IMG/VR virus record: IMGVR_UViG_3300031772_000120
Location: 1-37,442 of that record
Reading direction: 5' to 3' (one strand)
Source: a virus
DNA: 37,442 bases
Under the pieces are notes generated by a model. That model did not search any database. It saw nothing but the letters and a program-made list of their open reading frames with translations, and was not told where the DNA came from. The position numbers and the translations under genes were made by a program. Shown piece after piece: positions 1 to 37,442 of this stretch; positions within the stretch are counted from its first letter, which is position 1, and every line of letters begins with the position of its first letter.

Positions 1-249
1 GAATGGGCGGTGGTCTCGGCGGAGGAGCCGGAAGTTCATCAGGATTCGCCCAAGCTCTGGGTGGAGCAGGTGCAGACCTTCAATCTCGTCTCGCGGGTCT
101 TTTCTCTAACTTGCAGCAAGGAGCCGCAGGTCAGGCCATGAATCAATATAACTCTCTTGGTCAACTAGGACTGGGAACGAAAGCCATTCAGCCAACTTAT
201 CAGCCGGGCTCTCAAGGGCCGCTTGCCGGACTAATATCCGGAGGCGCTT
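1..249. repeat. Terminal overlap of a circular (or circularly permuted) genome
   Basis: Bases 1-249 match 37194-37442 throughout except at one position: A at 122 against C at 37315. Both variants give a glycine codon (GGA/GGC). The overlap runs to both window ends inside one open reading frame, so the contig closes into a circle of 37,193 bp. This is the usual assembly signature of a circularly permuted, headful-packaged or circular phage genome. The mismatch suggests population variation or a sequencing error. Confidence 0.93.
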
Positions 250-383
250 CAGGGCTTGCAGAAGGTTTGGGAAAATACGGACCAGGGATGTTCGGAAATA
301 ACCAAGCAAATAGGGCGACCGGTACAGATTTCAATACAGGTTTTCTTCAGAACAAGATGGCTCAAGCTGGGGTTATGGGATGA
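1..383 (+). CDS. Glycine-rich ejection-type virion protein, C-terminal part (continues from 36815)
   Basis: This is the 3' portion of the gene that begins at 36815 and crosses the circle junction. In the circle the gene is 762 nt long and encodes 253 residues. The part here is rich in Gly, Gln and Ser and has no recognisable catalytic motif. The first in-window ATG (position 3) is internal, because the same frame is open upstream at the other end of the window. The stop overlaps the start of the next gene at 380. Position at the head of a group of internal-virion-like genes and the glycine-zipper N-terminus suggest a DNA-ejection or pilot protein; this is inference. Confidence 0.8.
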   Translation, partial: MGGGLGGGAGSSSGFAQALGGAGADLQSRLAGLFSNLQQGAAGQAMNQYNSLGQLGLGTKAIQPTYQPGSQGPLAGLISGGASGLAEGLGKYGPGMFGNNQANRATGTDFNTGFLQNKMAQAGVMG

Positions 384-1138
384 AGGATTTAGTTTTTGTC
401 CATGATGATGACATCGTGATCGGAACATATAAACTGTCTAAAGGTTTTGGAACAACCCATCAAGCCGTGAAGAAACTTGTTACAAAATACCATGATAGGT
501 TTGAAAGAGTCGGTAAGCGAAAAATTGGGCAACAAATTGACGTGCCAATTTCCGGATTTCAAATCCGGGAATTCAAATCCAAAAAGAGGCGTCCGGACAC
601 AGAATTTCTGCTAAATGAAGAACAGGCTATGTATCTTGGTACCCTTCTTCGAAACAGTGACACTGTTCTAGACTTCAAGGAACATCTTGTCACCGAATTT
701 CGGAGAATGTACAAATTTTTAATGTCTATTCGCAATCAAAAACAGAACGCCGAATGGCTAGAGAAACGAGCTTCAGGAAAGATCGAGCGAAGACTTGAGA
801 CCGATGCGATCAAAGAGTTCATCGAATACGCGATATCCCAAGGGTCTAAAAACGCTGCGAAATATTACATGATCATCACGAAGATGCAGAACAGCGCGCT
901 TTTTAATATGGATATGTTGACGATCGAATGCCCAAACATCAGAGATGTAGTAGACGGCCTCAGCCTTGACGCTCTCAAGATGTGCGATGTCATCGTAGCA
1001 AAGACTATCCGCGACAAGATGAAAGACAAAATGTTCTACAAGGACATCTTTCAATGTGCTAAGGCAAGAGTAGAGAGCTTTGCAGATTCAATCGGAAAAA
1101 GAGATATCGGAATGGAAAACATAAAGAGGATCTCATGA
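380..1138 (+). CDS. Rha-like phage regulatory protein
   Basis: A 252-residue protein. Residues 5-110 resemble the Rha/anti-repressor N-terminal DNA-binding domain: VFVHDDDIVIGTYKLSKGF followed by a region with the motif LLNEEQAMYLGTLLRNSD and a conserved EF-MYKF helix. The C-terminal half (from about residue 130) is helical and charged, and includes NIRDVVDGLSLDALKMCDV. The start overlaps the preceding stop and the stop overlaps the next ATG, so it is translated with the surrounding virion genes. Rha proteins regulate phage growth in lambdoid phages; a place inside a structural operon is unusual. I recall close relatives in chlamydial and other intracellular bacteria, but this was not searched. 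Confidence 0.72.
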   Translation: MKDLVFVHDDDIVIGTYKLSKGFGTTHQAVKKLVTKYHDRFERVGKRKIGQQIDVPISGFQIREFKSKKRRPDTEFLLNEEQAMYLGTLLRNSDTVLDFKEHLVTEFRRMYKFLMSIRNQKQNAEWLEKRASGKIERRLETDAIKEFIEYAISQGSKNAAKYYMIITKMQNSALFNMDMLTIECPNIRDVVDGLSLDALKMCDVIVAKTIRDKMKDKMFYKDIFQCAKARVESFADSIGKRDIGMENIKRIS

Positions 1139-2313
1139 GCATACAACTTCTTCCTCAGCAACAGACTTTAGCCAATACCCTTTCAAATACCCTAGGGCCT
1201 GCGCTTCAAAAAGGCATTACTGCGGGAACTGATAGAAGAATGCTTCAACAAGGTCTTTCAGGACTGAAGGATCTTCCTGAAAATGCCACGCCTTTGCAGC
1301 TTGCGCAGACCCTTATTAATGCCACGCATGGCATTGAAGGAGCAGAGAATTACGTGCAAACTCTCTTCCCATTGCTTTTGAATGCTCAAAGGATGCAAGC
1401 GCTCAATGGACAAGGACAGACGGGGTTAGGACAGGGGCAATCAACTCAAGGACAAGGAAGCTCTCCAGGTCAATTTCAGGGTGCAGGAGGATTCTTAACT
1501 TCTCCTAAGACAGAGAATGAAGTTCAAGAATTTGCTCAAAGATATGCGTTAGGAGATCCCAGCAAATACAAGGAAGGTTTAGATATAGCTCGCAATATGA
1601 ATTCAGGAGCGGTACAAAATCTTGAGTATTTCAGGGGAAGGCTCGGTGATATCGGCATAAAACCTAATGAAATGCCTTATGCGGTTCAGATTGCACAAAA
1701 AAGCGACATTAAAGACCCTGAAAAACTTCTTACTCACGTCAAGAGAGAGATGGAAGATATCCGACAAATGGACAACATCGTCATCCCGGGTTTGATGAAT
1801 CAAGCTATGAGGATTGCTACTTCAGGCTTGCTTCCTGGACCTCCGATGCAAACCAGACATCAAGCCCAATCAAAATATCAACCTCTAATAGACAGGATGA
1901 TTAAGAAAGGGTATGAGCCTATAGTCCGAGAGAAATTAGCAGCGGCCGAATTTAGTCCTACAGAAATTGAAGAAAGAATTCATCCCGTCACGAAGCAAGT
2001 TGCGTCTAATCTTGACTCTATTCCATTGGCATCAAAAGATAAAGAATCAAATATAAATAAAATTGAAGACTTTCTTCTAAGAAATTCTCAAAATCAGTCT
2101 TTGTTATCCTTAAGAAGACAGCTTGTTAAGTCGAAGAAATACGATTGGAAAGACATAAATCAAGCATTGCAAAAAGCTATGTCTAAAGGATTGAAGCTAT
2201 CTACTGATCAGGACAAAGAACTCGCTGAATTTGCACAGCCACCAAGAGATTCTTTGATGGATGTGTGGTTTGGTTCAGGAAGATTGCCTGGTGCATTAAG
2301 GGGTGAAAAGTGA
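1135..2313 (+). CDS. Internal virion / structural protein of unknown function
   Basis: A 392-residue protein that I do not recognise by family. The N-terminus (residues 1-90) is helical and polar. Residues about 98-120 form a Gly/Gln-rich linker, and the rest is charged and helical with many Lys, Glu and Gln residues. There is no signal peptide or membrane segment. It overlaps both neighbours by 4 nt and sits between the glycine-zipper protein and the proline-rich protein, a position typical of ejection proteins of short-tailed phages. Confidence 0.6.
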   Translation: MSIQLLPQQQTLANTLSNTLGPALQKGITAGTDRRMLQQGLSGLKDLPENATPLQLAQTLINATHGIEGAENYVQTLFPLLLNAQRMQALNGQGQTGLGQGQSTQGQGSSPGQFQGAGGFLTSPKTENEVQEFAQRYALGDPSKYKEGLDIARNMNSGAVQNLEYFRGRLGDIGIKPNEMPYAVQIAQKSDIKDPEKLLTHVKREMEDIRQMDNIVIPGLMNQAMRIATSGLLPGPPMQTRHQAQSKYQPLIDRMIKKGYEPIVREKLAAAEFSPTEIEERIHPVTKQVASNLDSIPLASKDKESNINKIEDFLLRNSQNQSLLSLRRQLVKSKKYDWKDINQALQKAMSKGLKLSTDQDKELAEFAQPPRDSLMDVWFGSGRLPGALRGEK

Positions 2314-3650
2314 ATCCTGTTTCTAGTGCTCTTTCCATTGGCTATACAGCAGTTCAGATTCTTAATTTCTTATCTAAGAAAAATCCATCTTTAGCCGGGA
2401 AAATAGGAAGAGCCACTTCAGCAGGTTATACAGCCAATCAGATCCTTAATTTCATTAGCAGAGATTTTAAATCACAAGATCTAGAGGGTTTGAGTGAGCA
2501 ACAAATCCATAAGAAAAGAAGAGAATATGATGCTGAATCTACTAAAGATTTGGCCAAGATAGGTCTTGGGATAGCTGGGACTTTAGCTTCTAGAGGTATG
2601 TTCGGAGGTCAGTCGCCTACACAAGCTCCTACGCAACCTTCCCCTGTGCCTCCTATACCGGGAACTCCACCCGCCCAAGGCATGGCCCCCCCTATACCTC
2701 CTATAGGTCCAGCCCCTATGGCAAACGCTCCCGTTCAACCTCCTGCGATACCTCCTGTAGGTCCCGCTGCGATGGGTGGCATACCTACAGTGACTCCTAA
2801 TCAGCCCGCGCAAGGTGGTGCACCTTTTTCTCCGCCTCCTCAGCAAGCACAATCGCAACTGCTAAAACAATTAGGAGTGGAAGAACTTGTAAAGTCACTA
2901 GCCGCTAAAGGGCAGGCTCCTGAGCAAATCTCCTCGCAGATACAAGGATCGATGCACCCGGGAACAAGAAAGTCTCTAGCTACTAAGATTGCGCAAGGAG
3001 TCGAAAGACCTATAGCGGAGCACATTAAGGATTACCTGAAAAGTCCCGAAGGTCTTTTGCGAGAAGACGTCCTTAAGTTCGGGGAAGAGACGCCCCTTCA
3101 AAAGGGAGATCTCGTTTTAGACCCTTCCTCCAATACGATGGGCGACGTAAAAGATATCAAACAGAAACAGGCTCTTCTAGACTCGGACGGAAAGCTTCAC
3201 AAGGCTGAAACGGATAACCTCATTAAGTCTCCGTTGCCAAAAAAAGATCTTGCCGAGCTTCACGACGATCTTATCCGTGGAATTGAAGAAGAGACGGGAC
3301 AGCAAGTGTCACGCAATGTCAACTGGGCAGGATACGATCCTGAAAAAAATATGCTCGCATACCTTCCTCATGACGGACGTCTTTATACTTATGAAGATAT
3401 GTCTGAAGAAGATACCGATTATCTGACCAAGACTCTTCACCAGAGAAAGACTAGTGGTTCTAACTTCATCGGAGCCTGGGAACAAGGGTCTGAGTCTCCA
3501 ATCGGAGCCGCAATGTACAAGCTCATCAAGAAGCTGCAAGAAGAACGTGGCGGTAAAGGAAACGAGTATTCAGGAAAGTTTGAAACCATATATAGCGCCT
3601 TAGAGCCGGCAATTAAAGCCGCTAAAGCTGCGAAGAGGAAGAAACGATGA
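2310..3650 (+). CDS. Proline-rich internal virion protein
   Basis: A 446-residue protein in three parts. Residues 1-60 contain a repeated motif (GYTAVQILNFLSKK then GYTANQILNFISRD), suggesting an internal duplication. Residues about 100-185 form a long Pro/Ala/Gly-rich low-complexity linker. Residues 190-446 are a charged domain ending in a Lys/Arg-rich tail. The start overlaps the upstream stop by 4 nt. No enzymatic motif was found. Location and composition fit an ejected or scaffolding virion component, but the function is not shown by the sequence. Confidence 0.6.
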   Translation: MNPVSSALSIGYTAVQILNFLSKKNPSLAGKIGRATSAGYTANQILNFISRDFKSQDLEGLSEQQIHKKRREYDAESTKDLAKIGLGIAGTLASRGMFGGQSPTQAPTQPSPVPPIPGTPPAQGMAPPIPPIGPAPMANAPVQPPAIPPVGPAAMGGIPTVTPNQPAQGGAPFSPPPQQAQSQLLKQLGVEELVKSLAAKGQAPEQISSQIQGSMHPGTRKSLATKIAQGVERPIAEHIKDYLKSPEGLLREDVLKFGEETPLQKGDLVLDPSSNTMGDVKDIKQKQALLDSDGKLHKAETDNLIKSPLPKKDLAELHDDLIRGIEEETGQQVSRNVNWAGYDPEKNMLAYLPHDGRLYTYEDMSEEDTDYLTKTLHQRKTSGSNFIGAWEQGSESPIGAAMYKLIKKLQEERGGKGNEYSGKFETIYSALEPAIKAAKAAKRKKR

Positions 3651-3742
3651 GAAGCCCTGAACTTGTGAAGCTGCTTTGGTTCTTGCAGCAATACGGTAAA
3701 AACAAGAAGAAAAAGCCTGCTAAAAAAGGCGTGAAATCTTGA
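3647..3742 (+). CDS. Small basic protein (31 aa)
   Basis: The ATG overlaps the preceding TGA (ATGA), indicating coupled translation. The product has a hydrophobic stretch (LVKLLWFLQQY) followed by a lysine-rich tail. It is too short for family assignment. It may be a small virion or DNA-binding peptide. Confidence 0.45.
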   Translation: MRSPELVKLLWFLQQYGKNKKKKPAKKGVKS

Positions 3743-3788
3743 CGCATTTAATCCTCTCCAAAACACTGAAATTTTAACGAGGTCACTA

Positions 3789-4745
3789 ATGGTAAAACGA
3801 ATCACAGCTTACGGGGTCGGATCGCCAAAGATTGACCTCGCTCCAGCACCTATAGAAAGCAACGGTATTCCTAATAATGCTAGCAAGAATTTAGCGCTCG
3901 GTCAGCTCGTTAAGGACACTACCTCCGGCGACTGGCTTGCTTATAATGGTACAGGGCAAAGCTTTTCGGTTCTGTCACCAGGTGCCGGTGGCGGAGTTAG
4001 CACACTTACCGGCGACTCAGGCACGGCGACACCGGCTTTGGGAAATATACAGATAGCCACAGGTACTAACCTAACAAGTACGGCAGCAGGATCTACAGTC
4101 ACGATTACACTAGATGCAGACGTGGCTACCGTTTTTTCTGGTAATTCCGGAAGCACGAACCCAGTTGGAAACGTGATAAGTTTAATCGGTCAAGGATCAG
4201 TCCTCACCGGGGCGGGCACACCTGCGGGAACAGTAAACATCAGGGGCGACGGTCTTACATCCGTAATCACCGGTTCAGGAACGGCAATCATGCCGGTTTT
4301 CCCAAACCCGACTGCCAACCAGATGACCTTTACGGGCGCAGGGGGAATCTCAACCTCAGCCGTAGGATCTACGATCACTTTTACCGGATCGGGTTCCGGA
4401 TCTGGTCCATGGGTAAATATCTCAGGACCAGGAGCTCTTGCACCTGCGACTAGTTACTACTTTAAGGGAAACTCTACAGCTGTAACCATGCCGACTGACG
4501 GAGCTTCAAATTTTGGAGAAATAATAGAAATCTTCGTGTCTCCTAATTCTACCGGGCCTCTTATATTGAACATTTCAACGGTAGGTCAAAGATTTTACGG
4601 ATTATCTATACCGGCTCCCGCAGGAAAAACAAGCCTCACGATGTCGGTTGGATCATCAATAAGAGTAGTGTTTTTCCAAGCGATATTAGAGTCAACAACC
4701 GGATGGGCAATCTTATCAGCAACTGGAACAATTAGCTTTACTTAA
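3789..4745 (+). CDS. Tail fibre / receptor-binding protein
   Basis: A 318-residue protein. The first ~55 residues (MVKRITAYGVGSPKIDLAP...GQLVKDTTSGDWLAYNG) closely match the N-terminus of the protein at 12750, pointing to a shared virion-attachment domain. The rest is Gly/Thr/Ser-rich with beta-type repeats (TGTNLTSTAAGSTVTITL and STSAVGSTITFTGSG), as in phage fibres. A Shine-Dalgarno-like GAGG lies upstream of the ATG. It heads the receptor-binding module. No cleavage or lyase motif is visible. Confidence 0.68.
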   Translation: MVKRITAYGVGSPKIDLAPAPIESNGIPNNASKNLALGQLVKDTTSGDWLAYNGTGQSFSVLSPGAGGGVSTLTGDSGTATPALGNIQIATGTNLTSTAAGSTVTITLDADVATVFSGNSGSTNPVGNVISLIGQGSVLTGAGTPAGTVNIRGDGLTSVITGSGTAIMPVFPNPTANQMTFTGAGGISTSAVGSTITFTGSGSGSGPWVNISGPGALAPATSYYFKGNSTAVTMPTDGASNFGEIIEIFVSPNSTGPLILNISTVGQRFYGLSIPAPAGKTSLTMSVGSSIRVVFFQAILESTTGWAILSATGTISFT

Positions 4746-4753
4746 GGAATTAT

Positions 4754-5956
4754 ATGGCAACATTTTACGCAAACGCTACAAATAACTTTGGTGCGACTAA
4801 TTATCTTGTTGGGACGATTGCAAACGGAGCACCCTACCAAACGATTCAGGACGCAATAGATGCGGCAGTAACCACACTTCCCGCAGTCATGGTGATTCAG
4901 CCCGGAACGTATACCGAATCGATTTCCTGGCCAGCAGGATTGAGCGTATCTTCTTCTTCCTCGGCATTGACTACCTTGCAAGTCTCAATCGTAGGTAATC
5001 AGACTTTTACCGCGACTGGCGAGTTGTCTTTCGAAAGCATTCTGTTTACGGCTCTCGCAGGCGACACATGGACTTGCGGTGATGCAGGTGCAGGAACTGC
5101 AAGTTTAGACTTACAAAATTGCGTCTTGATTTCTAACGCTGGCCTTTGCATTTTGTCTGCTTCGGCAGCGGGTACTTCTAATGTGACGACAAGAAGCACC
5201 ACGTGCCTTTCTTTGGCAGCCGATTGCGCTGACGTCGCTAATGGAACTCTTAGAATGGGGTTGTCCGAATTTATCTCGACAGCAGCAGCAGGAAGTGGTT
5301 TAACTGTAGGACTGAGCGCTCTTTGCACTGCAACGGTGTGTCAATTCTCAGGTGGCGCAACGGGATCAGGAGTTCTAATTACCGGTGCAGCATCTCAGTT
5401 TTCTGGCACTCTTAATAGCATTTCAGGACAACAGGGCATTCGATTTACAGCAGCAGGGCAAGCTACCTCAATTCGAGATAGCTTCGCTACAACTGATCCG
5501 TTCTTTATTAATACATCGGGTGCTTTTGGTACGCTGAGTATCGGCTTACCGCTTTTTTTAATCGGTTCAACATCCGTTGATCCTGCGATCACCACAACAA
5601 TAATCCCTACTTTCCCAGCAACTGCGGCTGCATTCCCATGGACAAACATTATTGCGAACCAAACTCTAGCCGTAAACAACGGTTACTTTGCAAGCGCAGG
5701 TGCTTTGTCTCTGCTTCTTCCTGCGGTGTCTGCGGTTGGGGATGTTATCGAAGTATCGCTACCAACTGGCGGAACCTCTTGGATCATCACTCAGGGCGCA
5801 GGACAAGAAATTAGAGCTGGTATCGTTACAACAACTGCGGGTGCAGGTGGATCATTAAGCTCAACAGCTCTCGGTGACTCGGTTCGTCTCGTTTGCCAGA
5901 CGGCTAACTTAGCCTGGGAAGCTCAATCATCATTTGGCTCATTAACGGCGGTTTAA
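4754..5956 (+). CDS. Right-handed beta-helix tail spike, copy 1
   Basis: A 400-residue protein. Residues about 20-60 contain the pectate-lyase-type opening ATIxDAIDAA...VIQPGTYTESI, followed by beta-helix-like coils with many Cys, Gly and Ser residues. The last ~95 residues (NGYFASAGALSLLLPAVSAVGDVIEV ... GGTSWIITQGAGQEI) form a C-terminal domain shared by all four spikes here, probably a trimerisation or folding cap. Unlike the other three it lacks the MxRxNSxNFxGLE N-terminus, so it may attach differently. The substrate is unknown; no catalytic residues can be assigned by eye. Confidence 0.72.
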   Translation: MATFYANATNNFGATNYLVGTIANGAPYQTIQDAIDAAVTTLPAVMVIQPGTYTESISWPAGLSVSSSSSALTTLQVSIVGNQTFTATGELSFESILFTALAGDTWTCGDAGAGTASLDLQNCVLISNAGLCILSASAAGTSNVTTRSTTCLSLAADCADVANGTLRMGLSEFISTAAAGSGLTVGLSALCTATVCQFSGGATGSGVLITGAASQFSGTLNSISGQQGIRFTAAGQATSIRDSFATTDPFFINTSGAFGTLSIGLPLFLIGSTSVDPAITTTIIPTFPATAAAFPWTNIIANQTLAVNNGYFASAGALSLLLPAVSAVGDVIEVSLPTGGTSWIITQGAGQEIRAGIVTTTAGAGGSLSSTALGDSVRLVCQTANLAWEAQSSFGSLTAV

Positions 5957-5965
5957 AAGAAATAT

Positions 5966-6121
5966 ATGAGAAAAAACACATCGGTGAATCTTGACATTAC
6001 GACGCCAGCAACGGGTTATACGATCAAAGGTGGAACCACAACTCCATTAGCACTGACGCTTGCAGGGACAGGAGACCTAACCATGCAATCATCATTCAAA
6101 AGATCAAGCACGCTAAGCTTT
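5966..6121 (+). CDS. Short fibre-like ORF (51 aa), possibly a truncated gene
   Basis: The start MRKNTSVNLD resembles the N-termini of the adjacent spikes and of the ORF at 6134. It is followed by a threonine-rich stretch (GYTIKGGTTTPLALTLAGTGDLTM) typical of phage fibre N-terminal repeats, then stops. The neighbouring full genes are ~400 residues, so this is probably a truncated remnant or a separate small virion peptide. Purpose unknown. Confidence 0.4.
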
Positions 6122-6133
6122 TAAGGATCAAAA

Positions 6134-6411
6134 ATGGTAAAAAATACATCGGTAAATTTAGATGTACAGGGCATACGGATGGCAACGTTTCGATTGTTAC
6201 TACAACCCGAACATATGTCGGAAATATCTGTGGACCCAACGCAATCCGAAGCGTCAACAATGAGGCACAATTGAGGCATTTTGTAATGGCCGACATGACA
6301 GCTGGAGACACTGCGAAATGTTCTATTGTTTTAAACAACGGCACACAGGTTGCTGATCTGCTTGGAGGCGGATCAATGTTCACATTTTTTCAAGGTTATT
6401 TAATTTTTTAG
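6134..6411 (+). pseudogene. Fibre-like gene split by a -1 frame change (frameshift candidate or decayed gene)
   Basis: The ATG frame encodes MVKNTSVNL, homologous to the neighbouring N-termini, but soon loses similarity and stops. The -1 frame is open to the TAG at 6409-6411 and encodes a convincing C-terminus (TGHTDGNVSIVTTTRTYVGN ... NNGTQVADLLGGGSMF). The heptamer A AAT TTA lies at 6154-6160, exactly in the ATG frame, and is a legitimate -1 slippery sequence. Slippage would give a ~92-residue fusion. A simple 1-nt deletion in a decaying gene is the competing explanation. Confidence 0.45.
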
Positions 6412-6417
6412 GAATCT

Positions 6418-6507
6418 ATGGCAAAGACAATATCGAATGGAACTTCCAGAATTTGAATAAGCACCGACAGCCCAACGGTCTCAGAAGAATTAGTAGTTAT
6501 ACCATAA
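6418..6507 (+). pseudogene. Gene remnant with in-frame TGA
   Basis: The frame reads MAKTISNGTSRI, then TGA (6454-6456), then ISTDSPTVSEELVVIP and TAA. The N-terminus resembles the short fibre-like ORFs upstream, so this is most likely the collapsed relic of another spike or fibre gene. Stop-codon readthrough is possible but unsupported. Confidence 0.3.
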
Positions 6508-6514
6508 GGATTAT

Positions 6515-7705
6515 ATGACAAGAACAAATTCAGTAAACTTTTCCGGTCTCGAAAAATACGTCGTCGACCAACAACATCCTGACGCACCTTTTGCGACAGT
6601 ACAGGAAGCGGTAAACGCAGCAGCAGCGACAGCGCTCCCCAGTGTGGTTTACATTTTGCCAGGCGTGTATGTTGAAGATGTTACATTGCCTTCCGTAGTG
6701 AGCCTCTGCGCTCTTGGCACATCAGGTCAATCCGAATTAGTAAAAATCACTGGACGATGCCTAATAGACAGCACAGCGAGTGCTTTCAACACGACAATTT
6801 CAGGGATTACATTCCAAACAACTGCTCCCTTTCCAGCAATGGATATTCAGGGCGCAAACCCGGTATCCGTGCAATTCGAAGGTTGCGCATTTCGAGGAAC
6901 ACTCAACACCGCCGTAAGTATCGCTTCAACGGGTTCTTTAGATTTCCGAGGATGCAAATTTACCGCATCAGCCGGACAAAAGATTTGGGATCTTACTTCC
7001 GATGCTTTAATCAACTCTTACGACTGTACGTTCACCTCAACCGACACGGCCTCTACCGCTAACTCAGCCTCTCTCCGCCTTAACATTTTTAGCTGTACGG
7101 CGTGGGTTGACTCCTTTGATCTTAGAAAAGGTACCGTTGTAATGCGAGGCTCGATACTTGAGCCTATCGCTACACTTCCCGTCTACAATTTTGTTGGGGC
7201 AGGTTTCGGGGTAATTATGGATTCAATCGTCAACACGATTTCTTCTACTTCAGGTTATGTTGCTGACGGAGCGGGATTCTTTATTTACTCGGGTCTCAGA
7301 ATGCCCGGAACATCTACCTTTAACTACGTCCCTGTAGACCCTTTATCAACTAAATTTTATCTCCCGAATTTAGATTTATATTTTAATCCGCAAGTGCAAA
7401 ATACCTCGACTAACATGCAGGCTTACAATAGCTATATTGTTACAAGCGGTACGCCCTCTTTTGCGCTCCCAACAGGCGGATCAGTTTCAGCTGGAACACA
7501 GCTAAAAATATCTATGTACGGCGGTACTTCTTGGACGATCACGCAAGCGGGCGGACAGTCAATCCGCATGGGTACGTCGGTCACGACAATCGGCGTAGGC
7601 GGAAGCTTGTCAAGCACAGCTGATGGTGATTGCGTGACGCTCGATGCTATCGATGGTAGCAACTGGGTTGTAACAAGCTCCATGGGCAGCTTAGTCATTG
7701 TTTAG
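6515..7705 (+). CDS. Right-handed beta-helix tail spike, copy 2
   Basis: A 396-residue protein. The N-terminus MTRTNSVNFSGLEKYVVD is shared with copies 3 and 4 and is probably the virion anchor. FATVQEAVNAA...VYILPGVYVEDV then opens a beta-helix domain. The C-terminal ~90 residues share the GGTSWTITQAGGQSIRMG ... SSTADGDCVTL cap with the other spikes. It follows AAGGATTAT-ATG. Likely a depolymerising or receptor-binding spike; the active site is not identifiable by eye. Confidence 0.72.
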   Translation: MTRTNSVNFSGLEKYVVDQQHPDAPFATVQEAVNAAAATALPSVVYILPGVYVEDVTLPSVVSLCALGTSGQSELVKITGRCLIDSTASAFNTTISGITFQTTAPFPAMDIQGANPVSVQFEGCAFRGTLNTAVSIASTGSLDFRGCKFTASAGQKIWDLTSDALINSYDCTFTSTDTASTANSASLRLNIFSCTAWVDSFDLRKGTVVMRGSILEPIATLPVYNFVGAGFGVIMDSIVNTISSTSGYVADGAGFFIYSGLRMPGTSTFNYVPVDPLSTKFYLPNLDLYFNPQVQNTSTNMQAYNSYIVTSGTPSFALPTGGSVSAGTQLKISMYGGTSWTITQAGGQSIRMGTSVTTIGVGGSLSSTADGDCVTLDAIDGSNWVVTSSMGSLVIV

Positions 7706-7710
7706 GAAAG

Positions 7711-7773
7711 ATGACTGTCCAAAGAAGAAGGCTTTCAAAAAGGACACGAAAACACATACCATGGGAAGAGTAA
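7711..7773 (+). CDS. Very short basic ORF (20 aa)
   Basis: ATG preceded by TTTAGGAAAG, encoding an Arg/Lys-rich peptide. It has no recognisable family and may be fortuitous. It lies in the gap between spikes 2 and 3, next to a remnant spike tail. Confidence 0.2.
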   Translation: MTVQRRRLSKRTRKHIPWEE

Positions 7774-7809
7774 GCCCATAAGTTCGCTTACAGTCGTTTA
7801 AGGAGTTTT
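7774..7809 (+). pseudogene. Relic of a spike-gene 3' end
   Basis: The sequence just before spike 3 reads SSLTVV-stop followed by the same ribosome-binding leader. The 25 bases ending in the ATG of copy 3 match those ending in the ATG of copy 4, where they form the true 3' end of copy 3 (SITVV-stop). This orphan tail implies that an earlier spike copy was deleted or recombined away between copies 2 and 3. Confidence 0.55.
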
Positions 7810-9000
7810 ATGCCACGAACAAACTCAGTAAATTTTTCCGGTCTCGAAAAATACGTAGTTGATCCGTCTGATGCAAACGGCGCATACAGCACAATACAGT
7901 CAGCGGTAGACGCTGCAAGTCTTGCAGGAGGCGGTTGCGTCTATGTGCAAAAAGGGACATACACCGAGACGGTCACATGCAAAGACCTCGTAAAAATCGC
8001 AGCTCTTGGCGTAGATGGACAATCGCAAAACGTGAAAGTCATCGGGCAAATTCTTCTCGACACAACGGCAGCGGCGATTAAGTGTAGCATTCAAGGCCTC
8101 TATGTAGAGAGCGCGGCTGCTACTCCGGCAGTGTCTATAATCGGCGCAAACGGAGCTACGGTAGACTTTGCGGGATGCTCTTTCAACGCGGTATCAGGTG
8201 CTGCTTACAATTGCACGTCAGGAGCGTCATTTGTCCGCATGGCTAATTGCGTATTTTCAGCTGCTGCGGGACAAAAAATCCTCAACGTATCCGCGGGCTT
8301 TTTGCTGATGAATAACTGCCCGATGAACACGACTGATACGGCCAGCACGATCAGCGGCGGTTTCGTCGTATGCAGAGATTCAGACAGATGGATTGAGACT
8401 TTGGACATTACCGGCGGTACATACAATCTTAGCGGAGGTTTCTTAGTTATTCCGGCAACCTTTCCGATCGCAAAAGTATCAACCGGAGCCACATTTAACT
8501 TCTACAATGCCCGTATCACCGGCAGCCCGTCCCCAACATCCGGTTTCATCGTAGACGGTAACGGAGCAGGAACGAGCGGCACGTTTGAGTTCTCCGGAGT
8601 TGTTCCCGGAAGCGCGACATTTATTGCGGATCCGGATCTGACGGTTAGACCTCTCGTAAATTTGCCTTCCTACCCGTTAGTGGTCTCGGCATCTCAAACA
8701 ATGGTTAGGAACGGCACGTACTACGTAACAGCCGGAACTCCAACATTAACTCTTCCTCAAGCCTCAGATACAAGAATCGGCGACTTTTGCAAAGTGGTTT
8801 TACGAGGTGGAACTTCTTGGGTAATTGCCCAAACAGGAACTCAAGACATACGACTTGGTAGCTCAATTACCACGGCCGGAGTCGGCGGATCTTTAGCATC
8901 TTCTGCGGACGGAGATACCGTAACTATTGAGTGCGTATCGGCTTCAGGAGCAACCAACTGGGTAGCAACTAGCGTTATTGGTTCAATTACAGTCGTTTAA
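7810..9000 (+). CDS. Right-handed beta-helix tail spike, copy 3
   Basis: A 396-residue protein, the closest relative of copy 2: same length and nearly the same first 17 residues (MPRTNSVNFSGLEKYVVD). YSTIQSAVDAASLAGGGCVYVQKGTYTETVTC is a classic pectin-lyase-fold start. The middle is divergent, consistent with specificity-determining coils. The C-terminal cap (GGTSWVIAQTGTQDIRLG ... SASGATNWVATSVIGSITVV) is conserved. RBS AAGGAG lies 6 nt before the ATG. Confidence 0.72.
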   Translation: MPRTNSVNFSGLEKYVVDPSDANGAYSTIQSAVDAASLAGGGCVYVQKGTYTETVTCKDLVKIAALGVDGQSQNVKVIGQILLDTTAAAIKCSIQGLYVESAAATPAVSIIGANGATVDFAGCSFNAVSGAAYNCTSGASFVRMANCVFSAAAGQKILNVSAGFLLMNNCPMNTTDTASTISGGFVVCRDSDRWIETLDITGGTYNLSGGFLVIPATFPIAKVSTGATFNFYNARITGSPSPTSGFIVDGNGAGTSGTFEFSGVVPGSATFIADPDLTVRPLVNLPSYPLVVSASQTMVRNGTYYVTAGTPTLTLPQASDTRIGDFCKVVLRGGTSWVIAQTGTQDIRLGSSITTAGVGGSLASSADGDTVTIECVSASGATNWVATSVIGSITVV

Positions 9001-9008
9001 GGAGTTTT

Positions 9009-10301
9009 ATGACACGAGTAAATTCAACAAATTTTACTGGTTTAGAGCGATTTGTAGTTGATCAAGACGCTTCTAGAGGAAACTTTACCACGATCCAAGC
9101 TGCGATTGACGCAGCTGCGCTTGTCGGAAATTGCACGATCTGGATTAATCCGGGCACTTATTCCGAAAATCTTGTTTTTGGGACTGGTAACTTTAGCATC
9201 GTTGGGAATCAAGCCTACAGAGCGTATCAAGTTACAATCGATGGAAATTGCACATTTACCAATCATATTGGAAACTTTACGATTCAAAATGTGAATTTCA
9301 GCGCGGCAGTGGGCGATAATATCACTGTAACGTCGAATGCTGCGGCATCAGCCAATATACAGTTAGACGACTGTACGTTTAATTCTCAGCTAGGAAAGTG
9401 TATTGTAGCTACGCTTACAGCGCCTGCAACATTTTCGATCGATATGAATCGATGTGACATGCAAGGGCAAACGGGAAATATTCTTTTAGACGGCCCTGTA
9501 ACCTCAAGCGTGAATTATTGCCAAATGAACACTAATTCCGGAGACGTTTTCGACTTAGATAACGGCGCTTCGATGATGCCTGTTTACACGAATTGTAACT
9601 CCGCTTTGGGTGGCGGAGTTACGATCCGAGGGGCAACGTGTAGCTTCACTTGCTTGTACTGCGTAGGTTCTTACGCGCTTGAGCTAGTAACTTTCCTAGC
9701 AGCAGGTGAAGCCATTGTCGTTTACACCGGCTTGGCTTGCACTGCGCCGTCCGGATTCTGGGCGACAGGAGCTGGAACGCTAATTTATACAGCCGTCGGC
9801 AATATTTTTGGTAAGACCGTAGATCCCGTCACGAGTCAAGTGACTTTCCCGTTGCAAGCAACAGGCACAGCAGGCACGACAGTAACAGCAGTTCGTGGAT
9901 CAGTAGGCTTTGACTCCACAAGTTTCGCGGTGTCAGCCGATGGATTTGTCACTTTTGTCGGAAGCACAAGCGGCCTCACACACACCGCGATTGTCGCTAA
10001 CCAGACGCTCGCAGTGCAAAACGGATACTATGTCACCGCAGGAGCTTTGAGCCTCGCTCTACCTGCTGTAAGCGCCCTAGGAGACGTTATCGAGGCCACA
10101 CTTGCACCAACAGGCACATCATTCGTGATAACGCAAGGAGCAGGCCAGCAAATCACTCTAGGATCTGTAAGTAGTACCGTAGGTGCCGGGGGTTCTGTTG
10201 CAACGAGTGCGACGGGTGACTCTCTACGTATTGAGTGCGTAGTTGCTAACCTTTCTTGGCAAGTTGTGGGCGGATTTACCGGGACATTCGTTACGGTATG
10301 A
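9009..10301 (+). CDS. Right-handed beta-helix tail spike, copy 4
   Basis: A 430-residue protein with N-terminus MTRVNSTNFTGLERFVVD, then FTTIQAAIDAAALVGNCTIWINPGTYSENL, a diverged Cys-containing beta-helix region, and a C-terminal cap (NGYYVTAGALSLALPAVSALGDVIEA ... FVITQGAGQQI) closest to copy 1. The RBS is identical to that of copy 3 (AAGGAGTTTT-ATG). The stop overlaps the next small ORF. Confidence 0.72.
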   Translation: MTRVNSTNFTGLERFVVDQDASRGNFTTIQAAIDAAALVGNCTIWINPGTYSENLVFGTGNFSIVGNQAYRAYQVTIDGNCTFTNHIGNFTIQNVNFSAAVGDNITVTSNAAASANIQLDDCTFNSQLGKCIVATLTAPATFSIDMNRCDMQGQTGNILLDGPVTSSVNYCQMNTNSGDVFDLDNGASMMPVYTNCNSALGGGVTIRGATCSFTCLYCVGSYALELVTFLAAGEAIVVYTGLACTAPSGFWATGAGTLIYTAVGNIFGKTVDPVTSQVTFPLQATGTAGTTVTAVRGSVGFDSTSFAVSADGFVTFVGSTSGLTHTAIVANQTLAVQNGYYVTAGALSLALPAVSALGDVIEATLAPTGTSFVITQGAGQQITLGSVSSTVGAGGSVATSATGDSLRIECVVANLSWQVVGGFTGTFVTV

Positions 10302-10402
10302 CCTCTTTAGAGAAGTTCGGCAAAATAATGCGAGAGAATTGGATTTCTTTTTTAGTCCTCCTATTGATAGTCGCATGCCTTTTACGCGACTTCTTGCGGT
10401 AA
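10298..10402 (+). CDS. 34-aa single-span membrane protein (holin-like candidate)
   Basis: The ATG overlaps the stop of spike 4 (ATGA). The product has a short charged N-terminus, one hydrophobic segment (WISFLVLLLIVACLL) and a basic end (RDFLR). This layout fits a small phage holin or pinholin, but no endolysin was recognised nearby, so the lysis role is only a suggestion. Confidence 0.45.
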   Translation: MTSLEKFGKIMRENWISFLVLLLIVACLLRDFLR

Positions 10403-10426
10403 AAAAATATCTCAAGTAAATTCAAT

Positions 10427-10448
10427 CCCCTAAACCAAAATTTAGGGG
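10427..10448 (+). promoter_or_regulatory. Hairpin sequestering the ribosome-binding site of the 10455 gene
   Basis: CCCCTAAA (10427-10434) pairs perfectly with TTTAGGGG (10441-10448) across a 6-nt loop. The 3' arm contains the only plausible Shine-Dalgarno (AGGGG), 6 nt before the ATG at 10455. The helix would block initiation unless opened. It lacks a U-tract, so it is not a normal terminator. Confidence 0.5.
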
Positions 10449-10454
10449 AATTTC

Positions 10455-10685
10455 ATGTACGAACAGCTCACATTCATCGAACCGTCAATCGAATCTGTAG
10501 ACAGTAAGATAGAACTCTTGAAGCAGAGCATGGATCTTATGAGGAAGCGTCTATTTGCAGACATGGGAGCCATGAAACGAGACGTTGATTTCCTCTCTGA
10601 GCAGATTGAGCATGTTGTAGCGGTGATAGAGATCCTGACCAAGACCGAAATGGCTCACAGGTTTACCGAGATACCCATTCTTTGA
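10455..10685 (+). CDS. Small coiled-coil protein
   Basis: A 76-residue protein. Heptad-like spacing of Ile/Leu/Val and charged residues over residues 10-65 (IESVDSKIELLKQSMDLMRKRL ... DFLSEQIEHVVAVIEIL) predicts a coiled coil. Family unknown. Its 3' end overlaps the converging leftward gene by 31 nt. Confidence 0.55.
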   Translation: MYEQLTFIEPSIESVDSKIELLKQSMDLMRKRLFADMGAMKRDVDFLSEQIEHVVAVIEILTKTEMAHRFTEIPIL

Positions 10686-11032
10686 GAAAATTCTTTGATG
10701 TCGTCTATATGAATCACGTACGCAGCTGCTTTGCGTTTGTGTTTTAGCCCTCTTGATCGGATAGAGTAGTAAACGAAATTATTCGGTACATGTAGAAGGC
10801 ATGCAGTTTCTGTGACTGAATATTCTCCTTTAGATTTATCGAAAACAAGTTCACCGTTTATTACACTAGTTTTTCTAGAGTATCGGTTTTTTATGTACTC
10901 AAGTACGTCGGAGTTAGATATTTTCCATTGATACGCACATTTTAAAGCACGTATCTTTTTCTGTTTAACTGCAACATAAACAGCTTGTCTTGTTATATTT
11001 AACAGTTTAGCCGCTTCTAATATTGTCATCAT
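10655..11032 (-). CDS. Two-domain helix-turn-helix DNA-binding protein
   Basis: A 125-residue protein with two excisionase/MerR-type helix-turn-helix units. Residues 2-48 contain MTILEAAKLLNITRQAVYVAVKQKKI then a YQWKISNSDVLEYIK wing. Residues 68-120 contain YSVTETACLLHVPNNFVYYSIRSRGL then a YVIHIDDIKEF wing. This is the standard layout of HTH_17 proteins, often regulators or recombination directionality factors. The start overlaps the upstream zinc-ribbon gene by 26 nt. I recall similar proteins in chlamydial genomes. Confidence 0.72.
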   Translation of the reverse strand: MMTILEAAKLLNITRQAVYVAVKQKKIRALKCAYQWKISNSDVLEYIKNRYSRKTSVINGELVFDKSKGEYSVTETACLLHVPNNFVYYSIRSRGLKHKRKAAAYVIHIDDIKEFSQRMGISVNL

Positions 11033-11195
11033 CTAAAAGTCCTTGCGAGTCAGTCCTTATTGTCATGCAGTTATCCTTCTCGGGATTGATTAAAACCATC
11101 CCTTGGAAACCGCAACGGGAACAACGATGACGAATGAAAACTTTCTTTACAAGAGGTTTTTCAAAGAAACAGCGAGGACATTTTAGAGATAACAT
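11007..11195 (-). CDS. Small zinc-ribbon protein
   Basis: A 62-residue protein with CPRC (residues 6-9) and CSRC (residues 25-28) knuckles about 15 residues apart, the pattern of a treble-clef/zinc-ribbon fold. The tail is acidic. It lies in a leftward group with the two-HTH gene. Probably nucleic-acid or protein binding; function unknown. Confidence 0.6.
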   Translation of the reverse strand: MLSLKCPRCFFEKPLVKKVFIRHRCSRCGFQGMVLINPEKDNCMTIRTDSQGLLDDDNIRSG

Positions 11196-11199
11196 AGGG

Positions 11200-11433
11200 T
11201 CATTTGTGATGAGCGCTTTCGATCATAGAGAATATCGCTTGTGCACAAGATTGGCAATGAAATGCCGTCTCAAATAGAGCTGTGGTCTCCACGTCGATGA
11301 AGTATCCGGAAGACTCTACGGAATGGCAGCGGTAGCAAGATTGACCTTTGCTTAAGGACTCTAGGGAACTGGTGGACAAGGTGGATTCTCGTTGAAGATT
11401 AAGTTGTTCTCGCTCATGGTGGGTGGACGCCAA
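11200..11433 (-). CDS. Small Cys-rich protein
   Basis: A 77-residue ORF with a TTG start and two CxxC pairs (CYRC at about residue 33, CQSC at about residue 60), suggesting one zinc site. It sits 4 nt upstream of the zinc-ribbon gene in the same orientation. The start is uncertain, since the initiator is not ATG and the RBS is weak. Confidence 0.48.
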   Translation of the reverse strand: MASTHHEREQLNLQRESTLSTSSLESLSKGQSCYRCHSVESSGYFIDVETTALFETAFHCQSCAQAIFSMIESAHHK

Positions 11434-11449
11434 AAAGAAGCTCTACCTT

Positions 11450-11494
11450 CTTTTAAAAACAAAAACCGTTTAGGATTTTGGCCTAAACGGTTTT
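11450..11494 (-). terminator. Leftward intrinsic terminator in the leader of the 11433-10655 genes
   Basis: A 13-bp perfect inverted repeat (arms 11462-11474 and 11482-11494, 7-nt loop). On the minus strand the stem is followed by TTTTTGTTTTT. It lies just upstream of the leftward gene group, so it either stops leftward transcription coming from beyond 11500 or acts as an attenuator for that group. The rightward U-tract is weaker. Confidence 0.65.
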
Positions 11495-11653
11495 CTGGAT
11501 TGGCTTCCATTTAATCGTGACTAACGGGTCACAATAACAACTAATTACGAGATAACTAGCAGCTATGCCACGAAGTCTAAAAGATCAAGTCATTTTCTGA
11601 CTACTCAATAAGATATTTGATAGCTCTAGTTGTCTCCTCCAAGAGGAGAATTC

Positions 11654-12628
11654 ATGTCGGATCATCAAGAAATACCGGGTCAACACCTTCCTCGCAGCTT
11701 CAAAGGAATTTGGATTCCTAAAGAAGTTTGGACGAATCCATTTCTTTCATTATTTGAAAAATGCCTGTGGGCTGAGATTCATAGCTTAGATCACGAAGAA
11801 AGGGGATGCACGGCTTCAAACCAATACCTTTGCAATTTCTTCGGGACTCATGAAAAGACTCTTCAACGAGGTCTTGCAAAGCTTAAAAGTATGGGGTACG
11901 TCTCGGTAGAATCATTTGACGGCAGGCATAGAATCATGCGTGCGCCTATCAAGGACATTTTTGTCACCCCAGCCCAGACATCGCCCGAGACCCCCGACCA
12001 ATGTCGGGGCAGAGGTGACAAATTTGTCACCCCAGACCCGTCAAATTTGTCCGGCTCAACTCCTGCATATATAGATAAGGGTATAGATGAGGGTATAGTT
12101 CTTTCTTGTCCCCCTTCCCCCGAAACGGGGAACTCCGGGGTCGAAGCGACACCCGAGAAGTCAGAACCTACCTCTTCTAAGAAATCATTTCCTTCTCAGG
12201 AAGCAAGCAATCTAGCTCAGGAGCTCTTGGGCTGCATTCTGAAAGTCCACGAGAAGTTCAAGCCGCCTAATCTCATAGTATGGGCTAAAGACGTAGATCT
12301 CATGCTCAGGAGAGATGGTAGAACGCCTGAGGAAATCCGCCGATTGCTTGCTTACACCTTTGACATGGATGCCTTTTGGGCTAAGACACTACAGTCTGCG
12401 GAAGGGTTGCGTAGAAACTTCGACAAGATCTGGATGAGGATGGATAACAAAATAACTGACAAGAAAAGCTCCTTACAGCAGCTTCAAGAGATTTGCTCTT
12501 CCAAAGGCTTCGAGATCGCAATAGGAAGTTTCCAGATTACGGTGATTTACCCTAACGGGCAATCCGCTCTCTTCGAGAACAACGAGGATCGAATTCTTGA
12601 GCAAATCGATCGTTTTAGGAGATTGTAG
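11654..12628 (+). CDS. Replication-initiator-like winged-helix protein
   Basis: A 324-residue protein. ATG at 11654 was chosen because AGAGGAGA lies 5 nt upstream. Residues 10-95 (SFKGIWIPKEVWTNPFLSLFEKCLWAEIHSLD ... NFFGTHEKTLQRGLAKLKSMGYVSVE) match the winged-helix domain of phage/plasmid replication proteins (O / DnaT-like). The middle (about 105-185) is a Pro/Ser/Thr-rich linker. The C-terminal part (195-265) is helical and could be the helicase-loader contact. It probably directs phage DNA replication; no helicase gene was recognised, so the host enzyme may be recruited. Confidence 0.6.
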   Translation: MSDHQEIPGQHLPRSFKGIWIPKEVWTNPFLSLFEKCLWAEIHSLDHEERGCTASNQYLCNFFGTHEKTLQRGLAKLKSMGYVSVESFDGRHRIMRAPIKDIFVTPAQTSPETPDQCRGRGDKFVTPDPSNLSGSTPAYIDKGIDEGIVLSCPPSPETGNSGVEATPEKSEPTSSKKSFPSQEASNLAQELLGCILKVHEKFKPPNLIVWAKDVDLMLRRDGRTPEEIRRLLAYTFDMDAFWAKTLQSAEGLRRNFDKIWMRMDNKITDKKSSLQQLQEICSSKGFEIAIGSFQITVIYPNGQSALFENNEDRILEQIDRFRRL

Positions 12629-12656
12629 TCGTGCATACTGAATCGACACATCCTGA

Positions 12657-12693
12657 AAACGTGTCGAAAAATTAACGAAATTTCGACACGTTT
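12657..12693. repeat. 13-bp inverted repeat between replication and fibre genes
   Basis: AAACGTGTCGAAA (12657-12669) and TTTCGACACGTTT (12681-12693) are perfect complements with an 11-nt loop. A partial third copy (TCGACACA) lies just before at about 12643. There is no U-tract. It could be a bidirectional stop, an operator or part of an origin next to the initiator gene. Confidence 0.55.
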
Positions 12694-12749
12694 AGCGCTT
12701 GCAGAGAAAAATTCTTTCTAGCAATGTAAACTTTACAGGAGTTTTTTTT

Positions 12750-14174
12750 ATGGTCAAGAGGATTACAGCATACGGAGTCGGCGGAGCAGTTATCCCACTT
12801 GCGCCACAAGCCGTGAAAAGCAACGGAGTCCCCGACAACTCAAGCGTTAAGTATATCCTCGGCCAGATGGTTCTCAACACGGCTGCGAACGAGTGGCTAA
12901 TCTATAACGGCGAGCAAGACGAGTACACCGTTATCGGAGGGGGAGGGATTGAGACCGTCAATACCATAGCTCCCGACATAGCGCATAACTTCACGATTGC
13001 TGCCGGCGCCGGCATCACGATTACTCCTGGGACGAACGAGATCACGCTTTCCTCTTCCGGCGGTGGTGCCGGTGTAGATACGTTTGTCACCGAACTAAAT
13101 ACTCCTTGCGTGCCCAACGGTTCGGGGGAAATTAACACCACTTCATCTACAAGCACGTTTACGGATGCTGTAGTCCCAAATTCGAACATTCTGAACATTG
13201 AAGTGCAAGCACCCGATCATAATATTTTGGTAGGAAAAGGAGGGAATGTAGTCGTAGGCTCGATCGCACCTAGCGCGGCTTCAGGCATCCCGCTTGTTTC
13301 TAATGGCGTTGCAGCCGATCCTAGCTACTCAACCGCAGAAGTTGTCGGTGGAGGCACGGGACTCGTTTCTACGGCTCCGTACGCAGTCCTAGCGGGTGGC
13401 ACGAGTAGCACGAATCCGTTGCAACAGGTCTCAGGACTCGGAACCTCGGGGCAAGTTCTTACCAGCAACGGAGCTGCCATGTTGCCGACTTGGCAAGCAG
13501 GTGGCGGGGGATCGGGATTCTCCTCAATTGTCACGCAAACCTTTGCAGCGTCAGGCACCTATACGCCAACCGCCGCGATGAAGTATTGCATGATCGAAGT
13601 AGTTGGAGCCGGGGGAGCGGGCGGGGGATCTACCGTTTCGGGAGCTGGGGATACCTGTGTCGGTGGCGGAGGGGGTGGCGGAGGCTATGCTAGGGGGTCA
13701 TTTTCAGCCGCTACTATAGGAGTGTCACAAGTTGTTACAATCGGCGCAGGCGGTATAGGCGCATCTGGTGCTACAGGGGGAACAGGCGGCACAACTTCGG
13801 TTGGAGCTCTTATATCTGCAACAGGAGGAGTTGGTGGAAACGAAGCGGGGCCAGCTACGTTTGCCCTTGCAAGCTCAGGAGCTGGCGGAGCGGGAGCGAG
13901 CGGTGATTTCCAGTGCCAAGGATGCCCGGGATCTTTTGGATTTGGGCTTGTAAGCGCAGGAGCCGGCATATCAATGTCAATCATGGGCGGACAGGGCGGA
14001 TCTTCTTTTTTCGGCGGAGGAGCTGTGTCGATAGTCAACAACGCTGGGGCATTTAATGGCAACGCGGCAACTTCACACGGTGGGGGGGGTGGCGGTTCAA
14101 CCACAGGTTCAGCGGCTGCAGCAACGGGCGGAAACGGTGCAAACGGGTTAGTTGTAGTAACAGAATTTATTTAA
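12750..14174 (+). CDS. Glycine-rich tail fibre / adhesin
   Basis: A 474-residue protein starting MVKRITAYGVGGAVIPLAPQ, with the same ~55-residue N-terminal domain as the fibre at 3789, so both probably occupy the same virion attachment site. The middle is Thr/Ser/Gly-rich. Residues about 275-474 form a glycine-rich adhesin-type domain with long Gly runs and alternating Gly-Ala-Gly motifs, ending TGGNGANGLVVVTEFI, a tail typical of polyglycine-helix adhesins. ATG at 12750 follows ACAGGAG. It is separated from the main spike cluster by ~2.4 kb of regulatory and replication genes. Confidence 0.7.
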   Translation: MVKRITAYGVGGAVIPLAPQAVKSNGVPDNSSVKYILGQMVLNTAANEWLIYNGEQDEYTVIGGGGIETVNTIAPDIAHNFTIAAGAGITITPGTNEITLSSSGGGAGVDTFVTELNTPCVPNGSGEINTTSSTSTFTDAVVPNSNILNIEVQAPDHNILVGKGGNVVVGSIAPSAASGIPLVSNGVAADPSYSTAEVVGGGTGLVSTAPYAVLAGGTSSTNPLQQVSGLGTSGQVLTSNGAAMLPTWQAGGGGSGFSSIVTQTFAASGTYTPTAAMKYCMIEVVGAGGAGGGSTVSGAGDTCVGGGGGGGGYARGSFSAATIGVSQVVTIGAGGIGASGATGGTGGTTSVGALISATGGVGGNEAGPATFALASSGAGGAGASGDFQCQGCPGSFGFGLVSAGAGISMSIMGGQGGSSFFGGGAVSIVNNAGAFNGNAATSHGGGGGGSTTGSAAAATGGNGANGLVVVTEFI

Positions 14175-14189
14175 GGTATTTTGGTCAAT

Positions 14190-14466
14190 CACCCCTCCCT
14201 AAAGGGAGGAGCTTGAAAGGCAACTAACAAGCTCGAAGTTGACCAGCCTCAGCTCTAGGGAAACCTGGAGCTACGTTAGGAGCGAATATATAGGTACCGT
14301 GGGATGCTTCTCCAGTCCCACGCTCTACGGTAAGCGGTTAAACAGGCGTACGGGTTAAACCAGTGCTGCTTACTCACAAACCGCTCCATAACTTTGGCGA
14401 GGAGACCATTACCCGGGAAACCGGAGCGCGGGTAACCGCAAGCGGGGTCGAAAGACCCCATTTTTT
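14190..14466 (+). ncRNA. Unassigned highly structured RNA with intrinsic terminator
   Basis: This ~280-nt non-coding stretch is packed with perfect stems. TGGTCAA (14191-14197) closes with TTGACCA (14239-14245), enclosing CCTCCCT/AGGGAGG and GAGCTTG/CAAGCTC. AGCTCTAGG and CCTGGAGCT form a 9-bp stem with a GAAA loop (14251-14272). GTGGGA/TCCCAC, GTAAGC/GCTTAC and TTACCCG/CGGGTAA follow. The end is GGGGTC-GAAA-GACCCC plus TTTTTT (about 14442-14466). Several GNRA tetraloops suggest tertiary folding. I cannot match it to RNase P, tmRNA or 6S RNA, nor to the capsid-gene introns. It may be a phage packaging-type or regulatory RNA. Confidence 0.6.
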
Positions 14467-14533
14467 AACACCTTAAAGAGGAGAGGCAGTTCCTCCCCGG
14501 CCTAAAGGCCAGGGTTTCCCTGCCGTCAAAAAG

Positions 14534-14674
14534 ATGAAATCATTGAAAAAAGAGTTCAAAAAACACCTTAAAGGTGACGCAAAAGACTTGAAAGATATCA
14601 GCAAAGACGTGAAACATATGAAAAAAGAAGACGCTCTGGAAGCAAAGCGCCTTCATCTCAATAAAAAGAAGTAG
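14534..14674 (+). CDS. Small lysine-rich protein (46 aa)
   Basis: The frame from the ATG at 14534 encodes a highly charged helical peptide (MKSLKKEFKKHLKGDAKDLKDISKDVKHMKK ...). Coding periodicity looks real, but the RBS is weak. It follows the structured RNA. Possibly a small nucleic-acid-associated protein; family unknown. Confidence 0.45.
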   Translation: MKSLKKEFKKHLKGDAKDLKDISKDVKHMKKEDALEAKRLHLNKKK

Positions 14675-14821
14675 CTATCTCAACATCGAGTTCTTGATAG
14701 CTTTGATCGCTACGTTTTTGATCTTGTTGATCATTATGAGGCATGGGATGCAAATGATCATCGCTCCAACAAAACATCCGAAAATAAAATCGATACACAT
14801 ATTGTCTATATCTCCAATCAT
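14675..14821 (-). CDS. Small single-span membrane protein (48 aa)
   Basis: Minus-strand ATG preceded by TTAGGAAAAACC. The product MIGDIDNMCIDFIFGCFVGAMIICIPCLIMINKIKN has one ~20-residue hydrophobic segment and a basic C-terminal helix. It ends the leftward early operon, 9 nt after the exonuclease gene. Could be a holin-like or accessory membrane protein; not assignable. Confidence 0.5.
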   Translation of the reverse strand: MIGDIDNMCIDFIFGCFVGAMIICIPCLIMINKIKNVAIKAIKNSMLR

Positions 14822-14830
14822 TGGTTTTTC

Positions 14831-15427
14831 CTAAGTTTCAGGTGGGTCGAAATTCAACACTCTAGCTAAAAACGCTAGTTCCTTCGTGAAAAGCTCGATG
14901 CAATATTGCTCGTCGCGCTTCACCGTAATCGGGATGCCTGCCGTCCCGTCATCGCTCCAATACACCATCTCATTCACTCCGCAGAGATCCATTTGATGTT
15001 GTAGCTGGGCGACATAGTATTTCGGCACGTAACCGCACTGTGCGTCAAAGTGAGCCTTTTTCCCGGGTAACTTGATCTCAGCTATGTGGGGCTCCCCCCT
15101 CTCATCCTCATAGTACCCGTCTAACGACGCGATAAAGTTAGGGTGAGCGATACTCTGTACTACCATCGGCTCATACTTTACGCCGAAGTGAGCGTTCATC
15201 CGTTGCCTAGCCGCCTCTTCAAGATCATTGCCTCGTTGCATCGCTGCGGTCTTTTTCTTTGTAATGCCTAGCGCCATCTCTTCCCAAAGCTGAAAAGGAC
15301 TGCACCACGGATTCTCACACATCACTGAGCTTGCGCGAGACGCGGTCATCTTGTTTTTTCTAAAGTCGTGCCAAGCCGGATCGCCTTGTACTAAATCAAC
15401 TTTCTTGTAACGATATCCTTCGTACAT
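14831..15427 (-). CDS. YqaJ / lambda-exonuclease-type recombination nuclease
   Basis: A 198-residue protein from the ATG at 15427 (AGGTG 7 nt upstream; an in-frame TTG lies further out). Family motifs in order: WHDFRKNKMTASRASSV near the N-terminus, RGNDLEEAARQ (about residue 70), the catalytic SLDGYYEDERGEPHIAEIKLPG (D...ExK, about 105-127), and YYVAQLQHQMDLCG (about 143-156). These are the signature residues of YqaJ/lambda-Exo 5'-3' dsDNA exonucleases. It lies directly downstream of an ERF-type annealing protein, the standard two-component phage recombination pair. Confidence 0.85.
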   Translation of the reverse strand: MYEGYRYKKVDLVQGDPAWHDFRKNKMTASRASSVMCENPWCSPFQLWEEMALGITKKKTAAMQRGNDLEEAARQRMNAHFGVKYEPMVVQSIAHPNFIASLDGYYEDERGEPHIAEIKLPGKKAHFDAQCGYVPKYYVAQLQHQMDLCGVNEMVYWSDDGTAGIPITVKRDEQYCIELFTKELAFLARVLNFDPPET

Positions 15428-15452
15428 TGCAATACACCTCAATGTTCATGTT

Positions 15453-15484
15453 AACCCCTCCGTTACAAGAGGGGTTTTTTGTTT
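15453..15484 (+). terminator. Rightward intrinsic terminator opposing the early operon
   Basis: AACCCCTC (15453-15460) pairs with GAGGGGTT (15469-15476), followed on the plus strand by a run of T. It lies between two leftward genes, so it would stop rightward (antisense) transcription entering the early operon, for example from the 12750-14674 region. Confidence 0.6.
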
Positions 15485-16170
15485 TAGGCTTGCGCCGCTT
15501 CTTTGTCTTTAAGCTTTGTTTTGATCCACCCAAAGCATTCAGAGTACCGCTCTCTGGGAAGAGCTCTCCAGTCAGAAAAAGCAATTTTCAATTCCAGTTT
15601 TTTGGCCAGATATTGCTTCAGCCCCTTACAGAACTGATCATCGTCTAGATCTAGCAATAGTGCCTCAAGGTTGAGCGCTTCTTCTTCTGTAATCCTTTCC
15701 TCAACCTTCGGTTCTTCGTAAGCTGAGACGATCTTTTTCTGCTTGTTCTCCACCGCATCCGGATCGTCTTTATCCGTAGCGACCGAGAAGAACTTGTAAA
15801 GGAAGTAGCGATTCGCATACGTGTAAAGACTCCCAATCGTCTTAATACACGTCTCCGCATCTTGTACTGCCATGTGTTTTACAATCACTTCTTCGGGCTT
15901 TTCACAGTTAACCCATTTGAACTCGAATTCTACTCGTAGCCCTTGTGACGTGACTACTTTCCCCTGAACGATGGATTGACACTCTACTTCTTTCATCGAG
16001 AGCATTTCCATTTCAAGCCACACGCCTTGCTCGTCCATCATCGGGCGTATCGCGCTTAGGATGTCGCCCTCAGACGCGTACTTGAACTTGTAGCCGTCTG
16101 CGCTCTTCTTGATGTACTGTACTTGCTTGCGCACTTCTAATAACTTTTGATAAAGATTCTTCGTGCTCAT
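15484..16170 (-). CDS. erf: ERF-family single-strand annealing protein
   Basis: A 228-residue protein from the ATG at 16170 (AAGGA 7 nt upstream). Residues 3-140 match the ERF superfamily: NLYQKLLEVRKQVQYIKKSADGYKFKYASEGDILSAIRPMMDEQGVWLEM, then KHMAVQDAETCIKTIGSLYTYANRYFLYKFFSVATDKDDPDA. The C-terminal part is an acidic/helical extension. ERF proteins anneal single strands during phage recombination and genome circularisation. It is paired with the YqaJ nuclease 57 nt downstream and overlaps the preceding membrane-protein gene by 4 nt. Confidence 0.85.
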   Translation of the reverse strand: MSTKNLYQKLLEVRKQVQYIKKSADGYKFKYASEGDILSAIRPMMDEQGVWLEMEMLSMKEVECQSIVQGKVVTSQGLRVEFEFKWVNCEKPEEVIVKHMAVQDAETCIKTIGSLYTYANRYFLYKFFSVATDKDDPDAVENKQKKIVSAYEEPKVEERITEEEALNLEALLLDLDDDQFCKGLKQYLAKKLELKIAFSDWRALPRERYSECFGWIKTKLKDKEAAQA

Positions 16171-16361
16171 TGCCACATCCTTGCTTTCTTAACCGGCTTC
16201 TCTTGATCTACGGTCGCTTGATACGTAGGTTCGGAGGTAATCACATTCTCTGTAGATGAGCTCGGTGAGTCTAGCTTCTTCATATTGTATTTGTACGTGC
16301 ATATGACAACCGTCATTATGAACACGAAAACCATTCCTGCTAACCATAAATCCTTCGACAT
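16167..16361 (-). CDS. Small N-terminally anchored membrane protein
   Basis: A 64-residue protein from the ATG at 16361, chosen because GGGGAGA lies just upstream. Residues 5-23 (LWLAGMVFVFIMTVVICTY) form one membrane span, followed by a polar Ser/Thr/Glu-rich tail. It overlaps the erf start. Function unknown; early expression is expected from its position. Confidence 0.55.
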   Translation of the reverse strand: MSKDLWLAGMVFVFIMTVVICTYKYNMKKLDSPSSSTENVITSEPTYQATVDQEKPVKKARMWQ

Positions 16362-16370
16362 AATCTCCCC

Positions 16371-16399
16371 TTGTGCTAGAGATCCCGATATGCTATCAT
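16371..16399 (+). promoter_or_regulatory. Sigma-70-type promoter of the XRE-family regulator
   Basis: TTGTGC (16371-16376), a 17-nt spacer and TATCAT (16394-16399) point rightward to the ATG at 16433. Two direct copies of CTAATCAT (16402-16409 and 16426-16433) flank the expected transcription start and could be an operator for the encoded helix-turn-helix protein. Confidence 0.55.
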
Positions 16400-16432
16400 G
16401 GCTAATCATTTAAGAGCAAATTCGGACTAATC

Positions 16433-16696
16433 ATGAAGCTAAAAGAATGGATCTCCTTGAGCAACCTTTATGTGACGGAAGTTGCAAATAGACTGCGCGT
16501 AACTGATGTGCACCTGCATAATTTGATGTCAGGGAGGCGCTCTCCATCAAAAAATCTTTTAGAGAGGATTCTCCGGCTCACAAATTACCACGTAACAAAT
16601 ATAGAGGATTTAAGAAATGGCGAAAGCAAAAACATCAAACATTGTAAAACCTGCACCTGTGAAGATACCAACAAGGTACGAGATAACGATCTCTAA
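16433..16696 (+). CDS. XRE/Cro-type helix-turn-helix regulator
   Basis: An 87-residue protein. Residues 10-50 (NLYVTEVANRLRVTDVHLHNLMSGRRSPSKNLLERILRLT) form a compact helix-turn-helix with a typical recognition helix, as in Cro/CI repressors. The C-terminus is a short Cys-containing tail that overlaps the next gene. It is transcribed against the early operon from an adjacent promoter. It probably controls early genes and itself. Confidence 0.65.
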   Translation: MKLKEWISLSNLYVTEVANRLRVTDVHLHNLMSGRRSPSKNLLERILRLTNYHVTNIEDLRNGESKNIKHCKTCTCEDTNKVRDNDL

Positions 16697-16898
16697 AGAA
16701 GCTACCATTTACGTTGCAGCGGAGTCGTTTCGCATATGCGATGACCATAACTACGTAACTTTTTATGACAATTCAGACGACGAGATACTAGTAGTTCGGT
16801 GCTGGCAGACCATCAGAAAAATGAAGGACTGTGATCAGCAAGATTGTTGCGAGTCTCCGGATATGGAGAAGAACTTCAATAAGCAGTTTGTTCGCTAA
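16617..16898 (+). CDS. Hypothetical protein
   Basis: A 93-residue protein starting with AGAGGA 8 nt before the ATG. It overlaps the XRE gene by 80 nt in another frame. It begins with a Lys/Pro-rich leader, then a beta-type region (YEITISKEATIYVAAESFRICDDHNYVTFYDN ... EILVVRCWQTIR), then a Cys/Asp-rich tail (DCDQQDCCESPD). Family not recognised. Confidence 0.5.
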   Translation: MAKAKTSNIVKPAPVKIPTRYEITISKEATIYVAAESFRICDDHNYVTFYDNSDDEILVVRCWQTIRKMKDCDQQDCCESPDMEKNFNKQFVR

Positions 16899-16969
16899 GA
16901 GGAAAATAGCCCCGAGGTCTTTACATCCGAGGCTATGCCTTAACCAACGTCTATGGAGCTTACTATGAA

Positions 16970-17173
16970 CTACTGTAGTATGATCCCTAGCCCCTTTTTT
17001 TGCATCCATCGGACTGTACTTTTGCTAAAGTTGTCTCTGAGATCTTCAAGTTTCGTATTGCTGGAAATGTCTTCAAAAAATGAATCGTAGTCTAACCCAG
17101 CTCTTTTCGCAGCGTAATGTGGAAGCTTTTCTTGTCTCATTTTCTCTTTGATATGATGTAAAAGATTGTCCAT
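16970..17173 (-). CDS. Small helical protein
   Basis: A 67-residue protein (MDNLLHHIKEKMRQEKLPHYAAKRAGLDYDSFFEDI ...). The predicted helices resemble a degenerate helix-turn-helix. It is a member of the leftward operon, 7 nt after the endonuclease gene. Function unknown. Its 3' end faces the rightward gene at 16617, with an imperfect hairpin between them (about 16906-16936). Confidence 0.45.
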   Translation of the reverse strand: MDNLLHHIKEKMRQEKLPHYAAKRAGLDYDSFFEDISSNTKLEDLRDNFSKSTVRWMQKKGLGIILQ

Positions 17174-17180
17174 CTCTCAC

Positions 17181-17330
17181 CTATTTCTTAGGTTTTTTGA
17201 TCTTTGCTCCGCTCTTTCTTGCAGTCGATAAGGCCGCTGCTACCGCTTGGTCTTTCGGATGACCGCTTTTGACCATCTCGGAGATGTTTTTACTCACAAC
17301 AGATTTTGAAGTACCTTTTTTTAACGGCAT
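17181..17330 (-). CDS. Possible internally initiated 49-aa basic protein
   Basis: Inside the endonuclease frame, ATG at 17330 follows GAGGAAATT, a good ribosome-binding site. The resulting peptide MPLKKGTSKSVVSKNISEMVK... begins exactly where a self-contained small phage domain (DUF6496-like in my memory) starts. It could be a gene-within-gene or the mark of a recent fusion. Confidence 0.4.
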   Translation of the reverse strand: MPLKKGTSKSVVSKNISEMVKSGHPKDQAVAAALSTARKSGAKIKKPKK

Positions 17331-17738
17331 AATTTCCTCACATTTCACATCAAATTCAAGCTGTCTCAACATAAGCATGCGAGACCTGAACCAAGATAAA
17401 TCTATCACCTTTAGCTTCTCCTTCGGAAAGTATTTTGCGAATCGTTTGATTTTCGTAGCGCTGCGAGAATCCATATACCCTTTCACCTCAATCCACATGG
17501 TGCTACCATCTTCAAGCGTCACTCTAAAATCGGGCTTGTAGCTCACGACTCCGCGCCTGATCCCATCAAACCAAAACTCTTTAGGCTCGTGCTCCCACAT
17601 AGTTATCCAACCCTCACGCTTGCAGTGCTCGAGATAGCAAGCGTAAAGACCTTCCCATTTGGATCTATAATATCCTTCCTTTTCGCCTATCCGCAGCCAT
17701 CTTCCGACGATGTGTGCAAACGATCTTGCTCTTTTCAC
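17181..17738 (-). CDS. PD-(D/E)XK phage endonuclease fused to a small basic domain
   Basis: A 185-residue protein with a GTG start preceded by GAGG. Residues 20-120 contain EGYYRSKWEGLYACYLEH and SYKPDFRVTLEDGSTMWIEVKGYMDSRSATKIKRFAKYFP. The PDF...ExK pattern is the active site of restriction-like nucleases such as resolvase or T7-endonuclease-I-like proteins. Residues 137-185 (MPLKKGTSKSVVSKNISEMVK ... ALSTARKSGAKIKKPKK) look like a small phage protein normally found alone. A likely recombination or debranching nuclease next to erf/YqaJ genes. Confidence 0.68.
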   Translation of the reverse strand: MKRARSFAHIVGRWLRIGEKEGYYRSKWEGLYACYLEHCKREGWITMWEHEPKEFWFDGIRRGVVSYKPDFRVTLEDGSTMWIEVKGYMDSRSATKIKRFAKYFPKEKLKVIDLSWFRSRMLMLRQLEFDVKCEEIMPLKKGTSKSVVSKNISEMVKSGHPKDQAVAAALSTARKSGAKIKKPKK

Positions 17739-17892
17739 TTGAAACCTCTAGTCTTTTCTCGTCAACCGTGGTTTCGACATCCATTTTTGGCTGAGTCCTT
17801 GTGTCCTGGGGAGTGTCGCTACTCCCCTTTTCAATCTCCTCAAGCTGCTTAATGAGTTCTTTCAGCAATCTAGTTGCCGTACTCCTGCTCAA
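17665..17892 (-). CDS. Hypothetical protein (TTG start)
   Basis: A 75-residue ORF overlapping the endonuclease start by 74 nt. The N-terminal helix SRSTATRLLKELIKQLEEIEKG is plausible; the rest is polar. No family recognised. The non-ATG start and the large overlap make it uncertain. Confidence 0.35.
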   Translation of the reverse strand: MSRSTATRLLKELIKQLEEIEKGSSDTPQDTRTQPKMDVETTVDEKRLEVSSEKSKIVCTHRRKMAADRRKGRIL

Positions 17893-18091
17893 GAGCTGCC
17901 CCCTCGTATTTAATGTAGATTTTCCAGCCTTTTGAGCTTAGTTCTTTTATTGCAGTGATAGGCATCGTAGGTCTTTTGATCAATGAGCAAATCGATTTCG
18001 CCATTTCACACACGGGATAGAATCGTTTTGTTCCCCACACGTTTTTCTCAATCAGGTGCATTTTTAGCATTGAATTCTCTCTAATTTCCAT
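17870..18091 (-). CDS. Hypothetical early protein
   Basis: A 73-residue protein from the ATG at 18091, chosen for GGGAGGA upstream. The sequence (MEIRENSMLKMHLIEKNVWGTKRFYPVCEMAKSICSLIKRPTMPITAIKELSSKGWKIYIKYE) looks like a small mixed alpha/beta domain. Overlapping starts and stops with both neighbours show an operon. Function unknown. Confidence 0.5.
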   Translation of the reverse strand: MEIRENSMLKMHLIEKNVWGTKRFYPVCEMAKSICSLIKRPTMPITAIKELSSKGWKIYIKYEGAALEQEYGN

Positions 18092-18294
18092 TCGAAGTCC
18101 TCCCATTCAAAAACCATCCCGTCGTGCTTGCCGTTTCTATAGCGCATAGGCGATTGCCGGAAAATCCTCACCCAGGCCTGTACAGTTCGTTCGCATTCGC
18201 CTTTATTGCCTTGCATCTCGTCGAAGTAGCCCGCTTCGAACTCATCGTAGTCATGAAACCTGCCCAAAACTTTCCATCTCTTTACTGTTTTCAT
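18064..18294 (-). CDS. Hypothetical early protein
   Basis: A 76-residue protein from the ATG at 18294 (GAGGGG 5 nt upstream). Rich in aromatic and charged residues (KRWKVLGRFHDYDEFEAGYFDEMQGNKGECERTVQAWVRIFRQ). No family recognised. It lies 1 nt after the stop of the first gene of the operon. Confidence 0.5.
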   Translation of the reverse strand: MKTVKRWKVLGRFHDYDEFEAGYFDEMQGNKGECERTVQAWVRIFRQSPMRYRNGKHDGMVFEWEDFEWKLERIQC

Positions 18295-18295
18295 G

Positions 18296-18547
18296 TTACC
18301 CCTCAAAGTCTCTTTCGTCAGACGCTTCAGCCCTTTCCTGCTTGTCGCACAAGATTCTCTCTCGGTTTGCTTCATCTTTCAGCGCCTGTACTTCATCTTC
18401 AATATCAAAGATTTGATAGAGACGCGCTCTAAACACTTTTCGGTCGATAATGCTCATGTCCTCCTCAAGCAATCCTTCAGCGAGGTTGCACGTTTGATCG
18501 ATCGCTTCGATCAGTGTGTCTATTCTATAAATTATTGCATCTCTCAT
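18296..18547 (-). CDS. First gene of the leftward early operon; helical protein
   Basis: An 83-residue protein from the ATG at 18547 (GGAG upstream; an alternative in-frame ATG is at 18559). Largely helical and acidic, with coiled-coil character (RIDTLIEAIDQTCNLAEGLLEEDM ... IFDIEDEVQALKDEANRER). It is directly downstream of the promoter at 18578-18606. Function unknown. Confidence 0.5.
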   Translation of the reverse strand: MRDAIIYRIDTLIEAIDQTCNLAEGLLEEDMSIIDRKVFRARLYQIFDIEDEVQALKDEANRERILCDKQERAEASDERDFEG

Positions 18548-18577
18548 CGTGGTCTCCAACTCATGGTTTATGCCCCT

Positions 18578-18606
18578 AGATTACTCAAGCTCGCAATATT
18601 AAGCAA
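18578..18606 (-). promoter_or_regulatory. Sigma-70-type promoter of the leftward early operon
   Basis: On the minus strand TTGCTT (18606-18601), a 17-nt spacer and TAATCT (18583-18578) lie about 30 nt upstream of the ATG at 18547. Spacing and hexamers fit the sigma-70 consensus. It would drive the early genes from 18547 down to about 14675. Confidence 0.6.
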
Positions 18607-18712
18607 CAAGGGAATTTAAGACGGCTCTAACCCTTATGAAAAGAGCAAGTTGCAGCAAAAAGATTAGCGATTGTGGTTGAAAAAAAAGATTGAAAAGCTT
18701 ACCATATCAAGT

Positions 18713-19072
18713 ATGGAAATACAAAATTATCACGAAGCACCGGTCGGCTCTTACCACCTTTGCGAATTTTCCGTTTACATCCCCGCAATGGATTGGTATA
18801 TACATCGCATGCAAATAAAGAAGAATAAGCAAGGCGGTCTATACGTGGGATATCCGGTGTACTGCACGGGCGAAGTGAATCAGTACGGCAAGAAGGTATT
18901 TGCATCGGTAACGCACCCGGGTACTAAGCGCAAGGCTGAGTTTGAGAAGAGCATATTGGATCTATTACGGCCTCTCTTCCCAGGCAAAGCGCAAGCACAG
19001 GCCGAGAAGCAAGCTTTCACGGGGCAGTGTTGCTCTCCGGAATCTTCAAAGGAGCCCAGTTATGGATGGTAG
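18713..19072 (+). CDS. Hypothetical protein (SpoVG-like pattern)
   Basis: A 119-residue protein from the ATG at 18713. The middle (CEFSVYIPAMDWYIHRMQIKKNKQGGLYVGYPVY ... KVFASVTHPGTKRKAEFEKSILDLLRPLF) resembles small phage proteins with a SpoVG-like beta domain and terminal helix. The evidence is pattern-level only. It begins the rightward late region, overlapping the next gene by 11 nt. Confidence 0.45.
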   Translation: MEIQNYHEAPVGSYHLCEFSVYIPAMDWYIHRMQIKKNKQGGLYVGYPVYCTGEVNQYGKKVFASVTHPGTKRKAEFEKSILDLLRPLFPGKAQAQAEKQAFTGQCCSPESSKEPSYGW

Positions 19073-19307
19073 ACGAACGACAGACGAAGCAGACGTGAAG
19101 TCATTCGACTCTCCAGGATCTCCGGCCGAGATCTCTGTAAAAGTATCCGACGAAGAGCAAACGCTTACTCAAAAGTATCTGCGATATGAGAACGACATCC
19201 GACTCTCTCACGATTGTCCTCATATGCAAGAGATGGTTAAAGAGACCGTAGACAAGTTCAAGGGAACTCCTACGGATGTTATAATTAAAATTAAGTATAC
19301 GTGGTAG
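19062..19307 (+). CDS. Hypothetical protein
   Basis: An 81-residue protein from the ATG at 19062, with AAAGGAG just upstream. Acidic, with a His/Cys segment (YENDIRLSHDCPHMQEMVKETVDKF). No family recognised. It lies directly before the small terminase candidate. Confidence 0.5.
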   Translation: MDGRRTTDEADVKSFDSPGSPAEISVKVSDEEQTLTQKYLRYENDIRLSHDCPHMQEMVKETVDKFKGTPTDVIIKIKYTW

Positions 19308-19309
19308 GT

Positions 19310-19723
19310 ATGGGTACTCCAGGCGTTCTTTTAGATATCCCAAAAGAAGTCTTAGTATGCGCATTAAAGAAGAATAAAGGCGTTCTTAGTAGAGTAGGTG
19401 TTTCTTTGGACATTTGTAGAGATTCCGTTAGAAAACTCGTAGTCAAGCATGATTTGCAAGAGCTGCTAGATACACTCAGATGCAACTACAAGAATACTCT
19501 GCTAGACGATGCAGAAGACAACCTTAGCTTCGCAATGCAGCAGAGAGACAAAGACCTCAACAACGCCCTCAAAGCGTCTTTCTTCGTGTTAAACAACATG
19601 GGACGTGAGAGAGGTTACACACCACCTACAGCCAGAGTCAACCCTGATGGATCAACTCCCGATTGCTACAGAGACTTTGTCGCCGCGCATACTGAGCCTC
19701 CTAGAGAAACACCCAACTCTTAA
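19310..19723 (+). CDS. terS: Terminase small subunit candidate
   Basis: A 137-residue protein (GTG at 19301 or ATG at 19310). Residues 5-50 (LDIPKEVLVCALKKNKGVLSRVGVSLDICRDSVRKLVVKHDLQELLDTLR) form a helix-turn-helix resembling DNA-recognition domains of small terminases. A long helix follows, ending FVLNNMGRERGYTPP, a tail often seen in TerS-like proteins. The 3' part overlaps the large terminase. In headful phages TerS binds the packaging site and recruits TerL. Confidence 0.6.
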   Translation: MGTPGVLLDIPKEVLVCALKKNKGVLSRVGVSLDICRDSVRKLVVKHDLQELLDTLRCNYKNTLLDDAEDNLSFAMQQRDKDLNNALKASFFVLNNMGRERGYTPPTARVNPDGSTPDCYRDFVAAHTEPPRETPNS

Positions 19724-21179
19724 TTGGATTAGAAATCCTCTGTGGAGGATGGACAATCTCTACTATATCAAAGACAAAGAAGGTAAGCGCGTCAAGTTTA
19801 AGATGAACTGGGCGCAGTCTGAATTGTGGCTAGACCCTCACCCCTGCAAACTTGTCCTCAAAGCTCGCCAGCTAGGCATTACAACTTACTTCTGCCTGCT
19901 TCTACTCGATAAAGTCCTCTGGCAAGACAACGTATCTTGCGGGATCATAGCTCATACGCTAGCTGACGCATCCAACATCTTTCAAGACAAACTCAAATAC
20001 GCCTTCGATCACATTCACCCTGCTCTTCGTCCCGACTTCAAACTAAAGGGCGACTCAGCTAAAGAGCTCTCTTTCGAGCACGGGTCTGTTATACGAGTAG
20101 GTACGTCATTGCGCTCATCTACGCTGAACTATCTCCACATCACGGAGCTCGGTAAGATTTGCGCGACTATGCCCGAGAAAGCGAGAGAGATCGTTACTGG
20201 GGCTCTCCAAACCGTTACCACAGGTCAGCATATCTATATCGAGTCCACAGCCGAGGGGAGAGAGGGATTTTACTACGATTTGTGCCAAAAGTCAGAGCGC
20301 CTAGACAGATCTAAGCTTACTCCTCTCGACTACTCTTTTCACTTCTTTCCATGGCATAAAGAATCCGCGTACTCTATGGGTATACATGTTCCTATTCCAC
20401 AGGACACCAAAGAGTATTTCGACAAGCTTTTTCTTAACGGTATCGAGCTATCCGACCCTCAGAAGTGGTGGTACACCAAGAAAACGGAGACTCTGCGAGA
20501 GGATATGGCTCGTGAGTATCCATCTACCCCCGAAGAGGCGTTCTCAGCGTCTCAAGAAGGCTTCTGGTACGCTAGTTACATGAAAGAGATATGGGATGCC
20601 GGGCATATCACTAACGTTTCATACGACCGAGCTCTCCCAGTGTATTGCTCTTGGGACTTAGGTCAAGCGGACTCGACTAGTATCTGGTTTTTCCAGCTCC
20701 CGCGCAGCGGAGACATAAATCTAATAGATTATTGGGAGCGCACAAACACACCTCTCGATCAAGTAGTCATCATGCTAAAGGAGAAGCAATACAACTATGG
20801 TACTCATATTTGGCCTCATGACGCTAATGCTCGCGATCGCGCTGGTATCACATTTGTACAACAAGCTAGAGCTCTGGGCTTAACCGGGTTCGTCCTAGAT
20901 CCTCACTCACTTCTACAGGGGATTAATCAGGTGCGTACAATGCTTTCCAAGTGTTGGTTCGATAGGACAAAGTGCGCTAAAGGGTTGAAGCACATCGAGA
21001 GCTACAAAAAGCGTTGGTCTTCATCTCTTGGCGGCTGGACATCGGAAGCAGTGCACGATGACGCATCGCATTGTTGCGATAGCCTACGTTACGCCTGCGC
21101 AGGGATAGACAGGCTCTCAGGCTCTACGCAGAGGCCTGAGGATGCGGCAGCAATAACAAGAAGGTTCTTCGGTGGTTAG
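19647..21179 (+). CDS. terL: Terminase large subunit
   Basis: A 510-residue protein from the ATG at 19647 (a GTG at 19605 is possible). It has the two-domain TerL layout. The ATPase part has a Walker A variant KARQLGITT (residues 72-80) and Walker B-like YLHITELGKI (about 165-174). The RNase H-like nuclease has YCSWDLGQADSTSIW, HIWPHDANARDRAG and AVHDDASHCCDSLRYA, giving the acidic metal ligands. It cleaves concatemers and drives DNA into the prohead. Its 5' end overlaps the TerS candidate by 77 nt. Confidence 0.9.
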   Translation: MDQLPIATETLSPRILSLLEKHPTLNWIRNPLWRMDNLYYIKDKEGKRVKFKMNWAQSELWLDPHPCKLVLKARQLGITTYFCLLLLDKVLWQDNVSCGIIAHTLADASNIFQDKLKYAFDHIHPALRPDFKLKGDSAKELSFEHGSVIRVGTSLRSSTLNYLHITELGKICATMPEKAREIVTGALQTVTTGQHIYIESTAEGREGFYYDLCQKSERLDRSKLTPLDYSFHFFPWHKESAYSMGIHVPIPQDTKEYFDKLFLNGIELSDPQKWWYTKKTETLREDMAREYPSTPEEAFSASQEGFWYASYMKEIWDAGHITNVSYDRALPVYCSWDLGQADSTSIWFFQLPRSGDINLIDYWERTNTPLDQVVIMLKEKQYNYGTHIWPHDANARDRAGITFVQQARALGLTGFVLDPHSLLQGINQVRTMLSKCWFDRTKCAKGLKHIESYKKRWSSSLGGWTSEAVHDDASHCCDSLRYACAGIDRLSGSTQRPEDAAAITRRFFGG

Positions 21180-21320
21180 ACGTAAGTCCTTAACAAATTT
21201 ACAGAAACCGAAAACACAAAAGTGCCTCTACGTAGCGGTTTCAGCGGGTTCACACAAAAATAAAAGAGCTAAAAATGTCAGATACGAATATTGAAGATAT
21301 TGCAAAGATTAAGGGGAAAA

Positions 21321-21503
21321 ATGTTCTGGAATAAATCTATAGAAGACAAGATCGACGAGATGGCTAAGACACTGTGGTATCTATCTGACAATATACTCAA
21401 GATGAACGTGGAGCTAAGGGATAAGCTAGAACAGCTCAGCCTTTCTATCCAAAACCTCGAGGATAAGAAGCCGATACCTAGGAGAAAGAAGAAGGTAGAT
21501 TAG
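21321..21503 (+). CDS. Small coiled-coil protein
   Basis: A 60-residue protein from the ATG at 21321 (AAGGGG upstream). Heptad-like (IDEMAKTLWYLSDNILKMNVELRDKLEQLSLSIQNLEDK) with a basic tail PRRKKKVD. A 19-codon ORF at 21274-21333 precedes and overlaps it and may couple its translation. It lies between terminase and portal. Function unknown. Confidence 0.5.
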   Translation: MFWNKSIEDKIDEMAKTLWYLSDNILKMNVELRDKLEQLSLSIQNLEDKKPIPRRKKKVD

Positions 21504-21560
21504 GCTTTGCGTAAAAAATCATATCCTCCATTGTGAAGTTAACAGTGAGGAGAGTGCATT

Positions 21561-23636
21561 TTGCGCAACCCGGATCCGATTTTTTTCCCCGGTCAAGACA
21601 CCGAGCTTCAGATCAAGCAGAAGTTCCAAAAGAACTACACTGATTGCATCAACATACTCCAAACTCAATGGTATCAAGCTGACCTCGATCAGCGCTTTAC
21701 CATGGGTGATCAAGATCTATGGGGCTTGATCTTCCCTGGTGTTACGGCTAATCGCAGAAAGCTCTTCAACTTCAACATCACTCAACCGCTTATCTCTACC
21801 GTATCTGGATACCAGCGCCGTAACCGTAAATCGTCTACCGTCATTCCCGTTCTAGACCGTGGCCAAAAGACAGCCGATCAGCTCACTAAGTGCCTCTTTC
21901 ACACTCTCAATAAGTCAGGGATCTATCAGGTCTACTCAGACTGTTTCGAGAAAGGGGCTCTTACTCAAGGTCTAGGCTTTTGTCTCACGTACATAGACAA
22001 GACACAAGACATCATCTCAGGAGACATTCGCAAGCGCTACGTCGACATGAAACAGTGTCTCTTTGATCCTTACTTCCGCAAGCATGACATGTCAGATTGC
22101 CGATTCTGGACGATTCGTACGTTCTTTGATCGGCAAGACGCGGCAGTACTGTATCACAACATCGCCGATGAGATCCTTTCGCTTCCTCAAGGGACCTATC
22201 GAGATGACAAGTTCTACTACATGCCCGAGGTTTACCAGATCCAGTTTCCAAACCTCATAGCTTTCGACGAGTACTACTACCTCACCTCACGAGAAGCAAC
22301 ATATCTTATCGATCGCGAGTCCGAAGAGTGCCAAGAGTGGGAAGGCGACGACGAGCAGATGCGCGACGTGATGCGCAAGCCGTTCCGCAAGGACAACGGC
22401 CAAGGTGGCTTTGACATGGTGGAAGGGCGCAAGCTGTTCCGCGTAGAGAAGCGCGCTAAGCCTACCGTCCGCCGAGCGATCATGATTAACGACAGGTTGC
22501 TACTCGACGAGAAGAACCCGCTAGGTATTGATAAATACCCCGTGGTGCCGTGCTTGGGCTACTTCAACCCGGATACAGCCTACTACTCTTATAAGTTCCG
22601 TGGAATCTCTAGAGACATCCGTGACTCGCAATACCTTTTCAATCGCATGAAGATCAACGATCTTGATCAGGTTGAGGCACAGCAGTCAGGCATTAAAATG
22701 GAGCAAGGGGCTCTAGTTACCCCTGACGACGCTCTAAATTCAGGTAACGGCCGTGTTCTCACCACGCGCCCCGGCTATTTCGACAAGGTTGAGAAACTTC
22801 ACATCGACCCTCCTTCCCCGGTTCTTCTGCAAATGGAAGCAGAGTTGAAGAACATCACCGAGTACATTTCAGGCGTCACAGCCGAGATGATGGGGCAAGA
22901 CATCGACGACAAAGCGGGCATCATCACGATGATTCGTCAGAGCGCATCGATTACAAGGCTCATGCCGCTCTTCGATCAGTTCGACGAGTTCCAGCGTCTA
23001 GACGGAGATCTTACCGTTGAAGTCATACAGAAGAACTACACTTTTGGAAAGATCCGTCAAATCATTGGCGAGGAGCCAACCGAAGAATTCGACAACAAGC
23101 TTTTCTTCCGCTACTCCTGCAAAGTGGCTACCGGCGTTCTTACCGAGTCACAGCAGCAGATGGAAGCGCAGCAGCTATTCTACGCTAAGACTGAGCTGGG
23201 TATCCCTATATCGTCTAAGCGCATCCTCAGTAAGATGGTCTTGCAAGACAAAGACTCTCTCATCAAAGAAGTCGAAGAAGCCGAGAAGCAACAAGCTCAA
23301 ATGGCAGAGAAGAGAGCTCAGCTTGAGATGCAGCAGATGCAAGTAGACAATGAAACGAAGCTTGCTTACGCTCGCGATCAGTCCGCAAAAGCTCAAGCCT
23401 CCATGTCTAAGATCGAGTTAGACAAAGCCATCGGTGTCGAGAAGATCGAAGAAGCTAAGCGCGAGAAGTCCACTTCCTTCCTCAACATGGTCAAAGCTCT
23501 GAAAGAGATACAGTCCATCGACCTCGAGCAAATGGAAAAGGCTCTTGAGCTTATGAACACGATGAAGATTCACACAGCTAACCCGAATGGGTATATAGAA
23601 AAACAACAAATACAACCCCAAGGAGGGGCATTATGA
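21561..23636 (+). CDS. Portal protein, P22-like
   Basis: A 691-residue protein with a TTG start preceded by GAGGAGAG. The N-terminal half has P22-type portal features: QTQWYQADLDQRFTMGDQDLW, NRRKLFNFNITQPLISTVSGYQRRNRK, and a long core with YYSYKFRGISRDIRDSQYLFNRMKINDLDQVEAQQSG and EYISGVTAEMMGQDID. Residues about 570-645 form a long charged coiled coil, which may be the barrel. It makes the dodecameric vertex through which DNA enters and leaves and which carries the short tail. Confidence 0.87.
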   Translation: MRNPDPIFFPGQDTELQIKQKFQKNYTDCINILQTQWYQADLDQRFTMGDQDLWGLIFPGVTANRRKLFNFNITQPLISTVSGYQRRNRKSSTVIPVLDRGQKTADQLTKCLFHTLNKSGIYQVYSDCFEKGALTQGLGFCLTYIDKTQDIISGDIRKRYVDMKQCLFDPYFRKHDMSDCRFWTIRTFFDRQDAAVLYHNIADEILSLPQGTYRDDKFYYMPEVYQIQFPNLIAFDEYYYLTSREATYLIDRESEECQEWEGDDEQMRDVMRKPFRKDNGQGGFDMVEGRKLFRVEKRAKPTVRRAIMINDRLLLDEKNPLGIDKYPVVPCLGYFNPDTAYYSYKFRGISRDIRDSQYLFNRMKINDLDQVEAQQSGIKMEQGALVTPDDALNSGNGRVLTTRPGYFDKVEKLHIDPPSPVLLQMEAELKNITEYISGVTAEMMGQDIDDKAGIITMIRQSASITRLMPLFDQFDEFQRLDGDLTVEVIQKNYTFGKIRQIIGEEPTEEFDNKLFFRYSCKVATGVLTESQQQMEAQQLFYAKTELGIPISSKRILSKMVLQDKDSLIKEVEEAEKQQAQMAEKRAQLEMQQMQVDNETKLAYARDQSAKAQASMSKIELDKAIGVEKIEEAKREKSTSFLNMVKALKEIQSIDLEQMEKALELMNTMKIHTANPNGYIEKQQIQPQGGAL

Positions 23637-23833
23637 AAGACAAAATGGGCTATTCCGCAGGGAAAACGCAAGGTGATATGTCACCACGAGTTGAAGACTA
23701 CCAAAAACCGATGTCAAACTTTGCTGAATCAGGATTTTCTAAAACGCTTCAGTATGTAGAGCGCCAAGACAAATTCCAGAAGAAAGAAGCGAACGAGATC
23801 AAGAAGCAGCACTATCAAGGCCGCTACTCATGA
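23633..23833 (+). CDS. Small virion-region protein
   Basis: A 66-residue charged protein (MKDKMGYSAGKTQGDMSPRVEDYQKPMSNFAESGFSKTLQYVERQDKFQKKEANEIKKQHYQGRYS). The start overlaps the portal stop and follows AGGAGG. I have seen similar short proteins after portal genes in related phages. Function unknown. Confidence 0.6.
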   Translation: MKDKMGYSAGKTQGDMSPRVEDYQKPMSNFAESGFSKTLQYVERQDKFQKKEANEIKKQHYQGRYS

Positions 23834-23952
23834 AGTACGAATCACCCGAGAAGTCCAAAATTACTTCAAAGCCTCATGAATTGATGGCTCCAAAGGTAAG
23901 AGGACTTCCGAAGATCAAGATGCCTAAGAAGGCGTCTAAACGAGGAAAGTAA
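23830..23952 (+). CDS. Small basic protein (40 aa)
   Basis: ATGA-type overlap with the preceding gene, and its TAATG overlaps the next. The sequence is Lys/Pro-rich (MKYESPEKSKITSKPHELMAPKVRGLPKIKMPKKASKRGK), possibly DNA- or capsid-associated. No family recognised. Confidence 0.5.
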   Translation: MKYESPEKSKITSKPHELMAPKVRGLPKIKMPKKASKRGK

Positions 23953-24116
23953 TGAGTAAAGTCCCCGTGCAGAAAGGGAGCATCGACCCGAACCCGATGA
24001 CGATGAAACAACAGTCTCGCGAACAGGTTGTCGCCGAGGCTGTACATAATCAGCGCGAACTTAAGCGCTTTCAGACTCTAGACCTGCACACACCTAGGTC
24101 TAGCAAAGGAAAGTGA
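23952..24116 (+). CDS. Small protein (54 aa)
   Basis: The ATG overlaps the previous TAA (TAATG), indicating coupled translation. The product is polar (MSKVPVQKGSIDPNPMTMKQQSREQVVAEAVHNQRELKRFQTLDLHTPRSSKGK). It is followed by an intrinsic terminator. Function unknown. Confidence 0.5.
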   Translation: MSKVPVQKGSIDPNPMTMKQQSREQVVAEAVHNQRELKRFQTLDLHTPRSSKGK

Positions 24117-24131
24117 TGTTCTGTTACAAGT

Positions 24132-24161
24132 AGGCCGTGATGCAATGTTACGGCCTTTTTT
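24132..24161 (+). terminator. Intrinsic terminator after the portal gene cluster
   Basis: AGGCCGT (24132-24138) pairs with ACGGCCT (24150-24156), followed by a T-run. It lies 16 nt after the last small gene of the terminase-portal group. Confidence 0.75.
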
Positions 24162-24173
24162 AGGGCACCGTGA

Positions 24174-24338
24174 ATGAATGATTTTAATTATATTACTCCT
24201 CAAGTCACTGTAAAAATATCTAAGAAAGCTCCTAAAAAACAGAAAAGAAAGGCAATGAATGCACCCTCCAGATACGGAAGTGAAAAAGACTCTAAGAACT
24301 CTTGGGACGCACCAATCTCTCTACGATCCAGGCCGTGA
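24174..24338 (+). CDS. Small basic protein (54 aa)
   Basis: The frame from the ATG at 24174 encodes MNDFNYITPQVTVKISKKAPKKQKRKAMNAP..., a Lys-rich product. It overlaps the next gene by 80 nt in another frame, and the RBS is weak. May be real given the density of such genes here. Confidence 0.35.
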   Translation: MNDFNYITPQVTVKISKKAPKKQKRKAMNAPSRYGSEKDSKNSWDAPISLRSRP

Positions 24339-24822
24339 GACCGTAGGAGCAATTTACCAAAAGGCTCAGGCCGAAGGCGAAAAGGATGTGCTTGTCGGTG
24401 ATATGGCTAATGAGTTCACTAAATCGCTGATAGAGGATATCAACGAGGGACTGTGTAAGCCCCGATATAACGATTATCCGTTTTATCTGATCGTTCACGA
24501 AAAGAAAGACCTGCAAATGAAATCGTCTATGTTGAGACGAATTATTTATCACCCTTTTAGACCATGGCCTGAGGATGACACAACAGTTTTCTGGAAAAAT
24601 CCTAAAACTCAAGAAGTTCGCTTCTGTTGGGCGCTGCCTCATTGGTCAGAGATGGATAACATACTTGCTAATCCTACTCATTTTGATCCTGAATTTGTAT
24701 CGAACATTCAGTCGTGGAAGTCTTTCGACTTGACTTGCTTCGGATTTATCAAGGATAAGGATGAAGAATGCGAATGGGTACCTAATCCTAATTGGAAGGA
24801 CAAGCCCATTAAGCAGAGTTGA
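24259..24822 (+). CDS. Hypothetical conserved-looking protein
   Basis: A 187-residue protein beginning GAAAGGCAATGA-ATG. Aromatic-rich (DYPFYLIVHEKKDLQMKSSMLRRIIYHPFRPWPEDDTTVFWKNPKTQEVRFCWALPHWSEMDNIL ... WVPNPNWKDKP), suggesting a compact soluble domain. I have the impression of related proteins near portals of similar phages but cannot name a family. It lies between the terminator and the leftward small genes. Confidence 0.6.
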   Translation: MHPPDTEVKKTLRTLGTHQSLYDPGRETVGAIYQKAQAEGEKDVLVGDMANEFTKSLIEDINEGLCKPRYNDYPFYLIVHEKKDLQMKSSMLRRIIYHPFRPWPEDDTTVFWKNPKTQEVRFCWALPHWSEMDNILANPTHFDPEFVSNIQSWKSFDLTCFGFIKDKDEECEWVPNPNWKDKPIKQS

Positions 24823-24834
24823 TAATGGTGACGT

Positions 24835-25074
24835 ATGTCTATACCTGCAGTCAATCCAATCCTAATGTGGCGTCCTAGCACAGACTCTCTGCAAAACGTC
24901 GAGGAATCTAGACGGGACGAGATCGAGGCGGACGAGGCATCCGAGTGCGAGGCATTGCGGTATCGGATGTATATGTGCGGATTGTCAATTGCCTCTTGGG
25001 GGCAGAATCGTCCTTCACAATCTCGCTCGCAAGAATCTGTCTTGGAAGAGTTACTTCGCAGTCTCTCAAATTGA
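24835..25074 (+). CDS. Doubtful ORF antisense to a Cys-rich gene
   Basis: A 79-residue ORF with a weak RBS, largely opposite the leftward gene at 24908-25204. The acidic composition may simply reflect the complement. The first 25 residues, outside the overlap, could be genuine. Not recognised. Confidence 0.25.
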   Translation: MSIPAVNPILMWRPSTDSLQNVEESRRDEIEADEASECEALRYRMYMCGLSIASWGQNRPSQSRSQESVLEELLRSLSN

Positions 25075-25204
25075 GCACGCGCTCGGCGCAGATACGGCAA
25101 AGTATGTCGAGTCTATCGGGGCTGTTTTTGCGCGTGTAGAGATACACCGAGTAGCATGGCTCTAGGCACTCGGCGCAGTTGTAAACGTGTCTAAGGGTGT
25201 TCAA
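24908..25204 (-). CDS. Cys-rich small protein (zinc-binding candidate)
   Basis: A 98-residue ORF with a TTG start preceded by GGGAGG, 1 nt after an overlapping upstream stop. Residues 9-41 (CAECLEPCYSVYLYTRKNSPDRLDILCRICAERV) hold two CxxC knuckles, the signature of a zinc ribbon. The C-terminal half is Arg/Pro-rich. Third gene of a leftward set inside the rightward late operon. Confidence 0.5.
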   Translation of the reverse strand: MNTLRHVYNCAECLEPCYSVYLYTRKNSPDRLDILCRICAERVLNLRDCEVTLPRQILASEIVKDDSAPKRQLTIRTYTSDTAMPRTRMPRPPRSRPV

Positions 25205-25425
25205 TTAACCTCCCTTATCGGCGCATCATGAAGAGATTTTAGAAAGGATATCTCCTTGCACATCGATTCCAGAGCCAACGGTAAGCTAAAGTCGTCATTG
25301 AACGGATCGGGGATAGGCTCGCCTGGATTATTCTTTTGAAACTCCTTTCTGAGCTTCTTATTGACCTCGGCAGATTTTTCGTGATGCAACTTGAAAGTTT
25401 TCTCTAGCTCTTCAATCGAATACAT
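25201..25425 (-). CDS. Small helical protein
   Basis: A 74-residue protein (MYSIEELEKTFKLHHEKSAEVNKKLRKEFQKNNPGEPIPDPFNDDFSLPLALESMCKEISFLKSL). An N-terminal amphipathic helix, a Pro/Asp loop and a second helix. Family unknown. Second gene of the leftward set. Confidence 0.5.
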   Translation of the reverse strand: MYSIEELEKTFKLHHEKSAEVNKKLRKEFQKNNPGEPIPDPFNDDFSLPLALESMCKEISFLKSLHDAPIREVN

Positions 25426-25430
25426 AGCGT

Positions 25431-25667
25431 TTACTTTACCAATTTAGTCCAATGGCTATCTTTTAGCTTCTTCGTGCGAACGTAAGCGCACCTCTCGCAG
25501 CAGTAAGACCATTTGTTAGATGATAAGTCTCCTCCGCAATTCTTGCATCTCCTCCTGTTAAATTGTTTAGAGTTAGCAACTTTGTGTTCGTACTGACATT
25601 TGTAGCACGTATCTTTTTGCAGGAAGTCAACTTCCTCTCTGTCAAGAAAACATTTAGGACATATCAT
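25431..25667 (-). CDS. Zinc-ribbon protein with four CxxC motifs
   Basis: A 78-residue protein. CPKC, CYKC, CKNC and CERC (plus a neighbouring Cys) form two zinc knuckle pairs (MICPKCFLDREEVDFLQKDTCYKCQYEH ... CKNCGGDLSSNKWSYCCERC). First gene of the leftward set, just downstream of a good promoter. Possibly a transcription-modifying or host-takeover protein. Confidence 0.6.
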   Translation of the reverse strand: MICPKCFLDREEVDFLQKDTCYKCQYEHKVANSKQFNRRRCKNCGGDLSSNKWSYCCERCAYVRTKKLKDSHWTKLVK

Positions 25668-25677
25668 AAATTGTTTG

Positions 25678-25705
25678 ATTTTAAATATCTCTCCATTAAG
25701 GTCAA
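25678..25705 (-). promoter_or_regulatory. Leftward promoter inside the late operon
   Basis: On the minus strand TTGACC (25705-25700), a 16-nt spacer and TAAAAT (25683-25678) lie 11 nt before the ATG at 25667. This is the closest match to the sigma-70 -35 consensus that I saw in the window. The short leader leaves little room for an RBS. Confidence 0.55.
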
Positions 25706-25780
25706 TTTAAGAATGCATAAAGCATTCCTAGGTCGGTGTTAAGTCACCTTAACACGCTCTCACCAAGCAGAAGGAAAGTT

Positions 25781-26554
25781 ATGGAAGAAGCTTCAAACCA
25801 AGGCAGCGCTCTCAACGAGCAAATGGTGCCCGCCACACCGGAAGACAATTCCGTTCAGGAATCTGTCCAACAGACGGTTCAAGACACAGCACACACTCCC
25901 GAAGTACAACAGGAGAGGAACTGGGTCAAAAACCTCAGACGGGACAGAGACGAAGCAATCAGAAAAGCGAAGATGCAGGAAGAGCTTATCAAGCAATTGA
26001 TGAGCAATCAGCATTCTCAGACGCAGCAGCAAGCTCCGCAGGAAGACATTCTTCAAGAACTTGAGAGGGAGGAGTACGCTTCCGGTTCCAAGTTAGCTAA
26101 GGTGCTCAAAGCTCAAGAGGAGCGGTTTCAAAAGAAACTGCAAGAATTTGAGAGAGGTGCGCAAGAGCAGAAGAAGTCGGAAATCGGTTCCCAGCTACGT
26201 CGTGAGTACAGCGATTTTGATAACGTCGTCAACCCTGAAAGCATAGAGATTTTACAAGAAATGTACCCAGGTCGTGCTCAAGCGATCGCGTCTATTTCAG
26301 ATCCCTATGAGGCAGCCCTTTTGGCTTATGAGAATATCAAATCCAAAGGGATACCTGATCAACTCACGTCTACACGGCGCACGAAGGAAGTGGACAAAAA
26401 GCTCGAGCAGAATAAAAAGACGGTGCAATCACCTCAATCTTTTTCCTCTCGACCATTAGCACAAGCCTTTCAAGAGCCAAAGACAAAAGAAGAGAAGTCA
26501 GCTGTCTATCAGGAAATGTTAAAGTACGCGGGCATGAGTGGCGGCGGGTATTAA
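25781..26554 (+). CDS. Capsid scaffolding protein
   Basis: A 257-residue protein from the ATG at 25781 (AGAAGG upstream). Gln/Glu/Lys-rich and helical, with a coiled-coil core (residues 45-145) and a charged C-terminal segment. Position directly before the major capsid gene, length and composition are those of phage scaffolds, which organise coat subunits and leave the prohead. Two small hairpins (GAATGC/GCATTC at about 25711 and GTGTTAAG/CTTAACAC at about 25737) precede it. Confidence 0.75.
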   Translation: MEEASNQGSALNEQMVPATPEDNSVQESVQQTVQDTAHTPEVQQERNWVKNLRRDRDEAIRKAKMQEELIKQLMSNQHSQTQQQAPQEDILQELEREEYASGSKLAKVLKAQEERFQKKLQEFERGAQEQKKSEIGSQLRREYSDFDNVVNPESIEILQEMYPGRAQAIASISDPYEAALLAYENIKSKGIPDQLTSTRRTKEVDKKLEQNKKTVQSPQSFSSRPLAQAFQEPKTKEEKSAVYQEMLKYAGMSGGGY

Positions 26555-26570
26555 CCAAAAGGGTTAAACC

Positions 26571-26810
26571 ATGACCGTTTCAATTAGTTCGCTGCCTCCA
26601 CAAATTCAGCAGCGTTACAATGCGAAGCTTCTCAGCACGCCAGAGCGGAACTTAGTTCACATGCTCTTCGCGTCTCCTGTGGAACTTCCAGATAACCAAG
26701 GGTTCATTGACAGACAGTCTAGATATGATCGTTTAGATCTATTTACGACACCTCTCGATGACTCACAATTGAATCCTCCAAGTCAGCAGTTACATCGTGT
26801 TGATGTGGAT
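26571..26810 (+). CDS. Capsid exon 1 (80 codons)
   Basis: Encodes the capsid N-terminus up to QQLHRVDVD. Without splicing, translation would continue into intron A and stop at the TAA at 26844. The last seven bases (TGTGGAT) are the 5' half of P1 for intron A. Confidence 0.8.
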
Positions 26811-29473
26811 AATTACTACAGTCCACATATTAGTAATGCAGCGTAATTGTGTAGGGTACGCGTATATGCAACTTATATCGTTTTAACGAGACAAGTTACA
26901 ATTACTAACGAGGATAGAATTGTGTCCTCGATAAATCTTCTCTGATAATCTTGGAACCCTGACCGCATTGTGGCGCAGGCAACAAGGTGCAAGCAACTGA
27001 AAGGTGTGCAGCATGACAGCAGTAAGCGAGAAGACTCCGAAAGGAGATGCGGTACTCGGAACACCGTGGAAACACAGTGAGGGAAGTGCAATAGGCTTCC
27101 TCGCCATGGACCGAAAATAGGAAATATTTTAATCATTTCGGTCCGTGGACCGAAAATAGGAAATATTTTAATCATTTCGGGCCACGGTCAAAAAAGTAAC
27201 AGGATGCCAGTTCTCAATAGCGCAGCAGCTCGTCTAGGACAAGCTTTGCGCGAAACACAAGACGCCTTGGTTCGAGACAATCTCGAGTCAACAGCTTCTG
27301 TAATTAACTGCGTAAACGGAACAAACGGAGATCTCCCAACAGAGATGGCCATCGAAGACGTAGATGACATCGTAACCGTGTTGCAAAACAACTCGGGCGA
27401 GTACATCACTTCGATTGTTGAAGCAGACCTGAAGTTCGGAACGAGCCCAGTGGGCGATAGCTACGGTTGTATGTTAACAACCCGAATGATCCCCGTGCTT
27501 AACGGCATTACGGGATTCGTGCGGAAGTTCCAATACCCTAACATCAGCCAGACTCTGTCTACTGAATGGGGTGGCGTGAACAACGTGCGTTACTTCGTGT
27601 CTGAGCAGGGTTCTATTACGCCGAATGCAAGCTTACTTGGTAATGACGTGGCTAACTGCTTCGTTGCTGCTAAAGAGGCTTACAAAGTGGTTAAAATGTC
27701 AGACCACTCTAAATCTTCTCTGATTGAGGTGGAAGCCTACGATTATGCGCTAGTCGCGTAATTATGGTGACACTGCGGAAGATGTTTTGATAATATCGTT
27801 TGGCAAACACGTAATGTGAGGCCAAATGAGAGTATGTAGAAGATGTAAAGAAGAAAAAAATGATGAACAATTTGGAAAGCTTAAATGTAGTAAGGACGGC
27901 ATCAATCCAAGATGCCGCAAGTGCTGTATTGATAGCGTCAAGAGATCTAAAAAATCCCCTGAGGCTATTGCTAATAAGGCTAAGTACGTTTCCGAATGGC
28001 AAAGACAGAATAGAGAAAAAAGGCTTAAACAAAGCCGTGATTGGTATGAGAGAAATCTTGAAAAGGCTAGAGACATGTCTCTTGAAGCCACTAAAAAATA
28101 TCTCAGTACTAGACATGGCAAGAACAAAAGAAACCAAAGATCTTCTGATTGGGATAAAAGAAATCCTGAAAAAAGAAAAGCTCATGACAGGGCAATGTAT
28201 GCGGTCGAAACAGGGAAACTTATTCGTCCTTCTTCATGCTCTAAGTGCCAAAAGGAATGTAAACCTCATGCACATCATGAGGATTATTCCAAAGCTCTTG
28301 AAGTCGTTTGGTTGTGTGCTGTCTGTCATTTTTACCTACATCATGAATCAAAACATCACCGTAAGAGAGCAAGCGAGAAGACTCCGAAAGGAGATGCGGT
28401 GCGCCAAACCACTGACGAAAGCAGTGGAGATATCCAGAAATGAGATATCCGCCATATTAAAATATGGTCAACAAGTAATAGATAGTTTGTGGCAAAGTGG
28501 TGGTAAGGCACGTTTTATTTACATGCCTCCAGGGTTAAGTTTGGCTCTGGATAAATCTCTTTTAATTGACTTGGACACCTACAACTATGCTCAAGCAGCT
28601 TAGTCATGGCAACAAGGGGTAAGCAGTGAGCTTGATGCAAATACATGGGTCATTTATACTACCTGTAAACCTATGGAGGTTAGCTATGGTAGAAGAAAGT
28701 AAATCATGTACTAAGTGTCTTGTAAACAAACGACCCGATGAATTTAGGAAAGACCCGAAATATAAGTGCGGTTTGTCCGCTCAGTGCATTGAATGCTGTA
28801 GACAAAAAGAAAGAGAATATGAAGCGAGAAATAAAGAATCTCGTGTTCAAAGGCATCGTGAATGGAGAGATGAAAACAGAGACTCTATCAACGAAAGAAA
28901 TAGAGATCGATGGAATTCTGATCCTGAATGGAAGGCAAGAAAAGACAAGTACAAAGGTATGTACAAGGAATGGAGAGCCAAATATGCCAGTAACTACAAA
29001 AAGTCTAATAGAGATAAATGCAATGCTAGGACTCAACTTCAATATTGGGTTAATAAAGGCGAAGTAAAAAGACCTGACAAGTGCGAGATGTGTGAATCAT
29101 CAGAATATAGGATTGAAGCGCATCATTTCGATTATAGCAAACCGCTTGAAGTTCAGTGGTTTTGTCAGAAGTGCCACCTAAGATTACATCGGTTGTTTAA
29201 AAAAACTCATGTGCAACCTGATCGACTAACCAAAGAGAACTCCGAGGAGGAGTAAGTGATAGTCAAGACTCATAACGAAAGTATGAGAGGAGCATCCGAA
29301 GCGGTGCTCCCGCCATTGGTGATTATGGTCAGTAAGCTTTGGATGGCTGAAAGTAATAGAATGATAACAATGATCCATGCATGCTCCGGCACACTGCCGG
29401 CTGTAGTACATACCAGGGTCAGTGTATCACTCAGGACCTCTGGTTACAAAACCTACGATCAACCGGAATTTAA
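26571..29473 (+). CDS. Major capsid protein, N4-gp56-like, split into five exons
   Basis: Joining 26571-26810, 26850-26915, 27207-27692, 28490-28535 and 29364-29473 gives 948 nt and a 315-residue protein. Family features recur in order: NLVHMLFASPVELP, YATYIVLTRQVTITNED|PVLNSAAARLGQALRETQDALVRD, NCVNGTNGDLPTE, EWGGVNNVRYFVS, AKEAYKVV|WQSGGKARFIYMPPG and CITQDLWLQNLRSTGI. Each junction restores the frame and the spacing I expect from N4-gp56-type coats. Conventional gene calling would see truncated ORFs (26571-26846 and 27204-27761). The stop is followed by AAGGAGG for the next gene. Family assignment is from memory of these coats. Confidence 0.82.
26811..26849 (+). other. Intron A: 39-nt core-less group I-like mini-intron
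   Basis: Exon TGTGGAT (26804-26810) pairs over 7 bp with GTCCACA (26821-26827), with U opposite G at the splice site (P1). CTACA (26816-26820), directly before that guide, pairs over 5 bp with TGTAG, the first five bases of exon 2 (P10). The intron ends in G. Removing it deletes an in-frame TAA and joins VDVD to CRVRVYATY at the expected spacing. After the guide come only 22 nt, ending in AGTAATGCAGCGTAATTG, which recalls the 3' ends of the full introns. There is no room for P3-P8, so excision would need a catalytic core in trans, perhaps intron B's. Confidence 0.6.
26850..26915 (+). CDS. Capsid exon 2 (22 codons)
   Basis: Encodes CRVRVYATYIVLTRQVTITNED, a segment matching the conserved beta-strand region that precedes DPVL in N4-gp56-type coats. 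It has no start codon of its own. It is flanked by intron A (39 nt) and intron B. Its last seven bases (CGAGGAT) form P1 of intron B. Confidence 0.75.
26916..27206 (+). ncRNA. Intron B: 291-nt ORF-less group I-like intron
   Basis: P1: CGAGGAT (26909-26915) with GTCCTCG (26924-26930), 7 bp with a U-G at the splice site. P10: AATTG (26918-26922) with CAGTT (27208-27212). The intron ends in G and joins NED to PVLNSA. The guide is followed by ATAAATCTTCTCTGAT, shared with intron C. A 30-nt block at 27024-27053 is identical to 28371-28400 in intron C. It also has a GAAA-capped stem (CACCGTG/CACAGTG) and a terminal CGCCA...GGTCA element like those of C and D. Group I assignment rests on P1, P10 and the terminal G; the subclass is not assigned. 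Confidence 0.78.
27104..27181 (+). repeat. Tandem pair of 39-bp hairpin repeats inside intron B
   Basis: Units 27104-27142 and 27143-27181 differ at two positions. Each folds into a stem of about 12-13 bp around an AT-rich loop (GGACCGAAA ... TTTCGGTCC). The arms CCATGG, CCGTGG and CCACGG at the unit boundaries let the middle one pair with either neighbour. They extend the hairpin that is only a few base pairs long in introns C and D. Confidence 0.85.
27207..27692 (+). CDS. Capsid exon 3 (162 codons)
   Basis: The largest exon, PVLNSAAARLGQALRETQDALVRD ... to AKEAYKVV. An ATG at 27204, just before the splice junction, makes it look like an independent gene, but those three bases are the end of intron B. 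The last seven bases (AGTGGTT) form P1 of intron C. Confidence 0.82.
27693..28489 (+). ncRNA. Intron C: 797-nt group I-like intron with HNH gene
   Basis: P1: AGTGGTT (27686-27692) with GACCACT (27702-27708), 7 bp with a U-G at the splice site. P10: TGTCA (27697-27701) with TGGCA (28490-28494). The intron ends in G and joins AKEAYKVV to WQSGGKARFIY. It shares the post-guide segment with intron B and a 30-nt core block (28371-28400). It has a CCACTG/CAGTGG stem and a terminal GCCATA/TATGGT hairpin followed by GGTCA. It carries the HNH ORF 27826-28443, whose 3' end reads through the core block. Homing by the endonuclease would explain its spread. Confidence 0.82.
27826..28443 (+). CDS. Intron-encoded HNH homing endonuclease 1
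   Basis: A 205-residue protein. Residues 4-33 form a Cys knuckle pair (CRRC ... CRKC), residues 40-130 a basic, helical DNA-binding region with repeats of W-RN-EK, and residues 138-173 the HNH/treble-clef nuclease (CSKCQKECKPHAHHEDYSKA then WLCAVCHFYLHH). Histidines 150/151 and the CxxC pairs are the expected metal-site residues. The last ~30 codons lie in the intron core, so that tail is probably dispensable. It would cut intron-less capsid genes. Paralogue of the ORF in intron D. Confidence 0.82.
   Translation: MRVCRRCKEEKNDEQFGKLKCSKDGINPRCRKCCIDSVKRSKKSPEAIANKAKYVSEWQRQNREKRLKQSRDWYERNLEKARDMSLEATKKYLSTRHGKNKRNQRSSDWDKRNPEKRKAHDRAMYAVETGKLIRPSSCSKCQKECKPHAHHEDYSKALEVVWLCAVCHFYLHHESKHHRKRASEKTPKGDAVRQTTDESSGDIQK
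28490..28535 (+). CDS. Capsid exon 4 (15 codons plus 1 nt)
   Basis: Encodes WQSGGKARFIYMPPG, matching the conserved FIYRPP motif near the C-terminus of this coat family. Splits a codon with exon 5 (phase 1). Its last seven bases (CCAGGGT) form P1 of intron D. Confidence 0.75.
28536..29363 (+). ncRNA. Intron D: 828-nt group I-like intron with HNH gene
   Basis: P1: CCAGGGT (28529-28535) with GCTCTGG (28544-28550), 7 bp with a U-G at the splice site. The guide is followed by ATAAATCTC, aligning with introns B and C; similarity to C continues for about 57 nt (about 70% identical by eye). Near the 3' end it shares AAGACTC, CCGCCAT and TATGGTCA with C. The 3' splice site after G29363 is placed by alignment of AAGTAATAGAATG with AAGTAACAGGATG in B; P10 is weak, so the 3' site is less certain. 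It carries the second HNH gene. Confidence 0.72.
28686..29255 (+). CDS. Intron-encoded HNH homing endonuclease 2
   Basis: A 189-residue protein from the ATG at 28686, with GGAGG 6 nt upstream (a GTG at 28626 extends it). Same layout as the first: N-terminal knuckles (CTKC ... CIECC), basic helices (REWRDENRDSINERNRDRW), then HNH CEMCESSEYRIEAHHFDYSKP and WFCQKCHLRLHR (about residues 132-170). It is clearly paralogous to the ORF in intron C but diverged, so the two introns probably arose by old duplication or separate entry of related elements. Confidence 0.82.
   Translation: MVEESKSCTKCLVNKRPDEFRKDPKYKCGLSAQCIECCRQKEREYEARNKESRVQRHREWRDENRDSINERNRDRWNSDPEWKARKDKYKGMYKEWRAKYASNYKKSNRDKCNARTQLQYWVNKGEVKRPDKCEMCESSEYRIEAHHFDYSKPLEVQWFCQKCHLRLHRLFKKTHVQPDRLTKENSEEE
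29364..29473 (+). CDS. Capsid exon 5 (last 36 codons)
   Basis: With one base from exon 4 it reads YNNDPCMLRHTAGCSTYQGQCITQDLWLQNLRSTGI and TAA. The ITxDLWxxNLR ending is the conserved C-terminus of the family. It lies in a frame different from the longer ORF at 29256-29501, which therefore is not a gene. Confidence 0.72.
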
Positions 29474-29482
29474 GGAGGAACC

Positions 29483-30502
29483 ATGTTGCCATATCAATTG
29501 ATAGCCGCAGGTTCATTTACCTCGGATTCCACACAACAGCACCAAGTGGCGCTGAACGACACTCCGGATCTATTCTTTCTGGAGAACCGTACGAACTGGG
29601 GCGACGCATCAGCAGTAAACGCGCTGATGTCTCAGTTTAGACGCGGCTTTGCGCAAGGATCTGCAAAGATCACGGATCAAACTGCGGCGACAAACGCGCT
29701 TGCTACGGGAGCTTTAGTAACGGCCAATGGATTTACTTTTATTGATACGTCTAAACCTCCTTCATTCGCGGCTCTTGCTACAACGGCTATCACAGGAAAC
29801 GCGGGGACATTCGTTGTGTCCATGGCGAGCACTGCGGATATCTTTATCGGAGACCACGTTCGGTTGTACGGTACAACAGGAGAGTTGCAAATTGCAGGGT
29901 ACACCTTCCAAGTGACGGCAGTAACTACAAACGTAAGCATCACTCTTGGCTACATGGCCAGCGGCGGACAAACGTTCGCAGCAGCTGCTACGGCAGGATC
30001 TGTCAAAAAGTACATCCCTAACCTGATGTACCCAAGATGGTCTTATATCGCAGGGATTACGAAAGCAGCTCAAGCAGTTGTTTTTTTCACCGCAAAGAAT
30101 AACTACACACCTGGCGAGATTCTTTCTTTCCGCGTGTCGTCAGCATTCGGCATGGCTGAAATGAACAATGTTTCTGCTCGAGTATTGAGCGTTACTAACA
30201 GCGCGACGGTATCTTCAGTCACTCTTGACTTGGATTCGTCAGGCTTTACGACGTTCAACTTCCCTACGAGTGCAATTGCAGCAGCAGGCGTAAGCCCCGC
30301 TGTTTGCGTTCCTGCTTCTTCAGGAGTTGTTCCTGATAACGGAAGCGCTACGCAAGCTCAACAGCCTCCTGGTACTAATTTGTTGGATACATTTGATAAC
30401 AGAAATAAATTTGTTATGCATATGGGTTCTAGTGTAATTACAAATTCAGGGTCAAAGTACGATTGGTATGCGATGAAAGCAGACTATTTTACGGCTGAGT
30501 AG
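29483..30502 (+). CDS. Structural protein with FCCH-type domains
   Basis: A 339-residue protein with AAGGAGG just before the ATG. Residues 1-70 form an N-terminal virion-type domain. Residues about 95-170 (STADIFIGDHVRLYGTTGELQIAGYTFQVTAVTTNVSITL) and 190-270 (YIAGITKAAQAVVFFTAKNNYTPGEILSFRVSSAFGMAEMNNVSARVL) resemble the repeated beta module called the E1 FCCH domain in phage structural proteins. The second module is repeated in the gene at 30953. Likely a capsid-decorating or tail-associated protein. Confidence 0.65.
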   Translation: MLPYQLIAAGSFTSDSTQQHQVALNDTPDLFFLENRTNWGDASAVNALMSQFRRGFAQGSAKITDQTAATNALATGALVTANGFTFIDTSKPPSFAALATTAITGNAGTFVVSMASTADIFIGDHVRLYGTTGELQIAGYTFQVTAVTTNVSITLGYMASGGQTFAAAATAGSVKKYIPNLMYPRWSYIAGITKAAQAVVFFTAKNNYTPGEILSFRVSSAFGMAEMNNVSARVLSVTNSATVSSVTLDLDSSGFTTFNFPTSAIAAAGVSPAVCVPASSGVVPDNGSATQAQQPPGTNLLDTFDNRNKFVMHMGSSVITNSGSKYDWYAMKADYFTAE

Positions 30503-30522
30503 TAAGAATTCCGATTGATCGG

Positions 30523-30553
30523 AAATCCCCTCTCGCAAGGGAGGGGTTTCATT
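30523..30553 (+). terminator. Hairpin terminator
   Basis: CCCCTC pairs with GAGGGG across TCGCAAGG, with an AAA/TTT extension, then TTTCATTT. It lies between the FCCH protein gene and the GTG-start gene, so it may reduce expression of downstream genes relative to capsid. Confidence 0.6.
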
Positions 30554-30569
30554 TAGAGAAGAGGTTTTT

Positions 30570-30956
30570 GTGAAAATTATTGAGATAAGTTCAAAGAAGT
30601 TCAACATTCCGTCAGAGTCCGAAAGAGCAAAATCTAAGGCTATGATGGATAAGATGAGAAAAGACGGCGAGAAGATGATCAAAGGGATGTTTGAGTTTGT
30701 AGACGCTCAAGGCGGATGGCTAGACTTTAGCTATAGATTCTTTCCCGGCGAGCCCGTACGTATGGTTAAGATCACACACGGAGAGATGGTCACCATTCCG
30801 ATGATCCTTGCTAAGCATCTTAACAACGTCTATAAGAAAGTCAGACAAGTAGCGGATAATTTGGATACTGGGAAAGGCACAGTGACGAAGATTTCACGTA
30901 CCAGATTTACCCCTATGGAATATCTCACCGAAGATTTTGATGTGAGAGCGTCATGA
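30570..30956 (+). CDS. Hypothetical virion-region protein
   Basis: A 128-residue protein with a GTG start after AGAGG. The first ~45 residues are charged and helical. A compact region follows (FVDAQGGWLDFSYRFFPGEPVRMVKITHGEMVTIPMILAKHLNNVYKKVRQVAD) and a Thr/Arg-rich end. Similar small proteins precede adaptor genes in podoviruses, but I cannot name the family. Overlaps the next ATG by 4 nt. Confidence 0.55.
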   Translation: MKIIEISSKKFNIPSESERAKSKAMMDKMRKDGEKMIKGMFEFVDAQGGWLDFSYRFFPGEPVRMVKITHGEMVTIPMILAKHLNNVYKKVRQVADNLDTGKGTVTKISRTRFTPMEYLTEDFDVRAS

Positions 30957-31303
30957 CTTTTGTTCCTGCTCTTCGATATATTTCAGCGATTACTAATGCT
31001 CAGCAAGCAGTCGTAACTTTTACCGAAGAGCACACCTATTCCAATGGCGAGATACTTTCATTTCGTGTATCAAAGCCATATGGAATGGTTGAAATGAACA
31101 ATTTGCAGGCTAGAGTCCTAGACCACGATTCTTTGTCGGTAACGATGGAGATCGACAGTTTGGGATTCACTGCATTCGTAGACGTGGGGCAATTGGTGCC
31201 CGTTCCTGCGATATGCGTACCTGTAGGCTCAGGAATCGTGCCGGGTTTATTCGTTCCTACGGTAAATCTTGAAGATGTATTCGATAACTTACCTCCTAAT
31301 TAG
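30953..31303 (+). CDS. FCCH-type domain protein (paralogue of 29483 C-terminus)
   Basis: A 116-residue protein that is essentially one module: YISAITNAQQAVVTFTEEHTYSNGEILSFRVSKPYGMVEMNNLQARVLD ... AICVPVGSGIVPG ... VFDN. It matches residues ~185-330 of the preceding structural protein almost line by line, so it is a duplicated domain made as a separate subunit. Confidence 0.65.
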   Translation: MTFVPALRYISAITNAQQAVVTFTEEHTYSNGEILSFRVSKPYGMVEMNNLQARVLDHDSLSVTMEIDSLGFTAFVDVGQLVPVPAICVPVGSGIVPGLFVPTVNLEDVFDNLPPN

Positions 31304-31311
31304 GCAAAAAT

Positions 31312-32361
31312 ATGGCCATAGGCACACTCAACGCAATCCGAGCCAAGTTTCGACGGCTAACAGGCTCAGGCAATGCATTCATTATCCCTGACGTGGCTGA
31401 TGTCTCCGATCCCAATAGCGTAGGCATCGACGACTACATCAACAGCTTTTACAACTACGACTTCCCGGCTCAATTTCGCTCGCTCAAGCTGAAAGACGTG
31501 CTCACCTTCGACACGGTATTCGGCGTAGATACATACGCATTCGACAGCGAGAAATTCACGACCATCGAACAGCCCGTCAGATGCATGAAACGAGAGATCG
31601 CTCTCTTTCAAGATCCATGGAGCTTTTATGCGGTCAATTTTAACTGGCAGTCTCAGACGAACTTTGCCACAGGCAATGGAACTAGCGGCCCTTATAGCGG
31701 AGTTACAACAGGTCGCCCCATTATTCGTAGTGTTAACAACAATCCGACTGCTAACCTAAATTACCCTGCTTCCAGAGTGCAAAACGTTCTGATTACAGTG
31801 AACCTAGCTAATGGAAACACTCTCAACGTTACGGATGACGGCAATGGCCTTCTCATTGGAGACGTGAGCTCGGTTAACCCTCAAGGGACGATCAACTACG
31901 CAACGGGGCAGATTGCCGGCCTCTTCTTCTCTCAAGCAGTGCCCGGAGGATCTCCCATCCAGATTCAGTACAATCCCGTGCAGCCTTCCATACCTTTGTC
32001 CATGCTGTTTTTCCAGAATCAATTTACACTTCGCCCTGTACCTGATCGGGGATACACCGTAGAAATGATCGCTTATCGTCAGCCTACGCAAGCTCTTGCC
32101 AATACTCCTGCGGGTCAAGGGACTCCGGAGTTATTGGAGTGGTGGGAGACCTTGGCATTCGGCGCCTCGAAAAAGCTATTTCAAGACCGTATGGATATGG
32201 AAGGCGTAGCTATGATGGATAAGTTTCTTAACGACGCTTACCAACTCAATTACACTCGAACGTATGCTGAGTTGGGAAAAAGACGCGTTCCCACGATCTA
32301 CGCCGACCAACTTTCAGGATCGGGTGGTGGAAGTACAGGTTTCGGAACAGGATCACAATAG
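31312..32361 (+). CDS. Head-tail adaptor-like structural protein
   Basis: A 349-residue protein. The N-terminus (MAIGTLNAIRAKFRRLTGS ... IDDYINSFYNYDFPAQFRSLKLKDVLTFDTVFGVDTYAFD) has the pattern I associate with podoviral connector/adaptor proteins. The middle includes a DGN-TAT beta region, and the C-terminus (LEWWETLAFGASKKLFQDRMDMEGVAMMDKFLNDAYQLNYTRTYAELGKRRVPTIYAD) is helical. It probably binds below the portal. Confidence 0.58.
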   Translation: MAIGTLNAIRAKFRRLTGSGNAFIIPDVADVSDPNSVGIDDYINSFYNYDFPAQFRSLKLKDVLTFDTVFGVDTYAFDSEKFTTIEQPVRCMKREIALFQDPWSFYAVNFNWQSQTNFATGNGTSGPYSGVTTGRPIIRSVNNNPTANLNYPASRVQNVLITVNLANGNTLNVTDDGNGLLIGDVSSVNPQGTINYATGQIAGLFFSQAVPGGSPIQIQYNPVQPSIPLSMLFFQNQFTLRPVPDRGYTVEMIAYRQPTQALANTPAGQGTPELLEWWETLAFGASKKLFQDRMDMEGVAMMDKFLNDAYQLNYTRTYAELGKRRVPTIYADQLSGSGGGSTGFGTGSQ

Positions 32362-32370
32362 AGGTTTTTC

Positions 32371-32952
32371 ATGTCATACAATCCGGGTATTCCCGTTTCA
32401 GGCCAAACGCTGGGCTCTTCTCGCCCGCAAGTACAAGGCAACTTTCAGACTCTTGATACTACAATCGCCACCAATCACGTGGCTATGAATCAGGCTAACG
32501 CAGGTAAGCATACATTCACCGAGATGGTTGCTCGGACAACAGAAAATACCAATCAGATTCAAACCGGTACCGTGACTCACTTTTCAAAACTGTTGGGTGG
32601 GATTACAGAATGGTACTTCCAAAGAGAGGGTACCGGAGTAGCGTCAGTTCCTGCTATCCAGATGAGCAAAGGAACCCCTTCGCCTCTTGCCAGCGGCTGC
32701 ACCTTCCTTCCCGGTGGATTGATTATTAAGTGGGGAACTTTTGTTGCGACAACCGCAGGAACGCTTGTCACTTTCTCAACCGTTACTCCTTTTACAGCGC
32801 CTCCTTTTTCAGTAATAGTCACAGGGGTTCTTAACAGCACAACTCAAGGACCAAACTTGCATTTGCAAGCTTTCCCTACCGCTCTTAGTTTCCTGTGTCA
32901 ATCTACTCTTGGTGGTGGGATAAACTCTTACTACGTAGCCATAGGAATATAG
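32371..32952 (+). CDS. Tail-associated structural protein
   Basis: A 193-residue protein. The N-terminus MSYNPGIPVSGQTLGSSRPQVQGNFQTLDTTIATNHVAMN is a recurrent phage motif, followed by a region ending in a beta-rich C-terminal domain (CTFLPGGLIIKWGTFVATTAGTLVTFSTVTPF ... SYYVAIGI) like tail-fibre C-terminal knobs (gp53-like). RBS GAGG lies 6 nt before the ATG. Probably a tail appendage. Confidence 0.6.
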   Translation: MSYNPGIPVSGQTLGSSRPQVQGNFQTLDTTIATNHVAMNQANAGKHTFTEMVARTTENTNQIQTGTVTHFSKLLGGITEWYFQREGTGVASVPAIQMSKGTPSPLASGCTFLPGGLIIKWGTFVATTAGTLVTFSTVTPFTAPPFSVIVTGVLNSTTQGPNLHLQAFPTALSFLCQSTLGGGINSYYVAIGI

Positions 32953-35502
32953 ATGGCAACGCCTCTGACGCCCTTCTATATCACGGGATACTCCAAGGGT
33001 ATCCAAATAAACAAAAAGCCGTTCTTGCTACCCGATCAGGCTTGGCAAGTGATGGAGAATGTATATTGCTGGCGTGAGAGAGAGAAGAAAAGAGAAGGGC
33101 TCCAAAGACTCGGTCAGTCAGGAAGATTAGAAAGGAGTTTTTCCAATGTAAATTTCTTCCCTACCGGGGCTTCTCCATGGACTTTCAATCTTCTTACGGT
33201 TAATGGGTATGTTGCAGCAGCGGATAACGCGAATCCAGGCAAAGTAACCACTAAATACCCACATAACCTATCGAACGGAGATACGGTTATCTTCACTGGG
33301 ATTGTAGGAGCCACAGGCTACAACAACATTGTTTTTACCATTACCGTTGTAGACGATCTTAACTTCACCGTCGGAGTAAACGCAGCAGGATTTGGAGCCT
33401 ATGTGTCCGGTGGCTTTTTCATGTCTAACCATCTTCTGACTCTAACGACTGAGTCAGATGCATCTCTAGCCATCCAGAACTTTGGGATTACTCTAGTAGG
33501 TACAGGAATTCAATTAGCGGACGTAGGAGATGGGACGCTACTCGGCAATATGGCGGGTAACTCAGGAACCATTGACTATGTAACAGGAGTTATAAAGATA
33601 ACTACCACGGCTCCTGCTGCAACGCCTACGGTCATAAACGTCTACTCCTACTATCCCTCTCTCCCTGTTATGGGCATTCCAAGACGCGATATAAATACCA
33701 TCAATGATGAGCAAACCATCTGGTTTGACATGAAGTACGCCTATGTATTTACAGGCACCTTAGAGGCTGGGCTGTTTTCTGAATTCATTCCCGGTTTCGC
33801 ATGGAACTCATCAGACTCTGATTTCTTTTGGGCTTGCAACGAAAGAGGTGGAACCGCTTCTCAAAGACTCTTCTTCGTCACTAATTTCGTAAATACTTCT
33901 GATAATCCCATGGCATATACGGATGGAGCTACGTGGACTGTATTTGCTCCCCTTTCATCCGCAACCAATACCATATTTTCAGCTCGCTTGATCGTATCGT
34001 ACTACGGAAGGCTCCTGCTTCTTAACACTTGGGAAGGTACTACAGTAGGAGGGGCTTCATTAGCTTCAAACTTCTACAATCGATGCAGCTTTTCAAGATA
34101 CGCTTCGAATCCTGTCGCTGCCGATGCTTTCAGAGTAGATATTTTAGGAAACGGTGGCTTCATCGACGCACCTACGAACGAATCCATAGTTGGAGCCATC
34201 TTCGTTAAGAACACATTGATAGTGCAGTTCGAGCAAAGTACATGGCAATTGCGCTACAACGGAGAGTACGGAACCCCCTTCATCTGGGAGAGAACTTCTT
34301 CAGATTTCGGAAGCGAGTCTACGTTCTCTTCAGTTCTATTCGACAACGCAATGCTTTCAGTAGGAGACAAAGCGATCACTGCATCAAATGCCGTCGAAAC
34401 GCAGCGTATTGATTTAGATATTCCTGACTTAGTCTTTAACTTTAAAAACCAGAATGAAGGTGTTAAGAGAATCTTTGGAGTGCGCGACTACCAAAGAGAG
34501 CTAATCTTCTGGAACTTTGCGGATGCTCAAACTCAAACTTCCGACGGCGTTCCCATTACCTTTCCCAATAAGGTATTGGTCTACAACTACCGAAACCAGA
34601 CGTACGCAGTTTTCAGGGATAACATCACTGCATTCGGGACGTTTCAGTGTCAATTTAACATAATTTGGGACTCAACTACTGTGACTTGGGACGATAACAA
34701 TGTCACTTGGTCGGATCCTAAGCAGCAATCACTATTCCCTTTCATTACCTCTGGCAATCAGAGAGGATTCGTTCACCTATACGGATATAAAACCCCTGAC
34801 GATCCTTCCATCCCTATAGATAACATCGTCTTTACATATGCGCCCAACTCCGTTCAGATTATTTGCAACAACCACAATTTGCAGCCTGGTGATATCATTC
34901 AAATCGACGGCTTGCTATTTATAAACGATTCGACAGAGCTACCCGAGACTACCGACTTGAATGGAAAAATCTATCAAGTCATGAGTAAGGGGCTGAATGC
35001 GCAGTCTTTCTATGTCTCCAAATGGAATTTCACCAATCAGAATTATCAAGAAGACTTCTCGTTCACTCCAAGTACGTTGCTTAACATCCTGTACGTAGGT
35101 GGAGGGGTGGTAACTCTGTATCCTAAACTTCAGTTGCTCTCTAAAGACATAAACATCTTCCAGCAGAAGGGTATGCAGACGAAGCTTTCTAGAATTGATT
35201 TCCTCATGGAGACGACGAATGTTTCCGGGATAACGGTAAATCTCTTTATGAATAGCTCTCTCAGCGTTAAAGGAAACATGCTGGTGGGCAACAAGAATGT
35301 ATCCACGGTACTCACTCCTGCATTTTACGTTCCGTCTTCCGATTACGCATGGTTTAGCTTCTACGCGACTCTGTATGCGCAGTTCTTCTCTGTTAATTTG
35401 ACATACGATGACAATCTAATGAACACGCTATCGACTCATGAGCAGTCAATGACTCTTCTGGCTATGATGGCTTACGTTAAACAAGGTGGCCGAAATGTCT
35501 AG
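32953..35502 (+). CDS. Large tail hub / stabilisation protein
   Basis: An 849-residue protein, the largest in the window. The N-terminus has FYITGYSKGIQINKKPFLLPDQAWQVMENVYCWREREKKREG, a motif of podoviral tail hub or stopper proteins. An FCCH-like module lies at about 80-160 (TKYPHNLSNGDTVIFTGIVGATGYN). The rest is beta-rich with many Trp and Asn residues. Comparable in role to the P22 gp10 or T7 gp12 class by position, not by demonstrated homology. Confidence 0.55.
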   Translation: MATPLTPFYITGYSKGIQINKKPFLLPDQAWQVMENVYCWREREKKREGLQRLGQSGRLERSFSNVNFFPTGASPWTFNLLTVNGYVAAADNANPGKVTTKYPHNLSNGDTVIFTGIVGATGYNNIVFTITVVDDLNFTVGVNAAGFGAYVSGGFFMSNHLLTLTTESDASLAIQNFGITLVGTGIQLADVGDGTLLGNMAGNSGTIDYVTGVIKITTTAPAATPTVINVYSYYPSLPVMGIPRRDINTINDEQTIWFDMKYAYVFTGTLEAGLFSEFIPGFAWNSSDSDFFWACNERGGTASQRLFFVTNFVNTSDNPMAYTDGATWTVFAPLSSATNTIFSARLIVSYYGRLLLLNTWEGTTVGGASLASNFYNRCSFSRYASNPVAADAFRVDILGNGGFIDAPTNESIVGAIFVKNTLIVQFEQSTWQLRYNGEYGTPFIWERTSSDFGSESTFSSVLFDNAMLSVGDKAITASNAVETQRIDLDIPDLVFNFKNQNEGVKRIFGVRDYQRELIFWNFADAQTQTSDGVPITFPNKVLVYNYRNQTYAVFRDNITAFGTFQCQFNIIWDSTTVTWDDNNVTWSDPKQQSLFPFITSGNQRGFVHLYGYKTPDDPSIPIDNIVFTYAPNSVQIICNNHNLQPGDIIQIDGLLFINDSTELPETTDLNGKIYQVMSKGLNAQSFYVSKWNFTNQNYQEDFSFTPSTLLNILYVGGGVVTLYPKLQLLSKDINIFQQKGMQTKLSRIDFLMETTNVSGITVNLFMNSSLSVKGNMLVGNKNVSTVLTPAFYVPSSDYAWFSFYATLYAQFFSVNLTYDDNLMNTLSTHEQSMTLLAMMAYVKQGGRNV

Positions 35503-35971
35503 TTCAAGCGATCCATCGCTCACCACCAATCAGCTACCCATCTCCGTAGAGATGCCCAGAGAATTTGCTCAATTTCGTGAGATCATTTCGTTGCTCTACA
35601 AACGTATAGCCAACTCTTCCAACTCTAAGACGGGTGGACTGTACAGCCTTCAAGAGACGTCAAACTCGAATCAGTACTACGATATCGCCAATACGCAAAC
35701 TTTTCGCAGCACTTACAGAAAGGTGTTTGACCTTGTTTCTCTAAATGGCGCGAACATCCCCGCAGCCGGAGTCGTTTCATTCCCTCACGGTATCGTAGGT
35801 CTAAAATACGCAGCGCTAATCTATGCGTCTTGCACAAGCGTAACACCAGATTTCTTCACGGTGGTCTATCCTGATGCTACGATGGATGCCACGAATATCA
35901 ACTTCACCAACCCGTTGCCCGCTACGGCTCTTTCTTCAGTAATTTTTGTATGTGAGTTCCTTAAAACATGA
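35486..35971 (+). CDS. Structural protein, unknown
   Basis: A 161-residue protein overlapping the previous gene by 17 nt. The N-terminal helix (EMPREFAQFREIISLLYKRIANSSNSKTGGLYSLQETSNSNQYYDIANTQTFRSTYRKVFDL) is followed by a compact beta domain ending FVCEFLKT. Short proteins like this follow hub genes in related phages. Function unknown. Confidence 0.55.
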   Translation: MAEMSSSSDPSLTTNQLPISVEMPREFAQFREIISLLYKRIANSSNSKTGGLYSLQETSNSNQYYDIANTQTFRSTYRKVFDLVSLNGANIPAAGVVSFPHGIVGLKYAALIYASCTSVTPDFFTVVYPDATMDATNINFTNPLPATALSSVIFVCEFLKT

Positions 35972-36750
35972 TAGAATTTGATAATAAAAGATTGAGAATT
36001 TCTGATTTTCATATAAAATGCAAAGATAACATTTCTGAATATGAAGTATTTATTACTCACACTAAGCCTAGTGATATTATTGAATTTATAAAAGAGCAAG
36101 TAGGTAACAAGTGTCCTTTCATGGTCGTTATGGACGATTTGATCGAATCAGGTCTACTGGATATTTTTCACCATACAAATAATGGTTCATTAGGTAATTA
36201 TGGCGAAAAAGATCACAAACGAGTTCTTGAAGACATAAGGTGTCATAGTAGAGCAGGAAAGTTCGCACAAGAAATTGTGGTAAATGCTTATATAGAATTT
36301 TCACATGTTTTGTCAAACTGTACTTTTGGACTTATTCCAAAAGCTTTTGATCCTGACAGGGAGAGAGTTAAAAACAGATTCATACCATACGAGATGTTTT
36401 ATGAATTGTGCGGCAGACTCTCCGATCGAGATTGCTTGATAGCGAAACTTTTATATTTTGGGGCTCCAAGTGTGGAATCAACTCTACAGCTTAGGCAATC
36501 TTGTATTAATAAAACATATTTTGGGATACATTTTAAATGTGGGGATGTACCTTTCCCAAAGCATTTGATGCGAGATATTTTAAGTTGGATCGATGATAAC
36601 GGAATAATGATAGATTCATATATATTCAATAATTGTAAACTAGAAAAAGTCAGTCGAGTTCACCTTGATCAAGCCCTTAAAAGGGCATCTAAAGAAATAA
36701 ATTCTTTACCCGTAAGTGCAGCAACTCTTATCAGGAATCTTACTTCCTAA
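35968..36750 (+). CDS. Recombinase-like protein resembling chlamydial plasmid pGP7/pGP8
   Basis: A 260-residue protein, AT-richer than its neighbours. Residues 130-260 follow the layout of the chlamydial plasmid integrase-like proteins: RDCLIAKLLYFGAPS(V)ESTLQLRQSCI ... GIHFKCGDVPFPKHLMRDILSWIDDNG ... YIFNN ... VSRVHLDQALKRASKEINSLPVSAATLIRNLTS, comparable with their RxYLIGKLIVQG, LSLR, FP-LMEEL, VFVS and PRVLR segments as I remember them. A tyrosine-recombinase fold is likely, but the catalytic His-x-x-Arg and Tyr are not clearly intact, so activity is doubtful. Confidence 0.55.
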   Translation: MIEFDNKRLRISDFHIKCKDNISEYEVFITHTKPSDIIEFIKEQVGNKCPFMVVMDDLIESGLLDIFHHTNNGSLGNYGEKDHKRVLEDIRCHSRAGKFAQEIVVNAYIEFSHVLSNCTFGLIPKAFDPDRERVKNRFIPYEMFYELCGRLSDRDCLIAKLLYFGAPSVESTLQLRQSCINKTYFGIHFKCGDVPFPKHLMRDILSWIDDNGIMIDSYIFNNCKLEKVSRVHLDQALKRASKEINSLPVSAATLIRNLTS

Positions 36751-36769
36751 TCTTTTTTAGATCTTGCTT

Positions 36770-36811
36770 GACCTCTGAAAATCTCTCCTAAAACATGAGA
36801 GAAAAGAGGTC
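36770..36811 (+). promoter_or_regulatory. Hairpin sequestering the ribosome-binding site of the 36815 gene
   Basis: GACCTCT (36770-36776) pairs with AGAGGTC (36805-36811), and TCTCTC (36782-36787) pairs with GAGAGA (36797-36802) inside it. The 3' arm holds the Shine-Dalgarno AGAGG, 5 nt before the ATG at 36815. A TTTTTT tract at about 36752-36757 precedes rather than follows the stem, so a normal rightward terminator is unlikely. Confidence 0.55.
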
Positions 36812-36814
36812 ATC

Positions 36815-37442
36815 ATGGCTAGTTGGAAAGATTACGCAGGCGGAGCTCTTTCAGGAGCAGGAACAGGAGCTGGCATAGGTGCTTCATTTGGTCCTTATGG
36901 CGCGGCGATCGGTGGCGGAATCGGTGGCCTTGCAGGATTGTTAGCCCCTCTATTTCAAAAAGACGATCAATACGTTCAGCAAGGAACGCTTTCTCCCGAG
37001 CAACAGCAGATGATGTCCCAAATATCCGGCCAAATGGGTCAGATGGGCGGACAAGGTGGAGCTTACGGCCAAGCGAATCAATACCTTCAAGACCTCCTTA
37101 ATCGAGATCCGGGAGTCTATGATAGATTCGCAGCTCCTTATATGCAGCAATTCCAGCAACAGATACTGCCCCAACTAGGTGAGCGCTTTGCAGGAATGGG
37201 CGGTGGTCTCGGCGGAGGAGCCGGAAGTTCATCAGGATTCGCCCAAGCTCTGGGTGGAGCAGGTGCAGACCTTCAATCTCGTCTCGCGGGTCTTTTCTCT
37301 AACTTGCAGCAAGGCGCCGCAGGTCAGGCCATGAATCAATATAACTCTCTTGGTCAACTAGGACTGGGAACGAAAGCCATTCAGCCAACTTATCAGCCGG
37401 GCTCTCAAGGGCCGCTTGCCGGACTAATATCCGGAGGCGCTT
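36815..37442 (+). CDS. Glycine-zipper ejection-type protein, N-terminal part (continues at 1-383)
   Basis: ATG at 36815 after AGAGGTCATC. Residues 8-50 (GGALSGAGTGAGIGASFGPYGAAIGGGIGGLAGLLAPLF) are a glycine-zipper hydrophobic segment of the kind that inserts into membranes. A Gln/Met-rich stretch follows, with DRFAAPYMQQFQQQILPQLGERFAGMG. The frame runs through the circle junction and ends at 383, for 253 residues in total. Probably ejected with DNA to help cross the cell envelope. Confidence 0.75.
   Translation, partial: MASWKDYAGGALSGAGTGAGIGASFGPYGAAIGGGIGGLAGLLAPLFQKDDQYVQQGTLSPEQQQMMSQISGQMGQMGGQGGAYGQANQYLQDLLNRDPGVYDRFAAPYMQQFQQQILPQLGERFAGMGGGLGGGAGSSSGFAQALGGAGADLQSRLAGLFSNLQQGAAGQAMNQYNSLGQLGLGTKAIQPTYQPGSQGPLAGLISGGA
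37194..37442. repeat. Second copy of the 249-bp terminal overlap
   Basis: Identical to 1-249 except C at 37315 against A at 122. Marks the closing point of the 37,193-bp circle. Confidence 0.93.

Follow-up and report, generated by a model that had tools for sequence, protein, structure and literature searches.

Five exons of a major capsid gene

The window analysed here, a 37,442-nt stretch of viral DNA (IMG/VR record IMGVR_UViG_3300031772_000120), carries on its plus strand a major capsid protein (MCP) gene divided into five exons. Exon 1 (26571-26810) encodes codons 1-80, exon 2 (26850-26915; 66 nt) codons 81-102, and exon 3 (27207-27692) codons 103-264; the 46-nt exon 4 (28490-28535) is followed by exon 5 (29364-29473), which holds the C-terminus and the stop codon. 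All five were delimited by spliced alignment to L006, an uninterrupted homologue sharing 90% identity with the joined protein over residues 1-315. The program was given only this reference and two rules, a T as the last base of each exon and a G as the last base of each intron. It returned introns at 26811-26849 (39 nt), 26916-27206 (291 nt), 27693-28489 (797 nt), and 28536-29363 (828 nt), which are base for base those drawn in an earlier note on this DNA. The 66-nt and 46-nt exons are real.

The joined exons comprise 948 nt, that is, 315 codons plus a stop, contain zero internal stops, and align without gaps to the uninterrupted MCP genes of relatives. The coat identity claimed in the earlier note was confirmed by the TIGR04387 model (N4-gp56 family MCP), which matches residues 6-307, exons 1 and 3 included, with 104.4 bits (cut-off 60; 7e-30), and phrog_1357 (major head protein) matches at 7e-20. 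By sequence, the joined 315-residue protein is an N4-gp56 family MCP. No close relative was found among named phages. Since dozens of metagenome contigs, independent of one another, show these intron sites and their pairings again, chance is excluded as the source of the introns in the window.

The earlier note regarded four introns in one such gene as exceptional, which does not hold within this gene family: among 100 complete genes, a sample that includes some near-copies, 10 contain four introns and one (L002) contains five. Fifteen intron sites were mapped in the 948-nt gene, and the smallest internal exons measure 19 nt. A 26-nt "intron" in L234 proved to be a frameshift artefact and was left out.

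Introns 2 to 4 have a group I layout

Exon-guide (P1) helices of 7-8 bp closed by a U.G pair are present at all four introns of the window, their intron strands lying 8-10 nt away from the splice site, as previously proposed. The same U.G-closed P1, mostly of 7-8 pairs, was identified in 80/80 distinct introns; the aligner rule fixes the T and G at the splice sites, and the helix itself is not fixed by it. P10 scores reach 4.30 for full introns and 4.62 for the mini-introns described below, compared with 2.3-2.4 when the 3' exons are shuffled (0/2000 shuffles). The Rfam group I model gave zero matches to these introns, even in a relaxed search of the region, and the group I structure was therefore derived manually. 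P3 and P7 were drawn by fixed-offset extraction, and an automatic search that optimises pairing proved unreliable for ORF-bearing introns. In the crossing P3/P7 helices, 97.4% of the cells are paired, a value reached by 0/500 shuffles and falling to 40-47% when the strands are slid, and 32 distinct sequences show 95 double changes in 10/12 pairs. Crossing P3/P7 helices together with P8 were found in introns 2-4 and their full-length relatives. The Rfam model does not define the group I class, and the hallmarks of that class are present in the full introns. Introns 2-4 thus look like group I introns and are predicted to self-splice.

Intron 2 (26916-27206), at the codon-102 site, lacks an ORF; its P1 pairs 26909-26915 with 26924-26930, its P3 is UCUUCUC/GAGAAGA, and its P7 is bulged. 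Intron 3 (27693-28489), at codon 264, pairs 27686-27692 with 27702-27708 in P1 and, read by eye, has the same P3 sequences and 4/5 pairs in P7. It contains an ORF of 205 aa (27826-28443; phrog_2340 endonuclease, 3e-31) whose 3' end overlaps the ribozyme core. Intron 4 (28536-29363), at codon 280, has P1 formed by 28529-28535 with 28544-28550, P3 by 28556-28562 with 29232-29238, and a fully paired P7 by 29224-29228 with 29260-29264. Its ORF (28626-29255; 209 aa from the first GTG) also matches phrog_2340 endonuclease (1e-27).

Intron 1 is a core-less mini-intron tied to its neighbour

The earlier note treated the four introns as equivalent; this stands for introns 2-4, and intron 1 (26811-26849) departs from it. 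Of a group I intron, this 39-nt insert has only the splice-site elements: a P1 between exon positions 26803-26810 (AUGUGGAU) and 26821-26828 (GUCCACAU), a P10 between 26816-26820 (CUACA) and exon 2 at 26850-26854 (UGUAG), and a terminal G within a 3' end of UUG. A catalytic core of its own (P3-P8) is absent from this intron, which is too short to hold one. Because it is core-less, we do not count intron 1 among the group I introns and regard it just as the likely substrate of one. About 20 relatives have minis of 38-59 nt at this site. Their P1 covaries, with compensatory changes such as GUCGAU/GUCGAC and CGUGGAU/GUCCACG, compensatory changes also occur in P10, and 15/16 end in UUG or AUG, as do most full introns. 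A pattern scan for the P1 of the mini over viral contigs yielded, among the matches listed, mostly chance hairpins (L083, for example, was rejected as one) and one true new mini, L197.

The mini lies just upstream of the full intron at codon 102, 66 nt apart in the window, and a codon-102 intron is present in 18/18 mini carriers (Fisher 5e-17). The two are gained and lost jointly on the tree (11 tree-independent contrasts, 10.7/11, p 0.001), and the other downstream introns do not track the mini (p 0.125). The linkage could partly reflect co-conversion of the flanking exon during homing. Most likely, judging from these sequence patterns, intron 1 is removed by the ribozyme of the neighbouring intron 2.

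In-frame tails resembling the SsrA tag

The in-frame reading from exon into intron, overlooked in the earlier note, ends in AA-stop in 41/46 full introns that do not follow a mini and in 15/16 minis. In both other frames AA-stop occurs in 0/160, and in shuffles in 0.19%. In the window, intron 1 reads NYYSPHISNAA up to a TAA at 26844-26846 (tail 26811-26846), intron 3 reads KMSDHSKSSLIEVEAYDYALVA up to a TAA at 27759-27761 (27693-27761), and intron 4 reads LSLALDKSLLIDLDTYNYAQAA up to a TAG at 28601-28603 (28536-28603). Tail-less exceptions are one mini (L197) and a few introns (L013 and L032 at codon 286).

Full introns directly behind a mini carry the tag in 0/18 cases (one of the 18, in L002, sits at codon 89). 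Intron 2 of the window reads RIVSSINLL before its stop, untagged as in all mini carriers, and the codon-102 introns behind the minis of L253 and L258 are likewise untagged. Codon-102 introns without a mini are tagged in all five loci (L021, L058, L227, L255, and L256). That only the full intron following a mini is consistently untagged suggests that the mini leaves with or after the next intron. We infer that the tails mark truncated coat protein for ClpXP-type proteolysis.

A model for splicing and quality control

The explanation that accounts best for these observations, and which we consider probable, is that the capsid gene contains four removable RNA inserts, the mini being served by intron 2, and that the tails act as degrons. 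Introns 2, 3, and 4 would splice themselves out, with introns 3 and 4 carrying homing-endonuclease ORFs. The mini would retain only the parts needed for recognition, namely the P1 hairpin with its U.G at the 5' site, the P10 partner, and the final G. Intron 2 would supply its core to intron 1, probably in step with or after its own excision, and would thereby act like a natural group I "spliceozyme". A ribosome entering an unspliced intron would produce a truncated coat protein ending in the tag, and its presumed degradation by ClpXP-type proteolysis would spare capsid assembly from fragments able to poison it. For the joint claim of a natural core-less mini removed by a neighbouring ribozyme and SsrA-like degrons serving as quality control, our confidence is a little lower, though still favourable.

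Intron 1 might instead be spliced by another agent, such as a core from some other part of the transcript or a cut-and-ligate protein system, with its tie to intron 2 produced by co-conversion. The 66-nt distance and the joint gain and loss fit homing with flank co-conversion, and many codon-102 introns bear long ORFs, some of them LAGLIDADG-like. However, the mini carriers L063, L076, L079, and L208 have no intron in the gene beyond the codon-102 one, and both P1 and P10 are typical of group I introns. Under co-conversion only, sole loss of intron 2 should sometimes strand a mini, which is seen in 0/18, and the tag is lost from codon-102 introns behind a mini but kept in L255 and L256, where the preceding intron is a full one. 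We therefore regard this alternative as unlikely, though one to be taken seriously. Far less probable is that the 39 nt remain in the mRNA and are passed by ribosome hopping (programmed bypassing of the T4 gene 60 type) or by frameshifting. Bypassing would suit a short coding-region insert that holds a hairpin and a stop, and the T4 gene 60 gap is similar in length to the mini. Yet for translation to resume at codon 81 the landing triplet must match the GAU take-off, and the last triplet of the minis is UUG, AUG, or AGG in 16/16; mini lengths are 0 or 2 mod 3, and hopping leaves the P10 pairing to exon 2 without explanation. Skipping of exon 2 was also considered and rejected: it would be in frame, yet relatives retain those 22 residues.

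As for the tails, they could be a by-product of conserved RNA structure in an extended P5 region without selection on the peptide, as many full introns have the tail within the conserved P3-P4-P5 stretch. We find this improbable, since the intron frame follows the phase of the exon wherever an AA-stop tail is present, for phases 0, 1, and 2, and drifts only behind a mini. Moreover, the tails use each of the four Ala codons and three different stop codons, with variation at silent positions. The minis, which lack P5, still have AA-stop, some of them by running on into exon 2 out of frame (GCC GCG TAA), the tail of L071 sits in the P1 loop, and two unrelated mycobacteriophage introns also end in AAA-stop. 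The stops and frame breaks in the gene would also fit pseudogene decay or an error of assembly, but the sites are shared by many independent metagenomes, the joined exons are stop-free and gap-free against intact genes, and no second MCP was found in mini carriers on the records tested, so that this is the only one; we give this possibility almost no weight.

Implications and comparison with known systems

If the model is correct, phages have naturally evolved RNA introns dependent on the ribozyme of another intron, and a long-debated step of intron evolution, loss of the core followed by service in trans, becomes testable. The mini would then be the group I counterpart of the route proposed to lead from self-splicing group II to spliceosomal introns. 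The tags, if they act as degrons, would account for the persistence of introns in the gene that phages translate most, even though translation is coupled to transcription, and also for where in-frame stops lie in such introns. In public metagenomes, dozens of this family's capsid genes are probably annotated as fragments, and an in-frame AA tail may aid intron finding in other phages. We know of no precedent for a natural core-less group I intron, and no published report of a core-less mini-intron or of in-frame tags was found.

The orf142 gene of Staphylococcus phage Twort contains three group I introns and a 23-nt exon (Landthaler & Shub 1999, cited in PMC10136302), and resembles the capsid gene in having several group I introns with tiny exons between them. 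Exon skipping between its adjacent introns is documented (PMC10136302). Each of the three is reported to be a group I intron, two of them of subgroup IA2, whereas here one insert is core-less, and four to five introns occur per gene at 15 sites in 948 nt. Group I-like introns with RT-PCR-supported splicing also occur in late structural genes of the mycobacteriophages LittleE (capsid) and Baka (tail) (PMC3706429). Unlike here, each gene has one intron, and the available part of that article describes no tail; the read-through tails of these introns, noticed in the present analysis, end in ...TAAA-stop and ...DLAAAAA-stop, which fit the pattern.

Engineered group I spliceozymes, or trans-excision-splicing ribozymes, have a core that recognises two splice sites and excises a core-less insert (PMC4094466), as proposed for intron 1. 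Those ribozymes are man-made and provide the guide sequence themselves; in the present case the guide sequence and P10 both reside in the mini. A review discusses the in-frame stops with which group I introns of phages begin as aids to folding and splicing (PMC3984707), and the part of that review available describes no tag, unlike the AA-stop tails here. The yeast HAC1 intron encodes a degron at its 5' end whose proposed role is to silence the protein that unspliced mRNA yields (PMC8002603), a role that the tails here would share; HAC1 differs in being one eukaryotic gene spliced by IRE1 and ligase, with a regulatory role and an unrelated sequence. The SsrA tag ends in LAA, with variants such as LVA (PMC9382460), and the intron tails end in ALAA, LLAA, YALVA, QAA, and similar sequences. 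They are encoded by the intron in cis, whereas the SsrA tag is added by tmRNA.

The capsid gene of the window contains four introns

The major capsid protein (MCP) gene of the window (26571-29473, + strand) was proposed in the earlier note to comprise five exons, and its four introns are borne out by spliced dynamic-programming alignment to an uninterrupted homologue. The sole rule of this alignment was that T closes an exon and G closes an intron. Introns 1-4 were placed at 26811-26849, 26916-27206, 27693-28489, and 28536-29363 on the + strand. The proposed exons join into a frame of 948 nt (315 codons and a stop), and the suggested N4-gp56 identity of the product was confirmed by a match to TIGR04387, the N4-gp56 family major capsid protein (104 bits versus a cut-off of 60). 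The joined protein also matches phrog_1357 and aligns without gaps to uninterrupted homologues, among them the relative L006 (90% over 1-315). No further introns of this type were found in the window besides the four, nor was a second capsid gene found on its record. A P22-like portal (PF16510, 3e-51) is encoded at 21561-23636, alongside the N4-type MCP.

Relatives were found at 80 loci in IMG/VR, and the spliced-alignment analysis was extended to about 120 loci. Across these, introns occupy 15 sites in all three phases, after codons 80, 83, 89, 96, 102, 103, 133, 139, 219, 264, 280, 286, 295, 298, and 301. Complete genes, near-copy loci included, contain 0 (58 genes), 1 (16), 2 (11), 3 (4), 4 (10), or 5 (1) introns. 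The shortest internal exons measure 19 nt (L027 and L243; from sequence also L255 and L256). The capsid gene of L002 (3350-6456) has five introns, including a short core-less intron after codon 80 (hereafter mini-intron); L002 also has a second small intron with a 25-nt exon ahead of it. The evidence throughout is comparative, and counts refer to distinct sequences rather than fully independent events, for which tree contrasts and separate insertion sites partly compensate.

The full introns share a predicted group I core

In 80/80 distinct introns, the 5' site has U.G within a P1 helix, usually of 7-8 pairs; the exon T and intron-final G are imposed by the aligner, but the helix is not. P10, in which the guide sequence pairs with the 3' exon, scored 4.30 in full introns versus 2.29 when exons were shuffled (0/2000). 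A common layout (P1, UAAAY, P3, GAUUGACUUGGAA, P4-P6, P7, P3', P8, P7') aligns sixteen introns of 202-291 nt that lack an ORF. Over 32 distinct P3/P7 combinations, 97.4% of cells were paired, and 95 double changes were counted. None of 500 shuffles reached this level, and slid controls gave 40-47%. The predicted P3/P7 helices cross, which is the hallmark of a group I core. Within the window, intron 4 fits the P3/P7 core fully, while by eye P7 has 4/5 pairs in intron 3 and is bulged in intron 2.

Endonuclease ORFs (phrog_2340) lie inside window introns 3 and 4. In five introns after codon 102 (L021, L058, L076, L079, and L239), LAGLIDADG-like endonuclease ORFs lie on the strand opposite to the capsid gene, and the HNH-like endonuclease ORFs of other sites have the same orientation as the gene. 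Window intron 2, the codon-102 intron, carries GGACCGAAAATAGGAAATATTTTAATCATTTCGG, an imperfect hairpin, twice at 27108-27185, 39 nt apart; a near-identical intron of L002 has a single copy. An Rfam search gave no match to any of these introns. Elsewhere in the window, a full-length HEARO RNA (RF02033, 141.8 bits) was detected at 14184-14412 (+ strand), which may be an orphan copy because the ORF just upstream (12699-14174), which is glycine-rich, is not IscB-like by Pfam.

Reading into the introns yields SsrA-like tags

The peptide read from the upstream exon into the intron up to the stop ends in Ala-Ala in 41/46 distinct full introns not directly behind a mini-intron and in 15/16 mini-introns, compared with 0/160 for the other two frames and 0.19% of shuffled introns. 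Of the remaining five full introns, two end in LVA and one in MVA; LAA is the common end of SsrA tags and LVA a variant in use (PMC9382460). Typical of the family are tails such as KSSLIDLEAYDYALAA, DLEALAA, and DNYAIAA; those of the window are SNAA, YDYALVA, and YNYAQAA. Among the tails, each of the four Ala codons is used, as are three stop codons. At every site with a KSSLIDLE-type tail, the intron frame is offset to fit the insertion phase. In mini-introns of 38 or 41 nt, reading mostly continues past the intron and, out of the coding frame of exon 2, meets GCC GCG TAA in that exon. The tail of L071 is located in the P1 loop. Unlike its relatives, the codon-286 intron of L032 (204 nt) has no exon-frame stop and can be read through into the next exon.

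The mini-intron may borrow the core of the codon-102 intron

Inserts after codon 80 (39 nt in window intron 1) measure 38, 39, 41, 42, 47, 48, or 59 nt in 16 distinct sequences, to which two later finds were added; this leaves no space for P3-P8. Each insert pairs with the 3' end of exon 1 in a P1 hairpin and with the 5' end of exon 2 in P10. The two helices covary. In P1, the exon and guide strands are GUCGAU and GUCGAC in L023, L032, and L239, and CGUGGAU and GUCCACG in L243 and L258; P10 pairs exon 2 UGUAG with CUACA in the window and UGCCG with CGGCA in others (score 4.62 versus 2.40 shuffled, 0/2000). The 3' end is UUG or AUG in 15/16, as in most full introns. Mini-intron lengths are 0 or 2 modulo 3, and an in-frame stop follows exon 1 in each. 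No other intact MCP copy was found in the carriers tested, so the mini-intron must be removed there. Ribosome hopping was rejected, as the landing codon it requires ends no mini-intron. The conservation of P1 and P10 suggests a group I reaction whose core is borrowed. In L091, L097, and L239, the 3' half is similar to the hairpin P5 found in full introns (GAUUAUGCG...CGCGUAAUU; compared with window introns 3 and 4), as if mini-introns came from a full intron through internal deletion.

The codon-102 intron, downstream of the mini-intron and separated from it by 66 nt of coding sequence, is present in 18/18 distinct carriers of the tree set, in which 78 rows have neither and 3 the codon-102 intron only (Fisher 5e-17). 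L063, L076, L079, and L208 are among the carriers without any other intron in the capsid gene. On the exon 3 tree, the two change jointly in 10.7/11 independent contrasts (p = 0.001), and introns further downstream do not significantly track the mini-intron (p = 0.125). Co-conversion during homing could be the source of part of this linkage, but it explains neither why no mini-intron occurs without the codon-102 intron nor why tags are absent directly behind a mini-intron. There, 0/18 full introns are tagged and the reading frame drifts, whereas codon-102 introns without a mini-intron are tagged in 5/5 loci (L021, L058, L227, L255, and L256), two of them behind a full intron. In L073, which has a mini-intron, an intron related to that of L021 shows GCAGCATAA changed to TGAACATAA. 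Window introns further downstream retain tags. The most parsimonious interpretation is that, as long as the mini-intron is present, ribosomes never get as far as the codon-102 intron; the mini-intron would then leave together with, or after, the codon-102 intron, as expected if the codon-102 ribozyme does the work.

Comparison with known systems

In the literature searched, which took in few subscription journals, no report was found of degron-tagged group I introns or of natural core-less ones. Twort orf142, with three introns and a 23-nt exon, has the highest published intron number found for a single phage gene (PMC10136302). The Tuc2009 capsid intron has no read-through tail of the kind seen in the window family. 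In unrelated mycobacteriophages, RT-PCR supports splicing of the LittleE capsid and Baka tail gene introns (PMC3706429). Read-through of these introns yields ...NSVATAAA-stop in LittleE (L249, JF937101 8000-10800) and ...SDDLAAAAA-stop in Baka (L251, JF937090 27300-29200). Although high-GC codon use makes Ala likelier there, both tails resemble the capsid-gene tags of the window family in an unrelated phage group.

What the first reader, a model, noticed from the sequence alone, without database searches (positions are those of the whole stretch)
26811..26849. A 39-nt core-less mini group I intron with perfect P1 and P10 guides
The capsid frame is broken by TAA at 26844, yet the same frame resumes with a conserved capsid segment (YATYIVLTRQVTITNED). 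A 39-nt excision joins VDVD to CRVRVYATY with the expected spacing. The excised piece has an internal guide pairing 7 bp with the 5' exon (U-G at the splice site), an adjacent 5-nt guide pairing perfectly with the 3' exon, and a terminal G. These are the defining recognition elements of group I splicing, but nothing else of the ribozyme is present. It looks like an internally deleted element keeping only its ends, to be excised by a core supplied in trans, perhaps by intron B 66 nt downstream. I know of no natural precedent.
Basis: partly seen in the sequence, partly recalled or inferred. Interest (0 to 1): 0.95.

Follow-up and report, generated by a model that had tools for sequence, protein, structure and literature searches.

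The report
Core-less mini intron carrying a degron
A phage capsid gene is interrupted by a 39-letter piece that keeps only the guide parts of a self-splicing intron, appears to be cut out by the catalytic RNA of the intron next door, and, if it is left in, adds a degradation-like tag ending in Ala-Ala to the broken protein.

Summary
The 39-nt insert (26811-26849) lies at one exact capsid codon, and 18 further distinct relatives carry inserts of 38-59 nt there; 14 of the 19 have lengths that are not multiples of 3, so they cannot be read through. All 19 keep P1 and P10 with compensatory changes. The 8-10 nt just after the guide pair with the end of exon 2, directly against the P1 strand of the downstream group I intron B, and covary with it. 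All 19 carry intron B, exon 2 is always 66 nt, and no insert occurs without B. Two near-identical phages differ exactly by the block insert+exon 2+B. Best reading: a core-less "guide-only" intron docked in cis onto B's ribozyme core.
A second finding: read from the exon into the intron, 51 of 63 distinct tails end in Ala-Ala-stop (ssrA/ClpXP-like), against 1 of 126 in the other frames. All 16 distinct insert-A tails do; some borrow AA* from exon 2 out of frame. Intron B has AA* only where the insert is absent. So the insert probably serves as the pair's degron.
Translational bypassing, assembly error and readthrough are disfavoured. No RNA data exist; catalysis by B and proteolysis are inferred.

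The parts
26571..26810 (+). Capsid exon 1 (codons 1-80, ends VDVD)
   Evidence: high identity to uninterrupted relatives
26803..26810 (+). 5' strand of P1(A), AUGUGGAU, U at the splice site
   Evidence: pairs with 26821-26828; compensatory changes at 2 positions
26811..26849 (+). Insert A: core-less mini intron, 39 nt, terminal G
   Evidence: absent from most relatives; 19 distinct inserts of 38-59 nt at this codon
26816..26820 (+). P10 guide CUACA
   Evidence: pairs with 26850-26854; covaries CUACA/UGUAG, CGGCA/UGCCG, UUGCA/UGCAG
26821..26828 (+). P1 guide (IGS) GUCCACAU
26830..26837 (+). Tether strand UUAGUAAU
   Evidence: pairs with exon 2 26901-26908; same register in 18/19 loci; covaries; in the local MFE fold
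26838..26846 (+). Ala-Ala-stop (GCA GCG TAA) in frame with exon 1: C-terminal degron-like tail NYYSPHISNAA*
   Evidence: 16/16 distinct insert-A tails end AA*
26850..26915 (+). Capsid exon 2 (codons 81-102), 66 nt in all 19 loci with the insert (in L003 it is itself split by another intron)
26901..26908 (+). Tether partner in exon 2, AUUACUAA, directly upstream of P1(B)
26916..27206 (+). Intron B: complete group I intron (P3, P4, P6, P7, P8, P9; no P2), the proposed catalyst for A; P1(B) = 26909-26915 with 26924-26930
   Evidence: alignment of 19 B introns with covarying P3 and canonical core; not detected by Rfam
27207..27692 (+). Capsid exon 3 (codons 103-264)
   Evidence: tblastn to relatives; PHROG major head protein for 27204-27758
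27693..27761 (+). Read-through tail of the codon-264 intron, KMSDHSKSSLIEVEAYDYALVA*
28535..28603 (+). Read-through tail of the codon-279 intron, ...LIDLDTYNYAQAA*
   Evidence: ORF translation; same tail in L003
29366..29470 (+). Last capsid exon (codons 281-315)

Best explanation
Insert A is a 'guide-only' intron. It supplies P1 (5' splice site), P10 (3' splice site) and a terminal G but no catalytic core. A tether, 8-10 nt right after the guide, pairs with the last part of exon 2, flush against the P1 strand of intron B, so that P1(A) sits beside the core of intron B. That core, a normal group I ribozyme, would first cut and join exon 1 to exon 2, releasing A, and then remove itself. If neither is removed, a ribosome leaving exon 1 ends in A (or in exon 2 read out of frame) with ...Ala-Ala-stop, an ssrA/ClpXP-like signal that would destroy the truncated capsid. 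A+exon 2+B seems to move as one unit. Shown (comparative sequence): insertion site, pairing and covariation, co-occurrence, AA* bias. Inferred: excision, catalysis by B in cis, order of splicing, proteolysis.
For: P1, P10 and tether covary. 14 of 19 inserts are 3n+2 nt long, so must be skipped or removed. Tether register is fixed at the exon-2 end in 18/19. The local MFE fold of the window shows exactly P1(A), tether and P1(B). 19/19 inserts occur with B, none without; L067, L079 and L087 have no further capsid intron, so B suffices. In the intron-B tree, deep branches still carry A, and the three B-only loci nest inside. W and L002 are 99.5-99.95% identical on both sides and differ by the block A+exon 2+B. 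18/19 inserts end in UG, as do the B introns collected. Tails: 51/63 AA* in frame, 1/126 in other frames; 19 different codings of Ala-Ala-stop; 10/10 inserts without their own stop use out-of-frame GCC GCG TAA in exon 2, against 1/78 insert-free contexts; B has AA* only where A is absent.
Against: No RNA, no biochemistry. A core serving two P1 helices in nature is unprecedented as far as I know. In some full-length predicted folds the tether is weak (W 0.15, L230 0.00) and in L079 neither P1(A) nor tether is predicted. L100 has only 3 P10 pairs. All inserts share one site, so they are probably one lineage and the covariation events are few. AA* is rare in the introns of a second capsid family and present in only about a third of in-frame introns elsewhere. 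The host is unknown.
Confidence: 0.68

Rival explanations
1. Translational bypassing: the ribosome hops over the insert, as in T4 gene 60.
For: Sizes (38-59 nt) resemble the T4 gene 60 gap (50 nt, own knowledge); the insert has a stop near its end and a hairpin at its start.
Against: Take-off codon GAT is never matched by the codon before the landing site (TTG, ATG, GTG or AGG). Bypassing does not explain P10 covariation, the U.G at the junction, or strict linkage to intron B.
Confidence: 0.05
2. Group I-type excision of A, but by some other catalyst: another intron core in the mRNA, a free intron in trans, or A folding with flanking exon as its own minimal ribozyme, as claimed for the 63-75 nt Phialophora introns.
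For: P1, P10 and terminal G are group I signals; Phialophora mini introns also pair their middle with the 3' exon (PM helix; PMC3160393).
Against: No room for P7 with a guanosine site in 38-39 nt; B is the only constant companion, and three loci have no other capsid intron; the tether ends exactly at intron B's P1.
Confidence: 0.17
3. The insert is not removed: the capsid gene is broken, or the product is a truncated protein by design, with the rest re-initiated.
For: 18 of 19 inserts end in ATG, GTG or TTG in frame with exon 2, so re-initiation is conceivable.
Against: Exons 1, 2 and 3 stay highly conserved; P1/P10 covariation would be pointless; exon 2 read alone would run into intron B.
Confidence: 0.05
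4. The AA* endings are not degrons but a by-product of RNA structure or of stop-codon context (this rival bears only on the degron part).
For: Introns share a conserved core (LIDLE frame), so tails are related; AA* is uncommon in a second capsid family.
Against: 19 codings of Ala-Ala-stop, varied tail lengths, many sites, other frames 1/126, exon-2 out-of-frame use, and absence from B when A is present.
Confidence: 0.15

Closest known systems
Small/degenerate group I introns of Phialophora and lichen fungi (PaSSU; PMC3160393)
   Same: 56-81 nt; P1 with U.G, P10, a helix between the intron middle and the 3' exon; most of the core missing; need long flanking RNA in vitro
   Different: In nuclear rDNA, claimed P7 and autonomous splicing, omega-U; no neighbouring intron as catalyst, no coding tail
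Engineered group I spliceozyme (PMC4094466)
   Same: One ribozyme core removes a short foreign intron by recognising two splice sites
   Different: Artificial, in trans; here P1/P10 guides lie in the removed piece and the tether is natural and in cis
Trans-splicing (split) organellar group I introns (e.g. PMC3873408, abstract only)
   Same: Guide and core separated
   Different: There the pieces together form one complete intron; here a complete second intron must serve two sites
Group III introns of Euglena plastids (own knowledge)
   Same: Streamlined introns without a catalytic core that rely on outside help
   Different: Group II chemistry, about 100 nt
Conventional phage group I introns with an early in-frame stop (review PMC3984707)
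   Same: [quoted passage not shown] intron B itself is of this kind
   Different: The stop is explained there as letting the intron fold; an Ala-Ala degron tail is not described in the papers searched
Mycobacteriophage BPs repressor with ssrA-like C-terminus (PMC4557955)
   Same: Alternative C-terminus ending in an ssrA-like tag destroys the unwanted form
   Different: Switched by integration, not by splicing
T4 gene 60 bypass (PMC11194080, abstract; details own knowledge)
   Same: Short non-coding gap with a stop inside a phage gene
   Different: Gap stays in mRNA; matched take-off and landing codons

Membership tests
Group I intron (insert A) | P1 with U.G at the 5' splice site and an internal guide | tested here: met
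   19/19 U.G; 7-8 of 8 pairs; compensatory changes
Group I intron (insert A) | P10 and terminal G | tested here: met
   3-5 of 5 pairs, covarying; terminal G in 19/19
Group I intron (insert A) | Catalytic core P3-P8 with a guanosine site in P7 | tested here: not met
   38-59 nt are taken up by P1 loop, guide, tether and a short tail; no Rfam match
Group I intron (insert A) | Guanosine-initiated two-step excision | not testable with these tools
   needs RNA work
Group I intron (intron B) | P3, P4, P6, P7, P8 core | tested here: met
   alignment of 19 introns; P3 covaries
Phialophora-type mini group I intron | P7 present, omega-U, pairing of intron middle with 3' exon | tested here: not met
   omega-G; P7 absent; only the middle/3'-exon pairing is shared
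Translational bypass element | Matched take-off and landing codons | tested here: not met
   GAT versus TTG/ATG/GTG/AGG
ssrA-like degron | C-terminal Ala-Ala, often after Leu or Ala | tested here: met
   51/63 distinct tails AA*, several YALAA*, YAIAA* or LLAA*
ssrA-like degron | Degraded by ClpXP or a similar protease | not testable with these tools
   needs expression and chase

The most novel reading that the evidence does not exclude
A new class of intron: a core-less guide module that borrows the ribozyme of a neighbouring group I intron through an exon-based tether, moves with it as one unit (A+exon 2+B), and gives unspliced capsid messages an intron-encoded degradation tag. More broadly, self-splicing introns in these phages encode C-terminal degrons as quality control.
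Probability: 0.55. Interest if true: 0.95.

Novelty: new variant of a known kind. Interest (0 to 1): 0.9.

Why it matters
It would be the first natural case that I know of in which one group I ribozyme serves two introns, with recognition and catalysis in separate introns, a step often imagined on the way from self-splicing introns to a shared splicing machine. The intron-encoded Ala-Ala tails suggest a simple quality-control logic: messages that are not spliced make proteins marked for destruction, which for a capsid subunit could prevent poisoned assembly. Both claims can be tested with one short transcript and one reporter.

Tried and rejected
Rfam finds no group I intron in the window at all, even at E 10 in this region, so the core was established by alignment instead. 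No DNA match in the phage collection; protein search there gives only distant capsids. L097 and the other pattern hits outside capsid genes look like chance matches. No second kind of mini insert was found at other capsid sites or in a second capsid family. Bypassing rejected for lack of matched codons. Assembly artefact rejected: identical insert in a second contig and 18 other versions. Paper searches for intron-encoded degrons in group I introns found nothing relevant; only open-licence papers were searchable.

Full report
What is there. The window is a 37,442-base virus record with a P22-type portal gene and a capsid gene split by several introns. Exon 1 of the capsid gene is 26571-26810, exon 2 is 26850-26915 and exon 3 begins at 27207; further introns follow at codons 264 and about 279. 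Between exon 1 and exon 2 lie 39 nt with an in-frame TAA at 26844-26846.

It is real and recurrent. A search with exon 3 brought 80 viral contigs. In most, exon 1 runs straight into exon 2; in others there is a short insert at exactly the same codon. Further scans and one genome-collection locus bring the set to 19 distinct inserts of 38, 39, 41, 42, 47, 48 and 59 nt. Fourteen have lengths of the form 3n+2, so no reading through can give a capsid. An identical insert is in a second contig, L001.

The pairings are under selection. Where exon 1 ends gtGGAT the guide is GTCCAC, where it ends gtCGAT the guide is GTCGAC; where exon 2 starts tgtag the P10 guide is CTACA, where it starts tgccg it is mostly NGGCA, and for tgcag it is TTGCA or ATGCA. 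A third helix was not in the finding: the 8-10 nt that follow the guide pair with the last part of exon 2 and stop at the same base, directly upstream of the P1 strand of intron B (18/19 loci). It covaries: UUAGUAAU with AUUACUAA (W), UUAGUGAU with AUCACUAA, UUUGUGAU with AUCACAAA (L005), UUGGUGAU with AUCACUAA by G.U (L094). Swapping inserts among loci lowers all three pairings (0/2000 swaps reach the observed). On 16 distinct rows 93.8% of cells pair, 7 of 22 pairs have changes on both sides, and the covariation score is 0.208 against 0.080 for shuffles and at most 0.031 for slid versions. The local minimum-energy fold of the window sequence shows P1(A), tether and P1(B) together (probabilities 0.93, 0.88, 1.00); in full-length folds the tether is less certain in some loci, and L079 is an outlier.

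Intron B is the partner. An alignment of 19 B introns shows a normal group I core without P2: P3 changes in a compensatory way (UCUACUC/GAGUAGA, CCUGAGA/UUCUUGGG, CUUCUC/GAGAAGA), with P4, P6, P7, P8 and P9. All 19 inserts are accompanied by B, exon 2 is always 66 nt, and no insert was seen without B, while about 66 loci have neither. L067, L079 and L087 have only A and B in the capsid gene, so B is enough. Three loci have B without A (L028, L059, L362). In a tree of B they sit inside the A-bearing introns, and A is found on the deepest branches (most inner branches weakly supported). L002 is 99.5% and 99.95% identical to the window on the two sides and differs by exactly the block A+exon 2+B. 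So A and B travel together.

The tails. The truncated capsid reading frames in these loci drew attention because they ended in Ala-Ala. Counted over distinct introns of the capsid gene, 51 of 63 in-frame tails end AA* and 54 end in Ala; the two other frames of the same introns give 1 of 126. Examples are YALAA*, YAIAA*, LLAA*, AQAA*. Insert A: 16 of 16 distinct tails, including ISDYYALAA* (L091) and ISDNYAIAA* (L105). The Ala-Ala-stop is written in 19 ways in 48 sequences, so the protein, not the RNA, seems to be selected. Ten of the 3n+2 inserts have no stop of their own in that frame; in all ten, exon 2 read out of frame gives GCC GCG TAA, which only 1 of 78 insert-free contexts would. Intron B at codon 102 ends LEALAA* where A is absent and has no AA* in 6 of 6 distinct tails where A is present; L028 and L022 have nearly the same intron with CTCGCAGCATAA and CTCTGAACATAA at this place. 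In other phage introns with the same core motif, AA* is found in about 10 of 30 that are in frame with a long upstream ORF and about 4 of 74 others (my reading of the table), and it is rare in a second capsid family, so it is neither universal nor forced by the intron core.

How it most likely works. The insert brings both splice sites and guides; the tether hands them to the core of intron B, whose own P1 strand starts at the next base. The core would cut at U26810, join exon 1 to exon 2 using P10 and the terminal G, and then splice itself out. Unspliced messages yield exon 1 plus 11 residues ending Ala-Ala, a likely target of ClpXP-type proteases. Shown by comparative sequence: site, pairing, linkage, tail bias. 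Inferred: excision, use of B's core in cis, order, proteolysis.

What is known. Natural mini group I introns of 56-81 nt exist in fungal rDNA, with P1, P7, P10 and a middle/3'-exon helix, and one is reported to splice when about 300 nt of flanking RNA are included (PMC3160393). An engineered ribozyme removes 100-nt introns in trans (PMC4094466). In-frame stops in phage group I introns have been explained as helping intron folding (PMC3984707). A phage repressor form is destroyed through an ssrA-like tag (PMC4557955). I found no paper on intron-encoded degrons in group I introns. By its own features insert A is not a group I intron, since the core is absent, but it appears to work by group I splicing.

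Noticed in passing
window 14184-14412: HEARO RNA, the only Rfam match in the window (141.8 bits).
   Followed up: no
window 26916-29365: None of the group I introns in the capsid gene is recognised by Rfam even at E 10 in this region: a group I branch poorly covered by current models.
   Followed up: partly
intron B of L028 and L030 (reverse strand): A LAGLIDADG endonuclease gene lies antisense to the capsid gene inside intron B (Pfam PF00961); absent from the window's copy, whose B is 291 nt.
   Followed up: partly
window 27021-27053 and 28368-28400: 33 nt (97%) shared between intron B and the downstream intron, in the P3/P8/P7 part: core pieces exchanged or recently copied between introns of one gene.
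   Followed up: no
window 27113-27180: Tandem duplication of a hairpin-like unit (GGACCGAAAATAGGAAATATTTTAATCATTTCGG) in the P9 region of intron B; one copy in L003.
   Followed up: no
L006 capsid codon 285: An intron that is read in frame without any stop through to the next exon (98 residues to the end of the gene): an exception to the AA* rule.
   Followed up: no
L418-L496 (second capsid family): Introns of the same core motif at codons 96, 103 and 180 with tails ending ALA*, VAIS*, TFS*, VVFN*: perhaps a different tail rule for another host.
   Followed up: partly
L231, L232: tmRNA tags in the two genome bins holding related contigs...DGMVLVA* (Verrucomicrobia bin) and ADNSEQEFLQAA* (Acidobacteria bin); binning of the phage contigs is uncertain.
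   Followed up: partly
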